In this document: piece after piece, positions 1 through 64,000 of the stretch
Layout of the letters: each line of letters opens with the position of its first letter
How positions within the stretch are numbered: position 1 is the first letter of the stretch
Assembly: GCA_902762375.1 (NCBI GenBank)
Contig: CACWNY010000003.1
Span: 1 to 64,000, forward strand
Origin: an uncultured Ruminococcus sp.
GTDB lineage: Bacteria; Bacillota; Clostridia; Oscillospirales; Acutalibacteraceae
Reading direction: 5' to 3'
DNA length: 64,000 bases
The notes under the pieces: generated by a model
What the model was told of the DNA's origin: nothing
Seen by the model: the letters and a program-made list of their open reading frames with translations, nothing else
Databases searched by the model: none
Program-made: the position numbers and the translations under genes

Positions 1-98
1 GGACACACGGGGTTAGCTCGCTGATACTGTACAGGTTGCTGTACTTGAACGAGAAGCCCCCGCCTCTAAGCGAAGCGTAGGCGGCGGGAGTATGTCAC
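1..98 (+). ncRNA. Right end of an IS200/IS605 element with TnpB omega-RNA scaffold tail (partial)
   Basis: The window opens inside what looks like the 3' end of a TnpB transposon. Positions 52-92 carry the characteristic GAAGCCCCCGCCTC - TAAGCGAAGCG - TAGGCGGCGGGAG stem-loop found at right ends of IS605-type elements, followed by TATGTCAC. In this family the right end doubles as the omega-RNA (reRNA) scaffold and the bases just outside, here from about 99, act as guide. The tnpB gene itself would lie left of the window. Pattern recognition only; the exact end (about 98) is inferred. Confidence 0.6.
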
Positions 99-99
99 A

Positions 100-152
100 T
101 GAAATATTGTTTCATTTTAGTTAATGAAATTTATATATATTTGTGTTATAAT
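100..152 (+). promoter_or_regulatory. Promoter block of the first VanW gene
   Basis: TATAAT at 147-152 has a -35-like ATGAAA at 124-129 with a 17-nt spacer. The whole block GAAATATTGTTTCAT (101-115) plus TTTAGTTAATGAAA is nearly repeated at the same distance from TATAAT upstream of the second VanW gene (49158-49207), which argues for a shared regulatory site rather than chance. Confidence 0.65.
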
Positions 153-214
153 GAAACGAACCGTGTTCGAATCGAAAATACCTGGTCTGATTTGATAAGG
201 AGTGCGATAATGTA

Positions 215-2371
215 ATGGCAGAGAATAAAGAAGAAAAAGAAGAAAAAAAAGAAAGAAATCTGACAAAAGAGAACAGTACACAACAGAAAAGGAAGAGTAA
301 TATTGATGATGACAGAAATACAGGTCTGACAGAAAAAACAGAAGATAAAGAAGAATTTTCCGAAGAGAAAAGTCCACCGCCCGTTGTTCTGCAACTTCAC
401 GAACCGTCCAAAGAAGATATAACAGACCCCGTAACGGTTCAGAAACAATCTGAACAACCATTCAGTCAAACAGAAACGACTGGAACGATAACAGAAACCG
501 TTACCGAAAATATAAAGACCCCTCCTATAATTCCCGAACCCCCTGTACAGCTTGAAAGCAAGAATACAATAGATTTCCCTGATACATCAGCAACAACATT
601 CCCGACAGATGAATTTGATTTCAGTTCGTTACTGGTACAGCCCGCAATTTTGACTTTTCATCGGAGTACGCAAGATACAAGAGCTGTATCTCAATATGAA
701 GATTTCAGTACCATATCTTTTCTGAAACTGAAAGCACCCGATTTTACGGCATGGCAGGACAATCAGGAAATTGATGACAATGAACCAAAAATAGATATTT
801 CCGCAGAACCTTCAAAAACAGTTGCAAAGAAAAAATTCAAAAGTAAATCCAAGATAAAATTCAGTGTAAACAGTGCCAAATCCTATGTACAGAGTATTTT
901 TATCAAAGATAAAAAAGAAACCGCCAAAAAGAAAAAACATTCCAGAAAGGAAATGAAAAATCTTTATCCGAAAGTTGTAGGCGGACTGATTGCGTCAGGA
1001 GTTGTCATTCTGGGAGCGTTTATTTATCTGTATAATTTCAATCAATCGGTTGTACCTGTGGCAGCGTCAGTGAATATTCCAGGCGGAAAAATCCCTGCAC
1101 CGCAAAAAGACCCTGTATTTCTCAAAGGTATACAGGTAGAAGGATTTGACCTCAGCGGAAAAACATTGAGTGAAGCAAAATCGTTACTTGCTGTAAGAGG
1201 TGGGTCTTTATTACCGAAAGTTACCATGTCGATTGTCTATGAGGGTCTGGAGTACCGCTACACCAACGAAGATATGAATTTCTCTCATAATATGAACAGT
1301 GTGGTTGAACGAGCTTATGAGTACAGCAATTATGTTATTGCTGAGGGTTCAAAAGATATCATGGCATATATTCCCGATGATGGCAATATTGAAATTGATG
1401 AAGAAAACAATACCCTGAATTTCCGTGTGGAGTATAAAGTCACTTCTGAATCTGTACGGAAAGTTATCAAACGAGTAGCCAAAAAAGTAGATATTCCCTG
1501 TACAGAACCCCATGTTTCCCACTATGACCCGTCACAGGAGAAAAATTCAGAGCGTTATACCTTTGTTGAGGGAAAAGCAGGAAAAGTTATTGACCAGGAA
1601 ACGCTGGTCAATCAGGCAATGGAGCAGTTCAATGCAGGAGCGAGCAATGTAATGGTTACCGCTGTCAGTCAGGAAAAACAGCCTGAATTGCAGATGGCTG
1701 ATGTCCGACAGGCTACCAAACTTATCGGAAAATACAGTACCATTACAAATAATACCTATAATGCCAATGTCAACATGGAACTTGCTTTAGAGGCGGTCAA
1801 TGGTACAGTGATAGAACCTGGAGAAATTTTTTCTTTTAATCAATGTACAGGCAACAGTAATCTGGAATCCAACGGTTACTTACCCGCAGGTGTTATTGCA
1901 CAAGGAACAATGGCAACAGGTATAGGCGGAGGTATTTGTCAGTCGGCTACCACCATTTACAATGCTGGCATTATGGCTAATATGGAAATTGTTGAACGCA
2001 AACCACATTTATGGTGTTCACTCTACTCTTATGGTGGTCTTGACGCTACCATTGACTGGGGCAATATCGACCTGAAAATGAAAAACACTTCCAAATATCA
2101 GATGTTTTTCCGTTGCTGGATGGACGGAGATGTACTTAATGCCGAAATATACGGTTGGCAGTCGCCCGAATTTGACGAAGTAAGAACAGAAAGTGATTTG
2201 GACTGGTCATCGTATGACGCATATGGTTATAATGCTTATCGTGTATTTTATCTCAACGGCAGACAGGTCAAGAAAGAAGAATTACCGTATTCTGTTTACA
2301 GTATAGATGGTTCAGGTATCAGAGAGGGCGATTACGGAGCAGTTTCCACTAAACTCACACAGCCCGAGTAG
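215..2371 (+). CDS. VanW family cell-envelope protein (paralogue 1)
   Basis: A 718-residue membrane-anchored protein. Residues 1-200 are a low-complexity, Glu/Thr/Pro-rich cytoplasmic tail, followed by a Lys-rich stretch and one membrane segment at about 253-274. Outside come a PG_binding_4/YoaR-like region (about 300-480) and a VanW domain (about 505-640) with the GxGGGICQ motif. VanW was named from vancomycin-resistance clusters but its biochemistry is unknown; a peptidoglycan-linked role is inference. An AAGGAG site lies about 13 nt before the ATG. The extracellular part is very close to the protein at 49266-51149, while the cytoplasmic tails differ. A MITE dimer follows directly. Confidence 0.9.
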   Translation: MAENKEEKEEKKERNLTKENSTQQKRKSNIDDDRNTGLTEKTEDKEEFSEEKSPPPVVLQLHEPSKEDITDPVTVQKQSEQPFSQTETTGTITETVTENIKTPPIIPEPPVQLESKNTIDFPDTSATTFPTDEFDFSSLLVQPAILTFHRSTQDTRAVSQYEDFSTISFLKLKAPDFTAWQDNQEIDDNEPKIDISAEPSKTVAKKKFKSKSKIKFSVNSAKSYVQSIFIKDKKETAKKKKHSRKEMKNLYPKVVGGLIASGVVILGAFIYLYNFNQSVVPVAASVNIPGGKIPAPQKDPVFLKGIQVEGFDLSGKTLSEAKSLLAVRGGSLLPKVTMSIVYEGLEYRYTNEDMNFSHNMNSVVERAYEYSNYVIAEGSKDIMAYIPDDGNIEIDEENNTLNFRVEYKVTSESVRKVIKRVAKKVDIPCTEPHVSHYDPSQEKNSERYTFVEGKAGKVIDQETLVNQAMEQFNAGASNVMVTAVSQEKQPELQMADVRQATKLIGKYSTITNNTYNANVNMELALEAVNGTVIEPGEIFSFNQCTGNSNLESNGYLPAGVIAQGTMATGIGGGICQSATTIYNAGIMANMEIVERKPHLWCSLYSYGGLDATIDWGNIDLKMKNTSKYQMFFRCWMDGDVLNAEIYGWQSPEFDEVRTESDLDWSSYDAYGYNAYRVFYLNGRQVKKEELPYSVYSIDGSGIREGDYGAVSTKLTQPE

Positions 2372-2382
2372 TCGGGGGTGTG

Positions 2383-2614
2383 TTTAAGGGCTTCGCCCTT
2401 AAAAATCCCATCAGGGGCGTTGCCCCTGAACCCCACAAACTTTTTGAAAAAAGTTTGACAAAAACTTTTAATTGTCATAGCTGAAGGTCTGATAATCATT
2501 CCGAACGAAGTGAGCCAAAAAAGTTTTTTGTCCACTTTTTTTCAAAAAAGTGGGCGGGATTGTTAAGGGCGGCAGCCCTTAACTCAGGGGTTCGGGGAGG
2601 AACTCCCCGACAAG
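2383..2614. repeat. MITE family dimer, copy 1 (head-to-head)
   Basis: Forward copy 2383-2482 with hairpins TTAAGGGCTTCGCCCTTAA, CAGGGGCGTTGCCCCTG and AAACTTTTTGAAAAAAGTTT, then the junction CCGAACGAAGTGAGCC, then an inverted copy with a CCAC...GTGG hairpin. An extra TCGGGGAGGAACTCCCCGA hairpin closes it, as in the dimer after the second VanW gene. Confidence 0.85.
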
Positions 2615-2640
2615 ACAAGCCCGTAAACAAGGAGTGAAGT

Positions 2641-3942
2641 ATGTCAGTTAAAATCAAGTCTGTGGATAAGAACAGCAAAGCTTTTCAGTTTCAGATTTTG
2701 CCCGAAGAAATTCTGATTTCCATTAACGGTCATGAAATTGTCGATGTGCTTGACTACCGCTTTTATCAGACGGTGAGAGAAGTAACGCTGGTTATCGAAG
2801 ATGTGTCGGGAAAACAAAGGACTTTGCACATCAGAAAAGGCGAATATGAAGAAATTGGTCTGGAATTTGAAACCTATCTCATGGATAAACAACATTCCTG
2901 TCGGAACGGCTGTATTTTCTGCTTTATCGACCAGTTGCCTAAAGGTATGCGGAAAAGTCTGTATTTTAAAGATGACGATTCAAGACTTTCTTTTCTGTTC
3001 GGTAATTATATCACCCTGACCAATCTTTCCCAACATGAAGTTGAACGCATTATCAAAATGCACATCAGTCCCATTAATGTTTCGGTGCATACCACCAATC
3101 CTGAACTGCGTTGTAAAATGATGAAAAACCGCTTTGCGGGAAAATCTCTGGAAGTATTGCCGAAATTTGCAGAGGCAGGCATTAAAATCAACTGTCAGAT
3201 AGTTTCCTGTCCGAATATCAATGACGGCAAAGAACTGGAAAGAACATTAACGGACTTGGAAAAGCTCTATCCGTCTGTAGAATGTATCGCAGTAGTTCCT
3301 GTAGGACTGACACGATACAGAGAGGGACTTTATCCGCTGACAGAATATACAAAACAAAGTGCAGAAGAAACTTTGCAGTTAATTGAACGGTATGGAGATG
3401 AGTTCAAAAAAAAATACGGAAGTCGAATTGTATTTGCCTCAGATGAATTTTTTCTGAAATCCGAAAGGGAAATTCCAGACGCAGACTATTATGAAGATTT
3501 TGCCCAACTGGATAATGGTGTAGGAATGCTTTCATTGTTGAGAGATGAATTTTTATATGCACTGGAAGAAGAATTACCGCCTGAAAAGAATATTCATGTT
3601 TCGATTGCCTGCGGAACAGGAGTGGCAGATTTTATGCAGAAACTGGTCGACAAAGTAACCGAAAAATTCCCGAATGTCTGTGTAAATGTGACAGGAATAA
3701 AGAATGATTTTTTTGGTGGAGGTATCAATGTTTCGGGTCTGGTAACGGGAACAGACCTTATCCGTCAGCTTAGAGGAAAATTTCTGGGGGATAAACTTCT
3801 GATACCGTCTGTAATGTTACGGTATGAGGGAGATTTATTTCTTGATGATATTTCGCTTGATGAGGCAGAACAAGAATTAGCCATCAAGATAATTGCGGTC
3901 AATAACAGCGGTGAAGAACTGCTGAGAGCAATTCTTTCGTAA
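2641..3942 (+). CDS. DUF512 family radical SAM-like protein
   Basis: This 433-residue protein has an N-terminal PDZ-like segment (about 1-65), then HSCRNGCIFCFIDQLPKGMR with Cys87, Cys91 and Cys94 in the CxxxCxxC pattern of a 4Fe-4S radical-SAM site, and a C-terminal DUF512 region. The molecular function of the family is not established. It commonly neighbours der and plsY in clostridia, and the same order is seen here, suggesting a conserved housekeeping block. AAGGAG sits 7 nt before the ATG. The next gene is 205 bp away across a MITE copy. Confidence 0.88.
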   Translation: MSVKIKSVDKNSKAFQFQILPEEILISINGHEIVDVLDYRFYQTVREVTLVIEDVSGKQRTLHIRKGEYEEIGLEFETYLMDKQHSCRNGCIFCFIDQLPKGMRKSLYFKDDDSRLSFLFGNYITLTNLSQHEVERIIKMHISPINVSVHTTNPELRCKMMKNRFAGKSLEVLPKFAEAGIKINCQIVSCPNINDGKELERTLTDLEKLYPSVECIAVVPVGLTRYREGLYPLTEYTKQSAEETLQLIERYGDEFKKKYGSRIVFASDEFFLKSEREIPDADYYEDFAQLDNGVGMLSLLRDEFLYALEEELPPEKNIHVSIACGTGVADFMQKLVDKVTEKFPNVCVNVTGIKNDFFGGGINVSGLVTGTDLIRQLRGKFLGDKLLIPSVMLRYEGDLFLDDISLDEAEQELAIKIIAVNNSGEELLRAILS

Positions 3943-3945
3943 GCG

Positions 3946-4108
3946 ATTAAAAATCAAATAGTTATTGTCAAAATTTGCTGACGCAAATTTTGTTTTGAAT
4001 TTTTATTCATTAAAGGGCTTCGCCCTTTAAAATCCCACAAGGGGCTTTGCCCCTTGACCCCACCACTTTTTGAAAAAAGTGGACAAAAACTTTTAATTGT
4101 CATAGCTA
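3946..4108 (+). repeat. MITE family copy 2 (forward)
   Basis: Starts just after the DUF512 stop with the AT hairpin CAAAATTTGCTGACGCAAATTTTG, followed by the AAGGGC, AAGGGGC and CCAC...GTGG hairpins and ends at GTCATAGCTA. The terminal inverted repeat is decayed (GCGATTAAAAATCAAATAG). Confidence 0.85.
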
Positions 4109-4147
4109 TGCCTTTGGGCAGGATTTTTAAGAGGAGGTTTTGAGAAA

Positions 4148-5473
4148 ATGGCAAGACCTGTTATAGCGATTGTGGGTCGTCCTAATGTAGGAAAATCCAC
4201 ATTGTTCAATAAACTGGTAGGAGAGAGGATATCCATTGTTGACGATACGCCTGGCGTTACCCGTGACAGAATTTATACCAAAGTAGAATGGCTGAATAAA
4301 ACAGCGGATATCATCGACACAGGCGGTATTGAACCTTATTCTGACGATATTATTTTACAACAAATGAGAAGACAGGCAGAACTGGCGATTGATGCTAGTG
4401 ATGTCATTATTTTTGTAACGGATATTAAAAGCGGTGTAGTGGCAACAGATGAAGAAGTAGCGTCTATGCTGGTCAAAAGCGGAAAGCCTATTGTGTTGTG
4501 TGTCAACAAGTGCGACAAAATTGGCGAACCGCAACCCGAATTTTACGAATTTTATAACTTAGGTTTAGGTGACCCCATACAGGTATCGTCCGTACACGGT
4601 TATGGTACAGGAGATTTACTGGAAGAAGTCTTTTCGCATATTCCTGAAAGTGCGTGGGAAGAAGATGATGGTACAGTTATCAATGTAGCGGTTATAGGCA
4701 AGCCGAATGTCGGAAAAAGTTCACTAATTAATAAGATTGTCGGTGAGGAACGCTGTATTGTTTCCAATATTGCGGGAACAACAAGGGACGCAATAGATAC
4801 AGCAGTCGAAAATGAATACGGCATTTTCAACTTTACCGATACGGCAGGTATGAGAAAAAAAAGTAAGGTTGACGATGCGATTGAAAAATACAGTGTAATC
4901 CGAGCAAAGATGGCAATAGAACGAAGTGATGTCTGTGTTATCATGATAGATGCAACGCAGGGCTTTACAGAACAGGATTCCAAAGTTGCGGGACTTGCTC
5001 ATGAAGCAGGAAAAGCGTGTATTGTAGCGGTCAACAAGTGGGACGCTATCGAAAAAGACGGAAAAACAATGAATGCTTTTCAAAAGAAACTGGAAGAAGA
5101 TTTTTCTTTTATGTCGTATGCACCGTTTGTCTTTATTTCGGCAAAGACAGGTCAGAGACTGGACAAGCTGTTTTCTTTGATTAAGTCCGTAGCTAATGCC
5201 AATGCTATGCGTATCAAAACAGGTACATTGAATGATATTCTGGCACAGGCAACCGCAAGGGTACAGCCTCCCACAGACAAGGGCAGACGCTTGAAAATCT
5301 ATTACATGACACAGGCAAGTACCAAACCCCCTACATTTGTTTGTTTTGTCAATTCGGCACAGTTATTTCATTTTTCCTATCAGCGGTATCTGGAAAACAG
5401 AATAAGAGATACTTTCGGGCTTGAGGGAACGCCCATACGCTTTATTATTCGTGAGCGTAGCGACAAAGGTTAA
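4148..5473 (+). CDS. der: Ribosome-assembly GTPase Der (EngA)
   Basis: A 441-residue double-GTPase, the usual length. The first G domain carries GRPNVGKS at 10-17 and DTGG (switch II); the second carries GKPNVGKS near 183-190 and DTAGM, each with its own NKxD motif (NKCD, NKWD). The C-terminal KH-like domain (about 350-441) completes the Der architecture. Der acts in late 50S subunit assembly in the cytoplasm and is essential in model bacteria. GAGGAGG lies 7-9 nt before the ATG. The TAA stop lies inside the first unit of a tandem MITE-derived repeat, so the gene end has been remodelled by repeat DNA without loss of the KH domain. Confidence 0.97.
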   Translation: MARPVIAIVGRPNVGKSTLFNKLVGERISIVDDTPGVTRDRIYTKVEWLNKTADIIDTGGIEPYSDDIILQQMRRQAELAIDASDVIIFVTDIKSGVVATDEEVASMLVKSGKPIVLCVNKCDKIGEPQPEFYEFYNLGLGDPIQVSSVHGYGTGDLLEEVFSHIPESAWEEDDGTVINVAVIGKPNVGKSSLINKIVGEERCIVSNIAGTTRDAIDTAVENEYGIFNFTDTAGMRKKSKVDDAIEKYSVIRAKMAIERSDVCVIMIDATQGFTEQDSKVAGLAHEAGKACIVAVNKWDAIEKDGKTMNAFQKKLEEDFSFMSYAPFVFISAKTGQRLDKLFSLIKSVANANAMRIKTGTLNDILAQATARVQPPTDKGRRLKIYYMTQASTKPPTFVCFVNSAQLFHFSYQRYLENRIRDTFGLEGTPIRFIIRERSDKG

Positions 5474-5730
5474 GGGCAGTTTAAGGGCAGTTTAAGGGCA
5501 GTTTAAGGGCTACCGCCCTTAAAAATCCTGTTAAGGGGTTGCCACCCCTTAACCCCGCCCACTTTTTTGAAAAAAAGTGGACAAAAAACTTTTAATTTTC
5601 ACCGCCGAACTTCTGATAAACAATCCGAACGAAGTGAGCCTTGAAAGTTTTTGTCGAACTTTTTTCAAAAAGTTCGTGGGGTTCAGGGGCAAAGCCCCTG
5701 ATGGGATTTTAAAGGGCAAAGCCCTTTAAC
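5470..5730. repeat. MITE family dimer, copy 3, with tandem 11-bp units
   Basis: The 306-bp der-plsY gap is almost all repeat. Three and a half tandem units of TTAAGGGCAGT (5470-5510) lead into a forward copy with a CCAC...GTGG hairpin; the junction AATCCGAACGAAGTGAGCC follows, then an inverted copy with a CGAAC...GTTCG hairpin. Confidence 0.85.
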
Positions 5731-5735
5731 CGAAA

Positions 5736-5765
5736 ATAATTACGAATTACGAATTACGCATTATT
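5736..5765. repeat. Short ATTACGAATTACGCATT repeat
   Basis: Degenerate tandem AATTACGAATTACG/CATT units just upstream of plsY. Related blocks occur at 28818-28851, 29013-29047 and 32364-32391, each beside a MITE copy. Confidence 0.7.
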
Positions 5766-5779
5766 TAAGGGGTGTGTTT

Positions 5780-6502
5780 ATGAACGCATTTGTTCAGTTT
5801 TTGTCAGACGGTTGGTGGCAAATTCTTCTTACAGTGATGATTGCTTACTTGCTAGGAAGCATAAACTTTGCTATAATAATAACGAATATTGTCAATAAAG
5901 GTAAAGATATCCGACAAATGGGAAGCGGTAATGCAGGGTTCACCAATGTATTGCGTTCTGTAGGAAAAGTTCCTGCGGTGTTTACTATCGTGTTTGATTT
6001 TGTCAAGGCGGTGATAGCGGTAATTGTCGGTGGAATACTGTTTTCTATGATAGCGAAGAATGGTGGTATTCAGGCAGAAGAATTTTCAGCTTACGGTAAA
6101 TATCTGGCTGGACTTTGCTGTATGCTGGGACATATGTTCCCTGTGTATTTCGAATTTCGTGGCGGTAAAGGTGTGGTTACCGTTTCGGCACTGATGGCGG
6201 TCGCAGAATGGAGAGTGTTTTGTGTTGTGCTGGCAGTGTTTCTGGTGGTATTTATTCTGTCAAAAATTATCTCCTTGAGTTCCCTTATCGGAGCAGTATG
6301 TTATCCCGTTGTCACCTTTATTTTTACCTTTTTCGTGGACTATCGCCCATCTTTGCGGACAGAATTGCCACATTCGGAAAATTATGTCATAATTTCAACA
6401 TTGTTCACACTTTTCATCAGCGTTTGTGTTATAGTAAAACATAAGGAAAATATTAAACGCTTAATCAATGGTACAGAAAAGAAAATCACGGCAAAAAAAT
6501 AA
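5780..6502 (+). CDS. plsY: Glycerol-3-phosphate acyltransferase PlsY
   Basis: This 240-residue polytopic membrane protein transfers an acyl group from acyl-phosphate to glycerol 3-phosphate, the first step of phospholipid synthesis in most Firmicutes. Family signatures visible are LLGSINFAIII, the MGSGNAGFTNVLRSVGK loop, and HMFPVYFEFRGGKGVVT. It is somewhat longer than a typical PlsY (about 200) because of a hydrophilic loop and C-terminal tail. ATG 5780 is preferred over GTG 5774 because AAGGGGTG lies 5-6 nt before it. The gpsA gene that often follows plsY is absent here. Confidence 0.93.
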   Translation: MNAFVQFLSDGWWQILLTVMIAYLLGSINFAIIITNIVNKGKDIRQMGSGNAGFTNVLRSVGKVPAVFTIVFDFVKAVIAVIVGGILFSMIAKNGGIQAEEFSAYGKYLAGLCCMLGHMFPVYFEFRGGKGVVTVSALMAVAEWRVFCVVLAVFLVVFILSKIISLSSLIGAVCYPVVTFIFTFFVDYRPSLRTELPHSENYVIISTLFTLFISVCVIVKHKENIKRLINGTEKKITAKK

Positions 6503-6539
6503 TTATGCCGAATAACATTTTTTCAGGAGGAATAGTGAT

Positions 6540-7499
6540 ATGAAGTGCAGTAAATGCGGAAATGAGTACGACAACGAAAATTTTTGTCCTGTGTGTGGAT
6601 ATCCTTCAGAGGATATCGTAAAGAAACGCACTCAGGCAGAAAAATATGCTTCACAGTTTGGTGATGACTTTGACAGTATGGACACTGAAGAAGAAACTGA
6701 CCGTATTATCGACCGTGCTACTCAGGCACAGCAATATGAGTCACAGTTCAATTCGGACTACAGTCAGCTTTTCAATGAGTATGCCAAAGACGCAGATAAA
6801 AAACTGAATAGTCAGGGCAAGGACGACAATGAAATTTCGTCCTCTTCAGACAAGAAAGACAGCAGTAAGGACGACAATGAAATTTCGTCCAACAGTAAGG
6901 GTAATCTCAGTAAGTATGACGATGATTATGATGACGATGATGACGATGATGATGATGACGATGATGTAAAATCAACCACACCGATTATTATTGTATTAGT
7001 GTTAGTACTGGCTTTGCTGGTATTTGGAATCGTATGGTTTGTGGTTTCGGCAAGTAGTGATAAGTCCCCTGAAAATAATCAGGCAACACAACCCGTTACC
7101 TCAGCAGTGGCACAGACAGAAGTTCCTACAGTTCCCATAGCTACACAGACACCTACTGTATCTCTTGCAACGGAAGTGCCTACAGTTGCACCTACCGAAG
7201 CCTCTACACAGGAAACTACTCAGGCAGAAGAAGTTGTGGAAACGCCTACCGAAGAAGGTCAGGATAGTGGCGAAAGTGAATTTATCGACGAAGACGGTGA
7301 CGGCTATCCCGACAATATCATTGATGAAGACGGTGACGGTATTCCCGATGACTTTGTTGACGAAGATTATGACGGCTATGACGACAATACAGGTATACGC
7401 TGGATTATCAGAAATAACGATGAAGACTACAGCGAAGACGATAACGGCGAAGATTACAGCGAAGATGACAACAATGAAGATTACAGTGAAGAAGAATAA
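6540..7499 (+). CDS. Zinc-ribbon membrane protein with acidic and Ca-binding-like repeats
   Basis: A 319-residue protein of unknown function. It begins with a zinc ribbon (CSKC at 3-6, CPVC near 16-19), continues through a charged linker into an uninterrupted run of about 13 aspartates, then one membrane segment (IIIVLVLVLALLVFGIVWFV). The extracellular part is Thr/Pro-rich, then has repeats of the form DEDGDGYPDNIIDEDGDGIPDD, which resemble type-3 thrombospondin or EF-like calcium loops, and ends in three DYSEDDN-type repeats. AGGAGG lies 8 nt before the ATG. Zinc and calcium binding are inferred from motif shape. It follows plsY by 37 bp and may be cotranscribed. Confidence 0.8.
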   Translation: MKCSKCGNEYDNENFCPVCGYPSEDIVKKRTQAEKYASQFGDDFDSMDTEEETDRIIDRATQAQQYESQFNSDYSQLFNEYAKDADKKLNSQGKDDNEISSSSDKKDSSKDDNEISSNSKGNLSKYDDDYDDDDDDDDDDDDVKSTTPIIIVLVLVLALLVFGIVWFVVSASSDKSPENNQATQPVTSAVAQTEVPTVPIATQTPTVSLATEVPTVAPTEASTQETTQAEEVVETPTEEGQDSGESEFIDEDGDGYPDNIIDEDGDGIPDDFVDEDYDGYDDNTGIRWIIRNNDEDYSEDDNGEDYSEDDNNEDYSEEE

Positions 7500-7510
7500 T
7501 TAACACAAAA

Positions 7511-7546
7511 AACAGTGCAGTAAATTTTTACCGCACTGTTTTTTAT
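7511..7546 (+). terminator. Terminator after the zinc-ribbon gene
   Basis: AACAGTGCAGTAAA pairs with TTTACCGCACTGTT (one mismatch), followed by TTTTATTTT. It closes the der-plsY-side transcript. Confidence 0.85.
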
Positions 7547-7570
7547 TTTGATGGAATTCAAATAATTAAA

Positions 7571-7651
7571 GTTTAGGTCAAGCCTTTTTAAAGGCTTGTG
7601 GGGTCGAGGGGCAAAGCCCCTCGTGGGATTTTTAAGGGCAAAGCCCTTAAA
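7571..7651 (-). repeat. MITE family copy 4 (reverse)
   Basis: The third hairpin here is AGCCTTTTTAAAGGCT and the second is CGAGGGGC/GCCCCTCG, both compensated variants of other copies. It abuts the stop codon of the minus-strand gene at 7652. Confidence 0.8.
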
Positions 7652-9973
7652 CTAAAAACCTTTCAATAAGGCAAGTAACATTCCTAAAATAGCGTCACCA
7701 AGTTGTTTTCCACCGCCTGTGTTGGGGTGAATAGCGTCATAAGCGACAGTTTCTTTTTCAGAGAAATACGCAAAGGAAACTTCCTTTTTGTTATAGCCGT
7801 ACAGACGGTCAACAAATGCGTATGACGGACAGATATAAATATTCGGATAATTTTCATTGTCGGTAAATTCGCCGATAAGAGCTTTGGCTAAAGAAAGTAC
7901 CGCTGAACTGGTCATTTCGGTATTGTCACCATTCTTGAGCTGACAACCGCACGGTTCAACAGAGAAAATGAGTTTGATATCATTGTTGACAACCTTGAAC
8001 ATATTGTAAAGCGTTTTAAGATTATCTATAAATGGGGTATAATCTCTTGCGGGGTATTTTACGATATCGTTCAAAGTAAACTGAACAATGAGATAATCAG
8101 GGGTTTCTAAATGATTATCAGAAAGATAAGACGAAACATTATTTTTGTTTTGAGAACTGTTCCAGAAAGGATTGTAGGGAGTATTGGTGACGAACTGTTC
8201 CAGACGACCGCCTGAAAGAGCTTCACGGTTGATGGTATAGGTCTGATTATCGACCGTGATATCAGCATGAGTATTTTTATTAGTGCCTATCCAGAGTGGA
8301 GTACAGCCGTAAGTGGTGAGTGAATCGTGGATTTGCCAGAGATGATATCCCATATCCGTAAGAGAATCCCCTATTGCCATAATCTTGACACTTTGGGGAA
8401 GATTTTCGGCAGGTACATTGACAATACTGAATTTCTTTTCGGCAGTGACATCAAGGTCAGCATTGATAACCCTTGCATAGACGGTCGCATTTGAGCCTGT
8501 ACGGAAAAATCTTTCATAATCACAGTTATTACTACCAATAGTTGTGCCGTAATTTGTACCGATGAACATTCCGTTAGTGCTGGGAAGTGTGTGACAGATG
8601 TTATCGTGATAGATATTACATTCTTTGTCGGAGGCTTTGTAGATGGTATCAGGAAGAACAATTTCGTTTTTCTTTATAGGAATAAGAGAATTGTCGAACT
8701 GTTCGTAGGGAGAAGTCCATTTTTTGGGAACATAGCCTTTGAAAATCATGTAATTCTCCACAACAGACGCATGAACAGTCATACGACAGTATTTTACAGT
8801 ATTACTGGGTTTTTCGTAGACGGCATTGAACTGGGAATTTTCGGCAAAAGTAGAAATTAAAGTTTTGCTTTCGTCATACCATGCACCGTATACCCCTGAA
8901 CCGATAATGTTGAAGGTATTGACCGCTTCACAATCAGATACATCAAAATAATCCGTAAGATAATAATTGGGGTTCTGATACAGTATTACACCTTGTGAAT
9001 TGAGATAGCCTTGTGTAGTATCAAGCGGTGGAATGTACTGATAGTTCATTTCAAAAAGATAGGTGTTTTTAATTCTTTCGATTTCGCTTTCCAGCGTGGA
9101 AGCACTGGCATAGTGTTCATCTTCATCAACCGTCAGAAAAATACCGCTTTCATAACCGTCAGTAGGGGTAATGATTTGGGAATTACTGAAATACATGACA
9201 ACTTTCACATAGTCAAAATTCTGATTTTCATTCAGGGTATAATCTGTGCTGATACCGATAATTTTATTGACATAGTGTTTGGAACTGTCATAACCAACAA
9301 TCGCAACAGTAAAATTTTCGGGACAGTGCAGAAAGGCTGTCTTTTCAGGCAGACGGATATAATCAGTGGTGCGTAATCTTGTCTGAGAGGATTGCGGTTC
9401 ACCTTCGTTATCAATACCGCCGAGTTCCCAACGAAGTCTGGCAGAATGATTTCCGCCGAGTTTGTCCTGCAGTTCGGAGAGAGCATTATCCAGCGTTTCT
9501 ACCTGTTCACGGACAGAAGTTCCAGCGGTCTGATACACCCTGCCTTGAAAATCTGTGCGAATGTCGATAAGTTCCGTATTGCCCTCACTGGCGGTACTGT
9601 TGGCAACAATAGTGTCAATTCGGGAAGAAAGTGTGGTCTTTTCGGCAAGAATACGGTCACTGACATTGGTAATTTCCAAATCAATACGGTCGTTAATATT
9701 TTGAGAATGTGTGTCAATATTTTCGTTGACAGTAGCAATCTGGTTATCTATTTCCTCTAAAATGTTACTGTCAGCACTTTCCAGTTGGGATTGCATATCC
9801 GAAAGCGAAGTACTTACACCGTCAATATGAGATTGCACCTTGTCAATTTCGGTACGGAGTTTTATATTTGTGCGGATATAAGCGTCAGCAGGCGAAGTGC
9901 CGAGCGGAATATCACGGTGAATATTACCGTTTTCGTCAGTATGATAATTGTTAGGATTGCAGTTCAATAGCAT
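7652..9973 (-). CDS. Phage-tail-like protein with C-terminal SGNH/GDSL hydrolase domain
   Basis: A 773-residue protein without signal peptide. Residues 1-40 resemble phage structural proteins, about 35-160 are predicted coiled coil with heptad-like spacing, a beta-rich middle follows, and the C-terminal 260 residues are an SGNH hydrolase: AIGDSLTDMG (block I Ser), a FTLNDI Asn block, and DAIHPN (Asp-x-x-His). This layout fits a tail-fibre or receptor-binding protein that de-acylates surface glycans. It overlaps the upstream gene by 23 nt. AGGAGG is only 3 nt before ATG 9973 but 9 nt before TTG (codon 3), so TTG 9967 may be the true start. No other tail genes are nearby. Confidence 0.72.
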   Translation of the reverse strand: MLLNCNPNNYHTDENGNIHRDIPLGTSPADAYIRTNIKLRTEIDKVQSHIDGVSTSLSDMQSQLESADSNILEEIDNQIATVNENIDTHSQNINDRIDLEITNVSDRILAEKTTLSSRIDTIVANSTASEGNTELIDIRTDFQGRVYQTAGTSVREQVETLDNALSELQDKLGGNHSARLRWELGGIDNEGEPQSSQTRLRTTDYIRLPEKTAFLHCPENFTVAIVGYDSSKHYVNKIIGISTDYTLNENQNFDYVKVVMYFSNSQIITPTDGYESGIFLTVDEDEHYASASTLESEIERIKNTYLFEMNYQYIPPLDTTQGYLNSQGVILYQNPNYYLTDYFDVSDCEAVNTFNIIGSGVYGAWYDESKTLISTFAENSQFNAVYEKPSNTVKYCRMTVHASVVENYMIFKGYVPKKWTSPYEQFDNSLIPIKKNEIVLPDTIYKASDKECNIYHDNICHTLPSTNGMFIGTNYGTTIGSNNCDYERFFRTGSNATVYARVINADLDVTAEKKFSIVNVPAENLPQSVKIMAIGDSLTDMGYHLWQIHDSLTTYGCTPLWIGTNKNTHADITVDNQTYTINREALSGGRLEQFVTNTPYNPFWNSSQNKNNVSSYLSDNHLETPDYLIVQFTLNDIVKYPARDYTPFIDNLKTLYNMFKVVNNDIKLIFSVEPCGCQLKNGDNTEMTSSAVLSLAKALIGEFTDNENYPNIYICPSYAFVDRLYGYNKKEVSFAYFSEKETVAYDAIHPNTGGGKQLGDAILGMLLALLKGF

Positions 9974-10874
9974 TTACCTCCTGTAAAATAGTTCGGGCGA
10001 CAAGATGAAGTCCTTTGTCGTTGAAATGGGTTTCGTCAAGTAAGATACAGTCAGGATATTCTCCATGTTCAATAGATAGAATATCTGTGACAGAGGGTGT
10101 CTGATTAAGTTGGTCAAAAGCAATACTGGATATGATTTTGTCGGAAGTGTTCTCAAAGACGGGGGTTTTCAGAATTTTTTGTACATCAATAAAATATTTG
10201 CCAAAAGCATTTTTCATTACACTATGGTAATTGTCGATGTTGTCATAGAAAAATCCCGTAACATAATATACTTCTGTACCGTAATTTTCGGCAGTGTTCT
10301 TGATATTCTGAATCAATTCTTCGGTAGAAACACCGCTTTGAAAATTTCTGACAAAAAGAATAACCTTCTCCTGAATACCCTCGACAGAAATAAATGTGTT
10401 TTCGGATTGAAAATCACTAATAAATTCAGCAAGTTTGTCAGTAAAGGGAATATAACCGCTTTTTGCCATCACTCTGGGAACAATGCCGACAATATCGTTT
10501 TTGTGTTCATGATATCCGATACAGTTAAACGGTAACAAAGCATGAAGTTTAGTAAACGGAACGATTGTATAAATATCACCGTCAGCAAAGTGTAGTGTCA
10601 CATTGTAGTAATATAGTCCGTATAAATTGGAAGTGGTTTCAGGCAGAATTTTCAAGGGATATTTTTCCTCCACTTCATCTTGACAACTTAAAGACAATGT
10701 AAATATATCTGAAAAATTGCCGTCATTGTCTGCTTTGATGATATTGAAGGTGATTTCATCACCCTCCGAAATTAAAAACGGCTCACCATGAATATCACGC
10801 AGAATAATACAGCCATCAAAAACGGAATGGGTGTAGATATACAATTCGTCAGAAAATAAATGATAGTTTGCTAT
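9951..10874 (-). CDS. Baseplate/tail-like protein with SGNH-type C-terminus; apparent ATA start
   Basis: Read from 10874 this gives 307 residues beginning (M)ANYHLFSDELYIY. The N-terminal region (EGDEITFNII, about residues 35-45) looks like a phage baseplate beta domain; the C-terminus has DETHFNDKG, an SGNH-type Asp-x-x-His block, but no clear GDS nucleophile was seen. AAGGAGG at 10884-10890 lies 9 nt before ATA 10874; the first conventional start, TTG 10844, has no ribosome site. The gene is translationally coupled to the larger tail-like gene. It may be expressed through AUA, or silenced by an ATG-to-ATA change. Confidence 0.62.
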   Translation of the reverse strand: MANYHLFSDELYIYTHSVFDGCIILRDIHGEPFLISEGDEITFNIIKADNDGNFSDIFTLSLSCQDEVEEKYPLKILPETTSNLYGLYYYNVTLHFADGDIYTIVPFTKLHALLPFNCIGYHEHKNDIVGIVPRVMAKSGYIPFTDKLAEFISDFQSENTFISVEGIQEKVILFVRNFQSGVSTEELIQNIKNTAENYGTEVYYVTGFFYDNIDNYHSVMKNAFGKYFIDVQKILKTPVFENTSDKIISSIAFDQLNQTPSVTDILSIEHGEYPDCILLDETHFNDKGLHLVARTILQEVNAIELQS

Positions 10875-10915
10875 AGTGTTTTACCTCCTTGCAAGGAAAC
10901 TGAAAGATAAAAAAT

Positions 10916-11127
10916 TTCCACCTGAACGGTTGGCACTAAAAACAACTTATAGCTATGACAATTAAAAGTTTCGGTCAAGCCTTTTCAAAGGCTTGTGGGG
11001 TCAAGGGGCAAAGCCCCTTGTGGGATTTTTAAGGGCGAAGCCCTTCTTAAACTCACAAAAATTCCAAACAAAATTTTCGTAAGAAAATTTTGACAATAAC
11101 TATTCGATTTACAACCGCTCAGTTAAA
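10916..11127 (-). repeat. MITE family copy 5, near full length
   Basis: Both ends are present in diverged form: TTCCACCTGAACGGTTG (10916-10932) and CAACCGCTCAGTTAAA (11112-11127). The third hairpin is the AAGCC...GGCTT variant. The rest of the 433-bp gap holds a small AATGCCC/GGGCATT hairpin (11167-11186) and the promoter of the next gene. Confidence 0.85.
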
Positions 11128-11232
11128 AAGATTTTCTTTCAATGAATATTGCTATTGTTGAAAAAAATGCCCTCAAATGGGCATTAATGCACATTTAACA
11201 GAAAAATTAAAAAAAATCATATATTATAACCA

Positions 11233-11260
11233 TTGACGCTGTATAAAAATATGTTAAAAT
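11233..11260 (+). promoter_or_regulatory. Promoter of the BspA-like gene
   Basis: TTGACG (11233-11238), 16-nt spacer, TAAAAT (11255-11260) preceded by an extended -10 TG at 11252-11253. It lies 48 bp before the start codon. Confidence 0.75.
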
Positions 11261-11307
11261 TATAGTAATAGTTGGTAGTTTAATTTAACAAAATTCAGAA
11301 AGGTCGT

Positions 11308-13962
11308 GTGAAAATGAAAAATAGCAAAAAAATTATGTCGGCAATACTCACCGCTTTGATGGTGCAAAGTATATTGACAACAGGTTTCGCCGTGACAACT
11401 TCGGCATATGAAACTCCTGTAAACGAAAGTACCGCACAAACACAGGTACAGGAAAGTAAGGACGGTGTTTATGGTGATTTTGAGTACAGCGTATCAGATG
11501 GAAAAGTTACCATAAACAAATACACGGGCAGTGATACAGAGGTTGTTATACCGTCTGAAATTGAAGGTATGCCTGTAATAACTATTAGAAATTTTGCATT
11601 TCAGAGTTGCAGAAATTTAGTGCATCTAACAATACCTGATAGTGTAACAAGTATGAGTGCGAATGCGTTTTTTATTTGTGTTAATTTAACGGATGTAACA
11701 GTAGGAAGTGGAATGAGAAAAGGATTAGGTTTTGAAACATTTAGCTATTGTGAAAAATTGACAAATATAAATGTGAGCAACGATAATATTACATATAGTT
11801 CTGAAGACGGAGTTTTGTTCAATAAAGATAAGACTGAAATTCTTTTTTATCCTGAAGGAAGAACAGATTCAAGTTATACAATACCAGATAGCGTAATTAA
11901 TATAGGAAAATATTCTTTTTATTCATTTCATAGCCATTTAACAAGTATAACAATGGGAAATAATGTGACTGATATTGGTGATTATGCTTTTGGAGAGTGT
12001 AATAATCTGAAAAATGTAACGATGTCAGATAATTTAAAAAATATTGGTGAATATTCTTTTTCTTTTTGTAGAAATTTAACGAATTTAAATATGCCAGGTA
12101 GTGTAACAAATATAGGTTATAACGCATTTTATGGTTGTGGTTTAACAAGCGTAGTTATACCTGAAAGTATGACAAAGATAGGATGTAGTGCGTTTTCTGG
12201 TTGTGGTTTGATAAATGTAACTATACCTGACAGCGTGACAAATGTCGGTGAAAATGCTTTTTCTTACTGTAATAATTTAATCAGTGCAACGATAGGAAAT
12301 GGTATGACTAACCTCACAGATTATATCTTTTCTAATTGTAGTAACTTGACAAGTATAACAATAGGAAACAGTGTGAGCGATATCAGTGATTATGCGTTTA
12401 GTTATTGTAGTAGTTTAACAAATATCGATGTAAGTAATGACAATGATAATTATAGTTCAATAGATGGAATATTATTTAATAAAAATAAAACAGAAATTGT
12501 TCGCTATCCTGCAGGGAAAACAAACACGAATTATATTATACCTGATAGTGTGACGAGCATTGGAGATTACGCATTTGGTGAATGCAACAATTTGACAAGT
12601 ATAACGATACCTCATAGTGTAATAAATATCGGCAATTATTCATTTACTTGGTGTGAAAATTTAACTGATATAACTATACCTGATGGTGTGACAAGCATGG
12701 GTAACAATGTATTTTCTTATTGTAGAAATTTGGTTAGTGTTAATATACCAGAAGGTATAAATAGCATTGATGATTATGCGTTTTATGAATGTAGCAGTTT
12801 AATGAATATCATCATACCTAATAATATAGAAAAAATCGGTGATTATGCGTTTTGTGGTTGTGCAAGTTTAGTTAATATAATGATGCCTGCTAGTGTGAGA
12901 GAAATCGGTAGATATGTATTTTCAGGTTGTAGCAATTTAAAGGATGTCAGTATATCTGATGGTTTAACTTACATAAGTGACGGAGCATTTAGTTATTGCG
13001 ATAATTTAAAGGAGATAACTATACCGAAAAATGTGAAAAGTATTGGTGACTGTTCTTTTAATTGGTGTGATAATCTAATAAGTATAAATTTACCCATTAG
13101 TTTGGAGTATATATATCCTCACGCATTTTCTTATTGTAATAGTTTAACGGATATATATTATGCTGGCGGTGTAGAACAATGGAAAAATGTATCTGTTATT
13201 CAAATTTATAATAGCTGGTTTGAAAATGCTAAGGTACACTATAATTGTCCGAATGTAGTATTGGATAAAGAAGAACTGACTTTAGAAGTAGGACAGATGT
13301 ACACCCTGACAGCGACAGTCAATCCCCCGACAGAAACCGCTTTCACATGGAAAAGTAACAACACTACGGTTGCTACTGTAAATGGTAGCGGAAGAGTTGT
13401 TGCAAGAGGTGAGGGTACAGCAACAATTACGGTAATCAGTTCTGACGGTAAGAGAGCTTATTGTACAGTAACAGTATCACCGAAAAAAGAAATTGTTCTG
13501 GATAAAACGGAACTGAACTTGTCCGTAAAAGAGCAGTATACTTTAAGCCCGTCCATGTCGCCTGAAGATACAACCGTTACTTATACATTCAAGAGTAATA
13601 ACACCGCTGTAGCCACAGTGAACAAGGCAGGAAGAATTGTGGCAAGAGGTGAGGGTACAGCAACAATTACGGTTATCGGTTCTAACGGTCTGAAAGCCTA
13701 CTGTACGGTAAATGTCACACCGCAAAAGGTACTTGTTCTGGACAAAACAGAACTGAATTTGTCAGTGAAAGAACAATACACCTTAAATCCTTCTATCGTT
13801 CCCGAAGATACAGAGGTTACTTACACTTTCAAAAGTGACAATACCACTGTAGCTACAGTCAACAAAGCAGGAAGAATTGTCGCCAGAGGTACAGGTACGG
13901 CAAAAATCACCGTAAAATCTTCAAACGGTCTTACCGCCGTATGTAATATTACAGTTGAATAG
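11308..13962 (+). CDS. Secreted BspA-type leucine-rich-repeat protein with Big_2 domains
   Basis: An 884-residue protein with a signal peptide (about 1-35, ending near TTSAYE) and about 25 LRR_5 repeats of the BspA type (consensus IPDSVTSIGDYAFxxCxxL), broken twice by SNDNxxYSSxDGxLFNK segments typical of the family. Three bacterial Ig-like group 2 domains (LDKxELxLxVxxxYTL ... ARGxGTATITV) form the last 250 residues. Such proteins act at the cell surface in adhesion or binding; the ligand is unknown and no anchor is visible. AGAAAGG is 5 nt before GTG 11308 and 11 nt before ATG 11314; either may be used. Confidence 0.9.
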   Translation: MKMKNSKKIMSAILTALMVQSILTTGFAVTTSAYETPVNESTAQTQVQESKDGVYGDFEYSVSDGKVTINKYTGSDTEVVIPSEIEGMPVITIRNFAFQSCRNLVHLTIPDSVTSMSANAFFICVNLTDVTVGSGMRKGLGFETFSYCEKLTNINVSNDNITYSSEDGVLFNKDKTEILFYPEGRTDSSYTIPDSVINIGKYSFYSFHSHLTSITMGNNVTDIGDYAFGECNNLKNVTMSDNLKNIGEYSFSFCRNLTNLNMPGSVTNIGYNAFYGCGLTSVVIPESMTKIGCSAFSGCGLINVTIPDSVTNVGENAFSYCNNLISATIGNGMTNLTDYIFSNCSNLTSITIGNSVSDISDYAFSYCSSLTNIDVSNDNDNYSSIDGILFNKNKTEIVRYPAGKTNTNYIIPDSVTSIGDYAFGECNNLTSITIPHSVINIGNYSFTWCENLTDITIPDGVTSMGNNVFSYCRNLVSVNIPEGINSIDDYAFYECSSLMNIIIPNNIEKIGDYAFCGCASLVNIMMPASVREIGRYVFSGCSNLKDVSISDGLTYISDGAFSYCDNLKEITIPKNVKSIGDCSFNWCDNLISINLPISLEYIYPHAFSYCNSLTDIYYAGGVEQWKNVSVIQIYNSWFENAKVHYNCPNVVLDKEELTLEVGQMYTLTATVNPPTETAFTWKSNNTTVATVNGSGRVVARGEGTATITVISSDGKRAYCTVTVSPKKEIVLDKTELNLSVKEQYTLSPSMSPEDTTVTYTFKSNNTAVATVNKAGRIVARGEGTATITVIGSNGLKAYCTVNVTPQKVLVLDKTELNLSVKEQYTLNPSIVPEDTEVTYTFKSDNTTVATVNKAGRIVARGTGTAKITVKSSNGLTAVCNITVE

Positions 13963-13972
13963 TCCTTTTATG

Positions 13973-14013
13973 ATTGTGCAGAGTTTCCTATAGGAAATTC
14001 TGCACAATTTTTG
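13973..14013 (+). terminator. Terminator of the BspA-like gene
   Basis: ATTGTGCAGAGTTTCC pairs with GGAAATTCTGCACAAT around a TATA loop (one G-T wobble) and runs into TTTTT. It starts 10 bp after the stop codon. Confidence 0.88.
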
Positions 14014-14110
14014 CTGTTGAAAAGAAATATTTTCTCCAAAAAATGGGATATCTTATTGCAAAAAAAGACAAAGTTCTTTATAATAGGTACGAGGATAACA
14101 TTATTTTTAT

Positions 14111-14367
14111 CTGAGCAGTTGAAAGGTAAGTAATTATTGTCAAAATTTGCTTTGGCAAATTTTGTTTTAAATTTTTGGGAGTTAAAGGGCTTTGCCCTTT
14201 AAAATCCCACAAGGGGCAATGTCGTCAACTTAAGAAAAAAGCCTTTTCAAAATAATATATTGCTGTCATTCTGAGGAGCAAAAGCAACGAAGAATCTTCA
14301 AAAGATTCCTCAGACCCCGTCCACTTTTTGAAAAAAAGTGGACAAAAACTTTTAATTGTCATAGCTA
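14111..14367 (+). repeat. MITE family copy 6 interrupted by a second repeat
   Basis: Starts with a decayed terminal repeat (CTGAGCAGTTG), the AT hairpin and the AAGGGC hairpin, breaks off inside the second hairpin at AAGGGG, resumes at GACCCCGTCCACTTTTTG and ends GTCATAGCTATA. Confidence 0.82.
14216..14313 (-). repeat. Repeat 2 inserted in MITE copy 6
   Basis: Begins CAATGTCGTCAACTTAAG and contains GTCATTCTGAGGAGC and GAAGAATCTT...AAGATTCCTCA. Parts are inverted relative to the copies at 26691 and 28698, so it looks rearranged. No target duplication is visible. Confidence 0.7.
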
Positions 14368-14431
14368 TAAGTTGTTTGATAATTCTAACTGTTTAGATAG
14401 CATTATTTTCAATTCAAAGGAGGAAATTTTT

Positions 14432-15811
14432 TTGGAGAAACTGTTTAAACTCAAAGAAAACGGTACGACTGTCAGAACAGAAATTGTTGCGGGTATCACC
14501 ACATTTTTGACGATGGCATATATTATCTTTCTGAACCCTACCGTCATCGGAAAAAGCAATCCTGCACTGGCAGATTTGCCCGGAACTATGGAAGATACGG
14601 CTGTCATTACAGCAACCTGTATCGGTGCAGCACTTGGCACATGGTTAGTGGGGTGGCTTTCCAACTATCCTATGGCACAAGCTCCAGGACTTGGACTGAA
14701 TGCGGTATTTGCGTACACATTGTGTCTGACTTTCGGACTTTCGGCAAGTGCGGCACTGGCAGGGGTATTTCTGGCGGGACTGTTCTTTATTTTCCTGACA
14801 GTCACGGGAGCAAGAAAAGCTATTGTTGAGGCAATACCTTACAGTCTAAAGAAGGCAATTTCGGCAGGTATAGGATTGTTTGTCGCTATCATAGGCTTTT
14901 CCAACGCAGGTATTGTTATCGGGCAAAGCAGTGGTTCACCTACTATTATTGATATGGGCAGTTTTGCCGACCCTAAGGTTATGATGGCAGTTTTCGGACT
15001 GATTATTATTGCTATTCTTGTCATACAAAAGGTAAGGGGAGCAATATTTATTGGTATGATAGTTACCGCCCTGATAGCGAATGTTTGTCAGTTTGTATTT
15101 GATGTTGATATGGGAATTACCGCTCCGACAAGTTTAGTACCTGTTTTTGATTTTTCGATGTTCGGAAAATGTTTTACAGGATTTGGGGAATTATTTTCCG
15201 CACCTATTGCGTCATTGCTTGCGGTACTGATTACCTTGCTGATGGTAGATATGTTCGACACTATAGGCACACTCATTGGTGCAGCTGACAAGGCAGGCTA
15301 TCTTGACGAAAACGGCAACCTGCCTAAAATTGAAAGAGCTATGTTGGCAGACGCTCTGGCAACATCAGCAGGAGCAGTTTTCGGTACTTCAACCGTAACA
15401 ACCTATGTAGAATCCACAGCAGGTATTGCGGCAGGCGGAAGAACAGGTCTGACTTCTACCGTTACAGGAATTTGTTTTGCCTTATCTTTGTTTTTGTCAC
15501 CAATTGTCGGACTTGTCCCCACAGCGGCAACCGCACCTGTATTAATCATTGTCGGCATTATGATGTGTTCGTCTTTGAAAGATATCGACTGGGCTGATTT
15601 GGAAGTGGCTATTCCTTGTTTCTTTGTGGTTGTGGGAATGCCGTTTTTCTGGTCAATTACGGACGGTATTGCTTTCGGTTTTATTTTCTACACAGTGGTA
15701 AAAGTAGCAAGAGCAAAGTTCAAAGATATTCACCCGATTATGTATGTAGTTGTAGGTTTGTTTATTCTCATGTACATACTCAGTTCATTACAAGGTCTGG
15801 GTATTCTGTAA
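14432..15811 (+). CDS. NCS2/AzgA-type purine permease
   Basis: A 459-residue integral membrane permease of the AzgA/PbuG group (hypoxanthine, guanine or adenine uptake by proton symport). Seen are TTFLTMAYIIFLNP, the AQAPGLGLNAVFAY loop, DMFDTIGTLIGAADKAG and the ESTAGIAAGGRTGLT motif characteristic of this branch, with about 12-14 membrane segments. TTG 14432 is chosen as start: AAAGGAGGAAA is correctly spaced and the family usually begins at this MEKLFKLKENGT position. The in-frame upstream ATG 14372 lies before the ribosome site. No purine riboswitch was recognised upstream. Confidence 0.93.
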   Translation: MEKLFKLKENGTTVRTEIVAGITTFLTMAYIIFLNPTVIGKSNPALADLPGTMEDTAVITATCIGAALGTWLVGWLSNYPMAQAPGLGLNAVFAYTLCLTFGLSASAALAGVFLAGLFFIFLTVTGARKAIVEAIPYSLKKAISAGIGLFVAIIGFSNAGIVIGQSSGSPTIIDMGSFADPKVMMAVFGLIIIAILVIQKVRGAIFIGMIVTALIANVCQFVFDVDMGITAPTSLVPVFDFSMFGKCFTGFGELFSAPIASLLAVLITLLMVDMFDTIGTLIGAADKAGYLDENGNLPKIERAMLADALATSAGAVFGTSTVTTYVESTAGIAAGGRTGLTSTVTGICFALSLFLSPIVGLVPTAATAPVLIIVGIMMCSSLKDIDWADLEVAIPCFFVVVGMPFFWSITDGIAFGFIFYTVVKVARAKFKDIHPIMYVVVGLFILMYILSSLQGLGIL

Positions 15812-15827
15812 AAGACAAACGAAGTAA

Positions 15828-15920
15828 ACCGAAAAAGTTTTTGACCCACTTTTTTCAAAAAGTGGGTGGGGTTCAGGGGCAAAGCCCCTGATGGGATTTT
15901 TAAGGGCAAAGCCCTTAAAC
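15828..15920 (-). repeat. MITE family copy 7 (reverse)
   Basis: Carries the dimer-junction remnant CAAACGAAGTAAACC (15820-15834), then hairpins CCCACTTTTTTCAAAAAGTGGG, CAGGGGC/GCCCCTG and AAGGGC/GCCCTT. An open frame that reads through it into the next gene is an artefact. Confidence 0.83.
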
Positions 15921-15946
15921 AGAAGTTATCTTTAGGAGAAATTATT

Positions 15947-16912
15947 TTGAAACTATCTAAAAAAATCTTGTCGACAGTGCTGACAGCAGTCATGGTACAG
16001 AGTGTACTTACTGCAACAGTTGTCATGAATGTTTCGGCAACACAACAGAATAACAGTATCGTTGTCAGTCAGGCAACAGCAATATCGCTGGATAAAACAA
16101 CACTTTCTTTAAAAGTCGGCGATATGTACACACTCACCGCTACAAACAATACAGGTACAACCATCACATGGAAAAGCAGTAACGCAAATGTTGCCACAGT
16201 CAATTCCAAAGGAAGAGTTGTTGCCAGAGGTCTGGGAACGGCAAACATTACTGCTATCACATCAGACGGTTATAAAGCAGTCTGTACCGTTACCGTAAAA
16301 CAAAAGCCTACAGTTTCACTCAATAAAACATCTTTGACACTCAGAGAAAAAGATATCTATACTTTAACAGCAACTGTAACACCGCAGGATTCGGAAGCAA
16401 CTGTTACTTTCAAGAGCAGTAATGCAAATGTTGTCACAGTCAATTCCAAAGGAAGAATTGTTGCCAGAGGACAAGGTACAGCGACGGTCAAAGCTATCGT
16501 TACAGGCGGAGCAACGGCAAGTTGTGAGGTAACGGTACAACAAAGCTATGTTGATGAAGTGATAGAGCTTGTCAATATTGAAAGAGAAAAAGAAGGTTTA
16601 TCTCCGCTTGAGAAAAGGGAAGATGTCTGTGAATTGGCGGATATCAGAGCTGAAGAATTGGTAGAGGAATTTTCACATACTCGCCCTGATGGAAGAAGTT
16701 GTTTTACTGTATTCACGGATTACGATGTCAGTTGGTCTGCTGTAGGAGAAAATATTGCCGCAGGATATCGCACACCGCAGGCAGTAATGAATGGCTGGAT
16801 GAACTCCAGCGGACATAAAGCTAACATTCTCAGTCAGAAATTTACAGGTATTGGTGTAAGTATGTATGAACAGAATGGCGTAAAATATTGGGTACAGCTT
16901 TTTATCCGATGA
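15947..16912 (+). CDS. Secreted Big_2 - CAP (SCP-like) domain protein
   Basis: A 321-residue exported protein: signal peptide (about 1-31), two Ig-like group 2 domains (about 45-200) and a C-terminal CAP/SCP domain (about 205-321) with FSHTRPDGRSCF, GENIAAGY and GWMNSSGHKANIL, including the family's conserved His and Glu. Bacterial CAP proteins are surface or secreted proteins of mostly unknown activity. TTTAGGAG lies 9 nt before TTG 15947, giving MKLSKKILSTVLTAVMVQSV, whose signal peptide closely matches that of the BspA-like protein. Codons before this TTG come from MITE DNA. Confidence 0.88.
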   Translation: MKLSKKILSTVLTAVMVQSVLTATVVMNVSATQQNNSIVVSQATAISLDKTTLSLKVGDMYTLTATNNTGTTITWKSSNANVATVNSKGRVVARGLGTANITAITSDGYKAVCTVTVKQKPTVSLNKTSLTLREKDIYTLTATVTPQDSEATVTFKSSNANVVTVNSKGRIVARGQGTATVKAIVTGGATASCEVTVQQSYVDEVIELVNIEREKEGLSPLEKREDVCELADIRAEELVEEFSHTRPDGRSCFTVFTDYDVSWSAVGENIAAGYRTPQAVMNGWMNSSGHKANILSQKFTGIGVSMYEQNGVKYWVQLFIR

Positions 16913-16961
16913 GCAGAACATAAATTAGAATAGGAAATCCCCTGTTTCCCGAACCACAAAC

Positions 16962-17022
16962 TACCTGTTCAGTCCGTTAAGGACTGAACAGGTATAGTTG
17001 ATGTCTGCCTGAACAGACATCA
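16962..17022 (+). promoter_or_regulatory. Tandem hairpins upstream of the Wadjet operon
   Basis: Hairpin 1 is a perfect 14-bp stem (TACCTGTTCAGTCC, loop GTTAA, 16962-16994). Hairpin 2 is a perfect 9-bp stem TGATGTCTG/CAGACATCA (16999-17022). CTGTTCAG in hairpin 1 is complementary to CTGAACAG both in its own 3' arm and in hairpin 2, so alternative pairings are possible. No U-tract follows either stem. It could be a terminator, attenuator or operator. Confidence 0.6.
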
Positions 17023-17057
17023 TAATTTTCGTGTAGAATAGAAAGAAAGTATGAAAC

Positions 17058-18548
17058 ATGGAACTGAATATAGATAAAATGAACGGTATTTCAGTAATTT
17101 CTTATCTGAATGCTCCCGAAGCGTTTTTGTATAGAACTATTATGCGGATACTGTACAGGGAAAAAGAATCTTACAATTCCCAGCTAAGTACTGATGATAT
17201 TTTTCTGAAACTCAAAAACTATGAAGAACATTCTACGGTGTCTTTGGAAAAACTGAAACTTGCTCTTTCACAACTGACTGCGTGGGGGTGTCTTTTGCCT
17301 ATGCAAGACCCCCGACGAGTAAAAACCATAGAAGAATATCAAAATAAAATCTACCGTTATTCCCTTACAGAAGAAGCGGTTATCGTGGAAAGAATGACCA
17401 TAGAACTTGAAAATATGTTTTCTGAGGGAACAACTCTTTCTTCTTCATTGTTGTCACGGATAGACAATGCGGTGAGTGACATACAGTTTGTTATTAATAC
17501 AAAATCCAATCAGGAACTCAATGAGTGGTGGAAAAATCTGAGGGAAGATTTCAAACGGCTGAGTACCAATTATTCCGACTATCTTCACTCTTTCTGTTCG
17601 GTGAAAGGAGAAAAATTAATCAGTTCTGTAGAATTTCTGATACACAAGGATAAATTCATTGACTATCTGCGTAATTTCATTACGCAACTGCAACGATATT
17701 CCGTCAAAATTGAAAACAATCTCAAAAAGCTTTCTTCTGAAAGAAAAGCCAGACTGCTTGAAAGAATAGTTGAAAGTGAACAGGAAATTCCACGCACTAA
17801 TTATACTGATACACAAAACAATGAAGAAGTAAAAAATAAAATATACACGGACTGGAACTCTTTGTATCAATGGTTTGTTTCCGAAAGTGGTAGGGAATCG
17901 GTGTGTAATAATGCGATGGAATATACCAACGATATTATCAGAAAAATGGTCAACAATGCTGTGTTGCTGATGGAGTTGCAGAGTTCGGGAATCAGCAAAA
18001 AACATGAATATCAGAAATATATGCAGATGTTTGCGGATTGTCAGAATATTGACGAAGCTCATTGTCTTTCAGCACATGTTTTCGGGGTAATGGAAGTATC
18101 GCACTATAAATACAATGCGGAAAAAGAAACAGACAGCATTTTTAAAAATGCCTGCGATGTTGCTCCGCAGATGTTTGTTATCAAGCCTGTGACCCGAAAA
18201 TACAAACCTCGTATAAAAACAGACGGTGTTGTTTTGCGGACATGGGAAAAAGAAATTTATCGTAAAAAACGGTTTGAGAAAACTGAACATGAAAGACAAA
18301 TGATAGAACAATATATTGTTAATAATCAGTTGTGTGTTGATACACTTAAAGGTGATAATATTCCCCGACAGATAAGAATAACTCTCCTGAAATGGATTAC
18401 CTCTGCTATGCAGAACCGTTCAAGAACAGGGATTACCGATTTCGGCAGAAAATTCCGAATGATAACCTCTGACCGATATGTTACTGTGAATTTTGATGAT
18501 GGTTCGTTGTTTATGCCGTCCTATACATTTGCCTTCGGGGAGGACTGA
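17058..18548 (+). CDS. jetA: Wadjet anti-plasmid system protein JetA
   Basis: A 496-residue kleisin-type (MukF-like) subunit of the Wadjet SMC complex. The N-terminus (GISVISYLNAPEAFLYRTIMR) fits the winged-helix start of the DUF5716/JetA family; the middle is helical and the C-terminus is predicted to bind the SMC heads. In Wadjet, JetA with JetB bridges the JetC dimer, which extrudes DNA and licenses cleavage of small closed circles by JetD. The family assignment rests on sequence feel plus the fixed four-gene order; it points away from the type I proteins (DUF3375), but the subtype is not certain. The stop is 4 bp before jetB. Confidence 0.85.
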   Translation: MELNIDKMNGISVISYLNAPEAFLYRTIMRILYREKESYNSQLSTDDIFLKLKNYEEHSTVSLEKLKLALSQLTAWGCLLPMQDPRRVKTIEEYQNKIYRYSLTEEAVIVERMTIELENMFSEGTTLSSSLLSRIDNAVSDIQFVINTKSNQELNEWWKNLREDFKRLSTNYSDYLHSFCSVKGEKLISSVEFLIHKDKFIDYLRNFITQLQRYSVKIENNLKKLSSERKARLLERIVESEQEIPRTNYTDTQNNEEVKNKIYTDWNSLYQWFVSESGRESVCNNAMEYTNDIIRKMVNNAVLLMELQSSGISKKHEYQKYMQMFADCQNIDEAHCLSAHVFGVMEVSHYKYNAEKETDSIFKNACDVAPQMFVIKPVTRKYKPRIKTDGVVLRTWEKEIYRKKRFEKTEHERQMIEQYIVNNQLCVDTLKGDNIPRQIRITLLKWITSAMQNRSRTGITDFGRKFRMITSDRYVTVNFDDGSLFMPSYTFAFGED

Positions 18549-18552
18549 CAGA

Positions 18553-19683
18553 ATGAAAGAATTTACCGAACTGCTGGAACATTTCTGGTTTGTTAAAGAC
18601 AATGACAGCACCGATTATTTCCGTATAAGACGTGCTGTTGATGATAAGACAAAACGATTTCTTAATGAATCTGTGGGTTGGAATATAATTGTCAACCACA
18701 AAATTGTCAAGCTCGAAAAAATTCCTGCCAAAGCCTATCCTTTTATGGGAATACAGTCTTTTGACGACAAAAAAGACTATTGCCTGTTCTGTGCATTGCT
18801 GATATTTCTTGACGGCAAAATGGAAAGCGAACAGTTTCTGCTTACGGAAATGATTGAAAGTATGGAAAAGATTATCGGTAATGTCATTGATGTTGACTTT
18901 ACTCGATTCACCGACAGAAAATCACTGGTAAAAGTGTTGAAATTCGCACAGAATATGTCTTTGATTGTCATATCAGACGGAACGATTGACAATCTCGAAA
19001 GTGACCGTAACAAACAAATTCTTTATGAAAATACAGGACTTTGTGCTTATTTCAGTGTTAATCACAGCAAAGATATTTTCCATTTTCAAAATTACCGTGA
19101 TTTTGAAAATCAGACAGATATGTACCTTGATAACGATACAGGTTATGCCAGAACAAACAGAGTTTACCGTAAATTGTTGTTACAGCCTGCTGTGTATTGG
19201 GAAAGTAAAAATGACACCGACAGTATCTATCTGAAAAATCAGCGTAAATCCATTGAAAAAAATCTTAACCATTATCTGGACGGAAGACTGGATATCCATA
19301 ACGGGTGTGCCTTTTATCTGTTGGACGAAGACCATACTTTTGGAAAAGTTCACCCATCTGAAAGTATGCTTTCAGGTTTTGCCACAATGGTATGTGCCGA
19401 ACTGAGAAACACCTATGCTCATTTTCTGCCGTATAACGATACACACAAATATTATCTTGAAAAAACAACCTTTGACCACATTCTGCTGGAATGTAAGAAA
19501 AAATTTGAGAGTGGTCTGGGCAAACAACTTAGAGAACTCAGTGATGACAAATTTACCGCCCTTGTTACCGACTATTTTTGTGACTGGCAGTTTCTTGAAA
19601 AGACAAATAACGGCTATTTTGTTTGTGACGGTATTTATAAGACGGCAGGAAAATTCCCTGAAGATTATCAACTTTCAGATTAA
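18553..19683 (+). CDS. jetB: Wadjet system protein JetB
   Basis: A 376-residue MukE-like (KITE) accessory subunit, expected to bind the JetA kleisin. It shows no enzymatic motif. ATG 18553 is chosen because GGGGAGGA inside the end of jetA is 8-10 nt upstream; reading further upstream would overlap jetA by 60 nt. The TAA stop is part of the first hairpin of a MITE dimer that fills the 264-bp gap to jetC, an unusual interruption in an otherwise tight operon. Confidence 0.83.
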   Translation: MKEFTELLEHFWFVKDNDSTDYFRIRRAVDDKTKRFLNESVGWNIIVNHKIVKLEKIPAKAYPFMGIQSFDDKKDYCLFCALLIFLDGKMESEQFLLTEMIESMEKIIGNVIDVDFTRFTDRKSLVKVLKFAQNMSLIVISDGTIDNLESDRNKQILYENTGLCAYFSVNHSKDIFHFQNYRDFENQTDMYLDNDTGYARTNRVYRKLLLQPAVYWESKNDTDSIYLKNQRKSIEKNLNHYLDGRLDIHNGCAFYLLDEDHTFGKVHPSESMLSGFATMVCAELRNTYAHFLPYNDTHKYYLEKTTFDHILLECKKKFESGLGKQLRELSDDKFTALVTDYFCDWQFLEKTNNGYFVCDGIYKTAGKFPEDYQLSD

Positions 19684-19918
19684 AGAGCTTCGCCCTTTAA
19701 AATCCCACAAGGGGCTGCCGCCCCTTGACCCCGCCCACTTTTTTGAAAAAAAGTGGACAAAAAACTTTTATGGCTCACTTCGTTCGGAATGATTATCTAA
19801 GGTATAGCTATGACAATTAAAAGTTTTTGTCGAACTTTTTTCAAAATTTTTTCAAAAAGTTCGTGGGGTTCAGGGGCAAAGCCCCTGATGGGATTTTTAA
19901 GGGCGAAGCCCTTAAACT
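19681..19918. repeat. MITE family dimer, copy 8, inside the Wadjet operon
   Basis: Forward part with CCCAC...GTGG hairpin, a junction in the opposite orientation (GGCTCACTTCGTTCGGAATGATT), then TATAGCTATGACAATTAAAAG and an inverted part with CGAAC...GTTCG hairpin. It separates jetB from jetC and overlaps the jetB stop codon. Confidence 0.86.
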
Positions 19919-19947
19919 TATCTGACAAAAAAGGAGCAGAAAAAACT

Positions 19948-22900
19948 ATGGAACGCTGGCAAATGAACAGATTTGGATTTGTCAATTTCTGGGTATATGA
20001 TGTGGAAGAATTTACACCTGAAAACGGCAAAATATTGCTTAGAGGGTCGAACGGTTCAGGAAAATCCATTACGACACAAAGTTTTATTCCCTATATTCTT
20101 GACGGTGACAGGCAACCTTCCAGACTTGACCCTTTCGGCAGTCGTGACAGAAAAATGGAATTCTATCTCATAGGCGACAAGGACAGTGGTAAGGACGAAA
20201 GTACAGGCTACATATGGATGGAATTTGTCAAACCTGATGGGCAACAGTACCGCACTATCGGTATAGGACTTCATGCCAAAAGAGGCAGAAATATGAATAC
20301 ATGGGGTTTCTGTCTTATGGACGGCAGAAGAATAGGTATGGATTTTTCCCTCTACAAAGCTGTAGGCAGTACCATTATTCCTCATGATGCAAGAACATTG
20401 AAAAAAAATCTTGGTGAACAGAATATCTTTACCGACAAGACCAGCGACTACAAACTTATGGTAGCCGATAAGATTTTCGGTATTCCCAAAGAGAGAATTG
20501 ACGATTTTGACCAGCTGACCAACATTCTGATTAAAACCCGTTCGTCAAAGTTGGCATCAAAAGAAAATCTCAGACCTACACAATTATATGCTATCCTTAA
20601 CGAGTCATTACAGACACTTTCTGATTACGATTTGCACCCTATGGCAGATGCCATGAGTAAAATTGAAGATGCTCACAACAAAATCGAAATTGCTGTACAG
20701 GCACTGGGTGAAGCAAAATATATTGCTGATGAATATGACCGTTATAACCGTTATATGCTGTGGCTGAAAGCTGTCAGATATCTGAAAAAATATAAGGAAT
20801 GTCGCAAAACGCAGAGTGAAGCGGACAGCACAAAAAAGGAAATACAACATATACAAGACGAAATCCAACAATATGCCCGACAGTCGGAAACTATACAGCA
20901 AACGATGGACAATCTGCATATTGAACTGGATAATCTGGATATTAGCGACATTCAAGAGCAACTCAAAAAGAAGGAAGAAACAGAACGCTATTTATTGCAG
21001 ACGCAGAAAAACAGCCGTGACAAACAACAGCGTATGGAAGAGAAAACAAAAATTCTCACGCAAAAGTACGGACAGTACAAGAAATACAACACGGTATTGG
21101 AAAAGAAACAAGCTGAAATTTCCCGTTTGCTGGAAGAAATGACTTGCTATCAACAACATCATTTTCCTTTTTACGATGTTTTTCTTGCCACTTTGCAAAG
21201 CGAAGAAGTATTACCACATGAATCCTATAAAAAAGAATATCAATGTTTTCAGGAAAAAATCCGAAAAGCTTCATATACCATACGACAATATGAAGTGCAA
21301 CATGAAGTATATGATAAATCACAGGAAAAACTTGCACAGTTACAGTATCTTTACCAACAAGCAGAACTTTCTCTTCAGGAAGTAACTGAAGTACTCGATA
21401 ATCAGAAAAATGAAATGATAGAACGGCTATATATTTCCGTAAAGAAAAACACGCAGTACATTATTGATGATGTTACTCTGAAACAAGCAGAATATCTGAT
21501 AACGCATTATGAGTCGCAGGGTTCGGCAAATGAATATAATCGTCTTTTAGCAGAAAGTAAAATGTCCCTTATGGTTAAACAGGAAACTTTACTTTGGAAA
21601 TTAAAACAGGAAAAAAAGAATATTCAGGAAAAGTTAAACGAGATTAATCGCCATCTGGCACAACTTAGAAATATGACTGACCCTGTTCCTGAAAGGTCAG
21701 CAAAAGTCACGGAAGCACGAAAAGCATTACAGGAAAATGGGATTGATTTTTATTCTTTTTACGAATGTATTGATTTTAAAGAAAGTATACCGCAAGAAAC
21801 AAGAGCCTTGATAGAAGCACAGATTACCGATATGGGATTGCTGGACGCTTTGGTTATTCCCGATAATCAGAAAGAAAAAGCAATGGCAGTTCTTTCCCGA
21901 TTTTCCGACAGTTATCTTATTCCTGATGAGTCAGATGAAAAACATGACAATACCTGTTTTGAAATTGTCATACCGAAAAGTGACTTTTCTGATGTAACAA
22001 AAAGAATTTTATCCGCATTTGCGAATAAAGTCAGCATTTCATCAGAGGGATATTATCGGAACGGTATTCTTTCAGGTCACAGTGTTGCCGAAAAAGATGT
22101 TTGCTTTATTGGTGCGGAAAACCGAAAAAAATATCGTCAGCAACAGATTGATTTGTTGGAACAACAGTACAATGAAATAAAGATATTGTATGATGAATGT
22201 GAAAGTAAAATTATCGCTGTCGCTGACAAAAAACGGACTTTGGAACAGGAATTTGACAAAACAAGTGATATTTCCGACCTCAATACAGCAGTCAATCTGG
22301 TTTCTGAAAGTCAAAGAAATCTGGATAATGCCCTGAAAAATTTCAGAGAGCAAGAAAGTATTTGTGGCAGACAGAAAACAAAACTCAGTGAATTATATCA
22401 GAAAAGGGAAGAAGTATGTCTGGAGTTTCCAAATTGTGAAAAAACAGTCCGTTTCTTTGAACGACTACTGACAGATACGGAAAATTATATTCAGCTTTTG
22501 CTGGACAGTATTGTCTGTATCAAAGAAAAAGGCAATGCGGAACAACTGTGCAGAAATATCAGGGAACAGATTGAACAGGCGGAAAATGACAAAAATCAGT
22601 TTGGCAAAGAACTTGATGAACTTGAAAACAGAATGGCACAGTATCGTTTAACAATAACATTATGTGACCAGTTTCTGAACGCTCCCGAAAATATCGACAG
22701 AAGTCACAGGATTGATGACATTCGACAACAACTTATTCTGTTGGAAAAGGACAAGAAAAATTCTGATGATAACATTGTACGCTTCAAAGAAAGAATAACG
22801 CACATTCAAGACAATTTGACAAAAATTCAGCAAAATTTACAGACGATTGCCGAACAGGAAAAATTACTGGCAGAATATTTCAGCGAAGAACTGGAACTCG

Positions 22901-23988
22901 GGTTCGTTATGTCAAAGGAAAATAAAACGCTGAAAGATTGTGCTGAAAAATCGGTGTTGCTTGTCAGTGCAGGAGATGATAGAAAAAGTATCAATGATAT
23001 TTCACAAAGGTTGTTTGATTGCTACCGAAAACATGCCAATATTCTTTCGGCGGACTATAAACCGCTTTATGGCAGTTTTTTTGAAAATCCCGATGCGGAA
23101 ACTGTCCGTTCAAGAGTGAAGATTACGCTTGTCTGGCAGTCCAGAGCAGTTTCCCCGACAGATTTCAAAAACGCACTGGAAAATTCTGTAGAACATGATA
23201 AGCTGTTACTTCGGACAGAAGAAGAAAATATGTTCAAGGATATTTTACTCAATACCATCAGTAAAAAACTTTCCCGAAGAATACGGGAAAGTAATGAGTG
23301 GGTAAAATCCATGTGTGATATGATGTCAGAAATCAGGACATCTATGGGACTGACATTCCGATTAGTATGGACTCCCAAAAGAGATATGGGAAAAAATGAA
23401 CTCAGATTTGATGAACTGAACAAATTACTCAGCAAGGATAAACAATGGATTAATGCCAATGATATTGAAAAACTGACAAAACATTTTCGCAGTAAGATAG
23501 AATATGAACGCAAAAAGCGTGAAGAACTGGGCGAAGATATCAACTATGCGGATATCATTAAAGATGTGCTGGATTTTCGCAACTGGTTTGAGTTCGTGTT
23601 GAAGTACAAGGACCCTAAAATGAAAGAATTTAAAGAATTGACAAACAGTCGTTTCAATACATTCAGTGGAGGGGAAAGAGCATTGTCGTTATATATACCG
23701 CTTTTTACAGCCGTATCGGCACAGTACGAAAAGGCTGGTGAACAAGCACCGAAAATTCTTGCCCTTGACGAGGCTTTCGCAGGTGTAGATGATAACAACA
23801 TCAGTGAAATGTTTGCGTTGCTGGAAAAACTGAAATTTGGTTATATTGTCAATTCACAGGCATTGTGGGGCTGTTACGACAGTGTTTCTGCACTGGAAAT
23901 TGCCGAACTTTTTCACGACAAGGACAGCGACTTTATTACGGTGATAAAGTACAAGTGGAACGGCAAACAGAAAATACTTCAGGTTTAA
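19948..23988 (+). CDS. jetC: Wadjet SMC ATPase JetC
   Basis: A 1346-residue SMC/MukB-like ATPase. Walker A GSNGSGKS is at residues 33-40; two long coiled-coil arms surround a central globular hinge-like part near 600-750; the C-terminal head carries the ABC signature FSGGERALS (about 1240) and Walker B ILALDEAFAGVDD. It is the motor that extrudes DNA loops in Wadjet. ATG 19948 follows AAGGAG by 9-10 nt and matches the family start MERWQMNRFGFVNFW; codons further upstream in frame come from the MITE. Ends 60 bp before jetD. Confidence 0.94.
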   Translation: MERWQMNRFGFVNFWVYDVEEFTPENGKILLRGSNGSGKSITTQSFIPYILDGDRQPSRLDPFGSRDRKMEFYLIGDKDSGKDESTGYIWMEFVKPDGQQYRTIGIGLHAKRGRNMNTWGFCLMDGRRIGMDFSLYKAVGSTIIPHDARTLKKNLGEQNIFTDKTSDYKLMVADKIFGIPKERIDDFDQLTNILIKTRSSKLASKENLRPTQLYAILNESLQTLSDYDLHPMADAMSKIEDAHNKIEIAVQALGEAKYIADEYDRYNRYMLWLKAVRYLKKYKECRKTQSEADSTKKEIQHIQDEIQQYARQSETIQQTMDNLHIELDNLDISDIQEQLKKKEETERYLLQTQKNSRDKQQRMEEKTKILTQKYGQYKKYNTVLEKKQAEISRLLEEMTCYQQHHFPFYDVFLATLQSEEVLPHESYKKEYQCFQEKIRKASYTIRQYEVQHEVYDKSQEKLAQLQYLYQQAELSLQEVTEVLDNQKNEMIERLYISVKKNTQYIIDDVTLKQAEYLITHYESQGSANEYNRLLAESKMSLMVKQETLLWKLKQEKKNIQEKLNEINRHLAQLRNMTDPVPERSAKVTEARKALQENGIDFYSFYECIDFKESIPQETRALIEAQITDMGLLDALVIPDNQKEKAMAVLSRFSDSYLIPDESDEKHDNTCFEIVIPKSDFSDVTKRILSAFANKVSISSEGYYRNGILSGHSVAEKDVCFIGAENRKKYRQQQIDLLEQQYNEIKILYDECESKIIAVADKKRTLEQEFDKTSDISDLNTAVNLVSESQRNLDNALKNFREQESICGRQKTKLSELYQKREEVCLEFPNCEKTVRFFERLLTDTENYIQLLLDSIVCIKEKGNAEQLCRNIREQIEQAENDKNQFGKELDELENRMAQYRLTITLCDQFLNAPENIDRSHRIDDIRQQLILLEKDKKNSDDNIVRFKERITHIQDNLTKIQQNLQTIAEQEKLLAEYFSEELELGFVMSKENKTLKDCAEKSVLLVSAGDDRKSINDISQRLFDCYRKHANILSADYKPLYGSFFENPDAETVRSRVKITLVWQSRAVSPTDFKNALENSVEHDKLLLRTEEENMFKDILLNTISKKLSRRIRESNEWVKSMCDMMSEIRTSMGLTFRLVWTPKRDMGKNELRFDELNKLLSKDKQWINANDIEKLTKHFRSKIEYERKKREELGEDINYADIIKDVLDFRNWFEFVLKYKDPKMKEFKELTNSRFNTFSGGERALSLYIPLFTAVSAQYEKAGEQAPKILALDEAFAGVDDNNISEMFALLEKLKFGYIVNSQALWGCYDSVSALEIAELFHDKDSDFITVIKYKWNGKQKILQV

Positions 23989-24048
23989 TCTGAAGTATTT
24001 TCTGATGTTTTGTGGCTGATATTCTTATCAAATAACAGGAGAAGACTT

Positions 24049-25356
24049 ATGACAGATACAGAACAACTGGTAAAAATTTTTCAGTCAGACAAACGGTTTT
24101 CCCGCATTATGGATAAATTGAGGGGAAAATATCAGTCTTACGGAGAACATAAGGGAAACATCACTTTGAAAGATGCTACTGTTGATGAGTGTGAAGCATT
24201 GAACTGTTTTATTTTACCCAAGAAATATTTCAAAGCACCTGTTATTACTTTCAGCGTGAAAGCCTTTGAGGAGGCTATACATCATACGCCATATCCTCAT
24301 ACTACACTGAAATCTGTGCTGGAAAGCTATTATCACGAAAAAATATATACTTCATCAGAGAAAAACAGTCTGGAACAGAAACAATTACAGGAATTTATTG
24401 ACAGAATGAAAGAAAAATACAGTACTGACTGTTGTGCAGAGTGGCTTTGTTATATGTCAGATACGAAAAAGAACGGCTATCCGATTTTTATCCATGAGTA
24501 TAAAGCAGATAACCGTAATGCAGAAATTTTGATGGATAATATTTGTCAGGCGATAAATTCAAGATATGCAAACGATTTTGAACCGATACAGTTGGCGGTG
24601 TTGAGTGCTGAAATCACAGGCAATTCGCATTATTTTGACTTTGAGAACAGTCAGGGAAAACTATTACTTTATGCCATAGCATTCTACAGAGAAAAAGCGG
24701 ATTTCCGAACTGTCGAGGACAGATTGTGGCTTTATGATTCTTTCGGAATAGAAACCAACAGTATTTCAGGAACGGTGGCTGTTTTCGGAATATGGTTTTT
24801 TGATGACACAGGAAAAGAACAAACATATCTGAATGGTTTTGCTAAAGCTAAAGAACCGTTGCTTTTGTGTGACAGAAATATGAAAAATATTGTCAGATGT
24901 CAAAGTGAAAATCATATTGTCTATGCGGTTGAAAATCCGTCAGTATTTTCGATACTGACAGATTATTTTTCAGAAAAAGCTATACATTGTGGGATTATCT
25001 GTACATTCGGACAGATAAAAGCTGTAGGAATGAAACTGATTGGTAAATTGATAGAAAATGACTGTACCGTTTATTATGCGGGAGATTTTGACCCTGAAGG
25101 CTTACAGATTGCTGACAAACTGATAACAAAATTTCCAAAAGGAAAAATCATTGCATGGCGAATGGCAGTAACAGATTACATCAGTATTAAAAAGAATACA
25201 GATATTCTTAATACCAGAAGACTTTCACTGCTTGATAAAATTATCGATGAAAGACTTTATGAAACAGCAATGTTGATTAAAGAGGAAAAAGTAAGTGCCT
25301 ATCAGGAATTACTGGCGGAAACAATGGCAGAAGATATCAGAAAACACAATTCATAA
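24049..25356 (+). CDS. jetD: Wadjet nuclease JetD (TOPRIM, DUF2220)
   Basis: A 435-residue topoisomerase-like subunit. The C-terminal TOPRIM fold shows the conserved Glu in AVENPSVF, then GDFDPEGLQIADKL with the DxDxEG metal site; the N-terminal half is the DUF3322-like arm. In Wadjet this subunit makes the double-strand cut in circular DNA after loop extrusion stalls. ACAGGAGAAG lies 5-6 nt before ATG 24049. All catalytic residues appear intact, so the system is probably functional. Confidence 0.93.
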   Translation: MTDTEQLVKIFQSDKRFSRIMDKLRGKYQSYGEHKGNITLKDATVDECEALNCFILPKKYFKAPVITFSVKAFEEAIHHTPYPHTTLKSVLESYYHEKIYTSSEKNSLEQKQLQEFIDRMKEKYSTDCCAEWLCYMSDTKKNGYPIFIHEYKADNRNAEILMDNICQAINSRYANDFEPIQLAVLSAEITGNSHYFDFENSQGKLLLYAIAFYREKADFRTVEDRLWLYDSFGIETNSISGTVAVFGIWFFDDTGKEQTYLNGFAKAKEPLLLCDRNMKNIVRCQSENHIVYAVENPSVFSILTDYFSEKAIHCGIICTFGQIKAVGMKLIGKLIENDCTVYYAGDFDPEGLQIADKLITKFPKGKIIAWRMAVTDYISIKKNTDILNTRRLSLLDKIIDERLYETAMLIKEEKVSAYQELLAETMAEDIRKHNS

Positions 25357-25434
25357 TGACACACTTTTTTACTGAAAATAGCACAAGTTTCCTAAATTGC
25401 GAATTGTTGTTTGATTTTCAAACAATGCAAAAAT

Positions 25435-25621
25435 TTCTACCTGTGCGGTTGGAATGATATTCCCATTGTATAGCTGTGACAATTAAAAGTTTTGTCCACT
25501 TTTTCAAAAGTGGTGGGGTCAAGGGGCAAAGCCCCTTGTCTTAAACTCATCAAAATTCAAACAAAATTTGCGTAAGCAAATTTTGACAGTAACTATCTGA
25601 TTTTCAACCGCACAGGTAGAA
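25435..25621 (-). repeat. MITE family copy 9, complete with perfect terminal inverted repeats
   Basis: TTCTACCTGTGCGGTTG (25435-25451) is exactly inverted at 25605-25621. In between are GTGACAATTAAAAG, CCACTTTTTCAAAAGTGG, AAGGGGCAAAGCCCCTT and the AT hairpin AAAATTTGCGTAAGCAAATTTT; the AAGGGC hairpin is deleted. 187 bp in total. The remainder of the 25357-25823 gap holds only the terminator below. Confidence 0.93.
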
Positions 25622-25637
25622 CAAACCTGATATTTTT

Positions 25638-25665
25638 GAGAGGTCGATTTCCGACCTCTTTTTTT
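25638..25665 (+). terminator. Terminator downstream of jetD and the MITE
   Basis: AGAGGTCG, loop ATTTC, CGACCTCT followed by TTTTTT. It is the first clear intrinsic terminator after the Wadjet operon. Confidence 0.85.
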
Positions 25666-25823
25666 GTTATTAACGCAGGATTATCTGGCGGTTACTGTGT
25701 ATACGATACAGATGTATTTTATTCACTAAAGCAAAAAAATGCCCATAAAAGGACATTTTTTGGGTATAAAAAAGAATTTAACAGAGATATCCCTCAAAAA
25801 ACAATATTTCAGGAAGTGGTAAG

Positions 25824-26648
25824 ATAGCACGACCAAGAAAAGAAGGTCTTGACTACTTTCCGCATAGCTGTATTTCCGACCAACGGATAGATTGGATAAG
25901 AGTTCAGTTTGGTTTAAAAGGATATGCAGTGATTTACAGGCTCTATGAAAAGATATATCTGGAAAAGGGCTATTTTTGTGAATGGACAAATGATATTGCA
26001 TTAATGTTTGCCCATGATAACGGTGTGAATGTTAATGTCGTATCAGACATAGTGAACGCAGGGATAAAACGGGGTATTTTTGACCTTGACTTGTTTGAAA
26101 AGTATCAGATACTGACTTCAAAAGATATTCAGGAAACCTATCTGACAGTGGTATCGAAACCGAAAAGAACAGGCGTGAGTTTAATTCAGGAATACCTCCT
26201 GGCTGACTGCACCCTTTTTGGCATTTCCTCCGAGAAAACCCTCGTTTCCTCTGAGAAAATTCAGGTTTACTCTGTTGAAAATCCACAAAGGAAAAGAAAG
26301 GAAAGTAAAGAAAAAGAAAAGAAAGTAAAAGAAAGTAAATATGCTGTATCTATGCCGTTGAAAGATGGGTCTTTGTACCAAATTTCAGAAAACACGGTAA
26401 ATCAACTGCAACAACTTTATCCGAAGATTTCTGTTATTCGAAGTTTAAGAAAGATGGCGGATTTTCTCTATAACAACACGCAAAAACGCAGGGATTATTC
26501 TGCTATGGATAATTATATCCGATGGTGGCTCGAACAGGACAGCGATAAACTCAAATCAGAAACTCAACAGGAAAATTCTCCTCAACAGTGCGAACATCAG
26601 GCAAATTATGATATTTCTATTCTTGATGGCATTGGTTTACTGGATTAA
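25824..26648 (+). CDS. Phage-type replication protein (DUF4373/Lin1244-like) with apparent ATA start
   Basis: A 274-residue protein if read from ATA 25824: (M)ARPRKEGLDYFPHSC..., which matches the usual N-terminus (MARPxKxGLDYFP) of the Lin1244/Lin1753-like domain in phage replication-initiation proteins. The domain continues through KGYFCEWTNDIALMFA; a Lys-rich linker and a DnaD-like tail follow. AGGAAG is 7 nt before ATA. No ATG, GTG or TTG exists in frame until GTG 25929, which would delete the first 35 conserved residues. Either AUA initiates or the gene lost its start. It stands alone, without other phage genes. Confidence 0.7.
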   Translation: MARPRKEGLDYFPHSCISDQRIDWIRVQFGLKGYAVIYRLYEKIYLEKGYFCEWTNDIALMFAHDNGVNVNVVSDIVNAGIKRGIFDLDLFEKYQILTSKDIQETYLTVVSKPKRTGVSLIQEYLLADCTLFGISSEKTLVSSEKIQVYSVENPQRKRKESKEKEKKVKESKYAVSMPLKDGSLYQISENTVNQLQQLYPKISVIRSLRKMADFLYNNTQKRRDYSAMDNYIRWWLEQDSDKLKSETQQENSPQQCEHQANYDISILDGIGLLD

Positions 26649-26655
26649 GTTCTGT

Positions 26656-26858
26656 TTAAGGGCTTTGCCCTTAAAAATCCCACAAAGGGCAATGTCGTCA
26701 ACTTAAGAGTGTCATTCCGAACGAAGTGAGGAATCTTTTGAAGATTCTTCGTCGCTTTCGCTCCTCAGAATGACAACAATATACCACAAAGGGACTTTGT
26801 CCCCTTGACCCCTACCACTTTTGAAAAAGTGGACAAAACTTTTAAATGTCACAGCTAT
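26656..26858 (+). repeat. MITE family copy 10 split by repeat 2
   Basis: Hairpin AAGGGCTTTGCCCTT, then CCACAAAGGG, a 94-bp insertion, then CCACAAAGGGACTTTGTCCCCTT, CCACTTTTGAAAAAGTGG and GTCACAGCTATACA. Confidence 0.85.
26691..26784 (+). repeat. Repeat 2 (94 bp) flanked by a 10-bp target duplication
   Basis: Runs from CAATGTCGTCAACTTAAG to CAACAATATA, with internal inverted TGTCATTC (26711-26718) and GAATGACA (26768-26775). CCACAAAGGG is present directly on both sides (26681-26690 and 26785-26794), the mark of insertion into the MITE. Confidence 0.8.
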
Positions 26859-26901
26859 ACAATGAAGTTTCAGACTTCGTTCTTCACAGTCCTTTGAAAA
26901 T

Positions 26902-28620
26902 TTAATTTTGTTCAGCCTTTTTGACAAGACATTCTTTTCCAAAAAAGGTTATACCGTATTCGATGACTTTTTCTCTTTTGAATGGTTTGTAATATTTGTT
27001 TCGTTCAATCTGCTGTAATGCTTCATGGCAAAGCGTTTCCATGCTTTCTTCAGATTTTGCTCTTTTCAGTTCAAAGATAGCTACACAGCGTCTTGCTTTA
27101 TTCTTGACAATAATATCTGCACGCCCCATGCCGACTTCATCATTGGATTTGACGATAATATTTCTTTTTCCTGACAAAAGACCTGTCAGAAAAGCGTGAT
27201 AATAGTTTTCGTTATAATCAAAATAGCTGATAGTGTTGTAAAGATAGTCATTGATAATTTCTGTCAGGTTTTCTGTATCTCCACTCCAGAGTGCCTCAAA
27301 CAAAGCTGTTCTGTCATCAGTGGTAACCATTTCTCTGAACCATACCGCAACGGTCTGTTCAAAAAGCATACGGATTTCTCTGTTGGGGAGTTTCAGTTTA
27401 AACGGCAACTCAAACATACCTTTTACTTCATTGGGGTCTGATGAGGTCATTTTGGGCAAAGAACCCGGAAGTAAGGTAAGATAGCCTGTCATATACAGCA
27501 CTGACCACAAATTGATTTCATCATCTGTCAGACTGCCGTATGTGATATTCGGATTGATGATTTTTTCTACATAACCACCGCTTAACAATGTTTCAAAGTC
27601 TTCCGAAACATCAAAATCACTTTCCAGAAATCTTTTGATGGTATCATTACTGCTTGTGTTTGCCCAGTAGTTCATTGGTGGCTGATACGGATTTTTCTGT
27701 AATGCGTCAACATAGTTCAGCACATCCCAAGGACAGTACACCTCTTTATTACCGAAAATATACCCGTCATACCATTCTTTGAATATAGGCTGATGAGATA
27801 ATAGTTTTGTATCAGAAAGCAGTCGATTGATTTCTTCGTTGGTAAACCCGAAACACTCCTCATAGTCTGTATCGGTTATGGTCTTTACGGACAGATTATT
27901 CAGTCCTGTAAAGATACTTTCCTCCGCAATTCTCAGACACCCTGTAAGAACTGCCATTTTGATATAGGTGTTGTCTTTCAGAGATTTGCCGAACATCGAA
28001 CGCATAATATCTGTAATTTCCCTGTAATAACCGTTTGCGTCACCCTTTGCCATTGGCACATCATATTCATCAATAAAGAGAATGACTTTTTTCTGATAAT
28101 AGTCATTCAACAAACGGGTCAACAAAAACAGAGAATCCATTATATCCGATATTTGTGGAGTTTCTGCCTTTATCCGCTTGAATTTGTTTATATCATTTTC
28201 ATCAATAGTTTTACTGTCAAGGAGATAAGTGTATTTTGCAAACAAGTCAGAAAGAACCAGCTTCAGTTGGGCAACAGCATTTTCAAAATTAATGGAATCT
28301 ACGGTCTTGAACGATACAAGAATTGTGGGATATTGATTTCTCCATTCATCGCAGAGTGCCTGATTTTCGGAAATTTTTAACCCGTCAAAAATAGCTTTGC
28401 TGTCTTCAGTGATATCAAAAAAATGTTTCAGCATACTCATATTCAGTGATTTACCAAAACGACGGGGACGGGTAAAAAGTGTAACTTCTGCACGGTTGGT
28501 CATAATCTGGTTAATCAGGTCTGTCTTATCAATGTAGTAATATCCGTTAGTTCTGATTTTTTCAAAGTCACTGATACCCAGAGGCATAGTATATTCAGGC
28601 ATATTCTCAACTTCTTTCAT
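26902..28620 (-). CDS. AAA-ATPase-like / PD-(D/E)XK nuclease fusion protein
   Basis: A 572-residue protein of a family abundant in gut clostridia and Bacteroidetes. The N-terminal AAA-ATPase_like domain shows YIDKTDLI, Walker A-like TRPRRFGKS (about 48-56) and Walker B VILFIDEYD. The C-terminal PDDEXK_9 domain shows GRADIIV...AIFELKRAKS, the expected D...ExK triad. Function is unknown; DNA cleavage and a defence or mobile-element role are inferences. Promoter and ribosome site are weak, and MITE copies stand on both sides. Confidence 0.85.
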   Translation of the reverse strand: MKEVENMPEYTMPLGISDFEKIRTNGYYYIDKTDLINQIMTNRAEVTLFTRPRRFGKSLNMSMLKHFFDITEDSKAIFDGLKISENQALCDEWRNQYPTILVSFKTVDSINFENAVAQLKLVLSDLFAKYTYLLDSKTIDENDINKFKRIKAETPQISDIMDSLFLLTRLLNDYYQKKVILFIDEYDVPMAKGDANGYYREITDIMRSMFGKSLKDNTYIKMAVLTGCLRIAEESIFTGLNNLSVKTITDTDYEECFGFTNEEINRLLSDTKLLSHQPIFKEWYDGYIFGNKEVYCPWDVLNYVDALQKNPYQPPMNYWANTSSNDTIKRFLESDFDVSEDFETLLSGGYVEKIINPNITYGSLTDDEINLWSVLYMTGYLTLLPGSLPKMTSSDPNEVKGMFELPFKLKLPNREIRMLFEQTVAVWFREMVTTDDRTALFEALWSGDTENLTEIINDYLYNTISYFDYNENYYHAFLTGLLSGKRNIIVKSNDEVGMGRADIIVKNKARRCVAIFELKRAKSEESMETLCHEALQQIERNKYYKPFKREKVIEYGITFFGKECLVKKAEQN

Positions 28621-28697
28621 TACTTTTCGTTTATTTTAACACATCGTAAATCGTATAGCAAGTGAATAATGCAAAGAAAGAATATGGTTTTTATTGC

Positions 28698-28792
28698 CAA
28701 TGTCATCAACTTAAGAGTGTCATTCCGAACATAGTGAGGAATCTTAATAAGATTCTTCGTCGCTTTCGCTCCTCAGAATGACAGCAATATAT
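28698..28792 (+). repeat. Repeat 2, third copy
   Basis: CAATGTCATCAACTTAAGAG ... CAGAATGACAGCAATATATT, nearly the same as 26691-26784 but with no clear target duplication. The 28621-29030 gap contains nothing but this and the elements listed next. Confidence 0.78.
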
Positions 28793-28793
28793 T

Positions 28794-29047
28794 AGCTCAA
28801 CGGTGAGATTTTATCAATAATTACGAATTACGCATTACGAATTACGCATTATCAAAATTTGCTTACGCAAATTTTGTTTGGAATTTTTATTCATTAAAGG
28901 GCTTCGCCCTTTAAAATCCCACAAGGGGCTGCCGCCCCTTGACCCTGCCCACTTTTTGAAAAAAGTGGACAAAAACTTTTAATTGTCACAGCTCAACGGT
29001 GGGATTTTATCAATAATTACGAATTACGCATTACGAATTACGCATTG
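28794..29047. repeat. 57-bp direct repeats flanking MITE copy 11
   Basis: AGCTCAACGGTGRGATTTTATCAATAATTACG... CATT occurs at 28794-28851 and again at 28991-29047, differing at one position. Between them lies MITE copy 11 (28853-28993) with AT hairpin and CCCAC...GTGG hairpin. The right repeat runs into the fumB reading frame and provides its last codons and stop. Confidence 0.83.
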
Positions 29048-29588
29048 TTCTGTATTTCAGAGGTTCAGTTTTGTAGATGTTATTTCCCATGCTGTCGATA
29101 ACGACAATACAAGGAAATTTTTCCACAGTATAACGGCGGATAGCCTCTGTACCCAAATCTTCATAGCAAAGGATTTCTTCAGCTTTGATACTTTTGGCAA
29201 TCAGTGCGGCGGCACCGCCGATAGCGGCAAAGTAGACACAGTGATTTTTCACCATAGCGTCTATAACCGCCTGACTTCTTGCTCCTTTGCCAATCATACC
29301 TTTAAGTCCCATATCCAGAAGTGTTGGTGTATACTTATCCATGCGGTAGCTTGATGTAGGACCTGCTGACCCGACAGTGTAGTTAGGTTTAGCTGGTGAA
29401 GGACCTACATAATAGATAACTTCTCCGTTGATATCAACGGGGAGGTTTTCTTTTTTTTGAGCCAGTTCGTAAAGTCGTTTGTGGGCAGCGTCACGACCTG
29501 TTATCAAAGTACCTGTTAATAATACGCTGTCGCCTGCGTGTAAGGTGTCGATAATTTCATCAGTCAAAGGTAAGGTAATTTCTTTCAT
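29031..29588 (-). CDS. fumB: Class I fumarate hydratase, beta (C-terminal) subunit
   Basis: A 185-residue small subunit of the two-subunit iron-sulfur fumarase/L-tartrate dehydratase family. Seen are DSVLLTGTLITGRDAAHKR, the VGPSPAKP motif, SAGPTSSYRMDKYTP and GKGARSQ, all typical of the beta chain. With the alpha chain it hydrates fumarate to malate in the cytoplasm under anaerobic conditions. GGAGG lies 7-8 nt before the ATG, 15 bp after the alpha gene. The final residues (MRNS) and stop are encoded by the adjacent ATTACG repeat, so the original C-terminus was slightly altered. Confidence 0.93.
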   Translation of the reverse strand: MKEITLPLTDEIIDTLHAGDSVLLTGTLITGRDAAHKRLYELAQKKENLPVDINGEVIYYVGPSPAKPNYTVGSAGPTSSYRMDKYTPTLLDMGLKGMIGKGARSQAVIDAMVKNHCVYFAAIGGAAALIAKSIKAEEILCYEDLGTEAIRRYTVEKFPCIVVIDSMGNNIYKTEPLKYRTMRNS

Positions 29589-29603
29589 GGTGTGAACCTC
29601 CGT

Positions 29604-30455
29604 TTAAATGATTGCGGTTTTGTGTCTTGCACAGTGACAGCAGATATTTACCGCTACAGGCATTCCTGCGATATGGGTAGGATAAGTTTCGATGTTTACG
29701 CCCAGAGCGGTACTATTTCCGCCAAGACCTGCAGGACCGAACCCCATTTTATTGATTTCTTGCAGGAGATGATTTTCCATCTGAGCATAACGGCTGTCAG
29801 GATTGCTGGTGTTTATGGGACGGAAAGTTGCCTTTTTGGCAAGTAAGGCACACTGTTCAAAAGTACCGCCAATCCCCACACCGACAACCATCGGCGGACA
29901 GGGATTAGGACCTGCTTTTTCGACAGTTTCCAGAATGAAGTCAATGACACCCTGTTCTCCATAGGACGGAGTAAGCATTTTTATTGCAGACATATTTTCA
30001 CTGCCAAACCCTTTTCCGCCTACTGTAAATTTGATAGTATCACCTGCAACAATATCGGTATGGATAACAGCAGGGGTATTATCTTTGGTATTTATTCTGT
30101 CAAAAACAGGGTCGCTGACAACGGATTTTCGGAGATAGCCGTCACAGTAAGCCTGACGGACACCTTCTTCCACAGCGTCTTTAAAGTTACCGCCGTCAAT
30201 GACAACTTTATCCCCGTATTCTACAAATAACACCGACATTCCTGTGTCCTGACAAAGTGGAAGTTGTTCATTTTTAGCGATTTCGTTATTTTCCAGCAGT
30301 TGGGAGAGTACCTGTTTTCCTACTGGGGACTGTTCTTTTTGCCATGCGTTTTGCAAAGCGTCTGTGATATCCGTACCGATAAAAAAGTTACAGTCCATAA
30401 ATAATTTTTTTACGGTCTGTGTAATTTCCTGTGCGTTGATTATTCTGATATTCAT
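29604..30455 (-). CDS. fumA: Class I fumarate hydratase, alpha (N-terminal) subunit
   Basis: A 283-residue large subunit holding the oxygen-labile 4Fe-4S cluster. Candidate cluster cysteines are in QLPLCQDTG (about 84), CPPMVVGVGIGG (about 192) and the C-terminal CCHCARH. GGKGFGSENMSAIKM is a family hallmark. Tartrate dehydratase of the same fold cannot be excluded from sequence alone, but fumarase fits the chromosomal context of a fermentative anaerobe. AGAGGG precedes the ATG by 7-8 nt. Confidence 0.93.
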   Translation of the reverse strand: MNIRIINAQEITQTVKKLFMDCNFFIGTDITDALQNAWQKEQSPVGKQVLSQLLENNEIAKNEQLPLCQDTGMSVLFVEYGDKVVIDGGNFKDAVEEGVRQAYCDGYLRKSVVSDPVFDRINTKDNTPAVIHTDIVAGDTIKFTVGGKGFGSENMSAIKMLTPSYGEQGVIDFILETVEKAGPNPCPPMVVGVGIGGTFEQCALLAKKATFRPINTSNPDSRYAQMENHLLQEINKMGFGPAGLGGNSTALGVNIETYPTHIAGMPVAVNICCHCARHKTAII

Positions 30456-30488
30456 GATTTATCCCTCTTAATTGCAGTTTACCGAATG

Positions 30489-30517
30489 ATTATAATATAG
30501 ATTGTCTGATATTGCAA
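30489..30517 (-). promoter_or_regulatory. Promoter of the fumarase operon
   Basis: On the minus strand TTGCAA (30517-30512), 17-nt spacer, TATAAT (30494-30489), 34 bp from the alpha-subunit ATG. Confidence 0.8.
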
Positions 30518-30860
30518 GACAGAAAATAAGTGATGGAATATTGAGGGAGTTTCGGAAAAAGTAACAAAAATGTAAACAATTATACAGCATATAGCATAAA
30601 ACAATGTTAATAAATCTTTGCGAATTGTGGGAAAATCGGAAAAATCAATCATAAAAGTAATTTTGCACAAAAAAATAAAACAAATTTGTAACAGATATTT
30701 CGTGTATGTAATTTAAATTTGACAGATTGCACATAAATTTCTTTATCCATCTGCTAAAAAAAGCGGTCATTTGGGGATTTTACAGGGGAAAATCGGGTAT
30801 TTTTGTGAAAAAAATACAATTTTATTGTTAATGTGCACAAAAAATGACATTTATTTTTAT

Positions 30861-30888
30861 TTGACTTGTCCTACGAAATTGTTATAAT
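30861..30888 (+). promoter_or_regulatory. Promoter of the 3D-domain gene
   Basis: TTGACT (30861-30866), 16-nt spacer, TATAAT (30883-30888), 93 bp before the ATG. The 525-bp divergent region 30456-30980 is AT-rich and otherwise shows nothing I can name. Confidence 0.82.
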
Positions 30889-30980
30889 ACCGTTTGTAAC
30901 ATATTTTTAACCAAAATTTCTTTTTTGTATACGAATACGGCAGTATACCAAAAAAAGGAAAAGTTAAGGAGAATTTATCT

Positions 30981-32363
30981 ATGTTTATCACAGATACTTC
31001 AAACGGAAATAAAACAAAATCAGCGTTTCAGCGTGGTATGGTAACTTTGCTGATGAGTGCCATTTTACTGACTTCGGCGTTTTCGGTAGGAGCGTTGAAT
31101 AAAACGGCGGTTATCAATGCTGACGGTGAAACGATGACGGTCAATACCATGACCACCGATACCAAAGAAATTCTTGCCAATGCCGATATCAAAGTAGGCA
31201 AGAACGATAAAGTCACAACAACAGAAGATAACGGTGTAATTACCATCAACATTGCCAGAGCATTTACAGTATATACCGATATCAACGGTACAAAGACGGC
31301 TTACAGTGTCACAGGCGGTACAGTCGGTGAATTGGTAGACAATGCAGGCGTGACCGTTACCGAAAATCATATTGTCATTCCCAATAAGACCACACAGCTT
31401 AAAGAAAATATGACCGTCAAGGTAGCTGAATACCGTACAGTCAGCATTACCGTAGACAATAAAACTGTGACAGAAAGAGTACCTGTCGGTACAGTTAAAA
31501 AAGCACTGGAATATCTGGACATCAAATTAAGTAAGAACGATGTTGTCAGTTGTGATGTAGAAGAAGCAGTTACGGACGGTATGGAAATTCAGGTAACAAG
31601 GGTCAGCTACAGAGAAGTAACCACTCTGGAAAAAATCGCTTTTGAGAGTGAAACGGTTTATTCTGATAAGCTGGAAAAAGGTAAGAAAAAAGTAAGCACT
31701 AAAGGTGTAGACGGTGAAGTTCGCAATATTGTCAGACAGACACTGGTAAGTGGTGTAGTGGTTGATGCAGAGTATATCAGTTATGAAGTTGTCAAAGAGG
31801 CAGTCAATGAAGTCGTTACTGTCGGTACGAAAGAAACCGCTACTGAACCTGCTACCGAAAAGGCAACTTCTCAAAAACAGAAAACAACCAAAACAACTAC
31901 TAAATCTGAAACCGCTCAAACAATAACCAACGAAAATAATGACTATGACTACAATGATTACAATGACGATAACGACAGTACAGAAACTGATGATTACGAT
32001 TATTCCTCATTCCCGACAAAAAATGTCGGAGGAAATGTTTTCTATGACGAAAATGGTAACGCTGTTTCCTATACGGCTTGTTATCAGGGAACGGGTACAG
32101 CTTATACTGCTCCTTATGGTTCTTTGACAGCAACAGGAAATCTTGCTTGTGTAGGCGGTGTTGCAGTCAACCCCAACATCATTCCTTACGGTTCAAAACT
32201 TTATATCGTATCTGATGATGGTTTTGTTTACGGCTATGCCACTGCGATTGATACGGGCGGTGCATTGATGGACGGCAGAGTACTTGTTGATGTGTTCTAT
32301 AACACCGAAGATGAATGTTATGAGTTCGGTCGCCGTGATGTAACTGTCTATGTGCTTGACTAA
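30981..32363 (+). CDS. DUF348 - G5 - 3D domain cell-wall protein (YabE-like)
   Basis: A 460-residue exported protein: signal or anchor segment (about 20-40), three ubiquitin-like DUF348 repeats (about 42-210), a G5 domain (about 212-290), a Thr/Lys-rich and Asn/Asp/Tyr-rich linker, and a C-terminal 3D domain (about 365-460) with GVAVNPNIIPYGSKLYI and AIDTGGALMDGRVLVDVF. The 3D domain has a double-psi barrel with three aspartates and acts as a lytic transglycosylase in MltA/RpfB/YabE-type proteins, so peptidoglycan cleavage is likely. AAGGAGAA lies 8-9 nt before the ATG. Confidence 0.93.
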   Translation: MFITDTSNGNKTKSAFQRGMVTLLMSAILLTSAFSVGALNKTAVINADGETMTVNTMTTDTKEILANADIKVGKNDKVTTTEDNGVITINIARAFTVYTDINGTKTAYSVTGGTVGELVDNAGVTVTENHIVIPNKTTQLKENMTVKVAEYRTVSITVDNKTVTERVPVGTVKKALEYLDIKLSKNDVVSCDVEEAVTDGMEIQVTRVSYREVTTLEKIAFESETVYSDKLEKGKKKVSTKGVDGEVRNIVRQTLVSGVVVDAEYISYEVVKEAVNEVVTVGTKETATEPATEKATSQKQKTTKTTTKSETAQTITNENNDYDYNDYNDDNDSTETDDYDYSSFPTKNVGGNVFYDENGNAVSYTACYQGTGTAYTAPYGSLTATGNLACVGGVAVNPNIIPYGSKLYIVSDDGFVYGYATAIDTGGALMDGRVLVDVFYNTEDECYEFGRRDVTVYVLD

Positions 32364-32545
32364 TAATGCGTAATTCGTAATGCGTAATTATAAAATTCCA
32401 TCGTTGAGCTGTGACAATCAAAAGTTTTTGTCCACTTTTTTCAAAAAGTGGTGGGGTTCAGGGGCAAAGCCCCTGATGGGATTTTTAAGGGCAACGCCCT
32501 TAAACTCCCCAAATTCAAAACAAAATTTGCGTAAGCAAATTTTGA
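32364..32545 (-). repeat. MITE family copy 12 with ATTACG repeat at one end
   Basis: ATGCGTAATTCGTAATGCG (32368-32386), then TTGAGCTGTGACAATCAAAAG, CCACTTTTTTCAAAAAGTGG, CAGGGGC, AAGGGC and AT hairpins. The ATTACG block directly follows the 3D-gene stop codon. Confidence 0.85.
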
Positions 32546-32590
32546 TATAACATCACCTCAATTAACCCTCGAAAAGTATTTGCTTATTAT

Positions 32591-32640
32591 AACAAACAGA
32601 GCACCCTGAATGTAATCAGAGTGCTTTGTTTGTTTTTTTC
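32591..32640. terminator. Bidirectional terminator between convergent genes
   Basis: AACAAACAGAGCAC pairs with GTGCTTTGTTTGTT (one mismatch) with an inner CTGA/TCAG stem; TTTTTTT follows on the plus strand. It abuts the stop of the minus-strand Rpn gene. Confidence 0.82.
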
Positions 32641-33561
32641 TTAATTTGAGGTTTTCATAAATTCTTCAACTGTCATATTAGCTTGTTCCGCAGCTTGTGC
32701 GGGAGTGATAATCTTCTTCTTTACAAGGTCGGTAAGCGTTGTAAGTATACCTGCTTGAATATCTTCTTCTCGTCTTTCATTTCTACCTCTTTCATAAGCC
32801 TCTTCCATCATTGTGTTATAGTCATACAACCACTTCTGTCGGGTATTGTATTCCATACGCTTCTGTTCGTCAGCACTGATTTCTTCCAGAACATCATAAG
32901 CTCTTTTAATATATACATTTTCTTGTGCAGGCATTTTAAGTTCACTCCTGTTCTTTGCTCGGATAAATTTTACCCAATCATATAAGTCAGTTTTATCGTC
33001 TACGACAGGTAATTTCGGCAGTTCGACAATGTGTATTTCTAGAATATCCGTGTACCTGATATGTTCCGTATCTTCCGTAATATGATACACTGTATGAAAA
33101 CGATTTGTTTTCTTGATATAATTGAAATCCAGAATACTTATTCCCACACATTTTTTCAGATTACTGTATCTCTTATTGACACCAACCTGTTCCACCAACA
33201 TTTTTGAAAGATAAAATGTACTTCTGTCTGCCCACGAGGACATATAGGCAAGCTGTATTTCAATATTGATTTCCGTAGTGTCATTCATTGTCAGTCTGAC
33301 ATCAAGAATACTCTGCTTGTCGTCTTCATGCACTCTCGGAAGATTGGTATTTAACAGTACTGTTGATTGGATATCTGTATCTTTTATATTCAGTACAGCA
33401 CTGAGAAATCCTTTTCTTACCATTTCGTCACGCATAATTTCTTTAAAAACAAAATCAACTTTTGGCAACATAATAAATTTTTCTTCGGGTGTTGTGTTTT
33501 TCATACTGAAAATCTCATTTTCATACATCTTAATCACCATCTTCATTTTCAATAATATCAT
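32641..33561 (-). CDS. Rpn family PD-(D/E)XK recombination-promoting nuclease
   Basis: A protein of up to 306 residues of the Rpn/PDDEXK_2 'putative transposase' group. PKVDFVFKEIM opens the domain; ILDVRLTMNDTTEINIEIQLA holds the catalytic Asp and the ExQ variant usual for Rpn. The C-terminal region (ERGRNERREEDIQAG) is the regulatory tail typical of the family. Rpn nucleases stimulate recA-independent recombination and some act in anti-phage defence. Several ATG codons near the N-terminus (33561, 33543, 33528) lack a strong ribosome site; MYENEIF at 33528 looks like the conserved start. Confidence 0.85.
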   Translation of the reverse strand: MILLKMKMVIKMYENEIFSMKNTTPEEKFIMLPKVDFVFKEIMRDEMVRKGFLSAVLNIKDTDIQSTVLLNTNLPRVHEDDKQSILDVRLTMNDTTEINIEIQLAYMSSWADRSTFYLSKMLVEQVGVNKRYSNLKKCVGISILDFNYIKKTNRFHTVYHITEDTEHIRYTDILEIHIVELPKLPVVDDKTDLYDWVKFIRAKNRSELKMPAQENVYIKRAYDVLEEISADEQKRMEYNTRQKWLYDYNTMMEEAYERGRNERREEDIQAGILTTLTDLVKKKIITPAQAAEQANMTVEEFMKTSN

Positions 33562-33719
33562 ATGCTAATCATACACTGATTTTATGGATTTATCAACGGT
33601 AATTTCATACAAAATATCAATATGTTTTTCGGCAATCTTACGGTTATTATCGAAAAATCCATCTGAACGATTAGGAATTGTTTTCCAAAAGAGAATAATA
33701 AGGAATAAAATTATAACCA

Positions 33720-33772
33720 TTTGTCATTTTGAGGAGCAGCGACGAGAAATCTTTTGTAAGATTCCTCACTAG
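33720..33772 (-). repeat. Partial repeat 2
   Basis: TGTCATTTTGAGGAGCAGCG and AGATTCCTCA are remnants of the repeat seen intact at 26691-26784, here in inverse orientation. Confidence 0.6.
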
Positions 33773-33826
33773 AAAAAACTCCATTAAGATTATGTGGATT
33801 TTCTGTTTTAGAAAAACATATCTCAT

Positions 33827-33866
33827 AGATATATCATTTTCTTGTGAAAAATGATATATCTTTTTG
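33827..33866. terminator. Hairpin upstream of the frameshifted BspA gene
   Basis: AGATATATCATTTT pairs perfectly (14 bp) with AAAATGATATATCT around CTTGTGA, followed by TTTTG. Either a bidirectional terminator or an operator-like palindrome. Confidence 0.55.
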
Positions 33867-33878
33867 AAAAAATGGGCA

Positions 33879-33908
33879 TTGTAAGATGATTTTATCGTAT
33901 GATATAAT
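33879..33908 (+). promoter_or_regulatory. Promoter of the frameshifted BspA gene
   Basis: TTGTAA (33879-33884), 18-nt spacer, TATAAT (33903-33908), 112 bp before the ATG. The remaining 33562-34020 sequence holds only the two elements above. Confidence 0.65.
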
Positions 33909-34020
33909 ACACTTGTAATCAAAATTACTTGTATTCTTGTTTTGGCAAAATAGCATTTTGTCATTATGCAAAAACAAACAGAATAACAACTTACATTTTT
34001 ATGATGGGAGAGGATTCATA

Positions 34021-36068
34021 ATGAAAACAGGCAAAAAAGTTCTCACGCTGATGTTGGCTTGTGCTATGGTGACAAGTACGGCTTATATGTCTTACAGCGT
34101 TGTGGACAATGCAACAGTTAAACTACATCTGACGGCTGGGAGTACACAGTCAATAGTAACGGTACAGCTACAATTACAGGTTACAGTAAAAAAAGTGGAG
34201 ATTTAATTATTCCTAATACCGTTGATGGTAAAACAGTTACAGAGATAGGAAAACAGGCTTTTCGAAATAAAACAGGTTACCAAAATTTAACTGTACCAGG
34301 TACAGTTAAACTGATTGGTGTAGAAGCTTTTAGTGGTTGTACAGGTTTACGAAGTATTGATATTCAAAACGGTGTTGAAACTATAGGAAAGAGAGCTTTT
34401 TCTGGTTGTATAGGCTTGAACAGTATTAATATTCAAGAAGGTGTTAAAACAATTGAAAGTATTGCTTTTTCTGATTGTACAGCACTGACAAGCGTAAAGT
34501 TACCTGATAGTGTGGAAACAATAGGAAGTATAGACGATTACTTTTCATCTGATGGTGTTTTTTATGGATGTTCGAAATTAACAACGGTAACACTTGGTAA
34601 AAATCTTACTACAATTGGTAGTGGTACTTTCAAAAAATGTACTAAACTCTCCACTGTAGAATTTGCTGGTCAAAATATTGCGGAAATCGGACATTCGGCT
34701 TTTGCAGAAACTGCATTAGAAAATATTGTTATTCCTAATAAAGTTAAAGAAATAAGAGAGCATACTTTTGAATATTGCAAAAGTCTTTCAAGCGTTACTT
34801 TTCCCGAAAATCTCGAAACTATCGATGAAACAAGTTTTATAGGTTGTAGTGTATTAACAAATATCAAAATTCCTGATAAAGTAACTTCTATAGGAAGCAA
34901 AGCTTTTGAAGATTGTACTTCTTTGGAAAATGTTCAATTTGGTCATTCTGTTGAAATAATAGGTGACGGTGCATTCGCGAATACTAAAGTTAAGAGTATC
35001 ATCTTACCAGATGGTTTAAAGGATATCGGTGATGGATTTTTGGTTGGAATTTTTGAGGGTTGTAAAGAATTGAAAACAGTAGTATTCCAGAGTAGTGAAG
35101 ATACGGAATTTACAAATATTCCATCAAGAATGTTTAAGGATTGCACAAATCTTACAGATGTAAATATTTTAGCTACGGTAACAACAATTGAGAGCAGTGC
35201 GTTTGCAAATTGTACATCTTTAGAAAGTATTATTCTTCCTGAAAGTGTAACAGTTATTGAAAACTTCGCTTTTGGTAATTGTACTTCTTTGAAAAAAATT
35301 GTTATTCCTGAAAGCGTTACAAACATAACAGGTGGTAGGTGGAGTAGTTCGTTTGACGGACACAGTGATGAACTTACTATTTACGGTTACACAGGAACAA
35401 GAGCAGAAAATTACGCAAACGAAGAGAATATTAAATTTGTAGCTTTAGACGGACATATCCACGAAAGTGAAACATATATTACAGAGGCTACTTGTGAAGA
35501 CGGCGGAATGAAAATTACAAGATGTAAGATTTGTGGTCATCTTGAACTTGAAAAAACTGAATACATCGCCCCTAAAGGACACAAAAACCTTACTGTAACA
35601 AAAGAACCTACCTGCACAGAAAACGGAGAAAAAACAGGTACTTGTTCAGATTGCGGTAAAACTGTTACAGAGATTATTCCTGCATTAGGTCATAGCTGGA
35701 GTGAGTGGACTGTAGACCCCGATAACGATAAACAAGAAGTAAGAATTTGTGCAAACTGTGGTGAAAAAGAATACAGAGATATTGATACACCTGTACTACC
35801 TACAGACCCCACACCTGTGCCACCTACAGACCCCACACCTGTGCCACCTACAGACCCCACACCTGTACCACCTACAGAACTCCCTACATTCGACCCTATT
35901 CCTGAACCCACACCAGCTCCTACACAAGAACCTACAACAGACCCTCGACCTGATGGCAAAGTTGTAGATACTGGGGCAACAGCACCATTGATGGCTGTAT
36001 TTACACTTATAGCGTCCTCTGTTTCAGTAGCGTTGCTGAAAAAACGCAGAAAAAATGACACAGATTAA
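34021..36068 (+). pseudogene. BspA-type leucine-rich-repeat surface protein with a single-base frameshift
   Basis: ATG 34021 (GGGAGAGG 7 nt upstream) opens a signal peptide, but the frame dies at 34206. From 34122 the next frame continues without a stop to 36068: DGWEYTVNSNGTATITGYS, then about 18 LRR_5 repeats, two Cys-pair HxExYITEATC-type segments, a TDPTPVPP proline-threonine spacer and a C-terminal VVDTGATAPLMAVF...KKRRK membrane anchor resembling a sorting signal. One extra A in the AAA run at 34120-34122 would restore one frame of about 680 residues. It could be a true mutation, slippage-based phase variation, or an assembly error. Confidence 0.85.
35787..35882 (+). repeat. 24-bp tandem repeat, four units
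   Basis: Four head-to-tail units encode (TDPTPVPP), the wall-spanning spacer of the LRR protein. Units 2 and 3 are identical, the outer ones differ at a few positions, which marks it as a likely length-variable site. Confidence 0.85.
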
Positions 36069-36120
36069 TTCACCAAAAACTTTTATTTGATTTTCTCAAT
36101 AATATATTGGATTTTTCCAG

Positions 36121-36162
36121 AAAAGCCGTACTGCTATAAATGAGGTACGGCTTTTGCTTTTT
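36121..36162 (+). terminator. Terminator after the frameshifted BspA gene
   Basis: AAAAGCCGTAC pairs with GTACGGCTTTT (11 bp), followed by GCTTTTTG. It separates the surface protein from the polysaccharide locus. Confidence 0.83.
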
Positions 36163-36256
36163 GAAAAAATGTTCAATGATGGTTTATCACAAACATATCC
36201 GTTGTAACAGAAAAAGTCTTATAATGATACCATAAAATCAAGGTGGTGGTTGATTT

Positions 36257-37033
36257 ATGGTAAGAGGACAATTTACACATAAAACAGATAAATCACAAAT
36301 TTCCACAACAGATATTTTAGGGGTAAATATTGCCGACATCAATATCAGGCAACTGACAGATTTTACCATGAAAAATCTGGAAAATTTGAAAGGTGATTAT
36401 CTTTGTGTGTCGAATGTGCATACTACCGTTACCGCCTATGAAGATGAAGTTTACCGCAATATTCAGAACAGCGGTATTATGGCAATTCCTGACGGCAATC
36501 CTCTGGCGGTTGTGGGAAAAAAGCGTGGTTGTAAAAATATCGAACGCATTACAGGTATTGCTTACATGAGAAAAATTTTTGACATCAGCCGTGAAAAACA
36601 TTACCGTCATTTTTTCTACGGCAGTACGCAGAATACATTGGATAAGATGTGCGAAAATCTGAAAAGAGAATATCCGTATCTGGATATTGCAGGAATGTAC
36701 AGTCCGCCGTTTCGAAAACTTACCGATACGGAAAGTAGTCAGGTTATTGAATTGCTGAATAATGCCAATGCGGATTTTATCTGGATAGGTCTTGGAGCGA
36801 TAAAACAGGAAATTTTTATGTGGGAAAATCAAGGTACGGTAAACAGTTTTATGATAGGTGTAGGAGCAGGGTTTGATTATCTGGCAGGAAATATCAGACA
36901 GGCTCCGAAATTTATGCAACAGCATAGTCTGGAATGGCTTTTTCGATTGTGTCAGCAACCAAAACGGCTGCTTAAACGCTATCTTTACACCAATACAAAA
37001 TTTATATTGCATATCTGTAGGAAACAGGGGTAA
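36257..37033 (+). CDS. WecG/TagA/CpsF family glycosyltransferase (GT26)
   Basis: A 258-residue enzyme expected to add the second sugar, classically N-acetylmannosamine (uronate), to undecaprenyl-PP-GlcNAc on the cytoplasmic membrane face. Family marks are SNVHTTVTAYED, the IPDGNPLAVVGKKRG aspartate region, FFYGSTQNTLDKM and WIGLGAIKQEIFMWEN. It has no membrane segment but a basic C-terminus (RLLKRYLYTN) that fits membrane association. TATAAT at 36220-36225 is a possible -10. First gene of the surface-polysaccharide locus; the priming glycosyl-phosphate transferase is not in the window. Confidence 0.93.
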   Translation: MVRGQFTHKTDKSQISTTDILGVNIADINIRQLTDFTMKNLENLKGDYLCVSNVHTTVTAYEDEVYRNIQNSGIMAIPDGNPLAVVGKKRGCKNIERITGIAYMRKIFDISREKHYRHFFYGSTQNTLDKMCENLKREYPYLDIAGMYSPPFRKLTDTESSQVIELLNNANADFIWIGLGAIKQEIFMWENQGTVNSFMIGVGAGFDYLAGNIRQAPKFMQQHSLEWLFRLCQQPKRLLKRYLYTNTKFILHICRKQG

Positions 37034-37037
37034 GTCT

Positions 37038-37568
37038 ATGGGAATTATGCGACAACTTAAATTATTGCGGTGTAAAGTGATTGTCTTATGCAAGCATAAT
37101 ATTTCTATCGGGAGAAATTCCACTTTTGGCAGAGGTACAGTGTTGTGGTGTCCGAACCGTATGAAAATCGGTAATAATGTCTATATCGGAAAATACTGTA
37201 CACTGGAAACCAATATTCTCATACAAGACAATGTGCTTATAGGCAACAATGTAGGGCTTATCGGTAAATATGACCACGATTATTCCCAAATCGGAAAAAC
37301 TATCAACAGTTCCTCATGGATAGGCGACAGCGATTATCAGTTCAAGGGCAAAAATCAGAAAATTATCATCGAAAATGATGTGTGGATAGGTTTTGGTGCG
37401 ATAATTTTAAGCGGAGTAACCGTACATCGTGGAGCGATAGTCGGTTGTGGGAGCGTTGTCACAAAAGATATACCACCCTATGCTATAGCGGTCGGCAATC
37501 CCGCAAAAGTAATTAATTATCGTTTTTCACAGGAAGAAATCCAGCGACACGAAAAGTTACTTACCTGA
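37038..37568 (+). CDS. Hexapeptide-repeat acyltransferase (left-handed beta-helix)
   Basis: A 176-residue CoA-dependent O- or N-acetyltransferase of the WcaF/CatB type. Repeats such as ISIGRNS, MKIGNNVYIGKYCT and IIENDVWIGFGAIILSGVTV build the beta-helix, and GNPAKVINYRF closes it. It probably acetylates a sugar of the polysaccharide. ATG 37038 is chosen since it follows the GT26 stop by 4 bp and matches domain length; the in-frame upstream codons overlap that gene. Its TGA stop falls in the terminal sequence of a MITE (ACCTGAGTGATTG). Confidence 0.88.
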   Translation: MGIMRQLKLLRCKVIVLCKHNISIGRNSTFGRGTVLWCPNRMKIGNNVYIGKYCTLETNILIQDNVLIGNNVGLIGKYDHDYSQIGKTINSSSWIGDSDYQFKGKNQKIIIENDVWIGFGAIILSGVTVHRGAIVGCGSVVTKDIPPYAIAVGNPAKVINYRFSQEEIQRHEKLLT

Positions 37569-37731
37569 GTGATTGAAAATCAGATAGCTATTTTCAAAAT
37601 TTGCTGACGCAAATTTTGTTTTGATTTTTGGGAGTTTAAGGGCTTCGCCCTTAAAAATCCCACGAGGGGCTTTGCCCCTCGACCCCACCACTTCCCCCAA
37701 AGTGGACAAAACTTTTAATTGTCATAGCCAC
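37563..37731 (+). repeat. MITE family copy 13 (forward)
   Basis: ACCTGAGTGATTGAAAATCAG end, AT hairpin, AAGGGC, then the compensated CGAGGGGC/GCCCCTCG hairpin; the third hairpin (CCACTTCCCCCAAAGTGG) has a changed loop. It spans the acyltransferase stop codon. Confidence 0.85.
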
Positions 37732-37811
37732 AGGTTGTTTTTCTGTAATGACAGATTACGCATTTCGGGAAACAATTTCAACTGCTTTATCAGGAAGTTA
37801 TTATATTCAGA

Positions 37812-38906
37812 ATGAAAACAGCAATTTTAATCACAACTATCAGTAATTTCGGCAATCAGACCTTTTATCATTCTCAAGAAACAGGTCTTGCCAAAGCACT
37901 TGCCAAATTTGGACATACCGTCACGATTTATAAACTCTCAAAACAACCTCAGCCAACACAAATTATCAATGAAAATGTATCTGTCAGATTTATTGCGTGT
38001 AAGTCATTGGGTATTAACGGACTTTTTCACCCAAAGTATATTAATACCAATATCACCGCTTTAATTCATTTTTCAGATACACAGTTTTCCGTACCTACAG
38101 TTTACCGCTACTGTAAAAAGCATGGTATTACCTATATTCCGTATATTGGTATTATTGAGAGTCACAGCAACAATGTCTTTATCAGAAAAATTACAAATTT
38201 TCTCTTTTTGCGAAACCGCAAAATCTATCAGAAATGTATTTGTCTGGCAAAAACACCGTCCGTTAAAGAACAGTTACAGAAAATTCATATCACTAAAATC
38301 AAACTTACCCCTGTCGGTCTTGATATGGAAATGTTGAAAAGTGACTATCGGAATTATTCTGTTCATACTCTCAAAGAAAAATACGGCTATCGTACAGACG
38401 ATAAAATCATATTCTTTTCGGGCAGAATGACAAAAGAGAAAAATCCGTTGTTAATGCTGAAAATCTTTTCGGAGATTTTCGGTGAACACAGGGAATATAA
38501 ATTGCTGATGGTCGGCAGTGGCGAACTGGAAAACAATGTCAAAACAGAAATTCAAAGATTAAATTTAGAAAATGCTGTCAGAATGATATCAAAAATCCCC
38601 AATGCTGAAATATGGGAACTTTACAGGATAGCGGATTGTTTTGTCAATCTGAACTGCAACGAAATTTTCGGAATGTCAGTGCTGGAAGCTATGTATTATG
38701 GGTGTAAGGTTTTGGCGTTTCACTCTTTCGGGACGGATTTTATCATAGAAAATAAGGTAAACGGTTATCTTGTCAGCAATAAAACAGAAATGGAACATTG
38801 TATTTGTCATATGCCACCACTTTCGGAAAACGCACACAACAGAATTGTTCGTCATTTCACTTGGCAGACTACCGCAGAAATTATTCATCAAATCATTATG
38901 GACTAA
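37812..38906 (+). CDS. Glycosyltransferase family 4 protein
   Basis: A 364-residue GT-B fold enzyme. ATG 37812 opens MKTAILITTISNFGNQTFYHSQETGLAKAL; the C-terminal nucleotide-sugar domain has FFSGRMTKEKNPLLMLKIF, LLMVGSGELE and the retaining-GT motif EIFGMSVLEAMYYGC (E-x7-E). Donor and acceptor sugars cannot be told from sequence. It lies between two MITE copies, so it may have been shuffled as a unit. Confidence 0.9.
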   Translation: MKTAILITTISNFGNQTFYHSQETGLAKALAKFGHTVTIYKLSKQPQPTQIINENVSVRFIACKSLGINGLFHPKYINTNITALIHFSDTQFSVPTVYRYCKKHGITYIPYIGIIESHSNNVFIRKITNFLFLRNRKIYQKCICLAKTPSVKEQLQKIHITKIKLTPVGLDMEMLKSDYRNYSVHTLKEKYGYRTDDKIIFFSGRMTKEKNPLLMLKIFSEIFGEHREYKLLMVGSGELENNVKTEIQRLNLENAVRMISKIPNAEIWELYRIADCFVNLNCNEIFGMSVLEAMYYGCKVLAFHSFGTDFIIENKVNGYLVSNKTEMEHCICHMPPLSENAHNRIVRHFTWQTTAEIIHQIIMD

Positions 38907-38912
38907 AAATTA

Positions 38913-39107
38913 TTCACCTGTGCGGTTGAAAGTCAGATAGTTACTTTCAAAATTTGCTTTTCGGGAGTTTAAGGGCTACCGCCCTTAAAAATCCTGCTAA
39001 GGGGCTTTGCCCCTTAACCCCACCACTTTTTTGAAAAAAAGTGGACAAAAAACTTTTAATTGTCATAGCTATACATTGAGAAAATCATTCCAAATGCACA
39101 GGTGGAA
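38913..39107 (+). repeat. MITE family copy 14, both ends present
   Basis: TTCACCTGTGCGGTTG (38913-38928) is inverted in CACAGGTGGAA (39097-39107). The AT hairpin is truncated; loop ACC replaces TTCG in the first hairpin (GGGCTACCGCCC). Its right end contains AGGTGG, used as the ribosome site of the next gene. Confidence 0.9.
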
Positions 39108-39111
39108 AATT

Positions 39112-39783
39112 ATGAGACTTTTACATCATATCAAACAACACATTCACAAAACAAAATACAGAAAATTATGTCAGTTCGGACATCATACTACCGTTGACAA
39201 AAATTGTCAGTTTTGGGGAAATAACCGTATAGGAAACTATTCTGATTTTTTAAACAGTACGCTTGGTGAACTTTCGTATGTCGGGGATAAGTGCTTTATC
39301 AAAAATACCATTATTGGAAAATATACTTGCATTGCTAACGAAGTTATGACAGTAAACGGTACTCACCCGACAGGCTTTGTATCTGTTCACCCTTGTTTTT
39401 ATTCTACAGCAAAAATACCCTCTTATGTGCAGAAAAATCGTTTTCAGGAATTTCGCTATCTTGACCCTGAAACCAAAAAATCCGTTTATATTGGAAATGA
39501 TGTATGGATTGGTTCAAGAGTGACGATTTTAGAGGGAGTAACCATCGGTGACGGTGCAATTATCGGTGCATGTACACTTGTCAATAAAGATGTTCCGCCT
39601 TATGCGATAGTAGGCGGTGTGCCGTTCAGAATTATACGATATCGTTTTGACAGCGATACCATCAACAAACTTCTTGCCTTGAAATGGTGGGATAAAGATA
39701 AACGATGGCTGATAAATCATGCAGAATATTTTGATAACAGCAATCGTCTTTTTGACAATATGAAAAATGATAACAATGGATAA
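39112..39783 (+). CDS. CatB-type hexapeptide O-acetyltransferase
   Basis: A 223-residue beta-helix acetyltransferase. The xenobiotic-acetyltransferase-like loop GTHPTGFVSVHPCFYS holds the probable catalytic His, followed by YIGNDVWIGSRVTILEGVTIGDGAIIG and VPPYAIVGGVPFRIIRYRF. It probably acetylates a residue of the surface glycan. ATG 39112 is chosen: AGGTGG, supplied by the MITE terminal repeat, is 6-7 nt upstream and all in-frame codons further up are repeat DNA. It overlaps the next gene by 17 nt. Confidence 0.88.
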   Translation: MRLLHHIKQHIHKTKYRKLCQFGHHTTVDKNCQFWGNNRIGNYSDFLNSTLGELSYVGDKCFIKNTIIGKYTCIANEVMTVNGTHPTGFVSVHPCFYSTAKIPSYVQKNRFQEFRYLDPETKKSVYIGNDVWIGSRVTILEGVTIGDGAIIGACTLVNKDVPPYAIVGGVPFRIIRYRFDSDTINKLLALKWWDKDKRWLINHAEYFDNSNRLFDNMKNDNNG

Positions 39784-40681
39784 CGATAATTTTTTTAAGA
39801 AACATCTTGCGATACTTTACCGCAAAGCAAAATTGAAAAGCAATTATTTTTCAATGAATTTATGTTCTGAAAAAAACGGAAATAATATTATTTCTCAAAA
39901 GATAAAAGAAAATAGACCTTTTGCCGTAGTTCGGCTTGGTGCGGTAGAAATGCACTGTATTAACCGTTTTCTAAAACATCAGAATTTTTCCAAAAGCGAA
40001 AGAGAACAGGCACTTTACTGTGCAGGAATTTTTCCGAATGATAATGCTACACTCAATAAATTTTGTGAAGAATACCTCAATGCTGTTACAGAATGTGATA
40101 TAATAGGTGTGTGGGGAATTTCGGGTGAAAAGCACATCGTGAAACATTACACCAACCATGCCCAAATCATACCGAGTAAATCTATTGAACCCTATTATTT
40201 TGAACATTCATGGTCAGCAAATCTGAAAGATAAAAAAGTACTTATCATACACCCCTTTACCGAAAGTATTCAACATCAACTCAAGCACCGCCAACACCTA
40301 TGGCAAAATCCAAACATCTTACCCGAATTTGCAAAAGCAGAATTTGTCAAAGTGGTACAGTCCAACGCAGGAGCAACAACAGAATTTTCGGACTGGTTTC
40401 AAGCCTTGCAAAGTATGAAAGAACAGATTTCCCAAAAAGATTTCGATGTGGCACTCATAGGAGCAGGTGCATACGGTTTACCGTTGAGTATATTCTGTAA
40501 GCAAATGGGAAAACAAGCCGTTCAGCTATGCGGAGCTACACAAATTTTGTTCGGCATAAAAGGAAAACGCTGGGATAATCACCCTGTCATTTCCAAATTT
40601 TACAACGGTTACTGGATAAGACCTCTTTCCTCTGAAACACCGCCCGAAATTCAGAAAGTAGAGGGTGGTAGTTACTGGTAG
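39767..40681 (+). CDS. GT-D-like glycosyltransferase family protein A
   Basis: A 304-residue protein I recognise only as a polysaccharide-locus family. RPFAVVRLGAVEMHCI resembles the [V/A]RxGDGE entry motif of GT-D (DUF1792) enzymes, VLIIHPFTESIQHQ and DVALIGAGAYGLPLS look like Rossmann strands, and ATQILFGIKGKRW plus a terminal YW are shared with the protein at 43725-44690. A sugar-transfer role is inferred from location. No strong ribosome site; start may be 39767 or 39779, coupled to the upstream overlap. Confidence 0.68.
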   Translation: MITMDNDNFFKKHLAILYRKAKLKSNYFSMNLCSEKNGNNIISQKIKENRPFAVVRLGAVEMHCINRFLKHQNFSKSEREQALYCAGIFPNDNATLNKFCEEYLNAVTECDIIGVWGISGEKHIVKHYTNHAQIIPSKSIEPYYFEHSWSANLKDKKVLIIHPFTESIQHQLKHRQHLWQNPNILPEFAKAEFVKVVQSNAGATTEFSDWFQALQSMKEQISQKDFDVALIGAGAYGLPLSIFCKQMGKQAVQLCGATQILFGIKGKRWDNHPVISKFYNGYWIRPLSSETPPEIQKVEGGSYW

Positions 40682-40788
40682 TTTAAGGGCTTTGCCCTTA
40701 AAAATCCCATCAGGGGCTTTGCCCCTGAACCCCACCACTTTTTGAAAAAAGTGGACAAAAACTTTTTTGGCTCACTTCGTTCGTTTTT
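40681..40788 (+). repeat. MITE family copy 15 with half junction
   Basis: AAGGGC, CAGGGGC and CCAC...GTGG hairpins directly after a TAG stop, ending in GGCTCACTTCGTTCG, the dimer junction without its second half. Confidence 0.84.
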
Positions 40789-40832
40789 TCGATAATAGAA
40801 AATCAATCTATCAAATTTAAGGTGTGATAAAT

Positions 40833-41630
40833 GTGAATGAAATGGCGGTGTTAGTGTGTTCGTGCGACAAATACAAAAGTGCTTGGCAACCGATGTTTGA
40901 ACTGTTTTTCAAGTTCTGGAATGATTGTCCGTACAGGGTTTATCTGATGACGAACAATGCTGTATATACTCACGAACGGGTAACAACAGTTTGTACGGGA
41001 GATGATGTTAGCTGGTCGAAATCGTTCAAAAAGGTACTGGAATTTCTGAAAGAGAAATATGTGCTTGTGATTATGGAAGATTATCTTTTGCAATCGAAAG
41101 TGAAGAATGAAGATTTTGACTTGGTGCTGGATTACATCAAAAAGAATGATACGGATTGTTTTCGGTTATTTCCCACGCCACCGCCTGATAAAAAATACGG
41201 TTATTGTGGGGAATTTATGACAGGAATTATTGCTGAAAATGCGTCTTACAGGGTGAGTTTACAGGCGGGAATTTGGAAAAGAGAATATTTACTCTCTTTG
41301 ATTGATGAAAAAGAAAGTGCGTGGCAGTTTGAACATATGGGTAGTAAGCGGAGTTCGGAAGATGGCAGTAAATTTATAAGTGTATGGGAGAAAAGTCCGA
41401 GATTGATTTTTGATTACTACTGTACAGGGATTATTCAAGGTTACTGGATAAAAGAAGCGGTAGAACTGTGTCGAAAGAATGGTATAGAAGTGGATATGTC
41501 AGTAATCAAAGCTGAGCCGTTTTGGGTAAGGACAAAGCGTATTCTATTGTGTAAATATCTGGTATTGCTGAGAACTTTGTTTCGTAAAACAAAGTGGTAT
41601 GATGTCTACCGCAACAGAAAATATTTGTAA
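40833..41630 (+). CDS. Putative glycosyltransferase of the polysaccharide locus
   Basis: About 265 residues. VLVCSCDKYKSAW and the later VLVIMEDYLLQ suggest a GT-A fold with an acidic metal motif; the run DCFRLFPTPPPDKKYGYC and the C-terminal GYWIKEAVELC are conserved-looking. It resembles small cytoplasmic glycosyltransferases annotated in capsule loci, but I cannot name the family with certainty. AAGGTG lies 8 nt before GTG 40833; GTG 40824 overlaps that site and is less likely. Confidence 0.65.
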   Translation: MNEMAVLVCSCDKYKSAWQPMFELFFKFWNDCPYRVYLMTNNAVYTHERVTTVCTGDDVSWSKSFKKVLEFLKEKYVLVIMEDYLLQSKVKNEDFDLVLDYIKKNDTDCFRLFPTPPPDKKYGYCGEFMTGIIAENASYRVSLQAGIWKREYLLSLIDEKESAWQFEHMGSKRSSEDGSKFISVWEKSPRLIFDYYCTGIIQGYWIKEAVELCRKNGIEVDMSVIKAEPFWVRTKRILLCKYLVLLRTLFRKTKWYDVYRNRKYL

Positions 41631-41640
41631 AGGTATTGTT

Positions 41641-42492
41641 ATGACGGTTGCTATTATTATGACGGTTTTTAACCGTATGGAACAGACAAAACAATGTATA
41701 CAGTCTTTGGAGATAGCTTTGCAGAATGTTATTCACCACTACTATATCACGGACGATAAAAGCACCGATAACACCGCTGATTATCTGGCAAATTTATCAA
41801 AAAAGATTGACATTAATGTTTATCAAGGAAACGGAGATTTATACTGGAACAGAGGTATGTATCATTCTTTTGAAAAAGCATTACAGAAAGAATATGATGT
41901 TTTTCTTTGGGTGAACAATGATACAGTATTCTATGAAAATATGTGGGATATTCTGATAAACGACTATCGTAAAGCCGAACCGTTTTCGGTGATATGCGGA
42001 GTGTTGCAAAGTGCAGTCAGCGGTGAAACTACCTACGGCGGAACAGATAAAAGTGGTCTGTTAAATCCTTGCGGTGACATTCGGGAATGTACGCATATCA
42101 ATGGAAACTGTCTGTTTATTCCGAAAATTGTGGCGGAAAAAATCGGGAATTTAGATTATCACTATGAACATTCTTTGGGAGATTTCGATTACGGACAGCG
42201 TATTTTAAACTATGGCGGAAAGCTGTATAGTTCAAGTGATTATGTCGGTGTGTGTGAAAGAAATCCGATTAAAGATACTTGGCAAGATAAAGATTTACCG
42301 TTTTTGAAAAGAATATCCCTGATGAAATTAAAAACAGGTCTGCCCCGAAAATCTTACAAACGCTACCTCAGAAAGTGGAACAGAAAAACTTGGATTTTCT
42401 ACTATTACAAACCGTATCTTGATATTTTCGGTGACAGTATCGGGAAATCTTTTCGGAGAAAACATTATGACAATCAAAATTCCGAAAATTAA
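41641..42492 (+). CDS. Glycosyltransferase family 2 protein (rhamnosyltransferase-like)
   Basis: A 283-residue GT-A enzyme. AIIMTVFNRMEQTKQCIQSL starts the nucleotide-binding half; VFLWVNNDTVFYE carries the NNDT variant of the DxD metal motif typical of inverting rhamnosyltransferase-like GT2 proteins; HINGNCLFIPK and SLGDFDYGQRI follow in the acceptor half. ATG 41641 sits 10 bp after the previous stop, with AAAGG upstream. Overlaps the polymerase gene by 26 nt. Confidence 0.88.
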   Translation: MTVAIIMTVFNRMEQTKQCIQSLEIALQNVIHHYYITDDKSTDNTADYLANLSKKIDINVYQGNGDLYWNRGMYHSFEKALQKEYDVFLWVNNDTVFYENMWDILINDYRKAEPFSVICGVLQSAVSGETTYGGTDKSGLLNPCGDIRECTHINGNCLFIPKIVAEKIGNLDYHYEHSLGDFDYGQRILNYGGKLYSSSDYVGVCERNPIKDTWQDKDLPFLKRISLMKLKTGLPRKSYKRYLRKWNRKTWIFYYYKPYLDIFGDSIGKSFRRKHYDNQNSEN

Positions 42493-43744
42493 AACTTTAC
42501 AACTATTATGTATCTATGTTTCCATGCAATATTATGGCGGTAGGATTTATACTTTACTTGGGTCGGCAATATTTTTTTCGTTGTCGCTGATGTTGTCGGC
42601 ATTTGTTCTTGCGTTTAAGAGAAAATTATTATTCAATGCGAACAAGAAAATCAACGGTTATATTTTCGGAGTTATGGTGATGGTGGTATGGTTTGCATTG
42701 AGTATTTTCTATACGATGGGCAATATGACTGTTGGCACATCACTTTCTATTTTGTCAAGATTTCTGCTGATATATGTGTCCGTCGGACTTGACCCCGAAA
42801 ATTTTCTGACACGCTTTGTCAAAATGACAGTTCTTTTTGCTTTTATCAGCGATGTTATTTATTTTAGCCACTTTGTCGGATTTACACCGATATGGAGAGG
42901 AATTTCCCGAATATTTTACAGAATACCTAGTGGTATGTATTTCGGCGGTGATACCTACGGACTGTTTTTTCTTGTGTTCAAACTGGACGATTTGGCAAGA
43001 AATTCCTATATGTTCGGTGAACCCGGAGAATATCAGATGATAATCAATACTTGTCTGTACTTTCTGCTTTTTGAGGGAAAGTCCTTAAATCTTACCCGAA
43101 AACAAAAAATGATATACCTCTGTCTGTTGCTGATTACGCTTGTTACGATACAATCCACAAGCGGATTTATTTCTCTGGTGGTAATTATGGGAATGGTTCT
43201 GTTACAGCCGAACAGGTTCAAAGAAAATCAGTCGGTAAAAAAAGTGATTGTGCTTTGTATTTGTGCAGTGCTGTTGTATGTGTTGATTTTCGCTGACGAA
43301 ACTAGCATTTTTTATCAGAGTTTCTACCGCAAAATCTTTTCCGCTGACGGACAGATTGATTTACAGCAAGGTACAGCTACTGCCCGAAGTATGCCGTATT
43401 ATCTTATGGCGGAAAATCTGTGGCAAAATCCTTTGCAGGTGATTTTCGGTGTAGGGGCAAACGGTCTTGCACAAACCGTTGTGGGAAGATATACCGCTAA
43501 CGGACTGGTCAATTTTATTATGATGTGCGGTCTTGTGTTTGTCGTGCCGTTGTATATACTGATGTCGGCAGGACATTTTCAGTACGGCAAAAATCCCGTT
43601 GCGACCTGTTGTGTCATTTTGATTTGTCTTAATCAGTCGGTGGGACAACCTGATATGTTGAGTATTTATACTGTTCTGCTGTTGCTTTATCCCTATATTT
43701 TTCAAATCACGCATAACCGAAAGAATGAACTCTGCTATGAATAA
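42467..43744 (+). CDS. O-antigen/polysaccharide polymerase (Wzy-like) membrane protein
   Basis: A 425-residue polytopic protein with about 10-12 membrane segments and a large outer loop near 290-350 (FYRKIFSADGQIDLQQGTATARSM), as in Wzy polymerases. Wzy proteins share little sequence, so the call rests on topology and position between glycosyltransferases and the flippase. GGAGAAAAC lies 4-9 nt before ATG 42467. It would polymerise lipid-linked repeat units outside the membrane. Confidence 0.78.
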   Translation: MTIKIPKIKTLQLLCIYVSMQYYGGRIYTLLGSAIFFSLSLMLSAFVLAFKRKLLFNANKKINGYIFGVMVMVVWFALSIFYTMGNMTVGTSLSILSRFLLIYVSVGLDPENFLTRFVKMTVLFAFISDVIYFSHFVGFTPIWRGISRIFYRIPSGMYFGGDTYGLFFLVFKLDDLARNSYMFGEPGEYQMIINTCLYFLLFEGKSLNLTRKQKMIYLCLLLITLVTIQSTSGFISLVVIMGMVLLQPNRFKENQSVKKVIVLCICAVLLYVLIFADETSIFYQSFYRKIFSADGQIDLQQGTATARSMPYYLMAENLWQNPLQVIFGVGANGLAQTVVGRYTANGLVNFIMMCGLVFVVPLYILMSAGHFQYGKNPVATCCVILICLNQSVGQPDMLSIYTVLLLLYPYIFQITHNRKNELCYE

Positions 43745-44690
43745 ACCTTTATTATTTTATCATTGTCTTGCCAAAGATGTTTTTGACAAGAAAATTTTAC
43801 GCAAGACTATCTCCTATAAAAATTTATCGTCACATATAGGCAACAGGAAAATGCTTTCCCCTTTGGAAACGCATACTCTTATTGCTCATGCCATACAACA
43901 AAACAGACCGTTTTTTGTCGGACGGCTGGGCGGTTATGAACTTTCTGCTATGATACAGTACCTTGAACACAGACTGATGGTTAATGCACCTGTTACGAAA
44001 AATCTCATACATAACGCAGGACTTTTCAATGTCACCCAAACAATCCTTGAACAGTTTGCCAGACTTTACTTTCAGTCTTGTGGTGAACTGGATATTATCG
44101 GCAGACATTGGAACGGTATGGAAAATTATGTTATTTCAGCGTATGCACCAAATACGAAAATTACCGATATGTTCTTTATTGAACCGTATTTTCCGAATGT
44201 GGCAAGCGTATGGACAAAATCTTTACAAGGCAAGAATGTACTTGTCATTCACCCTTTTGAAAACTCCATACAACAACAGTATCAGAAAAGAACTTTGCTT
44301 TTTCAAAATCCCGACATCTTGCCTGAATTTAACCTCATTACTCTGAAAGCCGTTCAGACTATCGGCAACAACTCCGACAACCGCTTTTCCACTTGGTTTG
44401 ACGCTTTGGACTATATGTATCAGAAAGCTATGCAATATGATTTTGATGTGGCATTGGTGGGGTGTGGTGCTTATGGATTTCCGCTTTCAGCAAGACTGAA
44501 ACAACAGGGAAAAACGGTTATTCATCTTGGCGGTGCTTTGCAGATTCTTTTTGGCATAAAGGGAAAACGCTGGGAAACACTTCCTGATTTTGCCTATATC
44601 AAAAATCTGTTCAACGAAAACTGGATATATCCCTCAAAAAAAGAAACAGTCAGCGGTGCGGACAGCATAGAAAACTGTTGTTACTGGTAA
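43725..44690 (+). CDS. GT-D-like glycosyltransferase family protein B
   Basis: A 321-residue paralogue of the protein at 39767-40681. Shared blocks are RPFFVGRLGGYELSAM, VLVIHPFENSIQQQ, FQNPDILPEFN, FDVALVGCGAYGFPLS, ALQILFGIKGKRWE and the terminal CYW. It has about 30 extra N-terminal residues. The two genes bracket the GT, GT2 and polymerase genes, which suggests different steps of the same pathway. Overlaps the polymerase by 20 nt; sugar specificity unknown. Confidence 0.68.
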   Translation: MNSAMNKPLLFYHCLAKDVFDKKILRKTISYKNLSSHIGNRKMLSPLETHTLIAHAIQQNRPFFVGRLGGYELSAMIQYLEHRLMVNAPVTKNLIHNAGLFNVTQTILEQFARLYFQSCGELDIIGRHWNGMENYVISAYAPNTKITDMFFIEPYFPNVASVWTKSLQGKNVLVIHPFENSIQQQYQKRTLLFQNPDILPEFNLITLKAVQTIGNNSDNRFSTWFDALDYMYQKAMQYDFDVALVGCGAYGFPLSARLKQQGKTVIHLGGALQILFGIKGKRWETLPDFAYIKNLFNENWIYPSKKETVSGADSIENCCYW

Positions 44691-44710
44691 AAATTACCGT
44701 TGTTTTCCAA

Positions 44711-44857
44711 GAGAATTTGCTATCGCAAATTCTCATAAAAGTTTTGTCCACTTTTTCAAAAGTGGTGGGGTTCAGGGGCAAAGCCCCTGATGGGATTGTT
44801 AAGGGCAACGCCCTTAACGAAAAAGGGATTGTTAAGGGCAACGCCCTTAACGAAAAC
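44711..44857 (-). repeat. MITE family copy 16 with a duplicated last hairpin
   Basis: GAGAATTTGCTATCGCAAATTCTC, CCACTTTTTCAAAAGTGG and CAGGGGC hairpins, then two tandem 32-34-bp units containing TTAAGGGCAACGCCCTTAA (44791-44822 and 44825-44856). Confidence 0.85.
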
Positions 44858-44866
44858 GAAAAAGAG

Positions 44867-46399
44867 GTGAAAAAACTGTCAAGAACAAAATTTGTCACGA
44901 AAAATATTTCCACCGCTATGTTCTCTAAAATTATTGAACAGGTGCTGAATTTTGCCGTGAGAACCGTTTTTGTCTTTTTGATGTCGGTGGAATATCTGGG
45001 CATTAACGGTCTGTTTGTGAACATTCTGTCGTTTTTGTCACTGGCAGAACTCGGTACGGGCAGTGCTATGCTGTATCTCTTATACAAGCCTGTCGCTGAA
45101 AATAATATCCCGCAAATTCAGATTTATATGCACACTTACCGCAACATCTACCGTATCATTGGGTGTGTTGTGCTGGCTATCGGTCTTGCTCTTATGCCGT
45201 TTCTCTCCTTTTTCATTGCGGATATGCCCGACATTCCTGAAAGTCTTGAAGTGATTTATCTGCTGTATATTGTCCGTACAGTTTCCACTTACTTTTTTGC
45301 CTATAAACAGTCTGTCTTTCTTGCTTATCAGCAGGGCTATGTTGTCACGCTGAATAATACGCTCTTTACTGTGATACGCTCTGTTCTGGAAATTGGTATC
45401 TTGTATTTCAGTCGGAATTTTATGTTGTATCTGGTTATATCCGTAATTGTCAATTATGCAATGAACATTCGTATCTTTATCAAGGCAGATAAATGTTTTC
45501 CATATCTGAGAGAAAAGGTGAACGGTCATATTTCTGTTTTGGAAAAACAGCATATCCGTAAAAATATCGGGGCGATGTTTCTGCACAAAGTGGGACTGGT
45601 TGTGTTGAACAGTTCGGATAACCTGATACTTTCCAAATTTATCGGGATTATCACTGTCGGAATTTACTCCAACTATGCCATTATTTTAACTGTTGTGAAA
45701 ACTATGCTTTGGACAGTCTTTGACGCAGTTGTGCCAAGTGTGGGAAACCTTTGTGCAGAAAAAAACAATGTTCAGAAATATAAAGTTTTTCGCAGTGTAC
45801 AGTTTGTCAACTTATGGCTTTCGGGATTTTGTGCAGTATCGCTTGGTGTACTGGCAAATCCTTTTATCACGCTCTGGATTGGCAAAGACTATCTGCTTTC
45901 ACAAAATACTGTGACGGTCATTATCGTTTCCTACTATCTTCAGACAAATATGCGTGCTATCGAAATGTTCCGCAGTGCGACAGGTCTTTTCTACAACGAC
46001 CGCTATGTTCCGCTGATACAGTGTGTCATTAACATCGTCGTATCGGTGATTGGCGTGTATTTTTTTGGCGTTGCGGGGATTTTTATCGGGACTTCACTTT
46101 CTATTCTGCTTACGGGATTTTGGGTACAGCCGTTTATGGTGTTCCGCCACATTTTCAGAAAACCACTGTATCTGTACTTCTGGCAATATCTCAGATGTAC
46201 GATAATCAGCGTTATTTCCTTTGTCGGCATACAGTATCTTTGTCGCTTTTTACCCGACAGCGGAATAATTCCTTTTCTGATAAAAATTCTGTGTTGTTTG
46301 GTTATTCCTAACGGATTATTTGTGGCTGTATTTTGTCGGACGGAAGAATTTCAGTTTTTGACGAAAAAAGTAAGACAAATTTTTCCATTTGTGCGGTAG
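44867..46399 (+). CDS. Polysaccharide flippase (Wzx/MATE-like)
   Basis: About 510 residues with 12-14 membrane segments. FVFLMSVEYLGINGLFVNILSFLSLAELGTG is the classic start of the oligosaccharide flippase family; SSDNLILSKFIGIITVGIYSNY and LWIGKDYLLSQ follow. It would move lipid-linked repeat units across the membrane. GTG 44867 is the first usual start, but GAGGTG (44864-44869) is spaced 6 nt before CTG 44876, which would give MSRTKF, close to the family's common MSRTKN start. Upstream in-frame codons are MITE DNA. Confidence 0.9.
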   Translation: MKKLSRTKFVTKNISTAMFSKIIEQVLNFAVRTVFVFLMSVEYLGINGLFVNILSFLSLAELGTGSAMLYLLYKPVAENNIPQIQIYMHTYRNIYRIIGCVVLAIGLALMPFLSFFIADMPDIPESLEVIYLLYIVRTVSTYFFAYKQSVFLAYQQGYVVTLNNTLFTVIRSVLEIGILYFSRNFMLYLVISVIVNYAMNIRIFIKADKCFPYLREKVNGHISVLEKQHIRKNIGAMFLHKVGLVVLNSSDNLILSKFIGIITVGIYSNYAIILTVVKTMLWTVFDAVVPSVGNLCAEKNNVQKYKVFRSVQFVNLWLSGFCAVSLGVLANPFITLWIGKDYLLSQNTVTVIIVSYYLQTNMRAIEMFRSATGLFYNDRYVPLIQCVINIVVSVIGVYFFGVAGIFIGTSLSILLTGFWVQPFMVFRHIFRKPLYLYFWQYLRCTIISVISFVGIQYLCRFLPDSGIIPFLIKILCCLVIPNGLFVAVFCRTEEFQFLTKKVRQIFPFVR

Positions 46400-46569
46400 G
46401 AATGATTTTCTCATTGTATAGCTATGACAATTAAAAGTTTTTGTCCACTTTTTTCAAAAAGTGGGCGGGGTCAAGGGGCGACAGCCCCTTGTGGGATTTT
46501 TAAGGGCGAAGCCCTTAAACTCCCGAAAATTCCAAACAAAATTTGCGTAAGCAAATTTTGACAATAGCA
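46381..46569 (-). repeat. MITE family copy 17 (reverse)
   Basis: Left end TTTTCCATTTGTGCGGTAGG overlaps the end of the flippase gene; CCCACTTTTTTCAAAAAGTGGG, AAGGGGCGACAGCCCCTT, AAGGGCGAAGCCCTT and AT hairpins follow. Right terminal repeat is lost. Confidence 0.87.
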
Positions 46570-46598
46570 TAAATAGAATTTTTTTCGGAGAGGTCAGA

Positions 46599-47624
46599 AT
46601 GAAACTTGCTATTCTTACTTTCAGTCAGTCGTATAATTACGGTGCGTTATTGCAATCTTACGCTTTGCAAAAAACTTTGTGTCGATTGGGTCATGAGGCT
46701 TTGCTTATCCGTATCGGCGAACCGCCTAAACCGAAAACACTCAAATATAAACTGAAAAATCTTTTGGAATACAAAAGACAAAAAGCCTACTGTGAATTTC
46801 TGCATAACCATCTGACTTTTTATGAAACAATTATCACTCCTGAAAATGCGTACATACTCAATTCGGATTTTGATGGTTTTATCTCAGGCAGTGACCAAGT
46901 ATGGAATATGAAAAACGGCATTGACCCTATATTCTTTCAGAAATTTGCGAATAAAAACAAGCTGAAAATGTCTTATTCAGCAAGTATAGGATTGAATGAA
47001 ATTCCTGAAAAGTACCGTGACGAAAGTATCTGCTTGATAAATGATTTTGACTATGTTTCTTTGCGTGAGATTTCAGCGTTGCGAATGTTACAACAATATA
47101 CCGACAGAAAGTTATATTGTCATGCTGACCCTGTTTTTCTGCTGAATAAATCCGAGTGGGATAATTTATGCGAAAATCTTATCGAACAGAAAAATTATAT
47201 TTTCGTATACGGCACACAGATGAGTGAAACACTAAAACACTTTGCTGAAAATCTCCATCAAAAAACAGGCTTACCGCTTATCAGTGTATTTCCTTTGAAA
47301 AATGCTAAAGTTGTCGGCGGTGCTATTGGCTGTAAGGAATTTGTCAGCTATATCAAAAACGCTGACTATGTAATTACAAGTTCTTTCCACTGTACGGCAT
47401 TTTCTATGATTTACCAAAAGAGAGTGTTTGTTATTCCTCATTCTGAAACTTTTTCCCGAACAGAAGATTTACTGTCAATTTTCGGGCAGTCGGACTGTAT
47501 CATAAAAAATTCTGATGATGTGGTAAAGTCTGTATGGGACTTTTCACAAAATCAGAATATTATTGACTGTCTGCAAAAATCTGCTTTTGTGTATCTGAAA
47601 ACAATAGACAAATTTGGGATTTAG
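46599..47624 (+). CDS. Polysaccharide pyruvyl transferase family protein
   Basis: A 341-residue PF04230-type enzyme that transfers pyruvate from phosphoenolpyruvate as a ketal onto sugar residues of envelope polymers. LTFSQSYNYGALLQSYALQ, DGFISGSDQVWN, FKxSYSASIG-like KMSYSASIG and TSSFHCTAFSMIY are the hallmarks. GGAGAGG lies 5 nt before the ATG. Ketal-pyruvyl groups often serve as ligands for S-layer homology domains, but no such protein is in the window. Last gene of the polysaccharide locus. Confidence 0.92.
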   Translation: MKLAILTFSQSYNYGALLQSYALQKTLCRLGHEALLIRIGEPPKPKTLKYKLKNLLEYKRQKAYCEFLHNHLTFYETIITPENAYILNSDFDGFISGSDQVWNMKNGIDPIFFQKFANKNKLKMSYSASIGLNEIPEKYRDESICLINDFDYVSLREISALRMLQQYTDRKLYCHADPVFLLNKSEWDNLCENLIEQKNYIFVYGTQMSETLKHFAENLHQKTGLPLISVFPLKNAKVVGGAIGCKEFVSYIKNADYVITSSFHCTAFSMIYQKRVFVIPHSETFSRTEDLLSIFGQSDCIIKNSDDVVKSVWDFSQNQNIIDCLQKSAFVYLKTIDKFGI

Positions 47625-47678
47625 TGGTATTATATTTTCAAACAGATTACAAAATAAATACAGAAAGCGAAAATAAAA

Positions 47679-48062
47679 ATGCAAATAGAACATATTGCGA
47701 TGTATGTGAATGACCTTGAAAAAACAAAAGAATTTTTTATCAAATATTTCCATGCTTTGCCGAGTGAGTGTTATCACAATATAAAAACGAATTTTCGGTC
47801 TTATTTTCTTCATTGGGACAGTGGTGCAAGATTGGAAATTATGAATAAATCGGATATGACAGATACTCCAAAAAATCTGAACAGGACAGGATATATTCAT
47901 ATTGCGTTCAGAGTTGGAAGTAAAGAAGAGGTTGATAATCTTACAGATATTCTGAAAAATGATGGATATTCTGTTATCAGCAATCCGAGAACGACAGGTG
48001 ACGGATATTACGAAAGTTGTATTGTTGATTTTGAGGGCAATCAGATAGAAATTACGGTATGA
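47679..48062 (+). CDS. VOC (glyoxalase/bleomycin-resistance fold) protein
   Basis: A 127-residue single VOC domain with two beta-alpha-beta-beta-beta modules: [22 protein letters not shown] and [15 protein letters not shown], ending EGNQIEITV. His4 and the C-terminal Glu are at metal-ligand positions. Substrate unknown; many such small proteins are annotated as glyoxalases without proof. The ribosome site is weak (GAAAGCGAAAA). Confidence 0.88.
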
Positions 48063-48110
48063 TATTCATAATATTAAAGGATAGCAAACAGATTTTAGGA
48101 GGTGAAATTT

Positions 48111-48221
48111 ATGTTTTCTTTGAAGTTATTTCTGCATATATTGAGTATAATCCTTGATATTGCATCAATTATACTAAGTATGATTATCCTTGTATTACTC
48201 TCGAAAGGAAGAAAAAAATGA
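48111..48221 (+). CDS. Small hydrophobic membrane peptide (36 residues)
   Basis: MFSLKLFLHILSIILDIASI starts a single membrane helix ending in a basic tail SKGRKK. An excellent AGGAGGTG lies 6-7 nt before the ATG. Its TGA overlaps the next ATG (ATGA), a coupling signal that supports both as real genes. Family unknown. Confidence 0.7.
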   Translation: MFSLKLFLHILSIILDIASIILSMIILVLLSKGRKK

Positions 48222-48382
48222 AAAAATCGTATCAGTTAATTCTTTCGCTGGCATTTCTTTTGGTATTGGCAATTCATTTTGAGTGGATTTTCCCCTTAAA
48301 ATTGTTGATAATAGCAAATTCTGTTTTATTGCTTATAGATTGTGTTTATCGCCTTTCAAAAATAGTAAATCATAAAAAATGA
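48218..48382 (+). CDS. Small membrane protein (54 residues)
   Basis: Starts at the ATGA overlap with the 36-residue peptide; AAAGGAAG is 7 nt upstream. Two hydrophobic stretches (about 5-20 and 27-45) separated by HFEWIFPLK, ending in a basic tail. It precedes the DUF3592 gene by 15 bp and probably forms one operon with it. No known family recognised. Confidence 0.68.
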   Translation: MKKSYQLILSLAFLLVLAIHFEWIFPLKLLIIANSVLLLIDCVYRLSKIVNHKK

Positions 48383-48397
48383 AAGCGGTGTTGAAAC

Positions 48398-48838
48398 ATG
48401 AGTGATAAAGGACTGTTTATTCTTATTTTTACAGGAGTATGGGTGTTGCTGGGGATAATTTTTCTGATAATAGCCATAAGTATGTACTTTGTACAGAAAA
48501 AAAAGACAGAAGTCTGTACGGCAAAAACTATCGGCACAGTAACAGATGTTGTTCATCGTTCAGCGGGCAGACCAAGATACAGCAGTTGGCACCCTGTGAT
48601 ACAGTATACTACTATGACAGGAGAAATGATTAAAAAAGTATCTGCTTATGGAACAAATCCACCAAAATATTCGGCAGGAGATACGGTACATATCCATTAC
48701 AATCCGAAGAAAACGGACGAATTTTATCTGCCTGACGATAAAGTGGGGAAAATCGTTCGGATTGTATTTATGTGGGTAGGTATCGGAATGATATTCATTG
48801 GTGTACTTGTGGGTACTCTGGTGGGGTTTTTGTGGTAA
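48398..48838 (+). CDS. DUF3592 family membrane protein
   Basis: A 146-residue protein with an N-terminal helix (about 5-31), an extracytoplasmic or cytoplasmic beta domain (GTVTDVVHRSAGRPRYSSWHPVIQY ... YSAGDTVHIHYNPKKTDEFYL) and a C-terminal helix (about 119-144). This is the standard DUF3592 layout; function unknown. Closes the small-membrane-protein operon. Confidence 0.85.
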   Translation: MSDKGLFILIFTGVWVLLGIIFLIIAISMYFVQKKKTEVCTAKTIGTVTDVVHRSAGRPRYSSWHPVIQYTTMTGEMIKKVSAYGTNPPKYSAGDTVHIHYNPKKTDEFYLPDDKVGKIVRIVFMWVGIGMIFIGVLVGTLVGFLW

Positions 48839-48842
48839 ACGA

Positions 48843-48880
48843 AAAAGAACAGCTGTAAAAAATACAGACTGTTCTTTTTT
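48843..48880 (+). terminator. Terminator after the DUF3592 gene
   Basis: AAAAGAACAG pairs with CTGTTCTTTT, with an inner CTGT/ACAG pair, followed by TT. It ends 5 bp before a MITE copy. Confidence 0.82.
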
Positions 48881-48884
48881 CTAA

Positions 48885-49057
48885 TTGAGCAGTTAAAAAT
48901 CAAATCGTTATTGTCAAAATTTGCTTACGCAAATTTTGTTTGGATTTCGGGGAGTTTAAGGGCTTCGCCCTTAAAAATCCCACAAGGGGCTTTGCCCCTT
49001 GACCCCACCACTTTTTGAAAAAAGTGGACAAAAACTTTTCATTGTCATAGCTATACG
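48885..49057 (+). repeat. MITE family copy 18 (forward)
   Basis: TTGAGCAGTTAAAAATCAAATCG end, AT hairpin, AAGGGC, CAAGGGGC and CCAC...GTGG hairpins, ending GTCATAGCTATACG. Confidence 0.86.
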
Positions 49058-49157
49058 ATGAAAAAAATATTTTAGTTTTTTTGTTTGGGAAACAGTTCAG
49101 AAAATTAGGTAACGAAAAGTGAGAAAAATATGCCTAAATAGAGAAAATTCTTTCGAA

Positions 49158-49207
49158 AATATTGTTGCAATTTAGTTAATGAAAAATTCATAGAGATATG
49201 GTATAAT
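49158..49207 (+). promoter_or_regulatory. Promoter block of the second VanW gene
   Basis: ATGAAA (49179-49184), 17-nt spacer, TATAAT (49202-49207), preceded by ATATTGTTGCAATTTAGTTA. It matches the block upstream of the first VanW gene in sequence and spacing (26 nt from TTAATGAAA to TATAAT in both). Confidence 0.68.
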
Positions 49208-49265
49208 TGCGAGCGTAAGAAAATATGTCCAAACAGAGAGTAATTCAGCAAGGAGTTCTGAGAAT

Positions 49266-51149
49266 ATGGTGGAAGAAAAAAACACTGAACAAAAGACAGA
49301 AAACGAAGTTTCATCTGAAAACAAAAGCAGTGATACACCCAAAGCGGAAGAAACATCATCAACGGAAACCAAAGAAACAGAAACAGCTACAGAAACAGCC
49401 ACAACCGAACCCCAGCCTCAGTCTGAGGAAACGGCAAAAACAGACGAACAACCTGATTCGTCATTGGTAGGAATAATGAACGATGTCAGACAAAAGACCC
49501 AGACAAAACCAATAATCCGAACACAAGTAGCAACAGAAGAAGAAATGTTTGATATCAATTCCGTGTTAGGGGAGGAAGAAGAAAAGAAAGCTCCCAAAAA
49601 AGACGAAAAGGTGCAGAAAGCAGAACCCCAAAAAGAAAATCCTCCGATTGTTGCAGAACAACCGAAACAACAGGAAGAATCATCAGAGGTAGTAGTTGAT
49701 GAACCTGAAGAAAAAGAAAAAAGGGGAATAGGTACTGCATTTGTCAAAATCCTGTGCGGATTTTTGGTATCAGCGGCGATAGTAGGCGGAACATTTTTCT
49801 GTATGTATAAATACAGTCCGTCAGTAATTCCCGTAGCAGCGTCAGTGAATATTCCTGGAGGACAGGTAAAAGCACCCAAAGAAAAGGTAGTTTTTCTCAA
49901 AGGTATTCAGGTAGAGGGATTTGACTTAGGCGGAAAAACACTGGAAGAAGCAAAATCTTTACTTGCGGTAAGAGGACCATCACTGTTGCCGAAAACAGAA
50001 CTTTCGGTTGTGTATGAAGGAAACGAATATAAATACAGCAATGAAGATTTATCCTTTTCTTATGACCTGAACAGTGTTGTTGAGCGTGCATACGAATATA
50101 GTAATTATGTTATCGGAGAGGGTTCAAAAGATGTAATGGCTTATTTGCCGAATGACGGTAATATTGAGGTAGATGCTGAAAAAGGAAATGTTAATTTCCG
50201 AGTAGACTATAAAGTAACCCAAAGTTCCGTGAAAAAAGTTATGCAGAGAGTTGCCAAAAAAGTGGATAGACCTTGTGTAGAACCGCATGTATCCAAATTT
50301 GACACTTCAAAAGAGAAAAATTCTCAGAGATATACATTCGTAGACGGTACAAAAGGCAAGATTATTGACCAGGACGCTTTAATCAGACAGGCAATGGAAC
50401 AGCTCAATCAAGGGGAGAAAAAGGTTGTTTTAGCGGCAACAAGTATTGAAAGTGTTCCACAGTTGAATATTGCTGATGTCAAACAAGCGACAAAACTTAT
50501 CGGAAAATTCAGCACGATTTCTTCCAACTCTGCCAATGCCAATTCCAACATGGCAACAGCACTTGAGGCAATCAACGGCACAATTCTTGAACCGGGAGAA
50601 GTGATTTCATTCAATGACTGTACGGGTAACAGTAACCTGATGTCTAACGGTTATCTTCCTGCGGGTGTTATTTCGCAGGGTGCGATGACAACAGGTATTG
50701 GTGGAGGTATCTGTCAGGCAGCGACAACGCTGTATAATGCAGGTATCATGGCGAACATGGAAATTGTGGAAAGAGAACCGCATTTATGGTGTTCGTTCTA
50801 TGTATACGGCGGTCTTGACGCTACTATCGACTGGGGTGCGATTGACCTGAAGATGAAGAACAATTCCAAATATCAGATGTTTTTCCGTTGCTGGATGGAC
50901 GGTATCGAACTCAATGTGGAGATATACGGCTGGCAATCTCCTGAATTTGACGAAGTAAGAACAGAAACGGAACTTGATTGGAGTTCCTATGAGTCTTACG
51001 GGTACAATGCTTACAGAGTATTCTATAAAAACGGAAAAAAACTCAAAAAGGAAGAATTGCCTTATTCTGTATATAGTTTGTCTAACGGTGCAGGTATCAG
51101 ACCTGCTGATTACGGCGACACTTCCCGAAAACTCACTCAGCCTGAATAA
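49266..51149 (+). CDS. VanW family cell-envelope protein (paralogue 2)
   Basis: A 627-residue paralogue of the protein at 215-2371: cytoplasmic Thr/Glu/Gln-rich tail (1-155), one membrane segment (about 161-182), then the shared exported part from VAASVNIPGG, a YoaR-like region (about 200-390) and the VanW domain (about 405-545) with TGIGGGICQA. From the membrane onward the two proteins align end to end with few gaps, to the identical KLTQPE terminus. AAGGAG lies about 10 nt before the ATG. A MITE dimer follows, as after paralogue 1. Confidence 0.9.
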   Translation: MVEEKNTEQKTENEVSSENKSSDTPKAEETSSTETKETETATETATTEPQPQSEETAKTDEQPDSSLVGIMNDVRQKTQTKPIIRTQVATEEEMFDINSVLGEEEEKKAPKKDEKVQKAEPQKENPPIVAEQPKQQEESSEVVVDEPEEKEKRGIGTAFVKILCGFLVSAAIVGGTFFCMYKYSPSVIPVAASVNIPGGQVKAPKEKVVFLKGIQVEGFDLGGKTLEEAKSLLAVRGPSLLPKTELSVVYEGNEYKYSNEDLSFSYDLNSVVERAYEYSNYVIGEGSKDVMAYLPNDGNIEVDAEKGNVNFRVDYKVTQSSVKKVMQRVAKKVDRPCVEPHVSKFDTSKEKNSQRYTFVDGTKGKIIDQDALIRQAMEQLNQGEKKVVLAATSIESVPQLNIADVKQATKLIGKFSTISSNSANANSNMATALEAINGTILEPGEVISFNDCTGNSNLMSNGYLPAGVISQGAMTTGIGGGICQAATTLYNAGIMANMEIVEREPHLWCSFYVYGGLDATIDWGAIDLKMKNNSKYQMFFRCWMDGIELNVEIYGWQSPEFDEVRTETELDWSSYESYGYNAYRVFYKNGKKLKKEELPYSVYSLSNGAGIRPADYGDTSRKLTQPE

Positions 51150-51160
51150 TTATTTTCAGG

Positions 51161-51430
51161 GCAAAATTTTCTTGTGAAAATTTTGATTTGAATTTTTATC
51201 CATTAAAGGGCTTCGCCCTTTAAAATCCCACAAGGGGCTGCCGCCCCTTGACCCTGCCCACTTTTTTGAAAAAAAGTGGACAAAAAACTTTTAATTGTCA
51301 CCGCCAACTTTCGGATAAAGATTTCCGAACGAAGTGAGCCATGAAAGTTTTTGTCGAACTTTTTTCAAAAAGTTCGTGGGGTTCAGGGGCAAAGCCCCTG
51401 ATAAGGGGTTCGGGGGTGAAACCCCCGATT
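51161..51430. repeat. MITE family dimer, copy 19
   Basis: Forward part with AT hairpin and CCCAC...GTGG, junction TTTCCGAACGAAGTGAGCC, inverted part with CGAAC...GTTCG, closing with TCGGGGGTGAAACCCCCGA, the same kind of extra hairpin as in the dimer after the first VanW gene. Confidence 0.87.
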
Positions 51431-51453
51431 GACTAAACAATAAAAAACAAAAG

Positions 51454-51497
51454 AAAAAGCGTTTTTGCTATCTGTCACAATAGCAAAAACGCTTTTT
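51454..51497. terminator. Bidirectional terminator between VanW and ABC-importer genes
   Basis: AAAAAGCGTTTTTGCTAT pairs perfectly (18 bp) with ATAGCAAAAACGCTTTTT; T-rich tracts on both sides. It lies 9 bp from the permease stop codon. Confidence 0.92.
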
Positions 51498-51506
51498 TAG
51501 GATATA

Positions 51507-52460
51507 TCAGCCTTTTACAGCACCGGCAACGATACCTTTGATAATATACTTCTGGCAAGCCAGATAGAAAATAACGATAGGAATAATAGAAAGAACTATC
51601 ATAGCCATCATATTTGCCATATCAATCGAACCGTAACCGCCACGCAGATACTGAATAGCCATAGGTAAAGTTCTTGTTTCGGAAGCACCGAGTAAGAGAT
51701 AAGGAAGGAGATAGTCATTCCAAATCCACATTGCATTGAGGATAGCTACAGTAATAGCAGTGGGTTTGAGAATGGGGAATACAACCAGAAAGAATGTTCT
51801 TACAGGGCCACAACCGTCAATCATTGCAGCTTCTTCGATTTCCAGAGGAACGCCCTTGATAAATCCGACAAACATGAATACCGCAAGACCAGCTCCAAAT
51901 CCTAAATAGACAAAAATAATACCGACCATGTTGTTCAGTTTAAGATTAGAGGCAACCTGTGTCATAGGGTACATGACCATCTGGAAAGGAACAATCATCG
52001 AGAAAGCACACAACAGGTATAACAACTGGGAATACCACTTTTTGACACGCACGATAAACCATGCACACATGGAAGTACATACGATAATCAAAGCAACCGA
52101 AAATACGGTAATGAATACAGAAGTCAGAAATGCACCGAAAAAGCCGATTTTTTCTGCACCTTCCGTGTAGTTGTCAAAACCAACAAAGGAATCTCCGTCA
52201 GGAAAAGCAAAAGGAGCATTACTCAGAAATAATTTTCCTTTGAAGGAGTTCATCAGTACCAGCAGTATGGGAGCAATGAATACACAGGCAAGCACTATCA
52301 GTAAAATGAAAAAGGGAATATCTTTGGATTCCATTTTGGTTTTGACTTTGGTGTCTGCTTCATCGGCGATAATGACTTTTTTAGTATCTCTTTTGGGAAT
52401 GAACTGTCCTTTTACGCCGTTTTCGTCCACAACGGGAACTTGAGTTTTAATCTCTGCCAT
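51507..52460 (-). CDS. Sugar ABC transporter permease (MalG/LacG type)
   Basis: A 317-residue inner-membrane permease with six segments and the EAA loop EIEEAAMIDGCGPVRTFFLVVFP. Unusually it starts with a 50-residue hydrophilic cytoplasmic extension (PKRDTKKVIIADEADTKVKTK) before the first helix. It pairs with the MalF-type permease, whose TGA overlaps its ATG by one base (TGATG). No ATP-binding gene is present, so a shared MsmX-like ATPase elsewhere is likely. Confidence 0.92.
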   Translation of the reverse strand: MAEIKTQVPVVDENGVKGQFIPKRDTKKVIIADEADTKVKTKMESKDIPFFILLIVLACVFIAPILLVLMNSFKGKLFLSNAPFAFPDGDSFVGFDNYTEGAEKIGFFGAFLTSVFITVFSVALIIVCTSMCAWFIVRVKKWYSQLLYLLCAFSMIVPFQMVMYPMTQVASNLKLNNMVGIIFVYLGFGAGLAVFMFVGFIKGVPLEIEEAAMIDGCGPVRTFFLVVFPILKPTAITVAILNAMWIWNDYLLPYLLLGASETRTLPMAIQYLRGGYGSIDMANMMAMIVLSIIPIVIFYLACQKYIIKGIVAGAVKG

Positions 52461-53302
52461 CAGCTTTCAACCTCCTTACTCCTTGTCAGATAGAGTTGGG
52501 TAAGTGCAATTACGGCAACAATGATGAAGAATACAACAGCTTTTGCCTGTCCTACACCCTGATAATCTACTCTGCCATAGAAAGTATTGTAGATATCTAA
52601 GGCAAGCATTTGTGTTTCTGTACCGGGAGCCCCTGCGGTGAGAGCAAGGTTCTGGTCGAAGAGTTTGAAGGAGTTGGTGAGGGTGAGGAAAGTACAGATG
52701 GTGATAGAGGGCATAACCTGAGGAACGGTAATTTTGATAAGTTTCTGGAAATTGGTTGCCCCGTCAATGTCAGCAGCTTCCAGTAAGTCAGGAGAAACAT
52801 TCTGTATACCGGCTATGTAGATAATCATCATATAACCGATTAACTGCCAGTTCATCAGAATGACAAGTCCCCAGAAACCATACGAAGCGTCATAGGTGAT
52901 GGACACATCGAAATAGGAAAGTACACCGTTAATAATCATCAACCAGATGTAACCGAGTACGATACCGCCGATAAGGTTGGGCATGAAGAAAATGGTACGG
53001 AAAAGATTAGTCCCTTTAATACTTTTCGTCAGCAACAGTGCCAGCAGAAAGGCAATAACATTGATGGTAATGACAGAAACGATAGTAAATTTTACGGTAA
53101 ACCATAATGCATTGACAAAATCACTGTCCTGAAAGGCTTTGGTATAGTTGCTGATTCCAACCCACTTGGCATTGCTGACCGTTTTGAATTTGGTAAACGA
53201 AAGATAGATACCCATGATAAACGGGGCAATAAACGAGATGATGAATGCCACAACAGTAGGCAATACAAACAGCGGAAACCACCGTTTTATCGCTTTTTGC
53301 AT
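52460..53302 (-). CDS. Sugar ABC transporter permease (MalF/UgpA type)
   Basis: A 280-residue permease with six membrane segments and the EAA loop LLEAADIDGATNFQKLIKITVP. ATG 53302 is preferred: AAAGGAGG is 6 nt upstream, and 18 further in-frame codons upstream would place the ribosome site inside the gene. Carries an oligo- or monosaccharide together with the neighbouring permease and binding protein. Confidence 0.93.
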   Translation of the reverse strand: MQKAIKRWFPLFVLPTVVAFIISFIAPFIMGIYLSFTKFKTVSNAKWVGISNYTKAFQDSDFVNALWFTVKFTIVSVITINVIAFLLALLLTKSIKGTNLFRTIFFMPNLIGGIVLGYIWLMIINGVLSYFDVSITYDASYGFWGLVILMNWQLIGYMMIIYIAGIQNVSPDLLEAADIDGATNFQKLIKITVPQVMPSITICTFLTLTNSFKLFDQNLALTAGAPGTETQMLALDIYNTFYGRVDYQGVGQAKAVVFFIIVAVIALTQLYLTRSKEVES

Positions 53303-53427
53303 AAGATAACCTCCTTTAATAAAAAGTGCTTTAAGAAAAATCACCCGCACTCCCAAAACAACAGGAATGCGAGTGATACTACCTTTTTCATATAATCCAA
53401 ACCAAATCTGTTATACAGATGATGGAA

Positions 53428-54843
53428 TTATTCAGCTTTCAGTTGAACTTCCTTAGCCCATGAAGTTTTTGCATTTTCAACAACTTTAGCCCATTCGGTC
53501 TGTCCCTGAACATATTTCAGCAAGTCAGCACCGAAGTCATTTTTCCATTTTTCACTGGGGATACCTGCAAATACCCAAGGAACAGAAGTGATACCGTCTT
53601 TTTCCATCCAAGCCAGAACTTCTTTAGCCAGAGGGTCAGTAGGTTTTTCATTGTCGCTGAATGTAGTGAACGGAGCAATAAATCCGAGTTCATTAACAAC
53701 AGCTTTTTTACCATAGTCTGAGGAGAAGAGCCATTCCAGGAAGTCTACAGAAGCCTGCTGTTTAGCGGGGTCAGATTCGCTGTTGATAGCGAAGTAGTTT
53801 TCTGTACCGATACACAAGCCCTGTGTTTCTTCACCTTCAGCACCTGTATAGATAGGAAGATATTTGATATCTGTGTCTTTGACAACATTTCCCTTTGTAG
53901 AAGAAATCTGTCCCCAAGCCCAGTTACCGTTCTGTACCATAGCAACATCGCCTACAGCAAATTCACTCATGGATTCGTCAACGGTTTTTGAACCTAACTG
54001 TTTCTTATCTGTACCTGAATTATTGGTATACAGGTCAAAGATATTCTTATAGTTGTCAGCACCTGAGAATGCCAGTTCTTTTGCGTTGAGGCAATTTGTC
54101 AAAGCGTTACCGCCTGTGTTAAATTCATAATAAAGAGGAACATCGACAAGGTGGGTCTGCCATCTCCAGTCATCGCCTTTTTTCAGTGATGTGGAAGCGA
54201 ATACACCTTTGATACCCAAATCGCCTTTGATTTTGGTCATGTCTTCAACAACGGCTTTGAGGTTATCGAAACTCCTGATTTCGTCCATGCTACTAAATTC
54301 TGTAGATTTTTTGTCAGAATTAAAGTACTTGTCCATGATAGCGTTATTATAGATGATACCATAACCTTCAACAGCATAAGGAATACCGTAAACACCGTCA
54401 CCGCTGGTAACTGCAAGAGATTTGTCAGAAAGAGAGTCATAAAGTTTTGTGCCTTTCAAATCTGCACAGTAGTCTTTCCAGTTTTCGTAACCGACAGGTC
54501 CGTTAATCTGGAAGATAGTCGGGGCAGAATCTGCATTAGCCATTTGTGTGGTGAGTGTTTTTTCATATTCACCCGAAGCTGCGGTAGTGACTTTTACCTT
54601 GATACCTGTTTCTTTTTCGTACTGAGCTGCGATAGCCTCATACTTCTGGGAAATTTCAGGTTTGAAGTTCAGGTAATAGATTTCCTTTACACTGCTGGTG
54701 TCAACTTTGGAATCACTGCTGAGTTTACTTCCGCCGTCACTCGTGTTGCCACCGTCTGAACCGTTACAGCCCGAAAGAGCAACTGCCGAAACACTCAGAC
54801 ACAATGCCATAAATACAGCGGTCAGTTTTGTCAATTTTCTCAT
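53428..54843 (-). CDS. Extracellular sugar-binding lipoprotein (ABC family 1)
   Basis: A 471-residue solute-binding protein of the carbohydrate uptake CUT1 type. The signal peptide ends in LSGC (lipobox, Cys26), followed by a Ser/Gly-rich tether and the SBP_bac_1 domain (EIYYLNFKPEISQKYEAIA ... FAVGDVAMVQNGNW). First gene of the importer operon, 125 bp before the permeases. AAGGAGCG lies 9-10 nt before the ATG. The sugar cannot be inferred. Confidence 0.94.
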   Translation of the reverse strand: MRKLTKLTAVFMALCLSVSAVALSGCNGSDGGNTSDGGSKLSSDSKVDTSSVKEIYYLNFKPEISQKYEAIAAQYEKETGIKVKVTTAASGEYEKTLTTQMANADSAPTIFQINGPVGYENWKDYCADLKGTKLYDSLSDKSLAVTSGDGVYGIPYAVEGYGIIYNNAIMDKYFNSDKKSTEFSSMDEIRSFDNLKAVVEDMTKIKGDLGIKGVFASTSLKKGDDWRWQTHLVDVPLYYEFNTGGNALTNCLNAKELAFSGADNYKNIFDLYTNNSGTDKKQLGSKTVDESMSEFAVGDVAMVQNGNWAWGQISSTKGNVVKDTDIKYLPIYTGAEGEETQGLCIGTENYFAINSESDPAKQQASVDFLEWLFSSDYGKKAVVNELGFIAPFTTFSDNEKPTDPLAKEVLAWMEKDGITSVPWVFAGIPSEKWKNDFGADLLKYVQGQTEWAKVVENAKTSWAKEVQLKAE

Positions 54844-54945
54844 AGGATTTTTTCGCTCCTTTTATAAAATGAATTTTTAAAGACAAATTGGAATGTTTGT
54901 GTAATATATCTATTATTTTCATTTTATTCCAATCTCTTATGAGTT

Positions 54946-54974
54946 ATATTAACACAAAAAGTTGTCGATTTCAA
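54946..54974 (-). promoter_or_regulatory. Promoter of the sugar ABC importer
   Basis: On the minus strand TTGAAA (54974-54969), 17-nt spacer, TAATAT (54951-54946), about 100 bp before the binding-protein ATG. The rest of the 54844-55060 gap shows no gene or obvious operator. Confidence 0.65.
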
Positions 54975-55060
54975 TAAAAAAGACAAAACTTTTACTTTCA
55001 TAACAACAATTTTATGTTTTGAACAAATACACGGTGTTTTTATAGGCAAAAAGACAGTTT

Positions 55061-55258
55061 TTTCTATCTGTGCGGTTGGAATGATATTCTTATCATATAG
55101 CTATGACAAATAAAAGTTTTTGTCAACTTTTTTCAAAAAGTTGTGGGGTCAAGGGGCAAAGCCCCTTGTGGGATTTTTAAGGGCGAAGCCCTTAAACTCC
55201 CCAAAATCCAAACAAAATTTGCGTCAGCAAATTTTGACAGTAACTATTTCATTCTCAA
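55061..55258 (-). repeat. MITE family copy 20 (reverse)
   Basis: TTTCTATCTGTGCGGTTG end, GACAAATAAAAG, CAACTTTTTTCAAAAAGTTG (another compensated third hairpin), AAGGGGC, AAGGGC and AT hairpins; the right end is decayed. It lies just beyond the stop of the Rrf2 gene. Confidence 0.88.
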
Positions 55259-55271
55259 GGCAGTTTTTATA

Positions 55272-55685
55272 TCACACAGTACCGTTGATAAGGTCTGACA
55301 GAGTAACGCTTTCAAGATAATCATTGACAACATTGTCTAGTTTCTGCCACAGCGGTAAAGTCAGACAGTTTTCCCAGCGGTCACAGACAAAATCCTTTGT
55401 CCTATCCAGACAGGTAACGGGAGCAAGTGTTCCTTCGGCGGTCTGTAAAATCGTTCCTATAGTATAATGTGAGGGGTCATATTTCAGACGGTAACCACCT
55501 TTTTTGCCTCTCAGACTTTCCAGAAATCCTGCTTTGTAGAGTGAGGCAACAATACTTTCCAGATATTTCACAGAAATATTCTGTCGTTGAGCAACATCGT
55601 TCAACGATAAGAACTGACCGCCACTGTTTTGTGCGAGGTCTATCATAATTCTTAACGCATAGCGTCCTTTTGTAGATATCATCAT
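55272..55685 (-). CDS. Rrf2 family transcriptional regulator (IscR-like)
   Basis: A 137-residue winged-helix regulator. The N-terminus MISTKGRYALRIMIDLA and helix-turn-helix region NDVAQRQNISVKYLESI are classic Rrf2. Three cysteines in CLDRTKDFVCDRWENC sit where IscR-type proteins bind a 2Fe-2S cluster, so it may sense iron-sulfur or redox status. No isc/suf genes are adjacent. Confidence 0.93.
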   Translation of the reverse strand: MMISTKGRYALRIMIDLAQNSGGQFLSLNDVAQRQNISVKYLESIVASLYKAGFLESLRGKKGGYRLKYDPSHYTIGTILQTAEGTLAPVTCLDRTKDFVCDRWENCLTLPLWQKLDNVVNDYLESVTLSDLINGTV

Positions 55686-55760
55686 AATTGAGGGTACTCC
55701 TTTTCGAAAAGATTATACTATCATTCTAACACAAAACGGAAAAAAATCAATCATAAATAC

Positions 55761-55789
55761 TTGCAATTCCCTTTTTGGTATGGTAAAAT
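55761..55789 (+). promoter_or_regulatory. Promoter of rpsB-tsf
   Basis: TTGCAA (55761-55766), 17-nt spacer, TAAAAT (55784-55789) with an extended TG at 55781-55782. A leader of about 110 nt follows with short self-complementary parts but no leader motif I can name. Confidence 0.78.
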
Positions 55790-55901
55790 ATACAGGCATT
55801 TCGCACACCGTTACTTTTCCCGAGGTGCTGTTATACTGCTGGCAGTCGGGTACGGCAGAAAAAAGTACGGTGGAGGATTTAACCTTAAGGAGGAATTTTT
55901 A

Positions 55902-56654
55902 ATGGCAGTAGTATCAATGAAACAGCTTTTGGAGGCAGGCGTACATTTCGGTCACCAGACAAGAAGATGGAACCCTAAAATGCAGGAGTACATTTTCACC
56001 GAAAGAAACGGTATCTATATTATTGACCTTCAAAAGACAGTAAGAAAACTGGAAGAGGCTTACAGATTTGTCCGTGACCTTTCTATGGAAGGCAAGAGTG
56101 TACTGTTTGTCGGAACAAAGAAACAGGCACAGGATTCTGTCAAGGAAGAAGCTGAAAGAGCAGGAGCATTCTATGTCAATGCAAGATGGCTTGGCGGTAT
56201 GATGACAAACTTCACCACTATCCAGAGAAGAATTAACAGATTAAAACAACTTCGTGCTATGGAAGCAGACGGTACTTTTGATTTACTCCCCAAAAAGGAA
56301 GTTATCAAACTGAATCTTGAAATCGAAAAACTGGAAAAATTCATGGGCGGTATCAAAGAGATGAAAGAAATGCCTGGAGCATTGTTCATTGTTGACCCCC
56401 GCAAAGAAAGAATTGCCGTTGCTGAGGCAAAGAAACTTGGTATTCCCATAGTAGCTATTGTAGACACCAACTGTGACCCTGATGAAATCGACTATGTTAT
56501 TCCTGGTAACGATGACGCTATCCGTGCGGTAAAACTCATTGCAGGAGCAATCGCAAATGCTATTATTGAGGGTAACGAGGGCAGAATGGGTGCAGCAGCA
56601 GAAACAACCGAAGAAGCTGACGAAACACCTGTAGCCGAAGAAGTTGCAGAATAA
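55902..56654 (+). CDS. rpsB: 30S ribosomal protein S2
   Basis: A 250-residue uS2 protein. [20 protein letters not shown] and [25 protein letters not shown] are unmistakable, as is [10 protein letters not shown]. It binds late to the 30S head-body junction and is needed for initiation. AAGGAGGAA lies 6 nt before ATG 55902. An acidic Ala/Glu/Thr tail (about 228-250) is typical of clostridial S2. Cotranscribed with tsf 45 bp downstream. Confidence 0.98.
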
Positions 56655-56699
56655 TTCTGATAAACAGGTAAAACACTTTTTGAGAAAGGATTGATAAAA

Positions 56700-57608
56700 A
56701 TGGCATTTACAGCAAAAGATGTAAAGGCATTGAGAGAGAAGACAGGCTGTGGCATGATGGACTGTAAAAAGGCACTGACACAGGCTGACGGTGATATGGA
56801 AAAGGCAATCGACTTTTTGAGAGAACAAGGTCTGGCAAAACAGGCTAAGAAAAGCGGAAGAATTGCTGCTGAGGGTGTTGCTTTTGCAAAGACAAGTGCA
56901 GACGGTAAAATCGGTGTAGTTATCGAAGTCAACGCAGAAACAGACTTTGTGGCTAAGAACGCAGATTTCCAGGCATTTGTAGAAACCTGTGCAGATACCG
57001 TTATTGAGCAGAACCCTGCTGATGTTGACGCTTTACTGGCTTGTACAGCAAGTGGTTCAACAGAAACGGTTGACGCTTTGCTCAAAGAGAAAGTATTGAC
57101 TATCGGCGAAAACATCAAAATCAGAAGATTTACCCGTTTTGAAGGCAATGTTGTTGCTTATGTACACGCTGGCGGAAGAATTGGTGTTATCGTAAACTTT
57201 GATACTGATGTTGCTTACAATGACGCATTTGTTGCTTACGGTAAAGATATTGCTATGCAGATTGCAGCAATCAACCCTTCATTCCTTACTAAGGAAGATG
57301 TTTCCGCAGAAACACTTGAACACGAAAAGAAAATCCTTATGGAACAGGTTATCAACGAGGGTAAACCTGCAAAAATTGCTGAAAAAATCGTTATGGGTAA
57401 AATCGGCAAATTCTATAAGGAAAACTGTCTTGTTGAGCAGGCTTTCGTAAAAGACGGCAACATGAATGTTACACAGTACACCAATACGGTTGCTAAAGAG
57501 CTTGGCGGTTCTATCAAGATTACCGCATTTGTCCGTTATGAGAAGGGCGAAGGCTTAGAAAAGAGAGAAGATAACTTTGCTGATGAAGTTGCTTCAATGG
57601 TAAAATAA
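56700..57608 (+). CDS. tsf: Elongation factor Ts
   Basis: A 302-residue guanine-nucleotide exchange factor for EF-Tu. MAFTAKDVKALREKTGCGMM holds the UBA-like N-terminal domain and the first Ts signature; the second (VVIEVNAETDFVAKN) is near residue 75-90. Two core domains and a C-terminal segment give the usual length. GAGAAAGGA lies about 9 nt before ATG 56700. Directly followed by a strong terminator. Confidence 0.98.
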   Translation: MAFTAKDVKALREKTGCGMMDCKKALTQADGDMEKAIDFLREQGLAKQAKKSGRIAAEGVAFAKTSADGKIGVVIEVNAETDFVAKNADFQAFVETCADTVIEQNPADVDALLACTASGSTETVDALLKEKVLTIGENIKIRRFTRFEGNVVAYVHAGGRIGVIVNFDTDVAYNDAFVAYGKDIAMQIAAINPSFLTKEDVSAETLEHEKKILMEQVINEGKPAKIAEKIVMGKIGKFYKENCLVEQAFVKDGNMNVTQYTNTVAKELGGSIKITAFVRYEKGEGLEKREDNFADEVASMVK

Positions 57609-57624
57609 TTCTGAAAGTTTCTTT

Positions 57625-57651
57625 AGTGGGGGCTTAGACCCCCACTTTTTT
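57625..57651 (+). terminator. Terminator after tsf
   Basis: AGTGGGGG pairs with CCCCCACT around CTTAGA, followed by TTTTT. Confidence 0.93.
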
Positions 57652-57663
57652 CAGCATTAAGAG

Positions 57664-57882
57664 GTTAAGGGCGTTGCCCTTAACAATCCTATCAGGGGCG
57701 TTGCCCCTGAACCCCACGAACTTTTTGAAAAAAGTTCGACAAAAACTTTTAAGTTGTCATAGCCATACTTTGAGATAACAATCCGAACGCAGTGAGCCGA
57801 AAAAGTTTTTTGTTCACTTTTTTTCAAAAAAGTGGGCAGGGTTAAGGGGTTGGGAACACAGACACTGTGCGGCAGTCCCTTA
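57664..57882. repeat. MITE family dimer, copy 21
   Basis: Forward part with CGAAC...GTTCG hairpin, junction AATCCGAACGCAGTGAGCC, inverted part with CACTTTTTTTCAAAAAAGTG, then a diverged end GTTAAGGGG...CCCTTAA that contains the stop codon of the PdaB-like gene. Confidence 0.84.
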
Positions 57883-58644
57883 ATTAGTGTGCATTCGTCC
57901 TTCGTGGTCGGTGTAATATTTTCCTTTGAGCAGTAATTCGGAAATGGGAACTATCGTGTAACCTTCTTCTTTGATGGTATCAATAATTGTGGGTAATGCT
58001 TCGGGTGTATTTTCTGCACCGTTGTGCATGAGGATAATACTGCCGTTTTTCAGATTGTTCTTAATTCTTTCTACCATCTGTTGCGGTGTGGGGTTTTTCC
58101 AGTCCAGACTGTCAATATCCCACTGAATACAATACATATTGATATCATTGGTTACCGTGACGACATTATTATTGTAATCTCCATACGGTGGTCGGAAAAG
58201 TGTGGGACGCTTTTTAATGAGTTTCTCAATTTTGGTATTGCACTGTTCAAGTTCGTCTTTTACTTTATCGTCTGAGAGTTGCGGTAAATGAGGGTGCGTG
58301 TCAGAATGATTGCCCACATCATGCCCCCTTTTGGCAATTTCCTTTACAGATTCGGGATATTTATCTACCCACATTCCTACAAGAAAAAAAGTCGCTTTTA
58401 CCTTTTTTTCGTCCAGAATATTCAGTAAAGTTTCTGTCTGTTCATTGCCCCACGCTGCGTCGAACGAAATACTGACCTGTTTTTTGTCTGTTTCGACACA
58501 GTATATCGGAATTTTTCTCTCTGTCGTAGATACATCAATGACTTTTGCATAACTTTTTCCGAATATACCAATACCTGTCAAAAATAATGCCAATGCTCCC
58601 ATAATAATCAGTAACCGCCTTTTGGTAAACACAAAAAATTTCAT
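57880..58644 (-). CDS. PdaB-like polysaccharide deacetylase
   Basis: A 254-residue membrane-anchored NodB-fold protein: helix at about 10-30, then SFDAAWG (motif 1), HSDTHPH (motif 2, two His), RPPYG (motif 3), DIDSLDW (motif 4) and ILMHNG (motif 5). The normally second Asp of motif 1 (FDD) is Ala, as in the PdaB branch (FDxxWG), where B. subtilis PdaB is needed to keep the spore cortex. A sporulation or peptidoglycan role is therefore likely but catalytic activity is uncertain. The TAA stop comes from MITE sequence. Confidence 0.9.
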   Translation of the reverse strand: MKFFVFTKRRLLIIMGALALFLTGIGIFGKSYAKVIDVSTTERKIPIYCVETDKKQVSISFDAAWGNEQTETLLNILDEKKVKATFFLVGMWVDKYPESVKEIAKRGHDVGNHSDTHPHLPQLSDDKVKDELEQCNTKIEKLIKKRPTLFRPPYGDYNNNVVTVTNDINMYCIQWDIDSLDWKNPTPQQMVERIKNNLKNGSIILMHNGAENTPEALPTIIDTIKEEGYTIVPISELLLKGKYYTDHEGRMHTN

Positions 58645-58847
58645 TATCTATCCGCCTCCTGTTTTATTATATTATATCTATGTATATTTTCAGCAGATTA
58701 TGATTGTCTGCTGAGTTTTACGCTTAATTGTATAGAATACAATTAAAAAGTACAAAATTGACTACTATTATCTCTTATATATCTTATTTGTGCAATTAAA
58801 CACTTGAAATTTGTTTAATTTTCAGTCGAATTTTGAGAAATTTACTA

Positions 58848-58875
58848 TTGTCAAAAAAAATAAATGATGTATAAT
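58848..58875 (+). promoter_or_regulatory. Promoter of the YbjN-like gene
   Basis: TTGTCA (58848-58853), 16-nt spacer, TATAAT (58870-58875), 80 bp before the ATG. The 58645-58955 gap has no other clear feature. Confidence 0.75.
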
Positions 58876-58955
58876 ATAGGTAGGACGGATATTATTTGGG
58901 ATAACCATTATGGTTATTTTGTCTGAAATCATTTTATTTTCGGAGATGTGAAATC

Positions 58956-59936
58956 ATGATACAGCAGGAGAACAGTCAACAGGCACAGTCCATATTTGAA
59001 GCACTTTGTTTTGCCCTGACAAAACTGGAATGGGACTATGATAAAAATTCATCAAAATTACAGATTACCACTACTGTGTGGGGAGATGATATTCCTATGG
59101 AGATTGTCATCACCACCGAAAGTGAAAAACAGCGTGTCATATTATATTCAGTCGTTCCCTTTGAAGTTGCAGATAACAAAGAGGCAGATATTGCTTTAGC
59201 TTTGAGTATGATAAATACCAATCTGGCATATGGCAGTTTCAAATATAACATTGCTGAAAAGAAGGTATATTTTCAGCTTGTCAGTCGTTTTGACGGCTGT
59301 GAGATGAGTACATCTGTTTTTGAACAGATACTGACCTATGCAGTAAAAATAATTGATGACTATAATGATAAACTGTTATTGTTAGCTGATAATCTGATGA
59401 CACTGGACGAATTTACAGAATTTCTGACAGCTTTAATCGAAAAGGAAGGTATAAAGGAAAAGGAGGAACGCACAGAAAAAGAAAATGAAAATGTGGAAGG
59501 AATATTTGAGAAAATAAAAAATGTAGCAGCGTTGGAAACAGCAGAGTACACAGTAAATCCTGAAGAATTATCCGTCAATTTTACCGTTGTGGGAGAAGAT
59601 TTGCCTATGGATATCACAGTGAGAGCAGATAAGGAAAATCAGATTATCAGTGTAACATCTCCGATGCCTTATAAAATCAGCTTAGACAACAGAGTGGTTT
59701 GTGGTATTGCAGTGTGTGCGGTTTCCGAAAGACTTGAAGCAGGCAATTTTGACTATGAGATTATCAACGGAATTATCACTTTCAGAGTGACAACACCGTT
59801 TAAAGACTGTGTTGTTGAACAGGAACTGATTGCCAATATGGTTGCTTATGCAAGCAAAATGACAGACGATTACAATGACAGATTTCTGGCACTGGATAAA
59901 GGTTTCCTGAAACTGGAGAATTTCATCAGCCAATAA
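58956..59936 (+). CDS. Tandem YbjN-like domain protein
   Basis: A 326-residue cytoplasmic protein made of two similar halves (about 5-150 and 182-326). Each has a WGDDIPMEIVI / VGEDLPMDITV strand, an NTNLAYGSFKYNIAEKKVYF / SERLEAGNFDYEIINGIITF core and ends in a DDYNDKLLLL / DDYNDRFLAL helix. The fold resembles YbjN/type III secretion chaperones. Function unknown. GGAGATGTGAA is upstream of ATG 58956. The halves are joined by a charged helix (about 160-180). Confidence 0.75.
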   Translation: MIQQENSQQAQSIFEALCFALTKLEWDYDKNSSKLQITTTVWGDDIPMEIVITTESEKQRVILYSVVPFEVADNKEADIALALSMINTNLAYGSFKYNIAEKKVYFQLVSRFDGCEMSTSVFEQILTYAVKIIDDYNDKLLLLADNLMTLDEFTEFLTALIEKEGIKEKEERTEKENENVEGIFEKIKNVAALETAEYTVNPEELSVNFTVVGEDLPMDITVRADKENQIISVTSPMPYKISLDNRVVCGIAVCAVSERLEAGNFDYEIINGIITFRVTTPFKDCVVEQELIANMVAYASKMTDDYNDRFLALDKGFLKLENFISQ

Positions 59937-59962
59937 ACCCATGATGTATTTGGAAAGATTTG

Positions 59963-60244
59963 GTGATATGCGTGTATACTAAAGAAAAATTCATAAACAG
60001 TATGGCAGAGAATATGCCTGTACTGAGAAAGAAACTCAGATTATCACAGGAAAATCTGGCAGATATTATCGGTGTGAGCAGATATACCATCATGCTGATA
60101 GAGAATAAAAAAAGAAAAATGACATGGACAATGTTTCTGGCATTGTTTCTTGTATTTGAACGCAACGAACAGACAGCGGTATTATTGGAAACTTTTGAAA
60201 TTTCTTGTAAGGAACTGGAAAATTTTATTGTAACCGTACAATAA
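59963..60244 (+). CDS. XRE-family helix-turn-helix regulator
   Basis: About 93 residues. LRKKLRLSQENLADIIGVSRYTIMLIENKKRKM is a complete XRE helix-turn-helix; the C-terminal 40 residues form a helical tail of unknown role. Possible starts are GTG 59963 or 59972; GGAAAG lies upstream. It follows the YbjN-like gene closely and ends just before a strong terminator. Confidence 0.83.
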   Translation: MICVYTKEKFINSMAENMPVLRKKLRLSQENLADIIGVSRYTIMLIENKKRKMTWTMFLALFLVFERNEQTAVLLETFEISCKELENFIVTVQ

Positions 60245-60245
60245 C

Positions 60246-60287
60246 AAAAAAAGTCGCTTTTTATCATACAAAAAGCGACTTTTTTTG
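60246..60287. terminator. Terminator after the XRE gene
   Basis: AGTCGCTTTTT pairs perfectly with AAAAAGCGACT, extended by A7/T7 tracts that make it active in both directions. Confidence 0.93.
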
Positions 60288-60300
60288 ACAGATATCAGAG

Positions 60301-61110
60301 GTGAAAAAATTGAATATCGTAGCAGTTGATGATGAAGTATTTGCGTTGAGTGACCTTGAAGAAGTGCTTTTGGAATGTTTGCCGAACACCGAAATACACT
60401 GTTTTGATAATGCGGAAGATGTGATTGTCTATGCAAAAGAGCATAAAATCGACATTGCTTTTCTGGATATTGAAATGAACAATATTACAGGAATACAGCT
60501 AGCACAGAATTTGTTGTCTATTTATGACAGAACCAATATTATTTTTGTGACAGGGTATTCCGAATATGCACTGGAGGCGTTTTCGGTATATGCGAGCGGT
60601 TATATTTTGAAACCTGCTGAGAAAAAATCAGTACTTTCGGCACTTTCCAAATTACGCTATCCCATAGAACAAAACCGTCCGAAAGTGACGGTCAAGACAT
60701 TCAGTAATTTTGAAATTTATGTCAACGGTCAGCCTGTGCATTTTGCCAGAGCGAAATCCAAAGAGTTACTTGCCTATCTGATACACAAAAACGGAACAGG
60801 TTGTTCCCTGAAAGAACTGGCAAGTGTTTTATATGAAGACAAGGAGTATACACTTTCCCTGCAAAAGCAGTTACAGACGATTATCGCCACAATGATGAAA
60901 TCGCTGAATGCTGAGAATATAGGAGATATTGTTATCAAGCGGTATAATCATCTTTCGGTAGACACATCAAAGATTGATGACTGTGATTATTATCGTTTTC
61001 TTAGCGGTGACAAAGAGGCTATCAACTCTTATGCAGGAGAATATATGATGAATTACAGTTGGGGAGAATTTACCATAGGTTATTTAGACAGCAAAGCGTT
61101 CGATTACTGA
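60301..61110 (+). CDS. Response regulator with SARP-type C-terminal domain
   Basis: A 266-269-residue orphan regulator. The receiver domain (about 1-125) has VAVDDE, the phospho-acceptor FLDIEM (about Asp58), VTGYSEYA and LKPAEK. The C-terminal half (VKTFSNFEIYVNGQPVHFARAKSKELLAYLI) is the winged-helix/bacterial-transcriptional-activation (SARP) type. GAGGTG at 60298-60303 is spaced 6 nt before TTG 60310, giving MNIVAVDDE, which looks more natural than GTG 60301 (MKKLN). No histidine kinase is adjacent. Confidence 0.9.
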   Translation: MKKLNIVAVDDEVFALSDLEEVLLECLPNTEIHCFDNAEDVIVYAKEHKIDIAFLDIEMNNITGIQLAQNLLSIYDRTNIIFVTGYSEYALEAFSVYASGYILKPAEKKSVLSALSKLRYPIEQNRPKVTVKTFSNFEIYVNGQPVHFARAKSKELLAYLIHKNGTGCSLKELASVLYEDKEYTLSLQKQLQTIIATMMKSLNAENIGDIVIKRYNHLSVDTSKIDDCDYYRFLSGDKEAINSYAGEYMMNYSWGEFTIGYLDSKAFDY

Positions 61111-61136
61111 CAGAGTTCAGCAATCGAACGCCTTTA

Positions 61137-61433
61137 GTTTAAGGGCTGTCGTAGTTTAAGGGCTGCCGCCCTTAAAAATCCTGCTAAGGGGCTGCCGCCC
61201 CTTAACCCCGCCCACTTTTTTGAAAAAAAGTGGACAAAAAACTTTTAATTGTCACCGCTGACACTCGGATAAACAATCCGAACGAAGTGAGCCAGAAAAG
61301 TTTTTGTCGAACTTTTTTCAAAAAGTTCGTGGGGTCAAGGGGTGAAACCCCTTGTGGGATTTTAAAGGGCGAAGCCCTTTAATGACTAAAAATTCAAAAC
61401 AAAATTTGCGTATGCAAATTTTGACATTTAGAA
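61137..61433. repeat. MITE family dimer, copy 22
   Basis: Forward part with duplicated TTTAAGGGCTG starts, GGGGCTGCCGCCCC and CCCAC...GTGG hairpins, junction CAATCCGAACGAAGTGAGCC, inverted part with CGAAC...GTTCG, AAGGGGTGAAACCCCTT and the AT hairpin. It fills most of the 61111-61559 gap. Confidence 0.87.
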
Positions 61434-61461
61434 TTTTTTATTTTTGCAGAAAGATTTTTTT

Positions 61462-61504
61462 AAAGATGTACATTATTGCCCAATAGTGTACATCTTTTTT
61501 TGTT
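61462..61504 (+). terminator. Terminator before the phage packaging genes
   Basis: AAAGATGTACA pairs with TGTACATCTTT, inner ATT/AAT, followed by TTTGTTTTT. It isolates the packaging genes from upstream transcription. Confidence 0.88.
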
Positions 61505-61517
61505 TTTCCCGTATTGA

Positions 61518-61536
61518 GTGTAAGATTTTCTTACAC
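61518..61536 (+). promoter_or_regulatory. Palindrome upstream of the terminase small subunit
   Basis: GTGTAAG - ATTTT - CTTACAC, a perfect 7-bp inverted repeat 23 bp before the terminase ATG and 12 bp before its AGGAGG. It looks like an operator or a small hairpin in the leader. Confidence 0.55.
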
Positions 61537-61559
61537 ATTTCATCATAAGGAGGTTGGGT

Positions 61560-62042
61560 ATGACACCTAAAGAGGAAAAATTCTGTTGTTTTTATGCGTT
61601 AAACGGTAATGCCAGACTTTCGGCGGTACTTTCAGGATATAAAAATTCTCCTGAAATCAAAGCGGTGAAGTTGCTCTCCAGAAAAGATGTCGGCGAAAAA
61701 ATCCGCTTTTACCGAAAGGCATACTATGATGATTTACGGGCTTTGGCAATAACAGGATACCGTCAGCTAGCCTTTGGCAGTATTGCGGACTGTATAAAAC
61801 TGATTTACGATATGGATAATCTGCCGTCATTGGATATGATGAATTTATTTATGATATCCGAAATCAAGAAACCTAAAGACGGCTCTATGGAGATTAAGTT
61901 TTTTGACCGCATAAAAGCGTTGGAAAAACTGACCGAAATTGAACAGCTCTCTGAAGAAAGCAGTATACCGTTCTATAAGGCACTGGAAAAGAGTGCGGAT
62001 ATTTTCAGCAATGACGAGGAGGAGGAAAATGTTCCCGAGTGA
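61560..62042 (+). CDS. Phage terminase small subunit
   Basis: A 160-residue DNA-recognition subunit of the packaging motor. MTPKEEKFCCFYALNGNARLSAVLSGYK is the Terminase_2-type opening (KxxxFCxxYxxxxNA...AxxAGY), followed by the DVGEKIRFYRKA helix and an acidic C-terminus. AAGGAGG is 6 nt before ATG 61560. It overlaps the large subunit by 14 nt. No integrase, repressor or HNH gene precedes it. Confidence 0.9.
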   Translation: MTPKEEKFCCFYALNGNARLSAVLSGYKNSPEIKAVKLLSRKDVGEKIRFYRKAYYDDLRALAITGYRQLAFGSIADCIKLIYDMDNLPSLDMMNLFMISEIKKPKDGSMEIKFFDRIKALEKLTEIEQLSEESSIPFYKALEKSADIFSNDEEEENVPE

Positions 62043-63276
62043 ATTTTCTCCGAAACAGATGAAATTATTGACATGGTGGTGTCAGGGAAGTAAGTATTCA
62101 GATTGTGATGCCGTTATCTGTGACGGTGCAGTCCGTAGCGGTAAGACTTTATGTATGAGTATTTCTTTTGTATCATGGGCGTTTTACCGTTTCAACAACG
62201 GCAGTTTTGCTTTATGCGGTAAAACAATACGCTCTTTGAGAAGAAATGTGGTTACTCCTTTGATGGGTATGCTAAAACCTATGGGATTTACCTGTAATGA
62301 GAAATTTTCTCAAAACTTGCTGGAAATTTCTGTCAACGGTAAAACAAATCGTTTCTATCTCTTTGGCGGTAAAGATGAGTCCTCTGCGTCATTAATTCAG
62401 GGTATGACCCTGTGTGGTGTGCTTTTTGACGAAGTGGCTCTCATGCCTAAATCCTTTGTTGAACAGGCTTTGGCAAGATGTTCGGTTAGTGGCAGTAAAT
62501 TCTGGTTCAACTGCAATCCTGAATATCCTCAACACTGGTTCAGAACGGAATGGATTCTGGGCAGAAAAAAGAAAAATGCTCTGTATCTGCATTTCACTAT
62601 GGACGACAACCCCTCTCTTTCTGAAAAAATGAAAAAACGCTATCAATCCCTCTACAGTGGTGCTTTCTATGAAAGATTTATTCTTGGAAAATGGGTCAGT
62701 GCCGAAGGGTGTGTCTATCCTTTTATGAAAGAGGATAGTTTTGTGAATTTGCCTGAATGTTCGTTTGAAAAATATGTCATCAGTTGCGATTATGGTACGG
62801 TAAATCCTGCGTCTTTCGGACTTTGGGGATTGTATCGTGATGTATGGTATCGCATTGAAGAATATTATTACGATTCCCGAAAGGTCGGCTTTCAGAAAAC
62901 GGATGAAGAACATTATCAGGCTCTGGAAACTCTTGCCTACCACAAAAAAATTGATGATGTCATTGTTGACCCGTCTGCTTCAAGTTTTATCCAGACCATT
63001 AAACGACACGGTAAATTTCATGTGTCACCTGCTAAAAACGATGTGCTTGACGGTATACGCAAAGTTTCTACGGCTCTCAAGGACGGCAAAATCAAAATCT
63101 GTAATACCTGTTCGGATACTATTCGGGAGTTCAGTCTTTATCGCTGGCAAAGTGGTGGTGCTGATGTTCCCGTAAAAGAAAATGACCACGCTATGGACGA
63201 TATCCGTTATTTTGTTTCAGGTGTCGTTTTCAAACCTCAACATGATTTTATTGTCTTTGCAACAAAACGCTTTTGA
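62029..63276 (+). CDS. Phage terminase large subunit
   Basis: A 415-residue ATPase-nuclease. CDGAVRSGKTLC (about 30-41) is the Walker A-like P-loop, GVLFDEVALM the Walker B, FWFNCNPEYPQHWF the coupling motif; the RNase-H-like nuclease half shows SCDYGTVNP, DVIVDPSASSF and DHAMDDIRYF acidic residues. GAGGAGGA lies 4-9 nt before ATG 62029 (in the small-subunit tail). It looks intact. Confidence 0.95.
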   Translation: MFPSEFSPKQMKLLTWWCQGSKYSDCDAVICDGAVRSGKTLCMSISFVSWAFYRFNNGSFALCGKTIRSLRRNVVTPLMGMLKPMGFTCNEKFSQNLLEISVNGKTNRFYLFGGKDESSASLIQGMTLCGVLFDEVALMPKSFVEQALARCSVSGSKFWFNCNPEYPQHWFRTEWILGRKKKNALYLHFTMDDNPSLSEKMKKRYQSLYSGAFYERFILGKWVSAEGCVYPFMKEDSFVNLPECSFEKYVISCDYGTVNPASFGLWGLYRDVWYRIEEYYYDSRKVGFQKTDEEHYQALETLAYHKKIDDVIVDPSASSFIQTIKRHGKFHVSPAKNDVLDGIRKVSTALKDGKIKICNTCSDTIREFSLYRWQSGGADVPVKENDHAMDDIRYFVSGVVFKPQHDFIVFATKRF

Positions 63277-63287
63277 GGAGGTGCTTT

Positions 63288-64000
63288 GTGAAAAAATTCG
63301 GAAAAAATCAAAAAAATTCCACTGTCAGTTCCTCTCAGCCTGTCAAGGCGGTGACGGGGTATGGCTTTCAGAATCCTTTCGGAGCGATAAACCATTATAT
63401 CCCTCTGCATAACTCTCAGAATGTTCTTTACGATACTTTGAGAGAAGCTGTCCCCATCATTGATTCCGCTTTGAATAAACTTGTCAGACTGCTCGGTACT
63501 TTCACGATAGAATGTGCTGACAAAACCGCTCAAAAACAGTTGCAACATTTTCTACAAACCGTGAAAACAAACGGCAACAATATAGGATTTCACTGTTTTC
63601 TGAGTAGTTATTTTGACCGTCTGCTTACCTACGGTACGGCAGTAGCGGAAATTCTTCCCTTCAAAGATTATCACGGTATCTACGGTATCTATAACGCTGA
63701 TAATAATCACATCTTACTGAAATCCAAAACCGAAAATCCTTTGGAACTCTCTGTTTTCGTCAAACAGAAAAACGGTGAGATTATTCCCGTTCAAAATGAA
63801 AATCTCATTTTACTCACTTCCCTTAACCCTAAACCCGACAAAATCGGGGGGACTTCTGTTTTGCAGGGATTACCGTTTGTCAGCAGTATTCTTCTCAAAA
63901 TTCTCAATTCCATAGGGCAAAACTGGGACAGAGTGGGAAATATCCGTTATGCTGTCACCTATAAACCTACTGACGATAACTTTGACGGTGCTTTCACTCA
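63288..64000 (+). CDS. Phage portal protein (N-terminal part, runs off the window)
   Basis: GTG 63288 with GAGGAGGTG 5-6 nt upstream begins 237 codons open to the window edge. REAVPIIDSALNKLVRLLGTFTIECAD and SYFDRLLTYGTAVAEILPFKD resemble phage portal proteins, and the position directly after the terminase large subunit is standard. The portal forms the DNA-entry ring of the capsid. The C-terminus is unseen. Confidence 0.83.
   Translation, partial: MKKFGKNQKNSTVSSSQPVKAVTGYGFQNPFGAINHYIPLHNSQNVLYDTLREAVPIIDSALNKLVRLLGTFTIECADKTAQKQLQHFLQTVKTNGNNIGFHCFLSSYFDRLLTYGTAVAEILPFKDYHGIYGIYNADNNHILLKSKTENPLELSVFVKQKNGEIIPVQNENLILLTSLNPKPDKIGGTSVLQGLPFVSSILLKILNSIGQNWDRVGNIRYAVTYKPTDDNFDGAFT

Follow-up and report, generated by a model that had tools for sequence, protein, structure and literature searches.

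Paired hairpin chains in an uncultured Ruminococcus: a new, widespread form of REP/MITE-like repeats

The focal element and its copies in the window

The window, a stretch of 64,000 nucleotides from an uncultured Ruminococcus sp., contains between two convergent genes a chain of three hairpins with a tail (the focal element; 7567-7651, minus strand), recognized from its sequence. Read 5' to 3' on the minus strand, it consists of TTTAAGGGC-TTT-GCCCTTAAA, AATCC, CA, CGAGGGGC-TTT-GCCCCTCG, ACCCC, A, CAAGCC-TTTAAAAA-GGCTTG and ACCTAAACTTT. Hairpin 1 (7631-7651), hairpin 2 (7605-7623) and hairpin 3 (7579-7598, delimited by sequence and fold) are all perfectly paired, and the A-run of the tail (7567-7578; ACCTAAACTTTA) equals the T-run of hairpin 3 at three nucleotides. 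The first-pass annotation had given this copy a third-stem type of its own, AGCC/GGCT; the stem is instead of the AAGCC/GGCTT type seen at 10978, and all the other arm variants it listed are indeed present. Folded as RNA, the element reaches -37.4 kcal/mol (z of -6.0 for the minus strand and -3.1 for the plus strand). The neighboring minus-strand gene encodes a protein of 773 aa with a GDSL-lipase-like C-terminus, and its TAG, at the border with the element, is directly followed by TTTAAGGGC; past the element, at 7505-7546, lies an intact bidirectional terminator-like hairpin. The focal element was not found at the orthologous site in the sister species G002 and G003.

The chain recurs across the window. 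The plus-strand copy at 4010-4096 carries an additional hairpin 0 (AAATTTGC-TGAC-GCAAATTT) in front, and the genomes G003, G001, G005 and G004 have no element there; hairpin 0 is also present in the minus-strand copy at 55110-55235, whose third hairpin is of the CAAC/GTTG type. Two palindromic copies, to which no strand is assigned, lie at 2383-2583 (201 bp; 1-2-3 ... 3'-1') and at 5502-5729 (1-2-3 ... 3'-2'-1'), the latter with a left end that provides the upstream gene's stop codon, and missing from G001, G004 and G005. A form with terminal inverted repeats is seen around hairpins 0-3 at 10912-11132 (minus strand; MITE-like), at 25433-25623 (minus strand; hairpin 1 mostly gone) and at 38910-39106 (plus strand). 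The minus-strand copy at 15866-15919 falls within a region (15811-15923) where G002 shows an ordinary terminator and promoter.

At window positions 40682, 19680, 5474 and 7652 the adjacent gene takes its stop codon from the element or has one that directly overlaps it (TAGTTTAAGGGC, ATTAAAGAGC, GGTTAAGGGC); thus, insertion took place at the extreme end of coding sequences. Just past a gene that receives its stop codon from the element, the left arm of hairpin 1 occurs four times in tandem at 5474-5523 (GTTTAAGGGCA repeats, then the full hairpin), and similar partial repeats are present at 61136-61176 and L004:109. A different small repeat (GCAATGTCGTCAACTTAAG ... GACAACAATATA) lies inside hairpin 2 of an element at 26676-26790, flanked on both sides by an apparent duplication of ~10 bp (CCACAAAGGG); a related insertion is found at 14205-14310.

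Copy number and modular forms

Copies were read from 1.55 Mb of the 2.45 Mb draft assembly; these 1.55 Mb contain ~500 non-coding copies of the chain, with 511 clusters bearing hairpin 1, 2 or 3; the elements make up roughly 4% of the sequence read. The chain order is constant: hairpin 1, AATCC, hairpin 2, ACCCC, hairpin 3 and an A-rich tail, the full module order being an optional hairpin 0, hairpins 1, 2 and 3, and then AATTGTCATAGCT or GGCTCACTTCGTTCG. Hairpin 1 is represented by 660 copies (568 perfect, in 11 perfect stem types) and hairpin 2 by 450 copies (397 perfect, in 11 stem types); the stems of hairpin 3 include GTGG, GTTCG, GTTTG, GGCTTG, GTTG and others. Modules reshuffle between copies. 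In ~25 copies (L013, L014, L020, L044, L048, L050 and others) the TTTGAA top of hairpin 3 is swapped for GCCCTC or CCCCC with stem and tail kept.

The first-pass annotation called these elements MITEs, a label that suits a subset. The terminal-inverted-repeat form has ends of ~20-25 bp with the core CCACCTGTGCGGTTG, spans ~180-250 bp, contains no gene and is flanked by A/T-rich target duplications of 8-9 bp (for example, AAAATTCC and GAATTTTT). There are 24 paired inverted-repeat ends in the 1.55 Mb, close pairs mostly spanning ~180-440 bp, and empty sites for this form were seen directly in G002 opposite window positions 10905-11140 and L037 13321-13519. Most of the ~500 copies, however, show neither terminal inverted repeats nor target duplications. 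The palindromic form (1-2-3 ... 3'-2'-1') is commonly 201 or ~228 bp long, the difference of 27 bp corresponding to one module; it accounts for 40 clusters, single chains being more frequent, and shows no visible target duplication.

Distribution across Clostridia

A hairpin 1 motif, AAGGGCNNNGCCCTTNNAAATCC, has 562 matches with at most one mismatch in the 2.45 Mb genome (none for the reversed control) and 101, 210, 155, 0 and 64 matches in five species of the genus; it is almost absent from the 34 other genera sampled. Presence and absence of insertions differ between sister species, copies having been gained and lost quickly. G004, of the same genus, has no exact motif and a few diverged chains (3 covariance model matches), and therefore the burst in its sisters is recent.

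Covariance models extend the family to further genera. With a first model, built from 54 copies, 40 of 200 genomes from the family and 43 of 295 from the order yielded related chains. A second, comprising hairpin 2, hairpin 3 and the tail from ~20 genera, recovered chains in 97 of 394 genomes, representing 56 of the 168 genera sampled from the order, and had matches also in other orders of the class. In these other genera the stems differ in sequence and remain paired. Rfam gave no match above the gathering score in the window and no relevant match in four related loci, and nothing on the motifs or on such repeats in Clostridia was found in the literature available outside subscription journals. 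A family that occupies ~4% of a genome and has no Rfam match is thus liable to confound assembly, RNA-motif searches and annotation in Clostridia.

Both arms of the hairpins change together

With the right arm alone as anchor, the left arm follows it (AAA/TTT, TAA/TTA, AAC/GTT, GAA/TTC and GAC/GTC). Over the 15 nt that separate the two arms, hairpin 1 has a normalized mutual information of 0.91 (0.85-0.97) and hairpin 2 one of 1.00, and the covariation score in this genome is 0.286 against 0.082 +- 0.007 in 500 shuffles. Such a pattern could arise without true covariation if a few founder stems had been tied together by ancestry, module swapping or gene conversion, given that most differences lie between subfamilies with many identical copies and that modules reshuffle. 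The loops serve as a control for this, since common descent, or the exchange of entire hairpins, would tie the loop no less tightly than the far arm. For loop and arm, separated by 6 nt, the value is 0.13-0.17 (0.18-0.21 over all copies). The right arm of hairpin 1 lies 7 nt from the left arm of hairpin 2, and for these two it is 0.15; hairpins 2 and 3 give 0.16. Loops and neighboring hairpins, although nearer, are hence almost unlinked to the arms, and phylogeny or gene conversion cannot explain the linkage between the arms.

A tree-aware null gave a concordant result. It follows the idea of R-scape rather than its code: for 193 distinct rows, the parsimony changes on three FastTree trees (two of them blind to one hairpin) were re-placed randomly in 500 replicates and scored with an APC-corrected G statistic. 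On each of the three trees, three column pairs reached E<0.05, all of them base pairs, and of the 1523 column pairs that are not base pairs 0 were significant. Independent genera agree: in the alignment across genera, 95.5% of the cells are paired and two-sided changes occur at 13 of the 17 pairs. Its covariation score of 0.502 compares with 0.174 +- 0.015 for shuffles and 0.08-0.18 for slid structures. As the consensus structure (RNAalifold) was derived from the same alignment, the comparison with slid structures is inflated; that with shuffles is not. On the linkage control and the tree-aware null we reject founder stems or gene conversion as the origin of the covariation, and we regard an account in these terms as very improbable. 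The original observation that both arms change together is thereby borne out with phylogeny and gene conversion taken into account. Hundreds of young copies in one genome and relatives in dozens of genera constitute a large and clean natural data set, in which loops and neighboring hairpins act as internal controls that separate covariation from ancestry.

Resident copies and their genomic surroundings

In 344 elements with at most three deviations, the deviation rate is 0.5-1.6% for stems and 0.9-1.1% for linkers, and no constraint on stems relative to linkers was seen in these resident copies, a comparison that at ~1% divergence has limited power for weak constraint. Single-arm mismatches show no excess of G.U over A.C (54 versus 65; p 0.36), and there is therefore no sign of selection for RNA wobble pairs on either strand. 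The resident copies look neutral, and the evidence points away from an RNA function in each copy. Accordingly, pairing is probably kept in those copies that get copied, that is, through mobility, or else is made by template switching. The earlier proposal, that pairing as RNA or as cruciform DNA is maintained, is thus supported in part: the covariation and the independent genera bear out that pairing has been maintained, but not that it is kept as RNA in the resident copies; repeats can covary without a functional RNA in each copy.

One could still suppose that the elements act at the host level, as terminators or stabilizers of mRNA 3' ends kept paired by host selection. With genes taken as the ORFs called by a simple script rather than from curated annotation, the copies are almost all intergenic (392, versus 13 overlapping ORFs). 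Of the copies that lie between co-directional genes, 42% begin no more than 30 bp from the stop codon of the upstream gene. Orientation antisense to the upstream gene is commoner (132 versus 87; p 0.003), and divergent gene pairs have somewhat fewer copies between them (p 0.06 in the overall context test). In a simple scan, antisense hairpin 2 followed by TGGGATTTTT is terminator-like, and the copy at 15811-15923 stands in place of a normal terminator. The elements may have a role in 3' ends. Against host selection stand the resident stems without constraint, the missing G.U excess and the position of the antisense U-tract, which begins 4-5 nt past the stem. On the sense strand a U-tract directly after the stem was found in 0 of 660 copies of hairpin 1, 0 of 450 of hairpin 2 and 0 of 519 of hairpin 3. 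The focal copy, moreover, adjoins an intact terminator, and gain and loss between species is rapid. On balance, maintenance of the pairing by the host appears improbable.

Hairpin 3 and its tail

The tail is coupled in length to hairpin 3. Let n be the length of the hairpin's T-run, m that of its A-run and p that of the tail A-run: 477 of 508 copies (94%) then obey m = n+1 and p = n, and n = 4, 5 and 6 all occur within the one GTGG stem type. In other genera p = n holds for 46 of 48 distinct sequences from ~29 genera, a number that counts a few single loci without assignment, including one from this genome; shuffling gives a mean of 39% and a maximum of 62%. In the cross-genus set, 69% of cases have one G fewer ahead of the tail A-run than the stem has Cs (after shuffling, 43% on average and at most 65%). 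The tail therefore tends towards a copy of the purine arm; on the opposite strand this appears as a U_nC tract parallel to the A_nG arm. Antiparallel T_nG/CA_n pairing with the tail was considered and rejected, as it fits the types with one stem C and fails for those with a G before the A-run.

The match between T-run and tail A-run points to an unrecognized structural requirement, and from these sequence patterns the coupling hints at a three-strand fold, as in a triple helix. In such a model the purine arm would be joined, on one strand, by a pyrimidine tract running parallel to it (U.A-U and C+.G-C), and on the other strand the third strand would be of purines. That hairpin 3 and the tail form a selected three-stranded fold, by which a family of mobile hairpin chains spanning the class Clostridia might be recognized, is a speculative proposal that we think unlikely in this full form.

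How the compensated changes arose

Abundant stem types (12-251 copies) are all perfect, and mismatched types number fewer than ~10 copies. Within the conserved stem, hairpins 1 and 2 show ~6 private compensated doubles alongside ~90 single-arm changes, where ~0.4 would be predicted under independence. Hairpin 0 has 26 compensated double changes, 6 single-arm changes and no uncompensated doubles, its 26 doubles being probably few events multiplied by copying. This pattern of compensated doubles fits selection in copied lineages or template switching alike.

Template switching during DNA replication, which copies one arm onto the other, would produce perfect stems and changes in both arms without any function of the fold. 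It is documented to yield multiple compensatory changes, stem extension and loop inversion, and both makes and keeps hairpins (PMC8794818). Our elements resemble those hairpins in their perfect stems, instantaneous both-arm changes and occasional loop inversion; those hairpins were shown in rRNA genes, whereas the present ones belong to a mobile repeat with an additional coupled tail. The excess of private compensated doubles speaks for such a process, as do the many doubles of hairpin 0 with almost no intermediates, the few inverted loops and the lack of a G.U bias among the intermediates. Yet single-arm mismatches remain in 14% of hairpin 1 copies, and single-arm intermediates of several conversions exist (C.A and T.G closing pairs; GTC/AAC). 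Inverted loops, too, are rare (3 of 660 for hairpin 1, 2 of 450 for hairpin 2 and 3 of 128 for the GTAA loop of hairpin 0). Template switching alone would not give perfect pairing across genera, the equality of tail A-run and T-run, or the relation between tail Gs and stem Cs. As a full explanation we consider it rather doubtful.

Mobility and likeness to known repeats

Together these observations indicate that the fold matters to something, most likely to the copying of the repeat. We propose, with about even confidence, that these are non-coding, mobile REP- and MITE-like hairpin chains whose pairing is kept by selection on mobility in the copied lineages. We favor this reading because the common stem types have no mismatches, because other genera keep the pairing as well, and because the tail adds a third part to the coupling. 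In such a scheme the enzyme that copies or inserts the chain would recognize a single-stranded folded form, as DNA or RNA, and new subfamilies would be founded only by copies whose hairpins are intact and paired and whose tail fits hairpin 3; after insertion, mostly just 3' of genes, each copy would decay neutrally. Counting against selection on mobility, the MITE-like form ends in ordinary inverted repeats, and to such ends hairpins in the interior should make no difference; nor did the searches described below bring up a mobilizing enzyme.

As in the REP/REPIN elements of Pseudomonas and E. coli, which are mobilized by RAYT Y1 transposases, the repeats are high-copy, intergenic short palindromes, often in inverted pairs, and compensatory changes on both hairpin sides have been reported as common in REPINs (PMC3116915). 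They differ in that each chain strings together three or four unlike hairpins, its linkers and tail being conserved, and in that several carriers have no match to the Y1 transposase family; the GTAG or CGTC at the stem foot of REP/REPINs is rare here (20 of 660 copies of hairpin 1 and 6 of 450 of hairpin 2). With MITEs a subset shares terminal inverted repeats, the 8-9 bp target duplication, a length of ~180-250 bp and the absence of genes; most copies have no such ends, and the 201/228 bp palindromic form, without visible target duplication, is a further difference. The BOX-type repeats of streptococci are likewise modular, intergenic and hairpin-forming, with a variable number of modules. 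Compared with these by description rather than by sequence, the module order here is constant and the stems covary.

A Y1/RAYT transposase was rejected as the mobilizer in this genus: its domain (PF01797) is absent from G001, G003 and G005, which have 64-155 motif copies, and the PF01797 gene is interrupted in G000 and G002. No autonomous transposase with the same inverted-repeat ends was seen in the 1.55 of 2.45 Mb of the draft assembly. Two long-spaced inverted-repeat pairs (L076 and L048), considered as possible bounds of an autonomous element, contain ordinary host genes. An all-against-all comparison of the 1.55 Mb for multi-copy transposases returned only an OrfB/TnpB-like gene, although collapsed repeats could hide another.

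At the start of the window (1-214) lies the right end of an IS605-type OrfB/TnpB element, part of which is probably a guide-RNA-like hairpin stretch. This right-end sequence recurs behind an intact TnpB-like gene (L066:17593-18687; OrfB_IS605 and Cas12f1-like TNB domains). Repeats of other kinds are also seen in the window: a gene for a BspA-type leucine-rich-repeat protein with 69-bp repeats and Big_2 domains (11308-13962), the same 69-bp repeat at 34277-36068, and DNA repeats of ~240 bp at 13337-16544.

Follow-up and report, generated by a model that had tools for sequence, protein, structure and literature searches.

Dimeric extragenic repeats of an uncultured Ruminococcus pair unlike third hairpins in a BIME-like mosaic

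The closest described systems are the BIMEs of E. coli, built from REP units y, z1 and z2, the REPIN doublets and the MITEs. In E. coli, BIMEs frequently combine y with z1 or with z2 as mosaics (PMC8266576), and the RAYT gene has one y and one z2 unit at its flanks (PMC2817692). The Ruminococcus dimers analysed here share with BIMEs an extragenic location, high copy number, inverted pairs of short hairpins, mosaics of unlike types and stem types that differ by compensatory base pairs, but their halves are arrays of at least three hairpins with far more stem types, their core can face either way with respect to the arms, and no GTAG tag was seen and no RAYT-type gene found. To our knowledge, the mosaicism of E. 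coli BIMEs has been noted but seldom explained. REPINs (PMC3116915) are likewise inverted doublets with a less conserved spacer, single halves and compensatory stem changes; most REPIN doublets, however, consist of two REPs of the same group forming one long hairpin, whereas like-half pairing is missing here. No such single long hairpin characterises the natural dimers, which do not favour cross-arm pairing as identical halves would. Like MITEs, the dimers are short, repeated and gene-free with inverted arms, but those arms are mutually unlike and exchanged, and a target-site duplication and cognate transposase were not established; the one empty site found (L205 against L130) lies in a relative that, at 76% identity, is too diverged to define the element ends. 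A scan of the window with Rfam 15 at the gathering score gave 0 matches, and a known structured RNA family was thus rejected. A narrow literature search found no described Ruminococcus element of this kind, and we make no claim that it is unpublished.

The window, that is, the whole stretch of 64,000 nucleotides that was analysed, covers C3:1-64000 in the genome of a rumen bacterium, an assembly of 2.45 Mb in 119 contigs. The preliminary description had reported six dimers in it (2383, 5470, 19681, 51161, 57664 and 61137), each with two different third hairpins, and its reading held: all six were found at these positions in the window sequence, and the third-hairpin pairs read along the junction motif were unlike in 6/6, with none alike. 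It had missed that both arm orders occur, the CCAC arm lying left in three dimers and right in three. The junction motif CCGAACGAAGTGAGCC is exact in 5/6 window dimers and carries one mismatch in the sixth (57783). Five of the dimers sit just 3′ of plus-strand stop codons (2371, 5473, 51149, 57608 and 61110), and dimer 19681 adjoins an open reading frame ending at 19683. In the dimer at 61137-61433, three hairpins make up the left arm and are followed by a linker, the variable spacer and CCGAACGAAGTGAGCC; beyond this motif come a second linker and the right arm, whose three hairpins are arranged in the inverse order. Its parts, followed by the third-hairpin pairs of the six dimers and a lone half, are as follows.

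61158..61173, plus strand, left arm hairpin 1 (AAGGGC..GCCCTT), from the sequence
61185..61204, plus strand, left arm hairpin 2 (TAAGGGG..CCCCTTA), from the sequence
61212..61233, plus strand, left arm hairpin 3, CCAC type, run length n=6, from the sequence and typing
61234..61246, plus strand, left linker ACA6CTTTT, its A-run equal to the hairpin T-run, as in 360/366 hairpins of this form
61247..61277, plus strand, variable junction spacer, of a kind found near-identical with different arm pairs
61278..61293, plus strand, conserved junction motif CCGAACGAAGTGAGCC, with which the right half opens, a half also found on its own, from the motif search
61296..61307, plus strand, right linker AAAAGTTTTTGT, n=5
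61308..61329, plus strand, right arm hairpin 3, CGAAC type, n=5, from typing
61336..61354, plus strand, right arm hairpin 2
61364..61380, plus strand, right arm hairpin 1
61212..61329, plus strand, dimer 61137, CCAC left and CGAAC right, from typing
2436..2553, plus strand, dimer 2383, CAAAC (2436-2457) and CCAC (2532-2553), from typing
5559..5676, plus strand, dimer 5470, CCAC (5559-5580) and CGAAC (5655-5676), from typing
19735..19863, minus strand (junction on the minus strand), dimer 19681, CGAAC (19831-19863, stem lengthened) and CCAC (19735-19756), from typing
51258..51376, plus strand, dimer 51161, CCAC (51258-51279) and CGAAC (51355-51376), from typing
57717..57835, plus strand, dimer 57664, CGAAC (57717-57738) and a slightly decayed CCAC, (T)CAC..GTGG (57814-57835), a right arm that the automatic caller did not pass
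40735..40784, minus strand, lone right half (junction and CCAC, n=5) without a left arm, junction at 40769-40784

Exact patterns in the genome of the window gave 40 CCAC-junction-CGAAC and 29 CGAAC-junction-CCAC dimers, 2 CCAC-CCAC and 0 CGAAC-CGAAC; in the two CCAC-CCAC exceptions a subtype with a 4-A linker is joined to the 6-A one, hence the arms are not identical. A wider census, from which junction-motif matches ending GGA, GAA or GAG (a different repeat) were left out, returned 248 junction sites, or 246 after the removal of two unrelated three-mismatch matches (L281, L283): 148 in the window's own genome, 60 in RUG11850 (G150), 37 in RUG11803 (G151) and 1 in RUG158 (G152). Both third hairpins were callable at 178 of them (111, 38, 28 and 1, respectively). 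The remaining 68/246 are half-elements, copies truncated at contig ends or copies with one decayed arm, and no identical inverted pair was seen by reading among those of the 68 that were listed. The same stem and run length on both sides occurred in 0/178 dimers, compared to 36.7 expected when right halves were shuffled within each genome (minimum 20 in 2000 shuffles). Many same-type dimers elsewhere, which the preliminary description had named as the result that would overturn it, were thus sought genome-wide and in three relatives, and there were none. Equal run length on both sides was called in 5/178 dimers against 53.2 expected, and is really present in 4, since an arm of L084 was mis-typed.

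At least eight stem types were distinguished (CCAC, CGAAC, CAAAC, CAAGCC, CCAAC, CCGAC, CCCAC and CCTAC, plus rarer ones), and in typing nearly all third-hairpin stems were perfectly complementary; this amounts to covariation of a local hairpin, but template switching inside hairpins could produce it too. The n=6 CCAC arm is found with CGAAC, CAAAC, CAAC, CCCAC, CAAGCC and n=4 CCAC, and never with itself. CGAAC and CAAAC, one base pair apart, met in 0/178 pairs, so that avoidance extends to near-like types; the 4-A and 6-A CCAC types met in 5/178. CAAGCC is the commonest left arm in RUG11803, with CCAAC, CCGAC, CCAC (n=4) or CCCAC on the right, so that this genome uses different types yet obeys the same rule. 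At three RUG11850 loci (L233, L245, L267) the same CCTAC or CTTAC stem does flank the core, but as tandem direct copies. The suggestion that two subtypes combine only as a pair did not survive the census, as both arm orders occur and the stem types combine in many ways; strict two-type pairing was rejected, with CAAGCC, 4-A CCAC, CCAAC, CCGAC, CCCAC and CCTAC all combining with CCAC, CGAAC or CAAAC types. The rule that remains is that no type joins itself. Most dimers come from two arm combinations, which leaves far fewer than 178 effectively independent cases, and when counted per distinct combination (22 in the own genome, 20 in RUG11850 and 10, counted per genome, none identical) the self-pairing deficit is weak to modest, which limits confidence. 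Two features of hairpin 3 recur beside these pairings: the linker and hairpin runs are equal at n=3 to 7 according to type, possibly because the 5′ strand pairs with either or because slippage holds them equal, and in many arms (e.g., L069, L077, L103, L136) the T/A of the loop is replaced by CCCTC/GAGGG or CCCCC/GGGGG, a second recurrent form.

High-copy extragenic palindromes in alternating orientation, as in REP/BIME families, were found (the own genome has 136 exact copies of the right core), as were inverted pairs that combine unlike types. No conserved GTAG-type tag was seen beside hairpin 3 by reading in the sequences listed. Since neither this tag nor a RAYT gene was found, we do not file the dimers as REP/BIME, though they are BIME-like in their working.

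Folding with DNA parameters bore on the further suggestion that unlike arms keep the halves from pairing with each other. Natural dimers (n=108) devoted 0.40 of third-hairpin pairing to local and 0.37 to cross-arm pairs at a mean minimum free energy of -41.8 kcal/mol, while in identical-arm pairs made by shuffling the cross-arm share was 0.93-0.97 and the energy lay between -63 and -67 kcal/mol. As natural dimers divide their pairing about evenly between the two modes, unlike arms let local hairpins compete while cross-pairing remains; the suggestion is therefore largely supported in that identical arms fold cross-arm, but in nature cross-pairing is weakened, not abolished. The shuffled CGAAC with CAAAC version also folds cross-arm, and shuffled 4-A with 6-A CCAC versions favour cross-pairing as well, with total stability not raised. 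The longest exact inverted repeat between halves was at most 15 nt in 166 natural dimers (the 178 minus 12 removed by a length filter and as the single RUG158 dimer), compared to at least 20 nt in 36.4/110, and up to 66 nt, with shuffled partners in the own genome. This did not depend on hairpin calling: over all junction sites the longest was 18 nt in the own genome, 16 in RUG11850 and 12 in RUG11803, and a repeat of at least 20 nt crossed the junction at 0/245 sites (246 minus the single RUG158 site), against shuffled means of 38.9/148, 5.2/60 and 0.5/37, respectively. The ceiling here is 15-18 nt across a junction of roughly 60-80 nt, a testable number. In 666 kb of own DNA, made up of partly overlapping stretches and regions picked around elements so that absolute rates are rough, exact inverted repeats of at least 20 nt numbered 0 at spacings of 200-499 nt and 3 at 500-999, then 8, 11, 12 and 11 per bin, steady at about 3 per unit beyond 1 kb. 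Of the five inverted pairs at 16-199 nt, three belong to the terminal repeats of copies of another element and two are small hairpins. Direct repeats in the same DNA were not scarce at short range, their counts being 19 at 200-499 nt, 7 at 500-999 and then 3, 6, 14 and 6.

The finished E. coli K-12 genome served as a small control. In 450 kb, 15/18 adjacent inverted REP pairs were y-z, the types being assigned with a motif presumed to be correct, and the longest exact inverted repeat common to a pair was 13 nt, compared to a median maximum of 29 nt in shuffles. Pairs of the same type numbered 3 observed versus 8.9 (minimum of 200 shuffles 3), and pairs sharing at least 20 nt numbered 0 versus 2.8 expected, a value that some shuffles also gave.

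Our main reading, to which we give a probability of about 0.58, is that the dimers form a BIME-like mosaic of hairpin modules whose palindromic pairings have disappeared because hairpins are unstable when the replication template is single-stranded. The elements would be extragenic units of two inverted arms, each a hairpin array, around a short asymmetric core, and comparison of copies shows that the arms are exchanged between copies and sites. Near-identical arms would create a long interrupted palindrome, and such copies are missing. Palindromes of this kind would fold on single-stranded DNA in lagging-strand synthesis and would be cut by an SbcCD-type nuclease or deleted by slippage and so lost; we infer this purging step, as we do the function and the mobility enzyme of the dimers. 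If palindromic copies are lost, only heterotypic pairs would survive, making heterotypy a survivor's mark and not a code, and the local hairpins, with their many stem types and almost invariably perfect complementarity, would be maintained in their own right. An sbcD gene (SbcD) is encoded in the own genome. In E. coli, SbcCD cuts replication-template hairpins formed by palindromes, a perfect 460-bp palindrome kills and interrupted ones are repaired (PMC4245961). A review (PMC7999016) adds that E. coli forks stall at inverted repeats separated by a 52-bp spacer and gives the prokaryotic Okazaki initiation zone as at least 1500 bp, and the scarcity of short-range inverted repeats fits loss within one single-stranded template. 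Counting against this reading, recombination-proficient E. coli tolerates an interrupted palindrome of 246 bp whose arms are 111 bp long (PMC4245961), so that purging would have to be slow rather than lethal; the own genome retains the 19-25 nt terminal repeats of another element, spaced 84-120 nt apart; and the 4-A/6-A CCAC pairs exist despite the cross-pairing favoured in their shuffled versions. The draft state of all the Ruminococcus assemblies weighs against it too, as a bias against assembling palindromes may play a part.

A broader form, which we regard as possible rather than probable, is a general bacterial rule of self-avoidance, in which arms would re-assort freely, at the same site and with the core inverted too, and any exact inverted repeat of about 20 nt or more within an Okazaki-fragment template would be removed. 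If true, one rule would cover the heterotypic dimers, the tendency of E. coli BIMEs to join y with z and the shortage of inverted repeats at less than 1 kb; mosaicism in bacterial palindromic repeats would follow from DNA hairpin instability, and such repeats would be a natural readout of the palindrome length that a chromosome tolerates.

Common descent, in which two founder dimers (CCAC-core-CGAAC and CGAAC-core-CCAC) were copied whole and the unlike halves simply inherited, accounts for the pairing in part, as 86/111 own dimers belong to these two orders or their CAAAC variants and the two classes differ on average in their spacer (CACCGC versus CATAGCTATAC). As a full explanation it is unlikely, and was already weakened by three results. 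First, spacers 97% alike (L002, L048, L071) carry three arm pairs, CAAGCC-CAAAC, 4-A CCAC-CGAAC and CGAAC-CCAC, indicating that arms have re-assorted; close spacer neighbours differ in left-arm class in 29/95 cases, and Mantel tests gave no correlation between left-arm and right-arm distances (r 0.07, p 0.18; r -0.05, p 0.62). Second, arms or orientation have changed at orthologous sites in a relative, a comparison for which only pairs with long, well-placed flank matches were used, other rows being contaminated by elements in the flanks. The RUG11850 orthologue of the 2383 site keeps the CAAAC arm with the core opposite, L108 and L182 keep the outer hairpins and differ in core and third hairpin, and L044 and L271 have cores in opposite orientation between flanks that are, on both sides, about 90% alike; such sites may have arisen by inversion in place, by conversion or by re-insertion. 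Third, none of the 22 and 20 distinct combinations of the own genome and RUG11850 is identical.

A two-ended transposon, with arms that serve as functionally different left and right termini and a transposase that requires both, as with the y and z2 REPs flanking the E. coli RAYT gene, would also predict that only unlike arms pair up, a habit that REP/BIME elements share (PMC2817692, PMC8266576). We nevertheless consider it quite unlikely, as more than two arm types inter-pair freely, the core is flanked in both orders and right halves are found alone, and as the Y1 transposase matches in the genome comprise only a remnant and a broken IS605-like copy whose ends are unlike those of the dimers. 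A search of the own genome with PF01797 returned no cognate RAYT/TnpA-REP gene, its three matches falling at two loci, of which the first is a broken IS605-like pair that includes tnpB and the second a fragment, with ends unlike the dimer arms. The former (L226, G000:C12:31.5-32.3 kb) has an IS605-like tnpA with a broken frame beside tnpB, and an origin of the dimers from this element at C12:31.6 kb was rejected on the grounds that its ends do not resemble the arms. That identical-arm dimers exist and are absent inside contigs because short-read assembly breaks at palindromes is very unlikely, for although the Ruminococcus data are all draft assemblies with contigs that often end inside these elements, typable truncated copies at contig ends are heterotypic too (L116, L099, L270), many copies that have long identical arms in common with one another, and inverted repeats of 19-25 nt about 95 nt apart, were still assembled, and REPs in the finished E. 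coli genome show the same unlike-pairing habit.

Among the matches listed in public genomes, the right-core pattern occurs in the uncultured rumen Ruminococcus genomes RUG11850, RUG11803 and RUG158. Carriers were 4/398 genomes of the family, all in the genus of the window (4/6 members searched), and presence in viral contigs was rejected after a search with 0 matches.

Other elements lie near the dimers. Left halves without a right half occur in the window at 4088, 14347, 37710, 39051 and 49033 and, on the minus strand, at 46439 and 10970; their tail is a different one, which in many cases ends in CATTCCAACCGCACAGGTGGAA, a sequence that could itself form a hairpin. A separate element at about 26683-26800, also seen at L021, L102, L141 and L169, has 19-25 nt terminal inverted repeats (CAATGTCATCAACTTAAGA) and contains GTCATTCCGAACGAAGTGAGGAATC, with CCGAACGAAGTGAG common to it and the dimer junction; at 26.7 kb it sits within hairpin 2 of a left half. 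The dimers at G000:C3:61137 and C3:73143 are oppositely oriented and bracket about 12 kb, which opens (window 61554-63276) with putative phage terminase genes, as judged by reading. At L181 in RUG11850, one dimer joins both flanks of that region.
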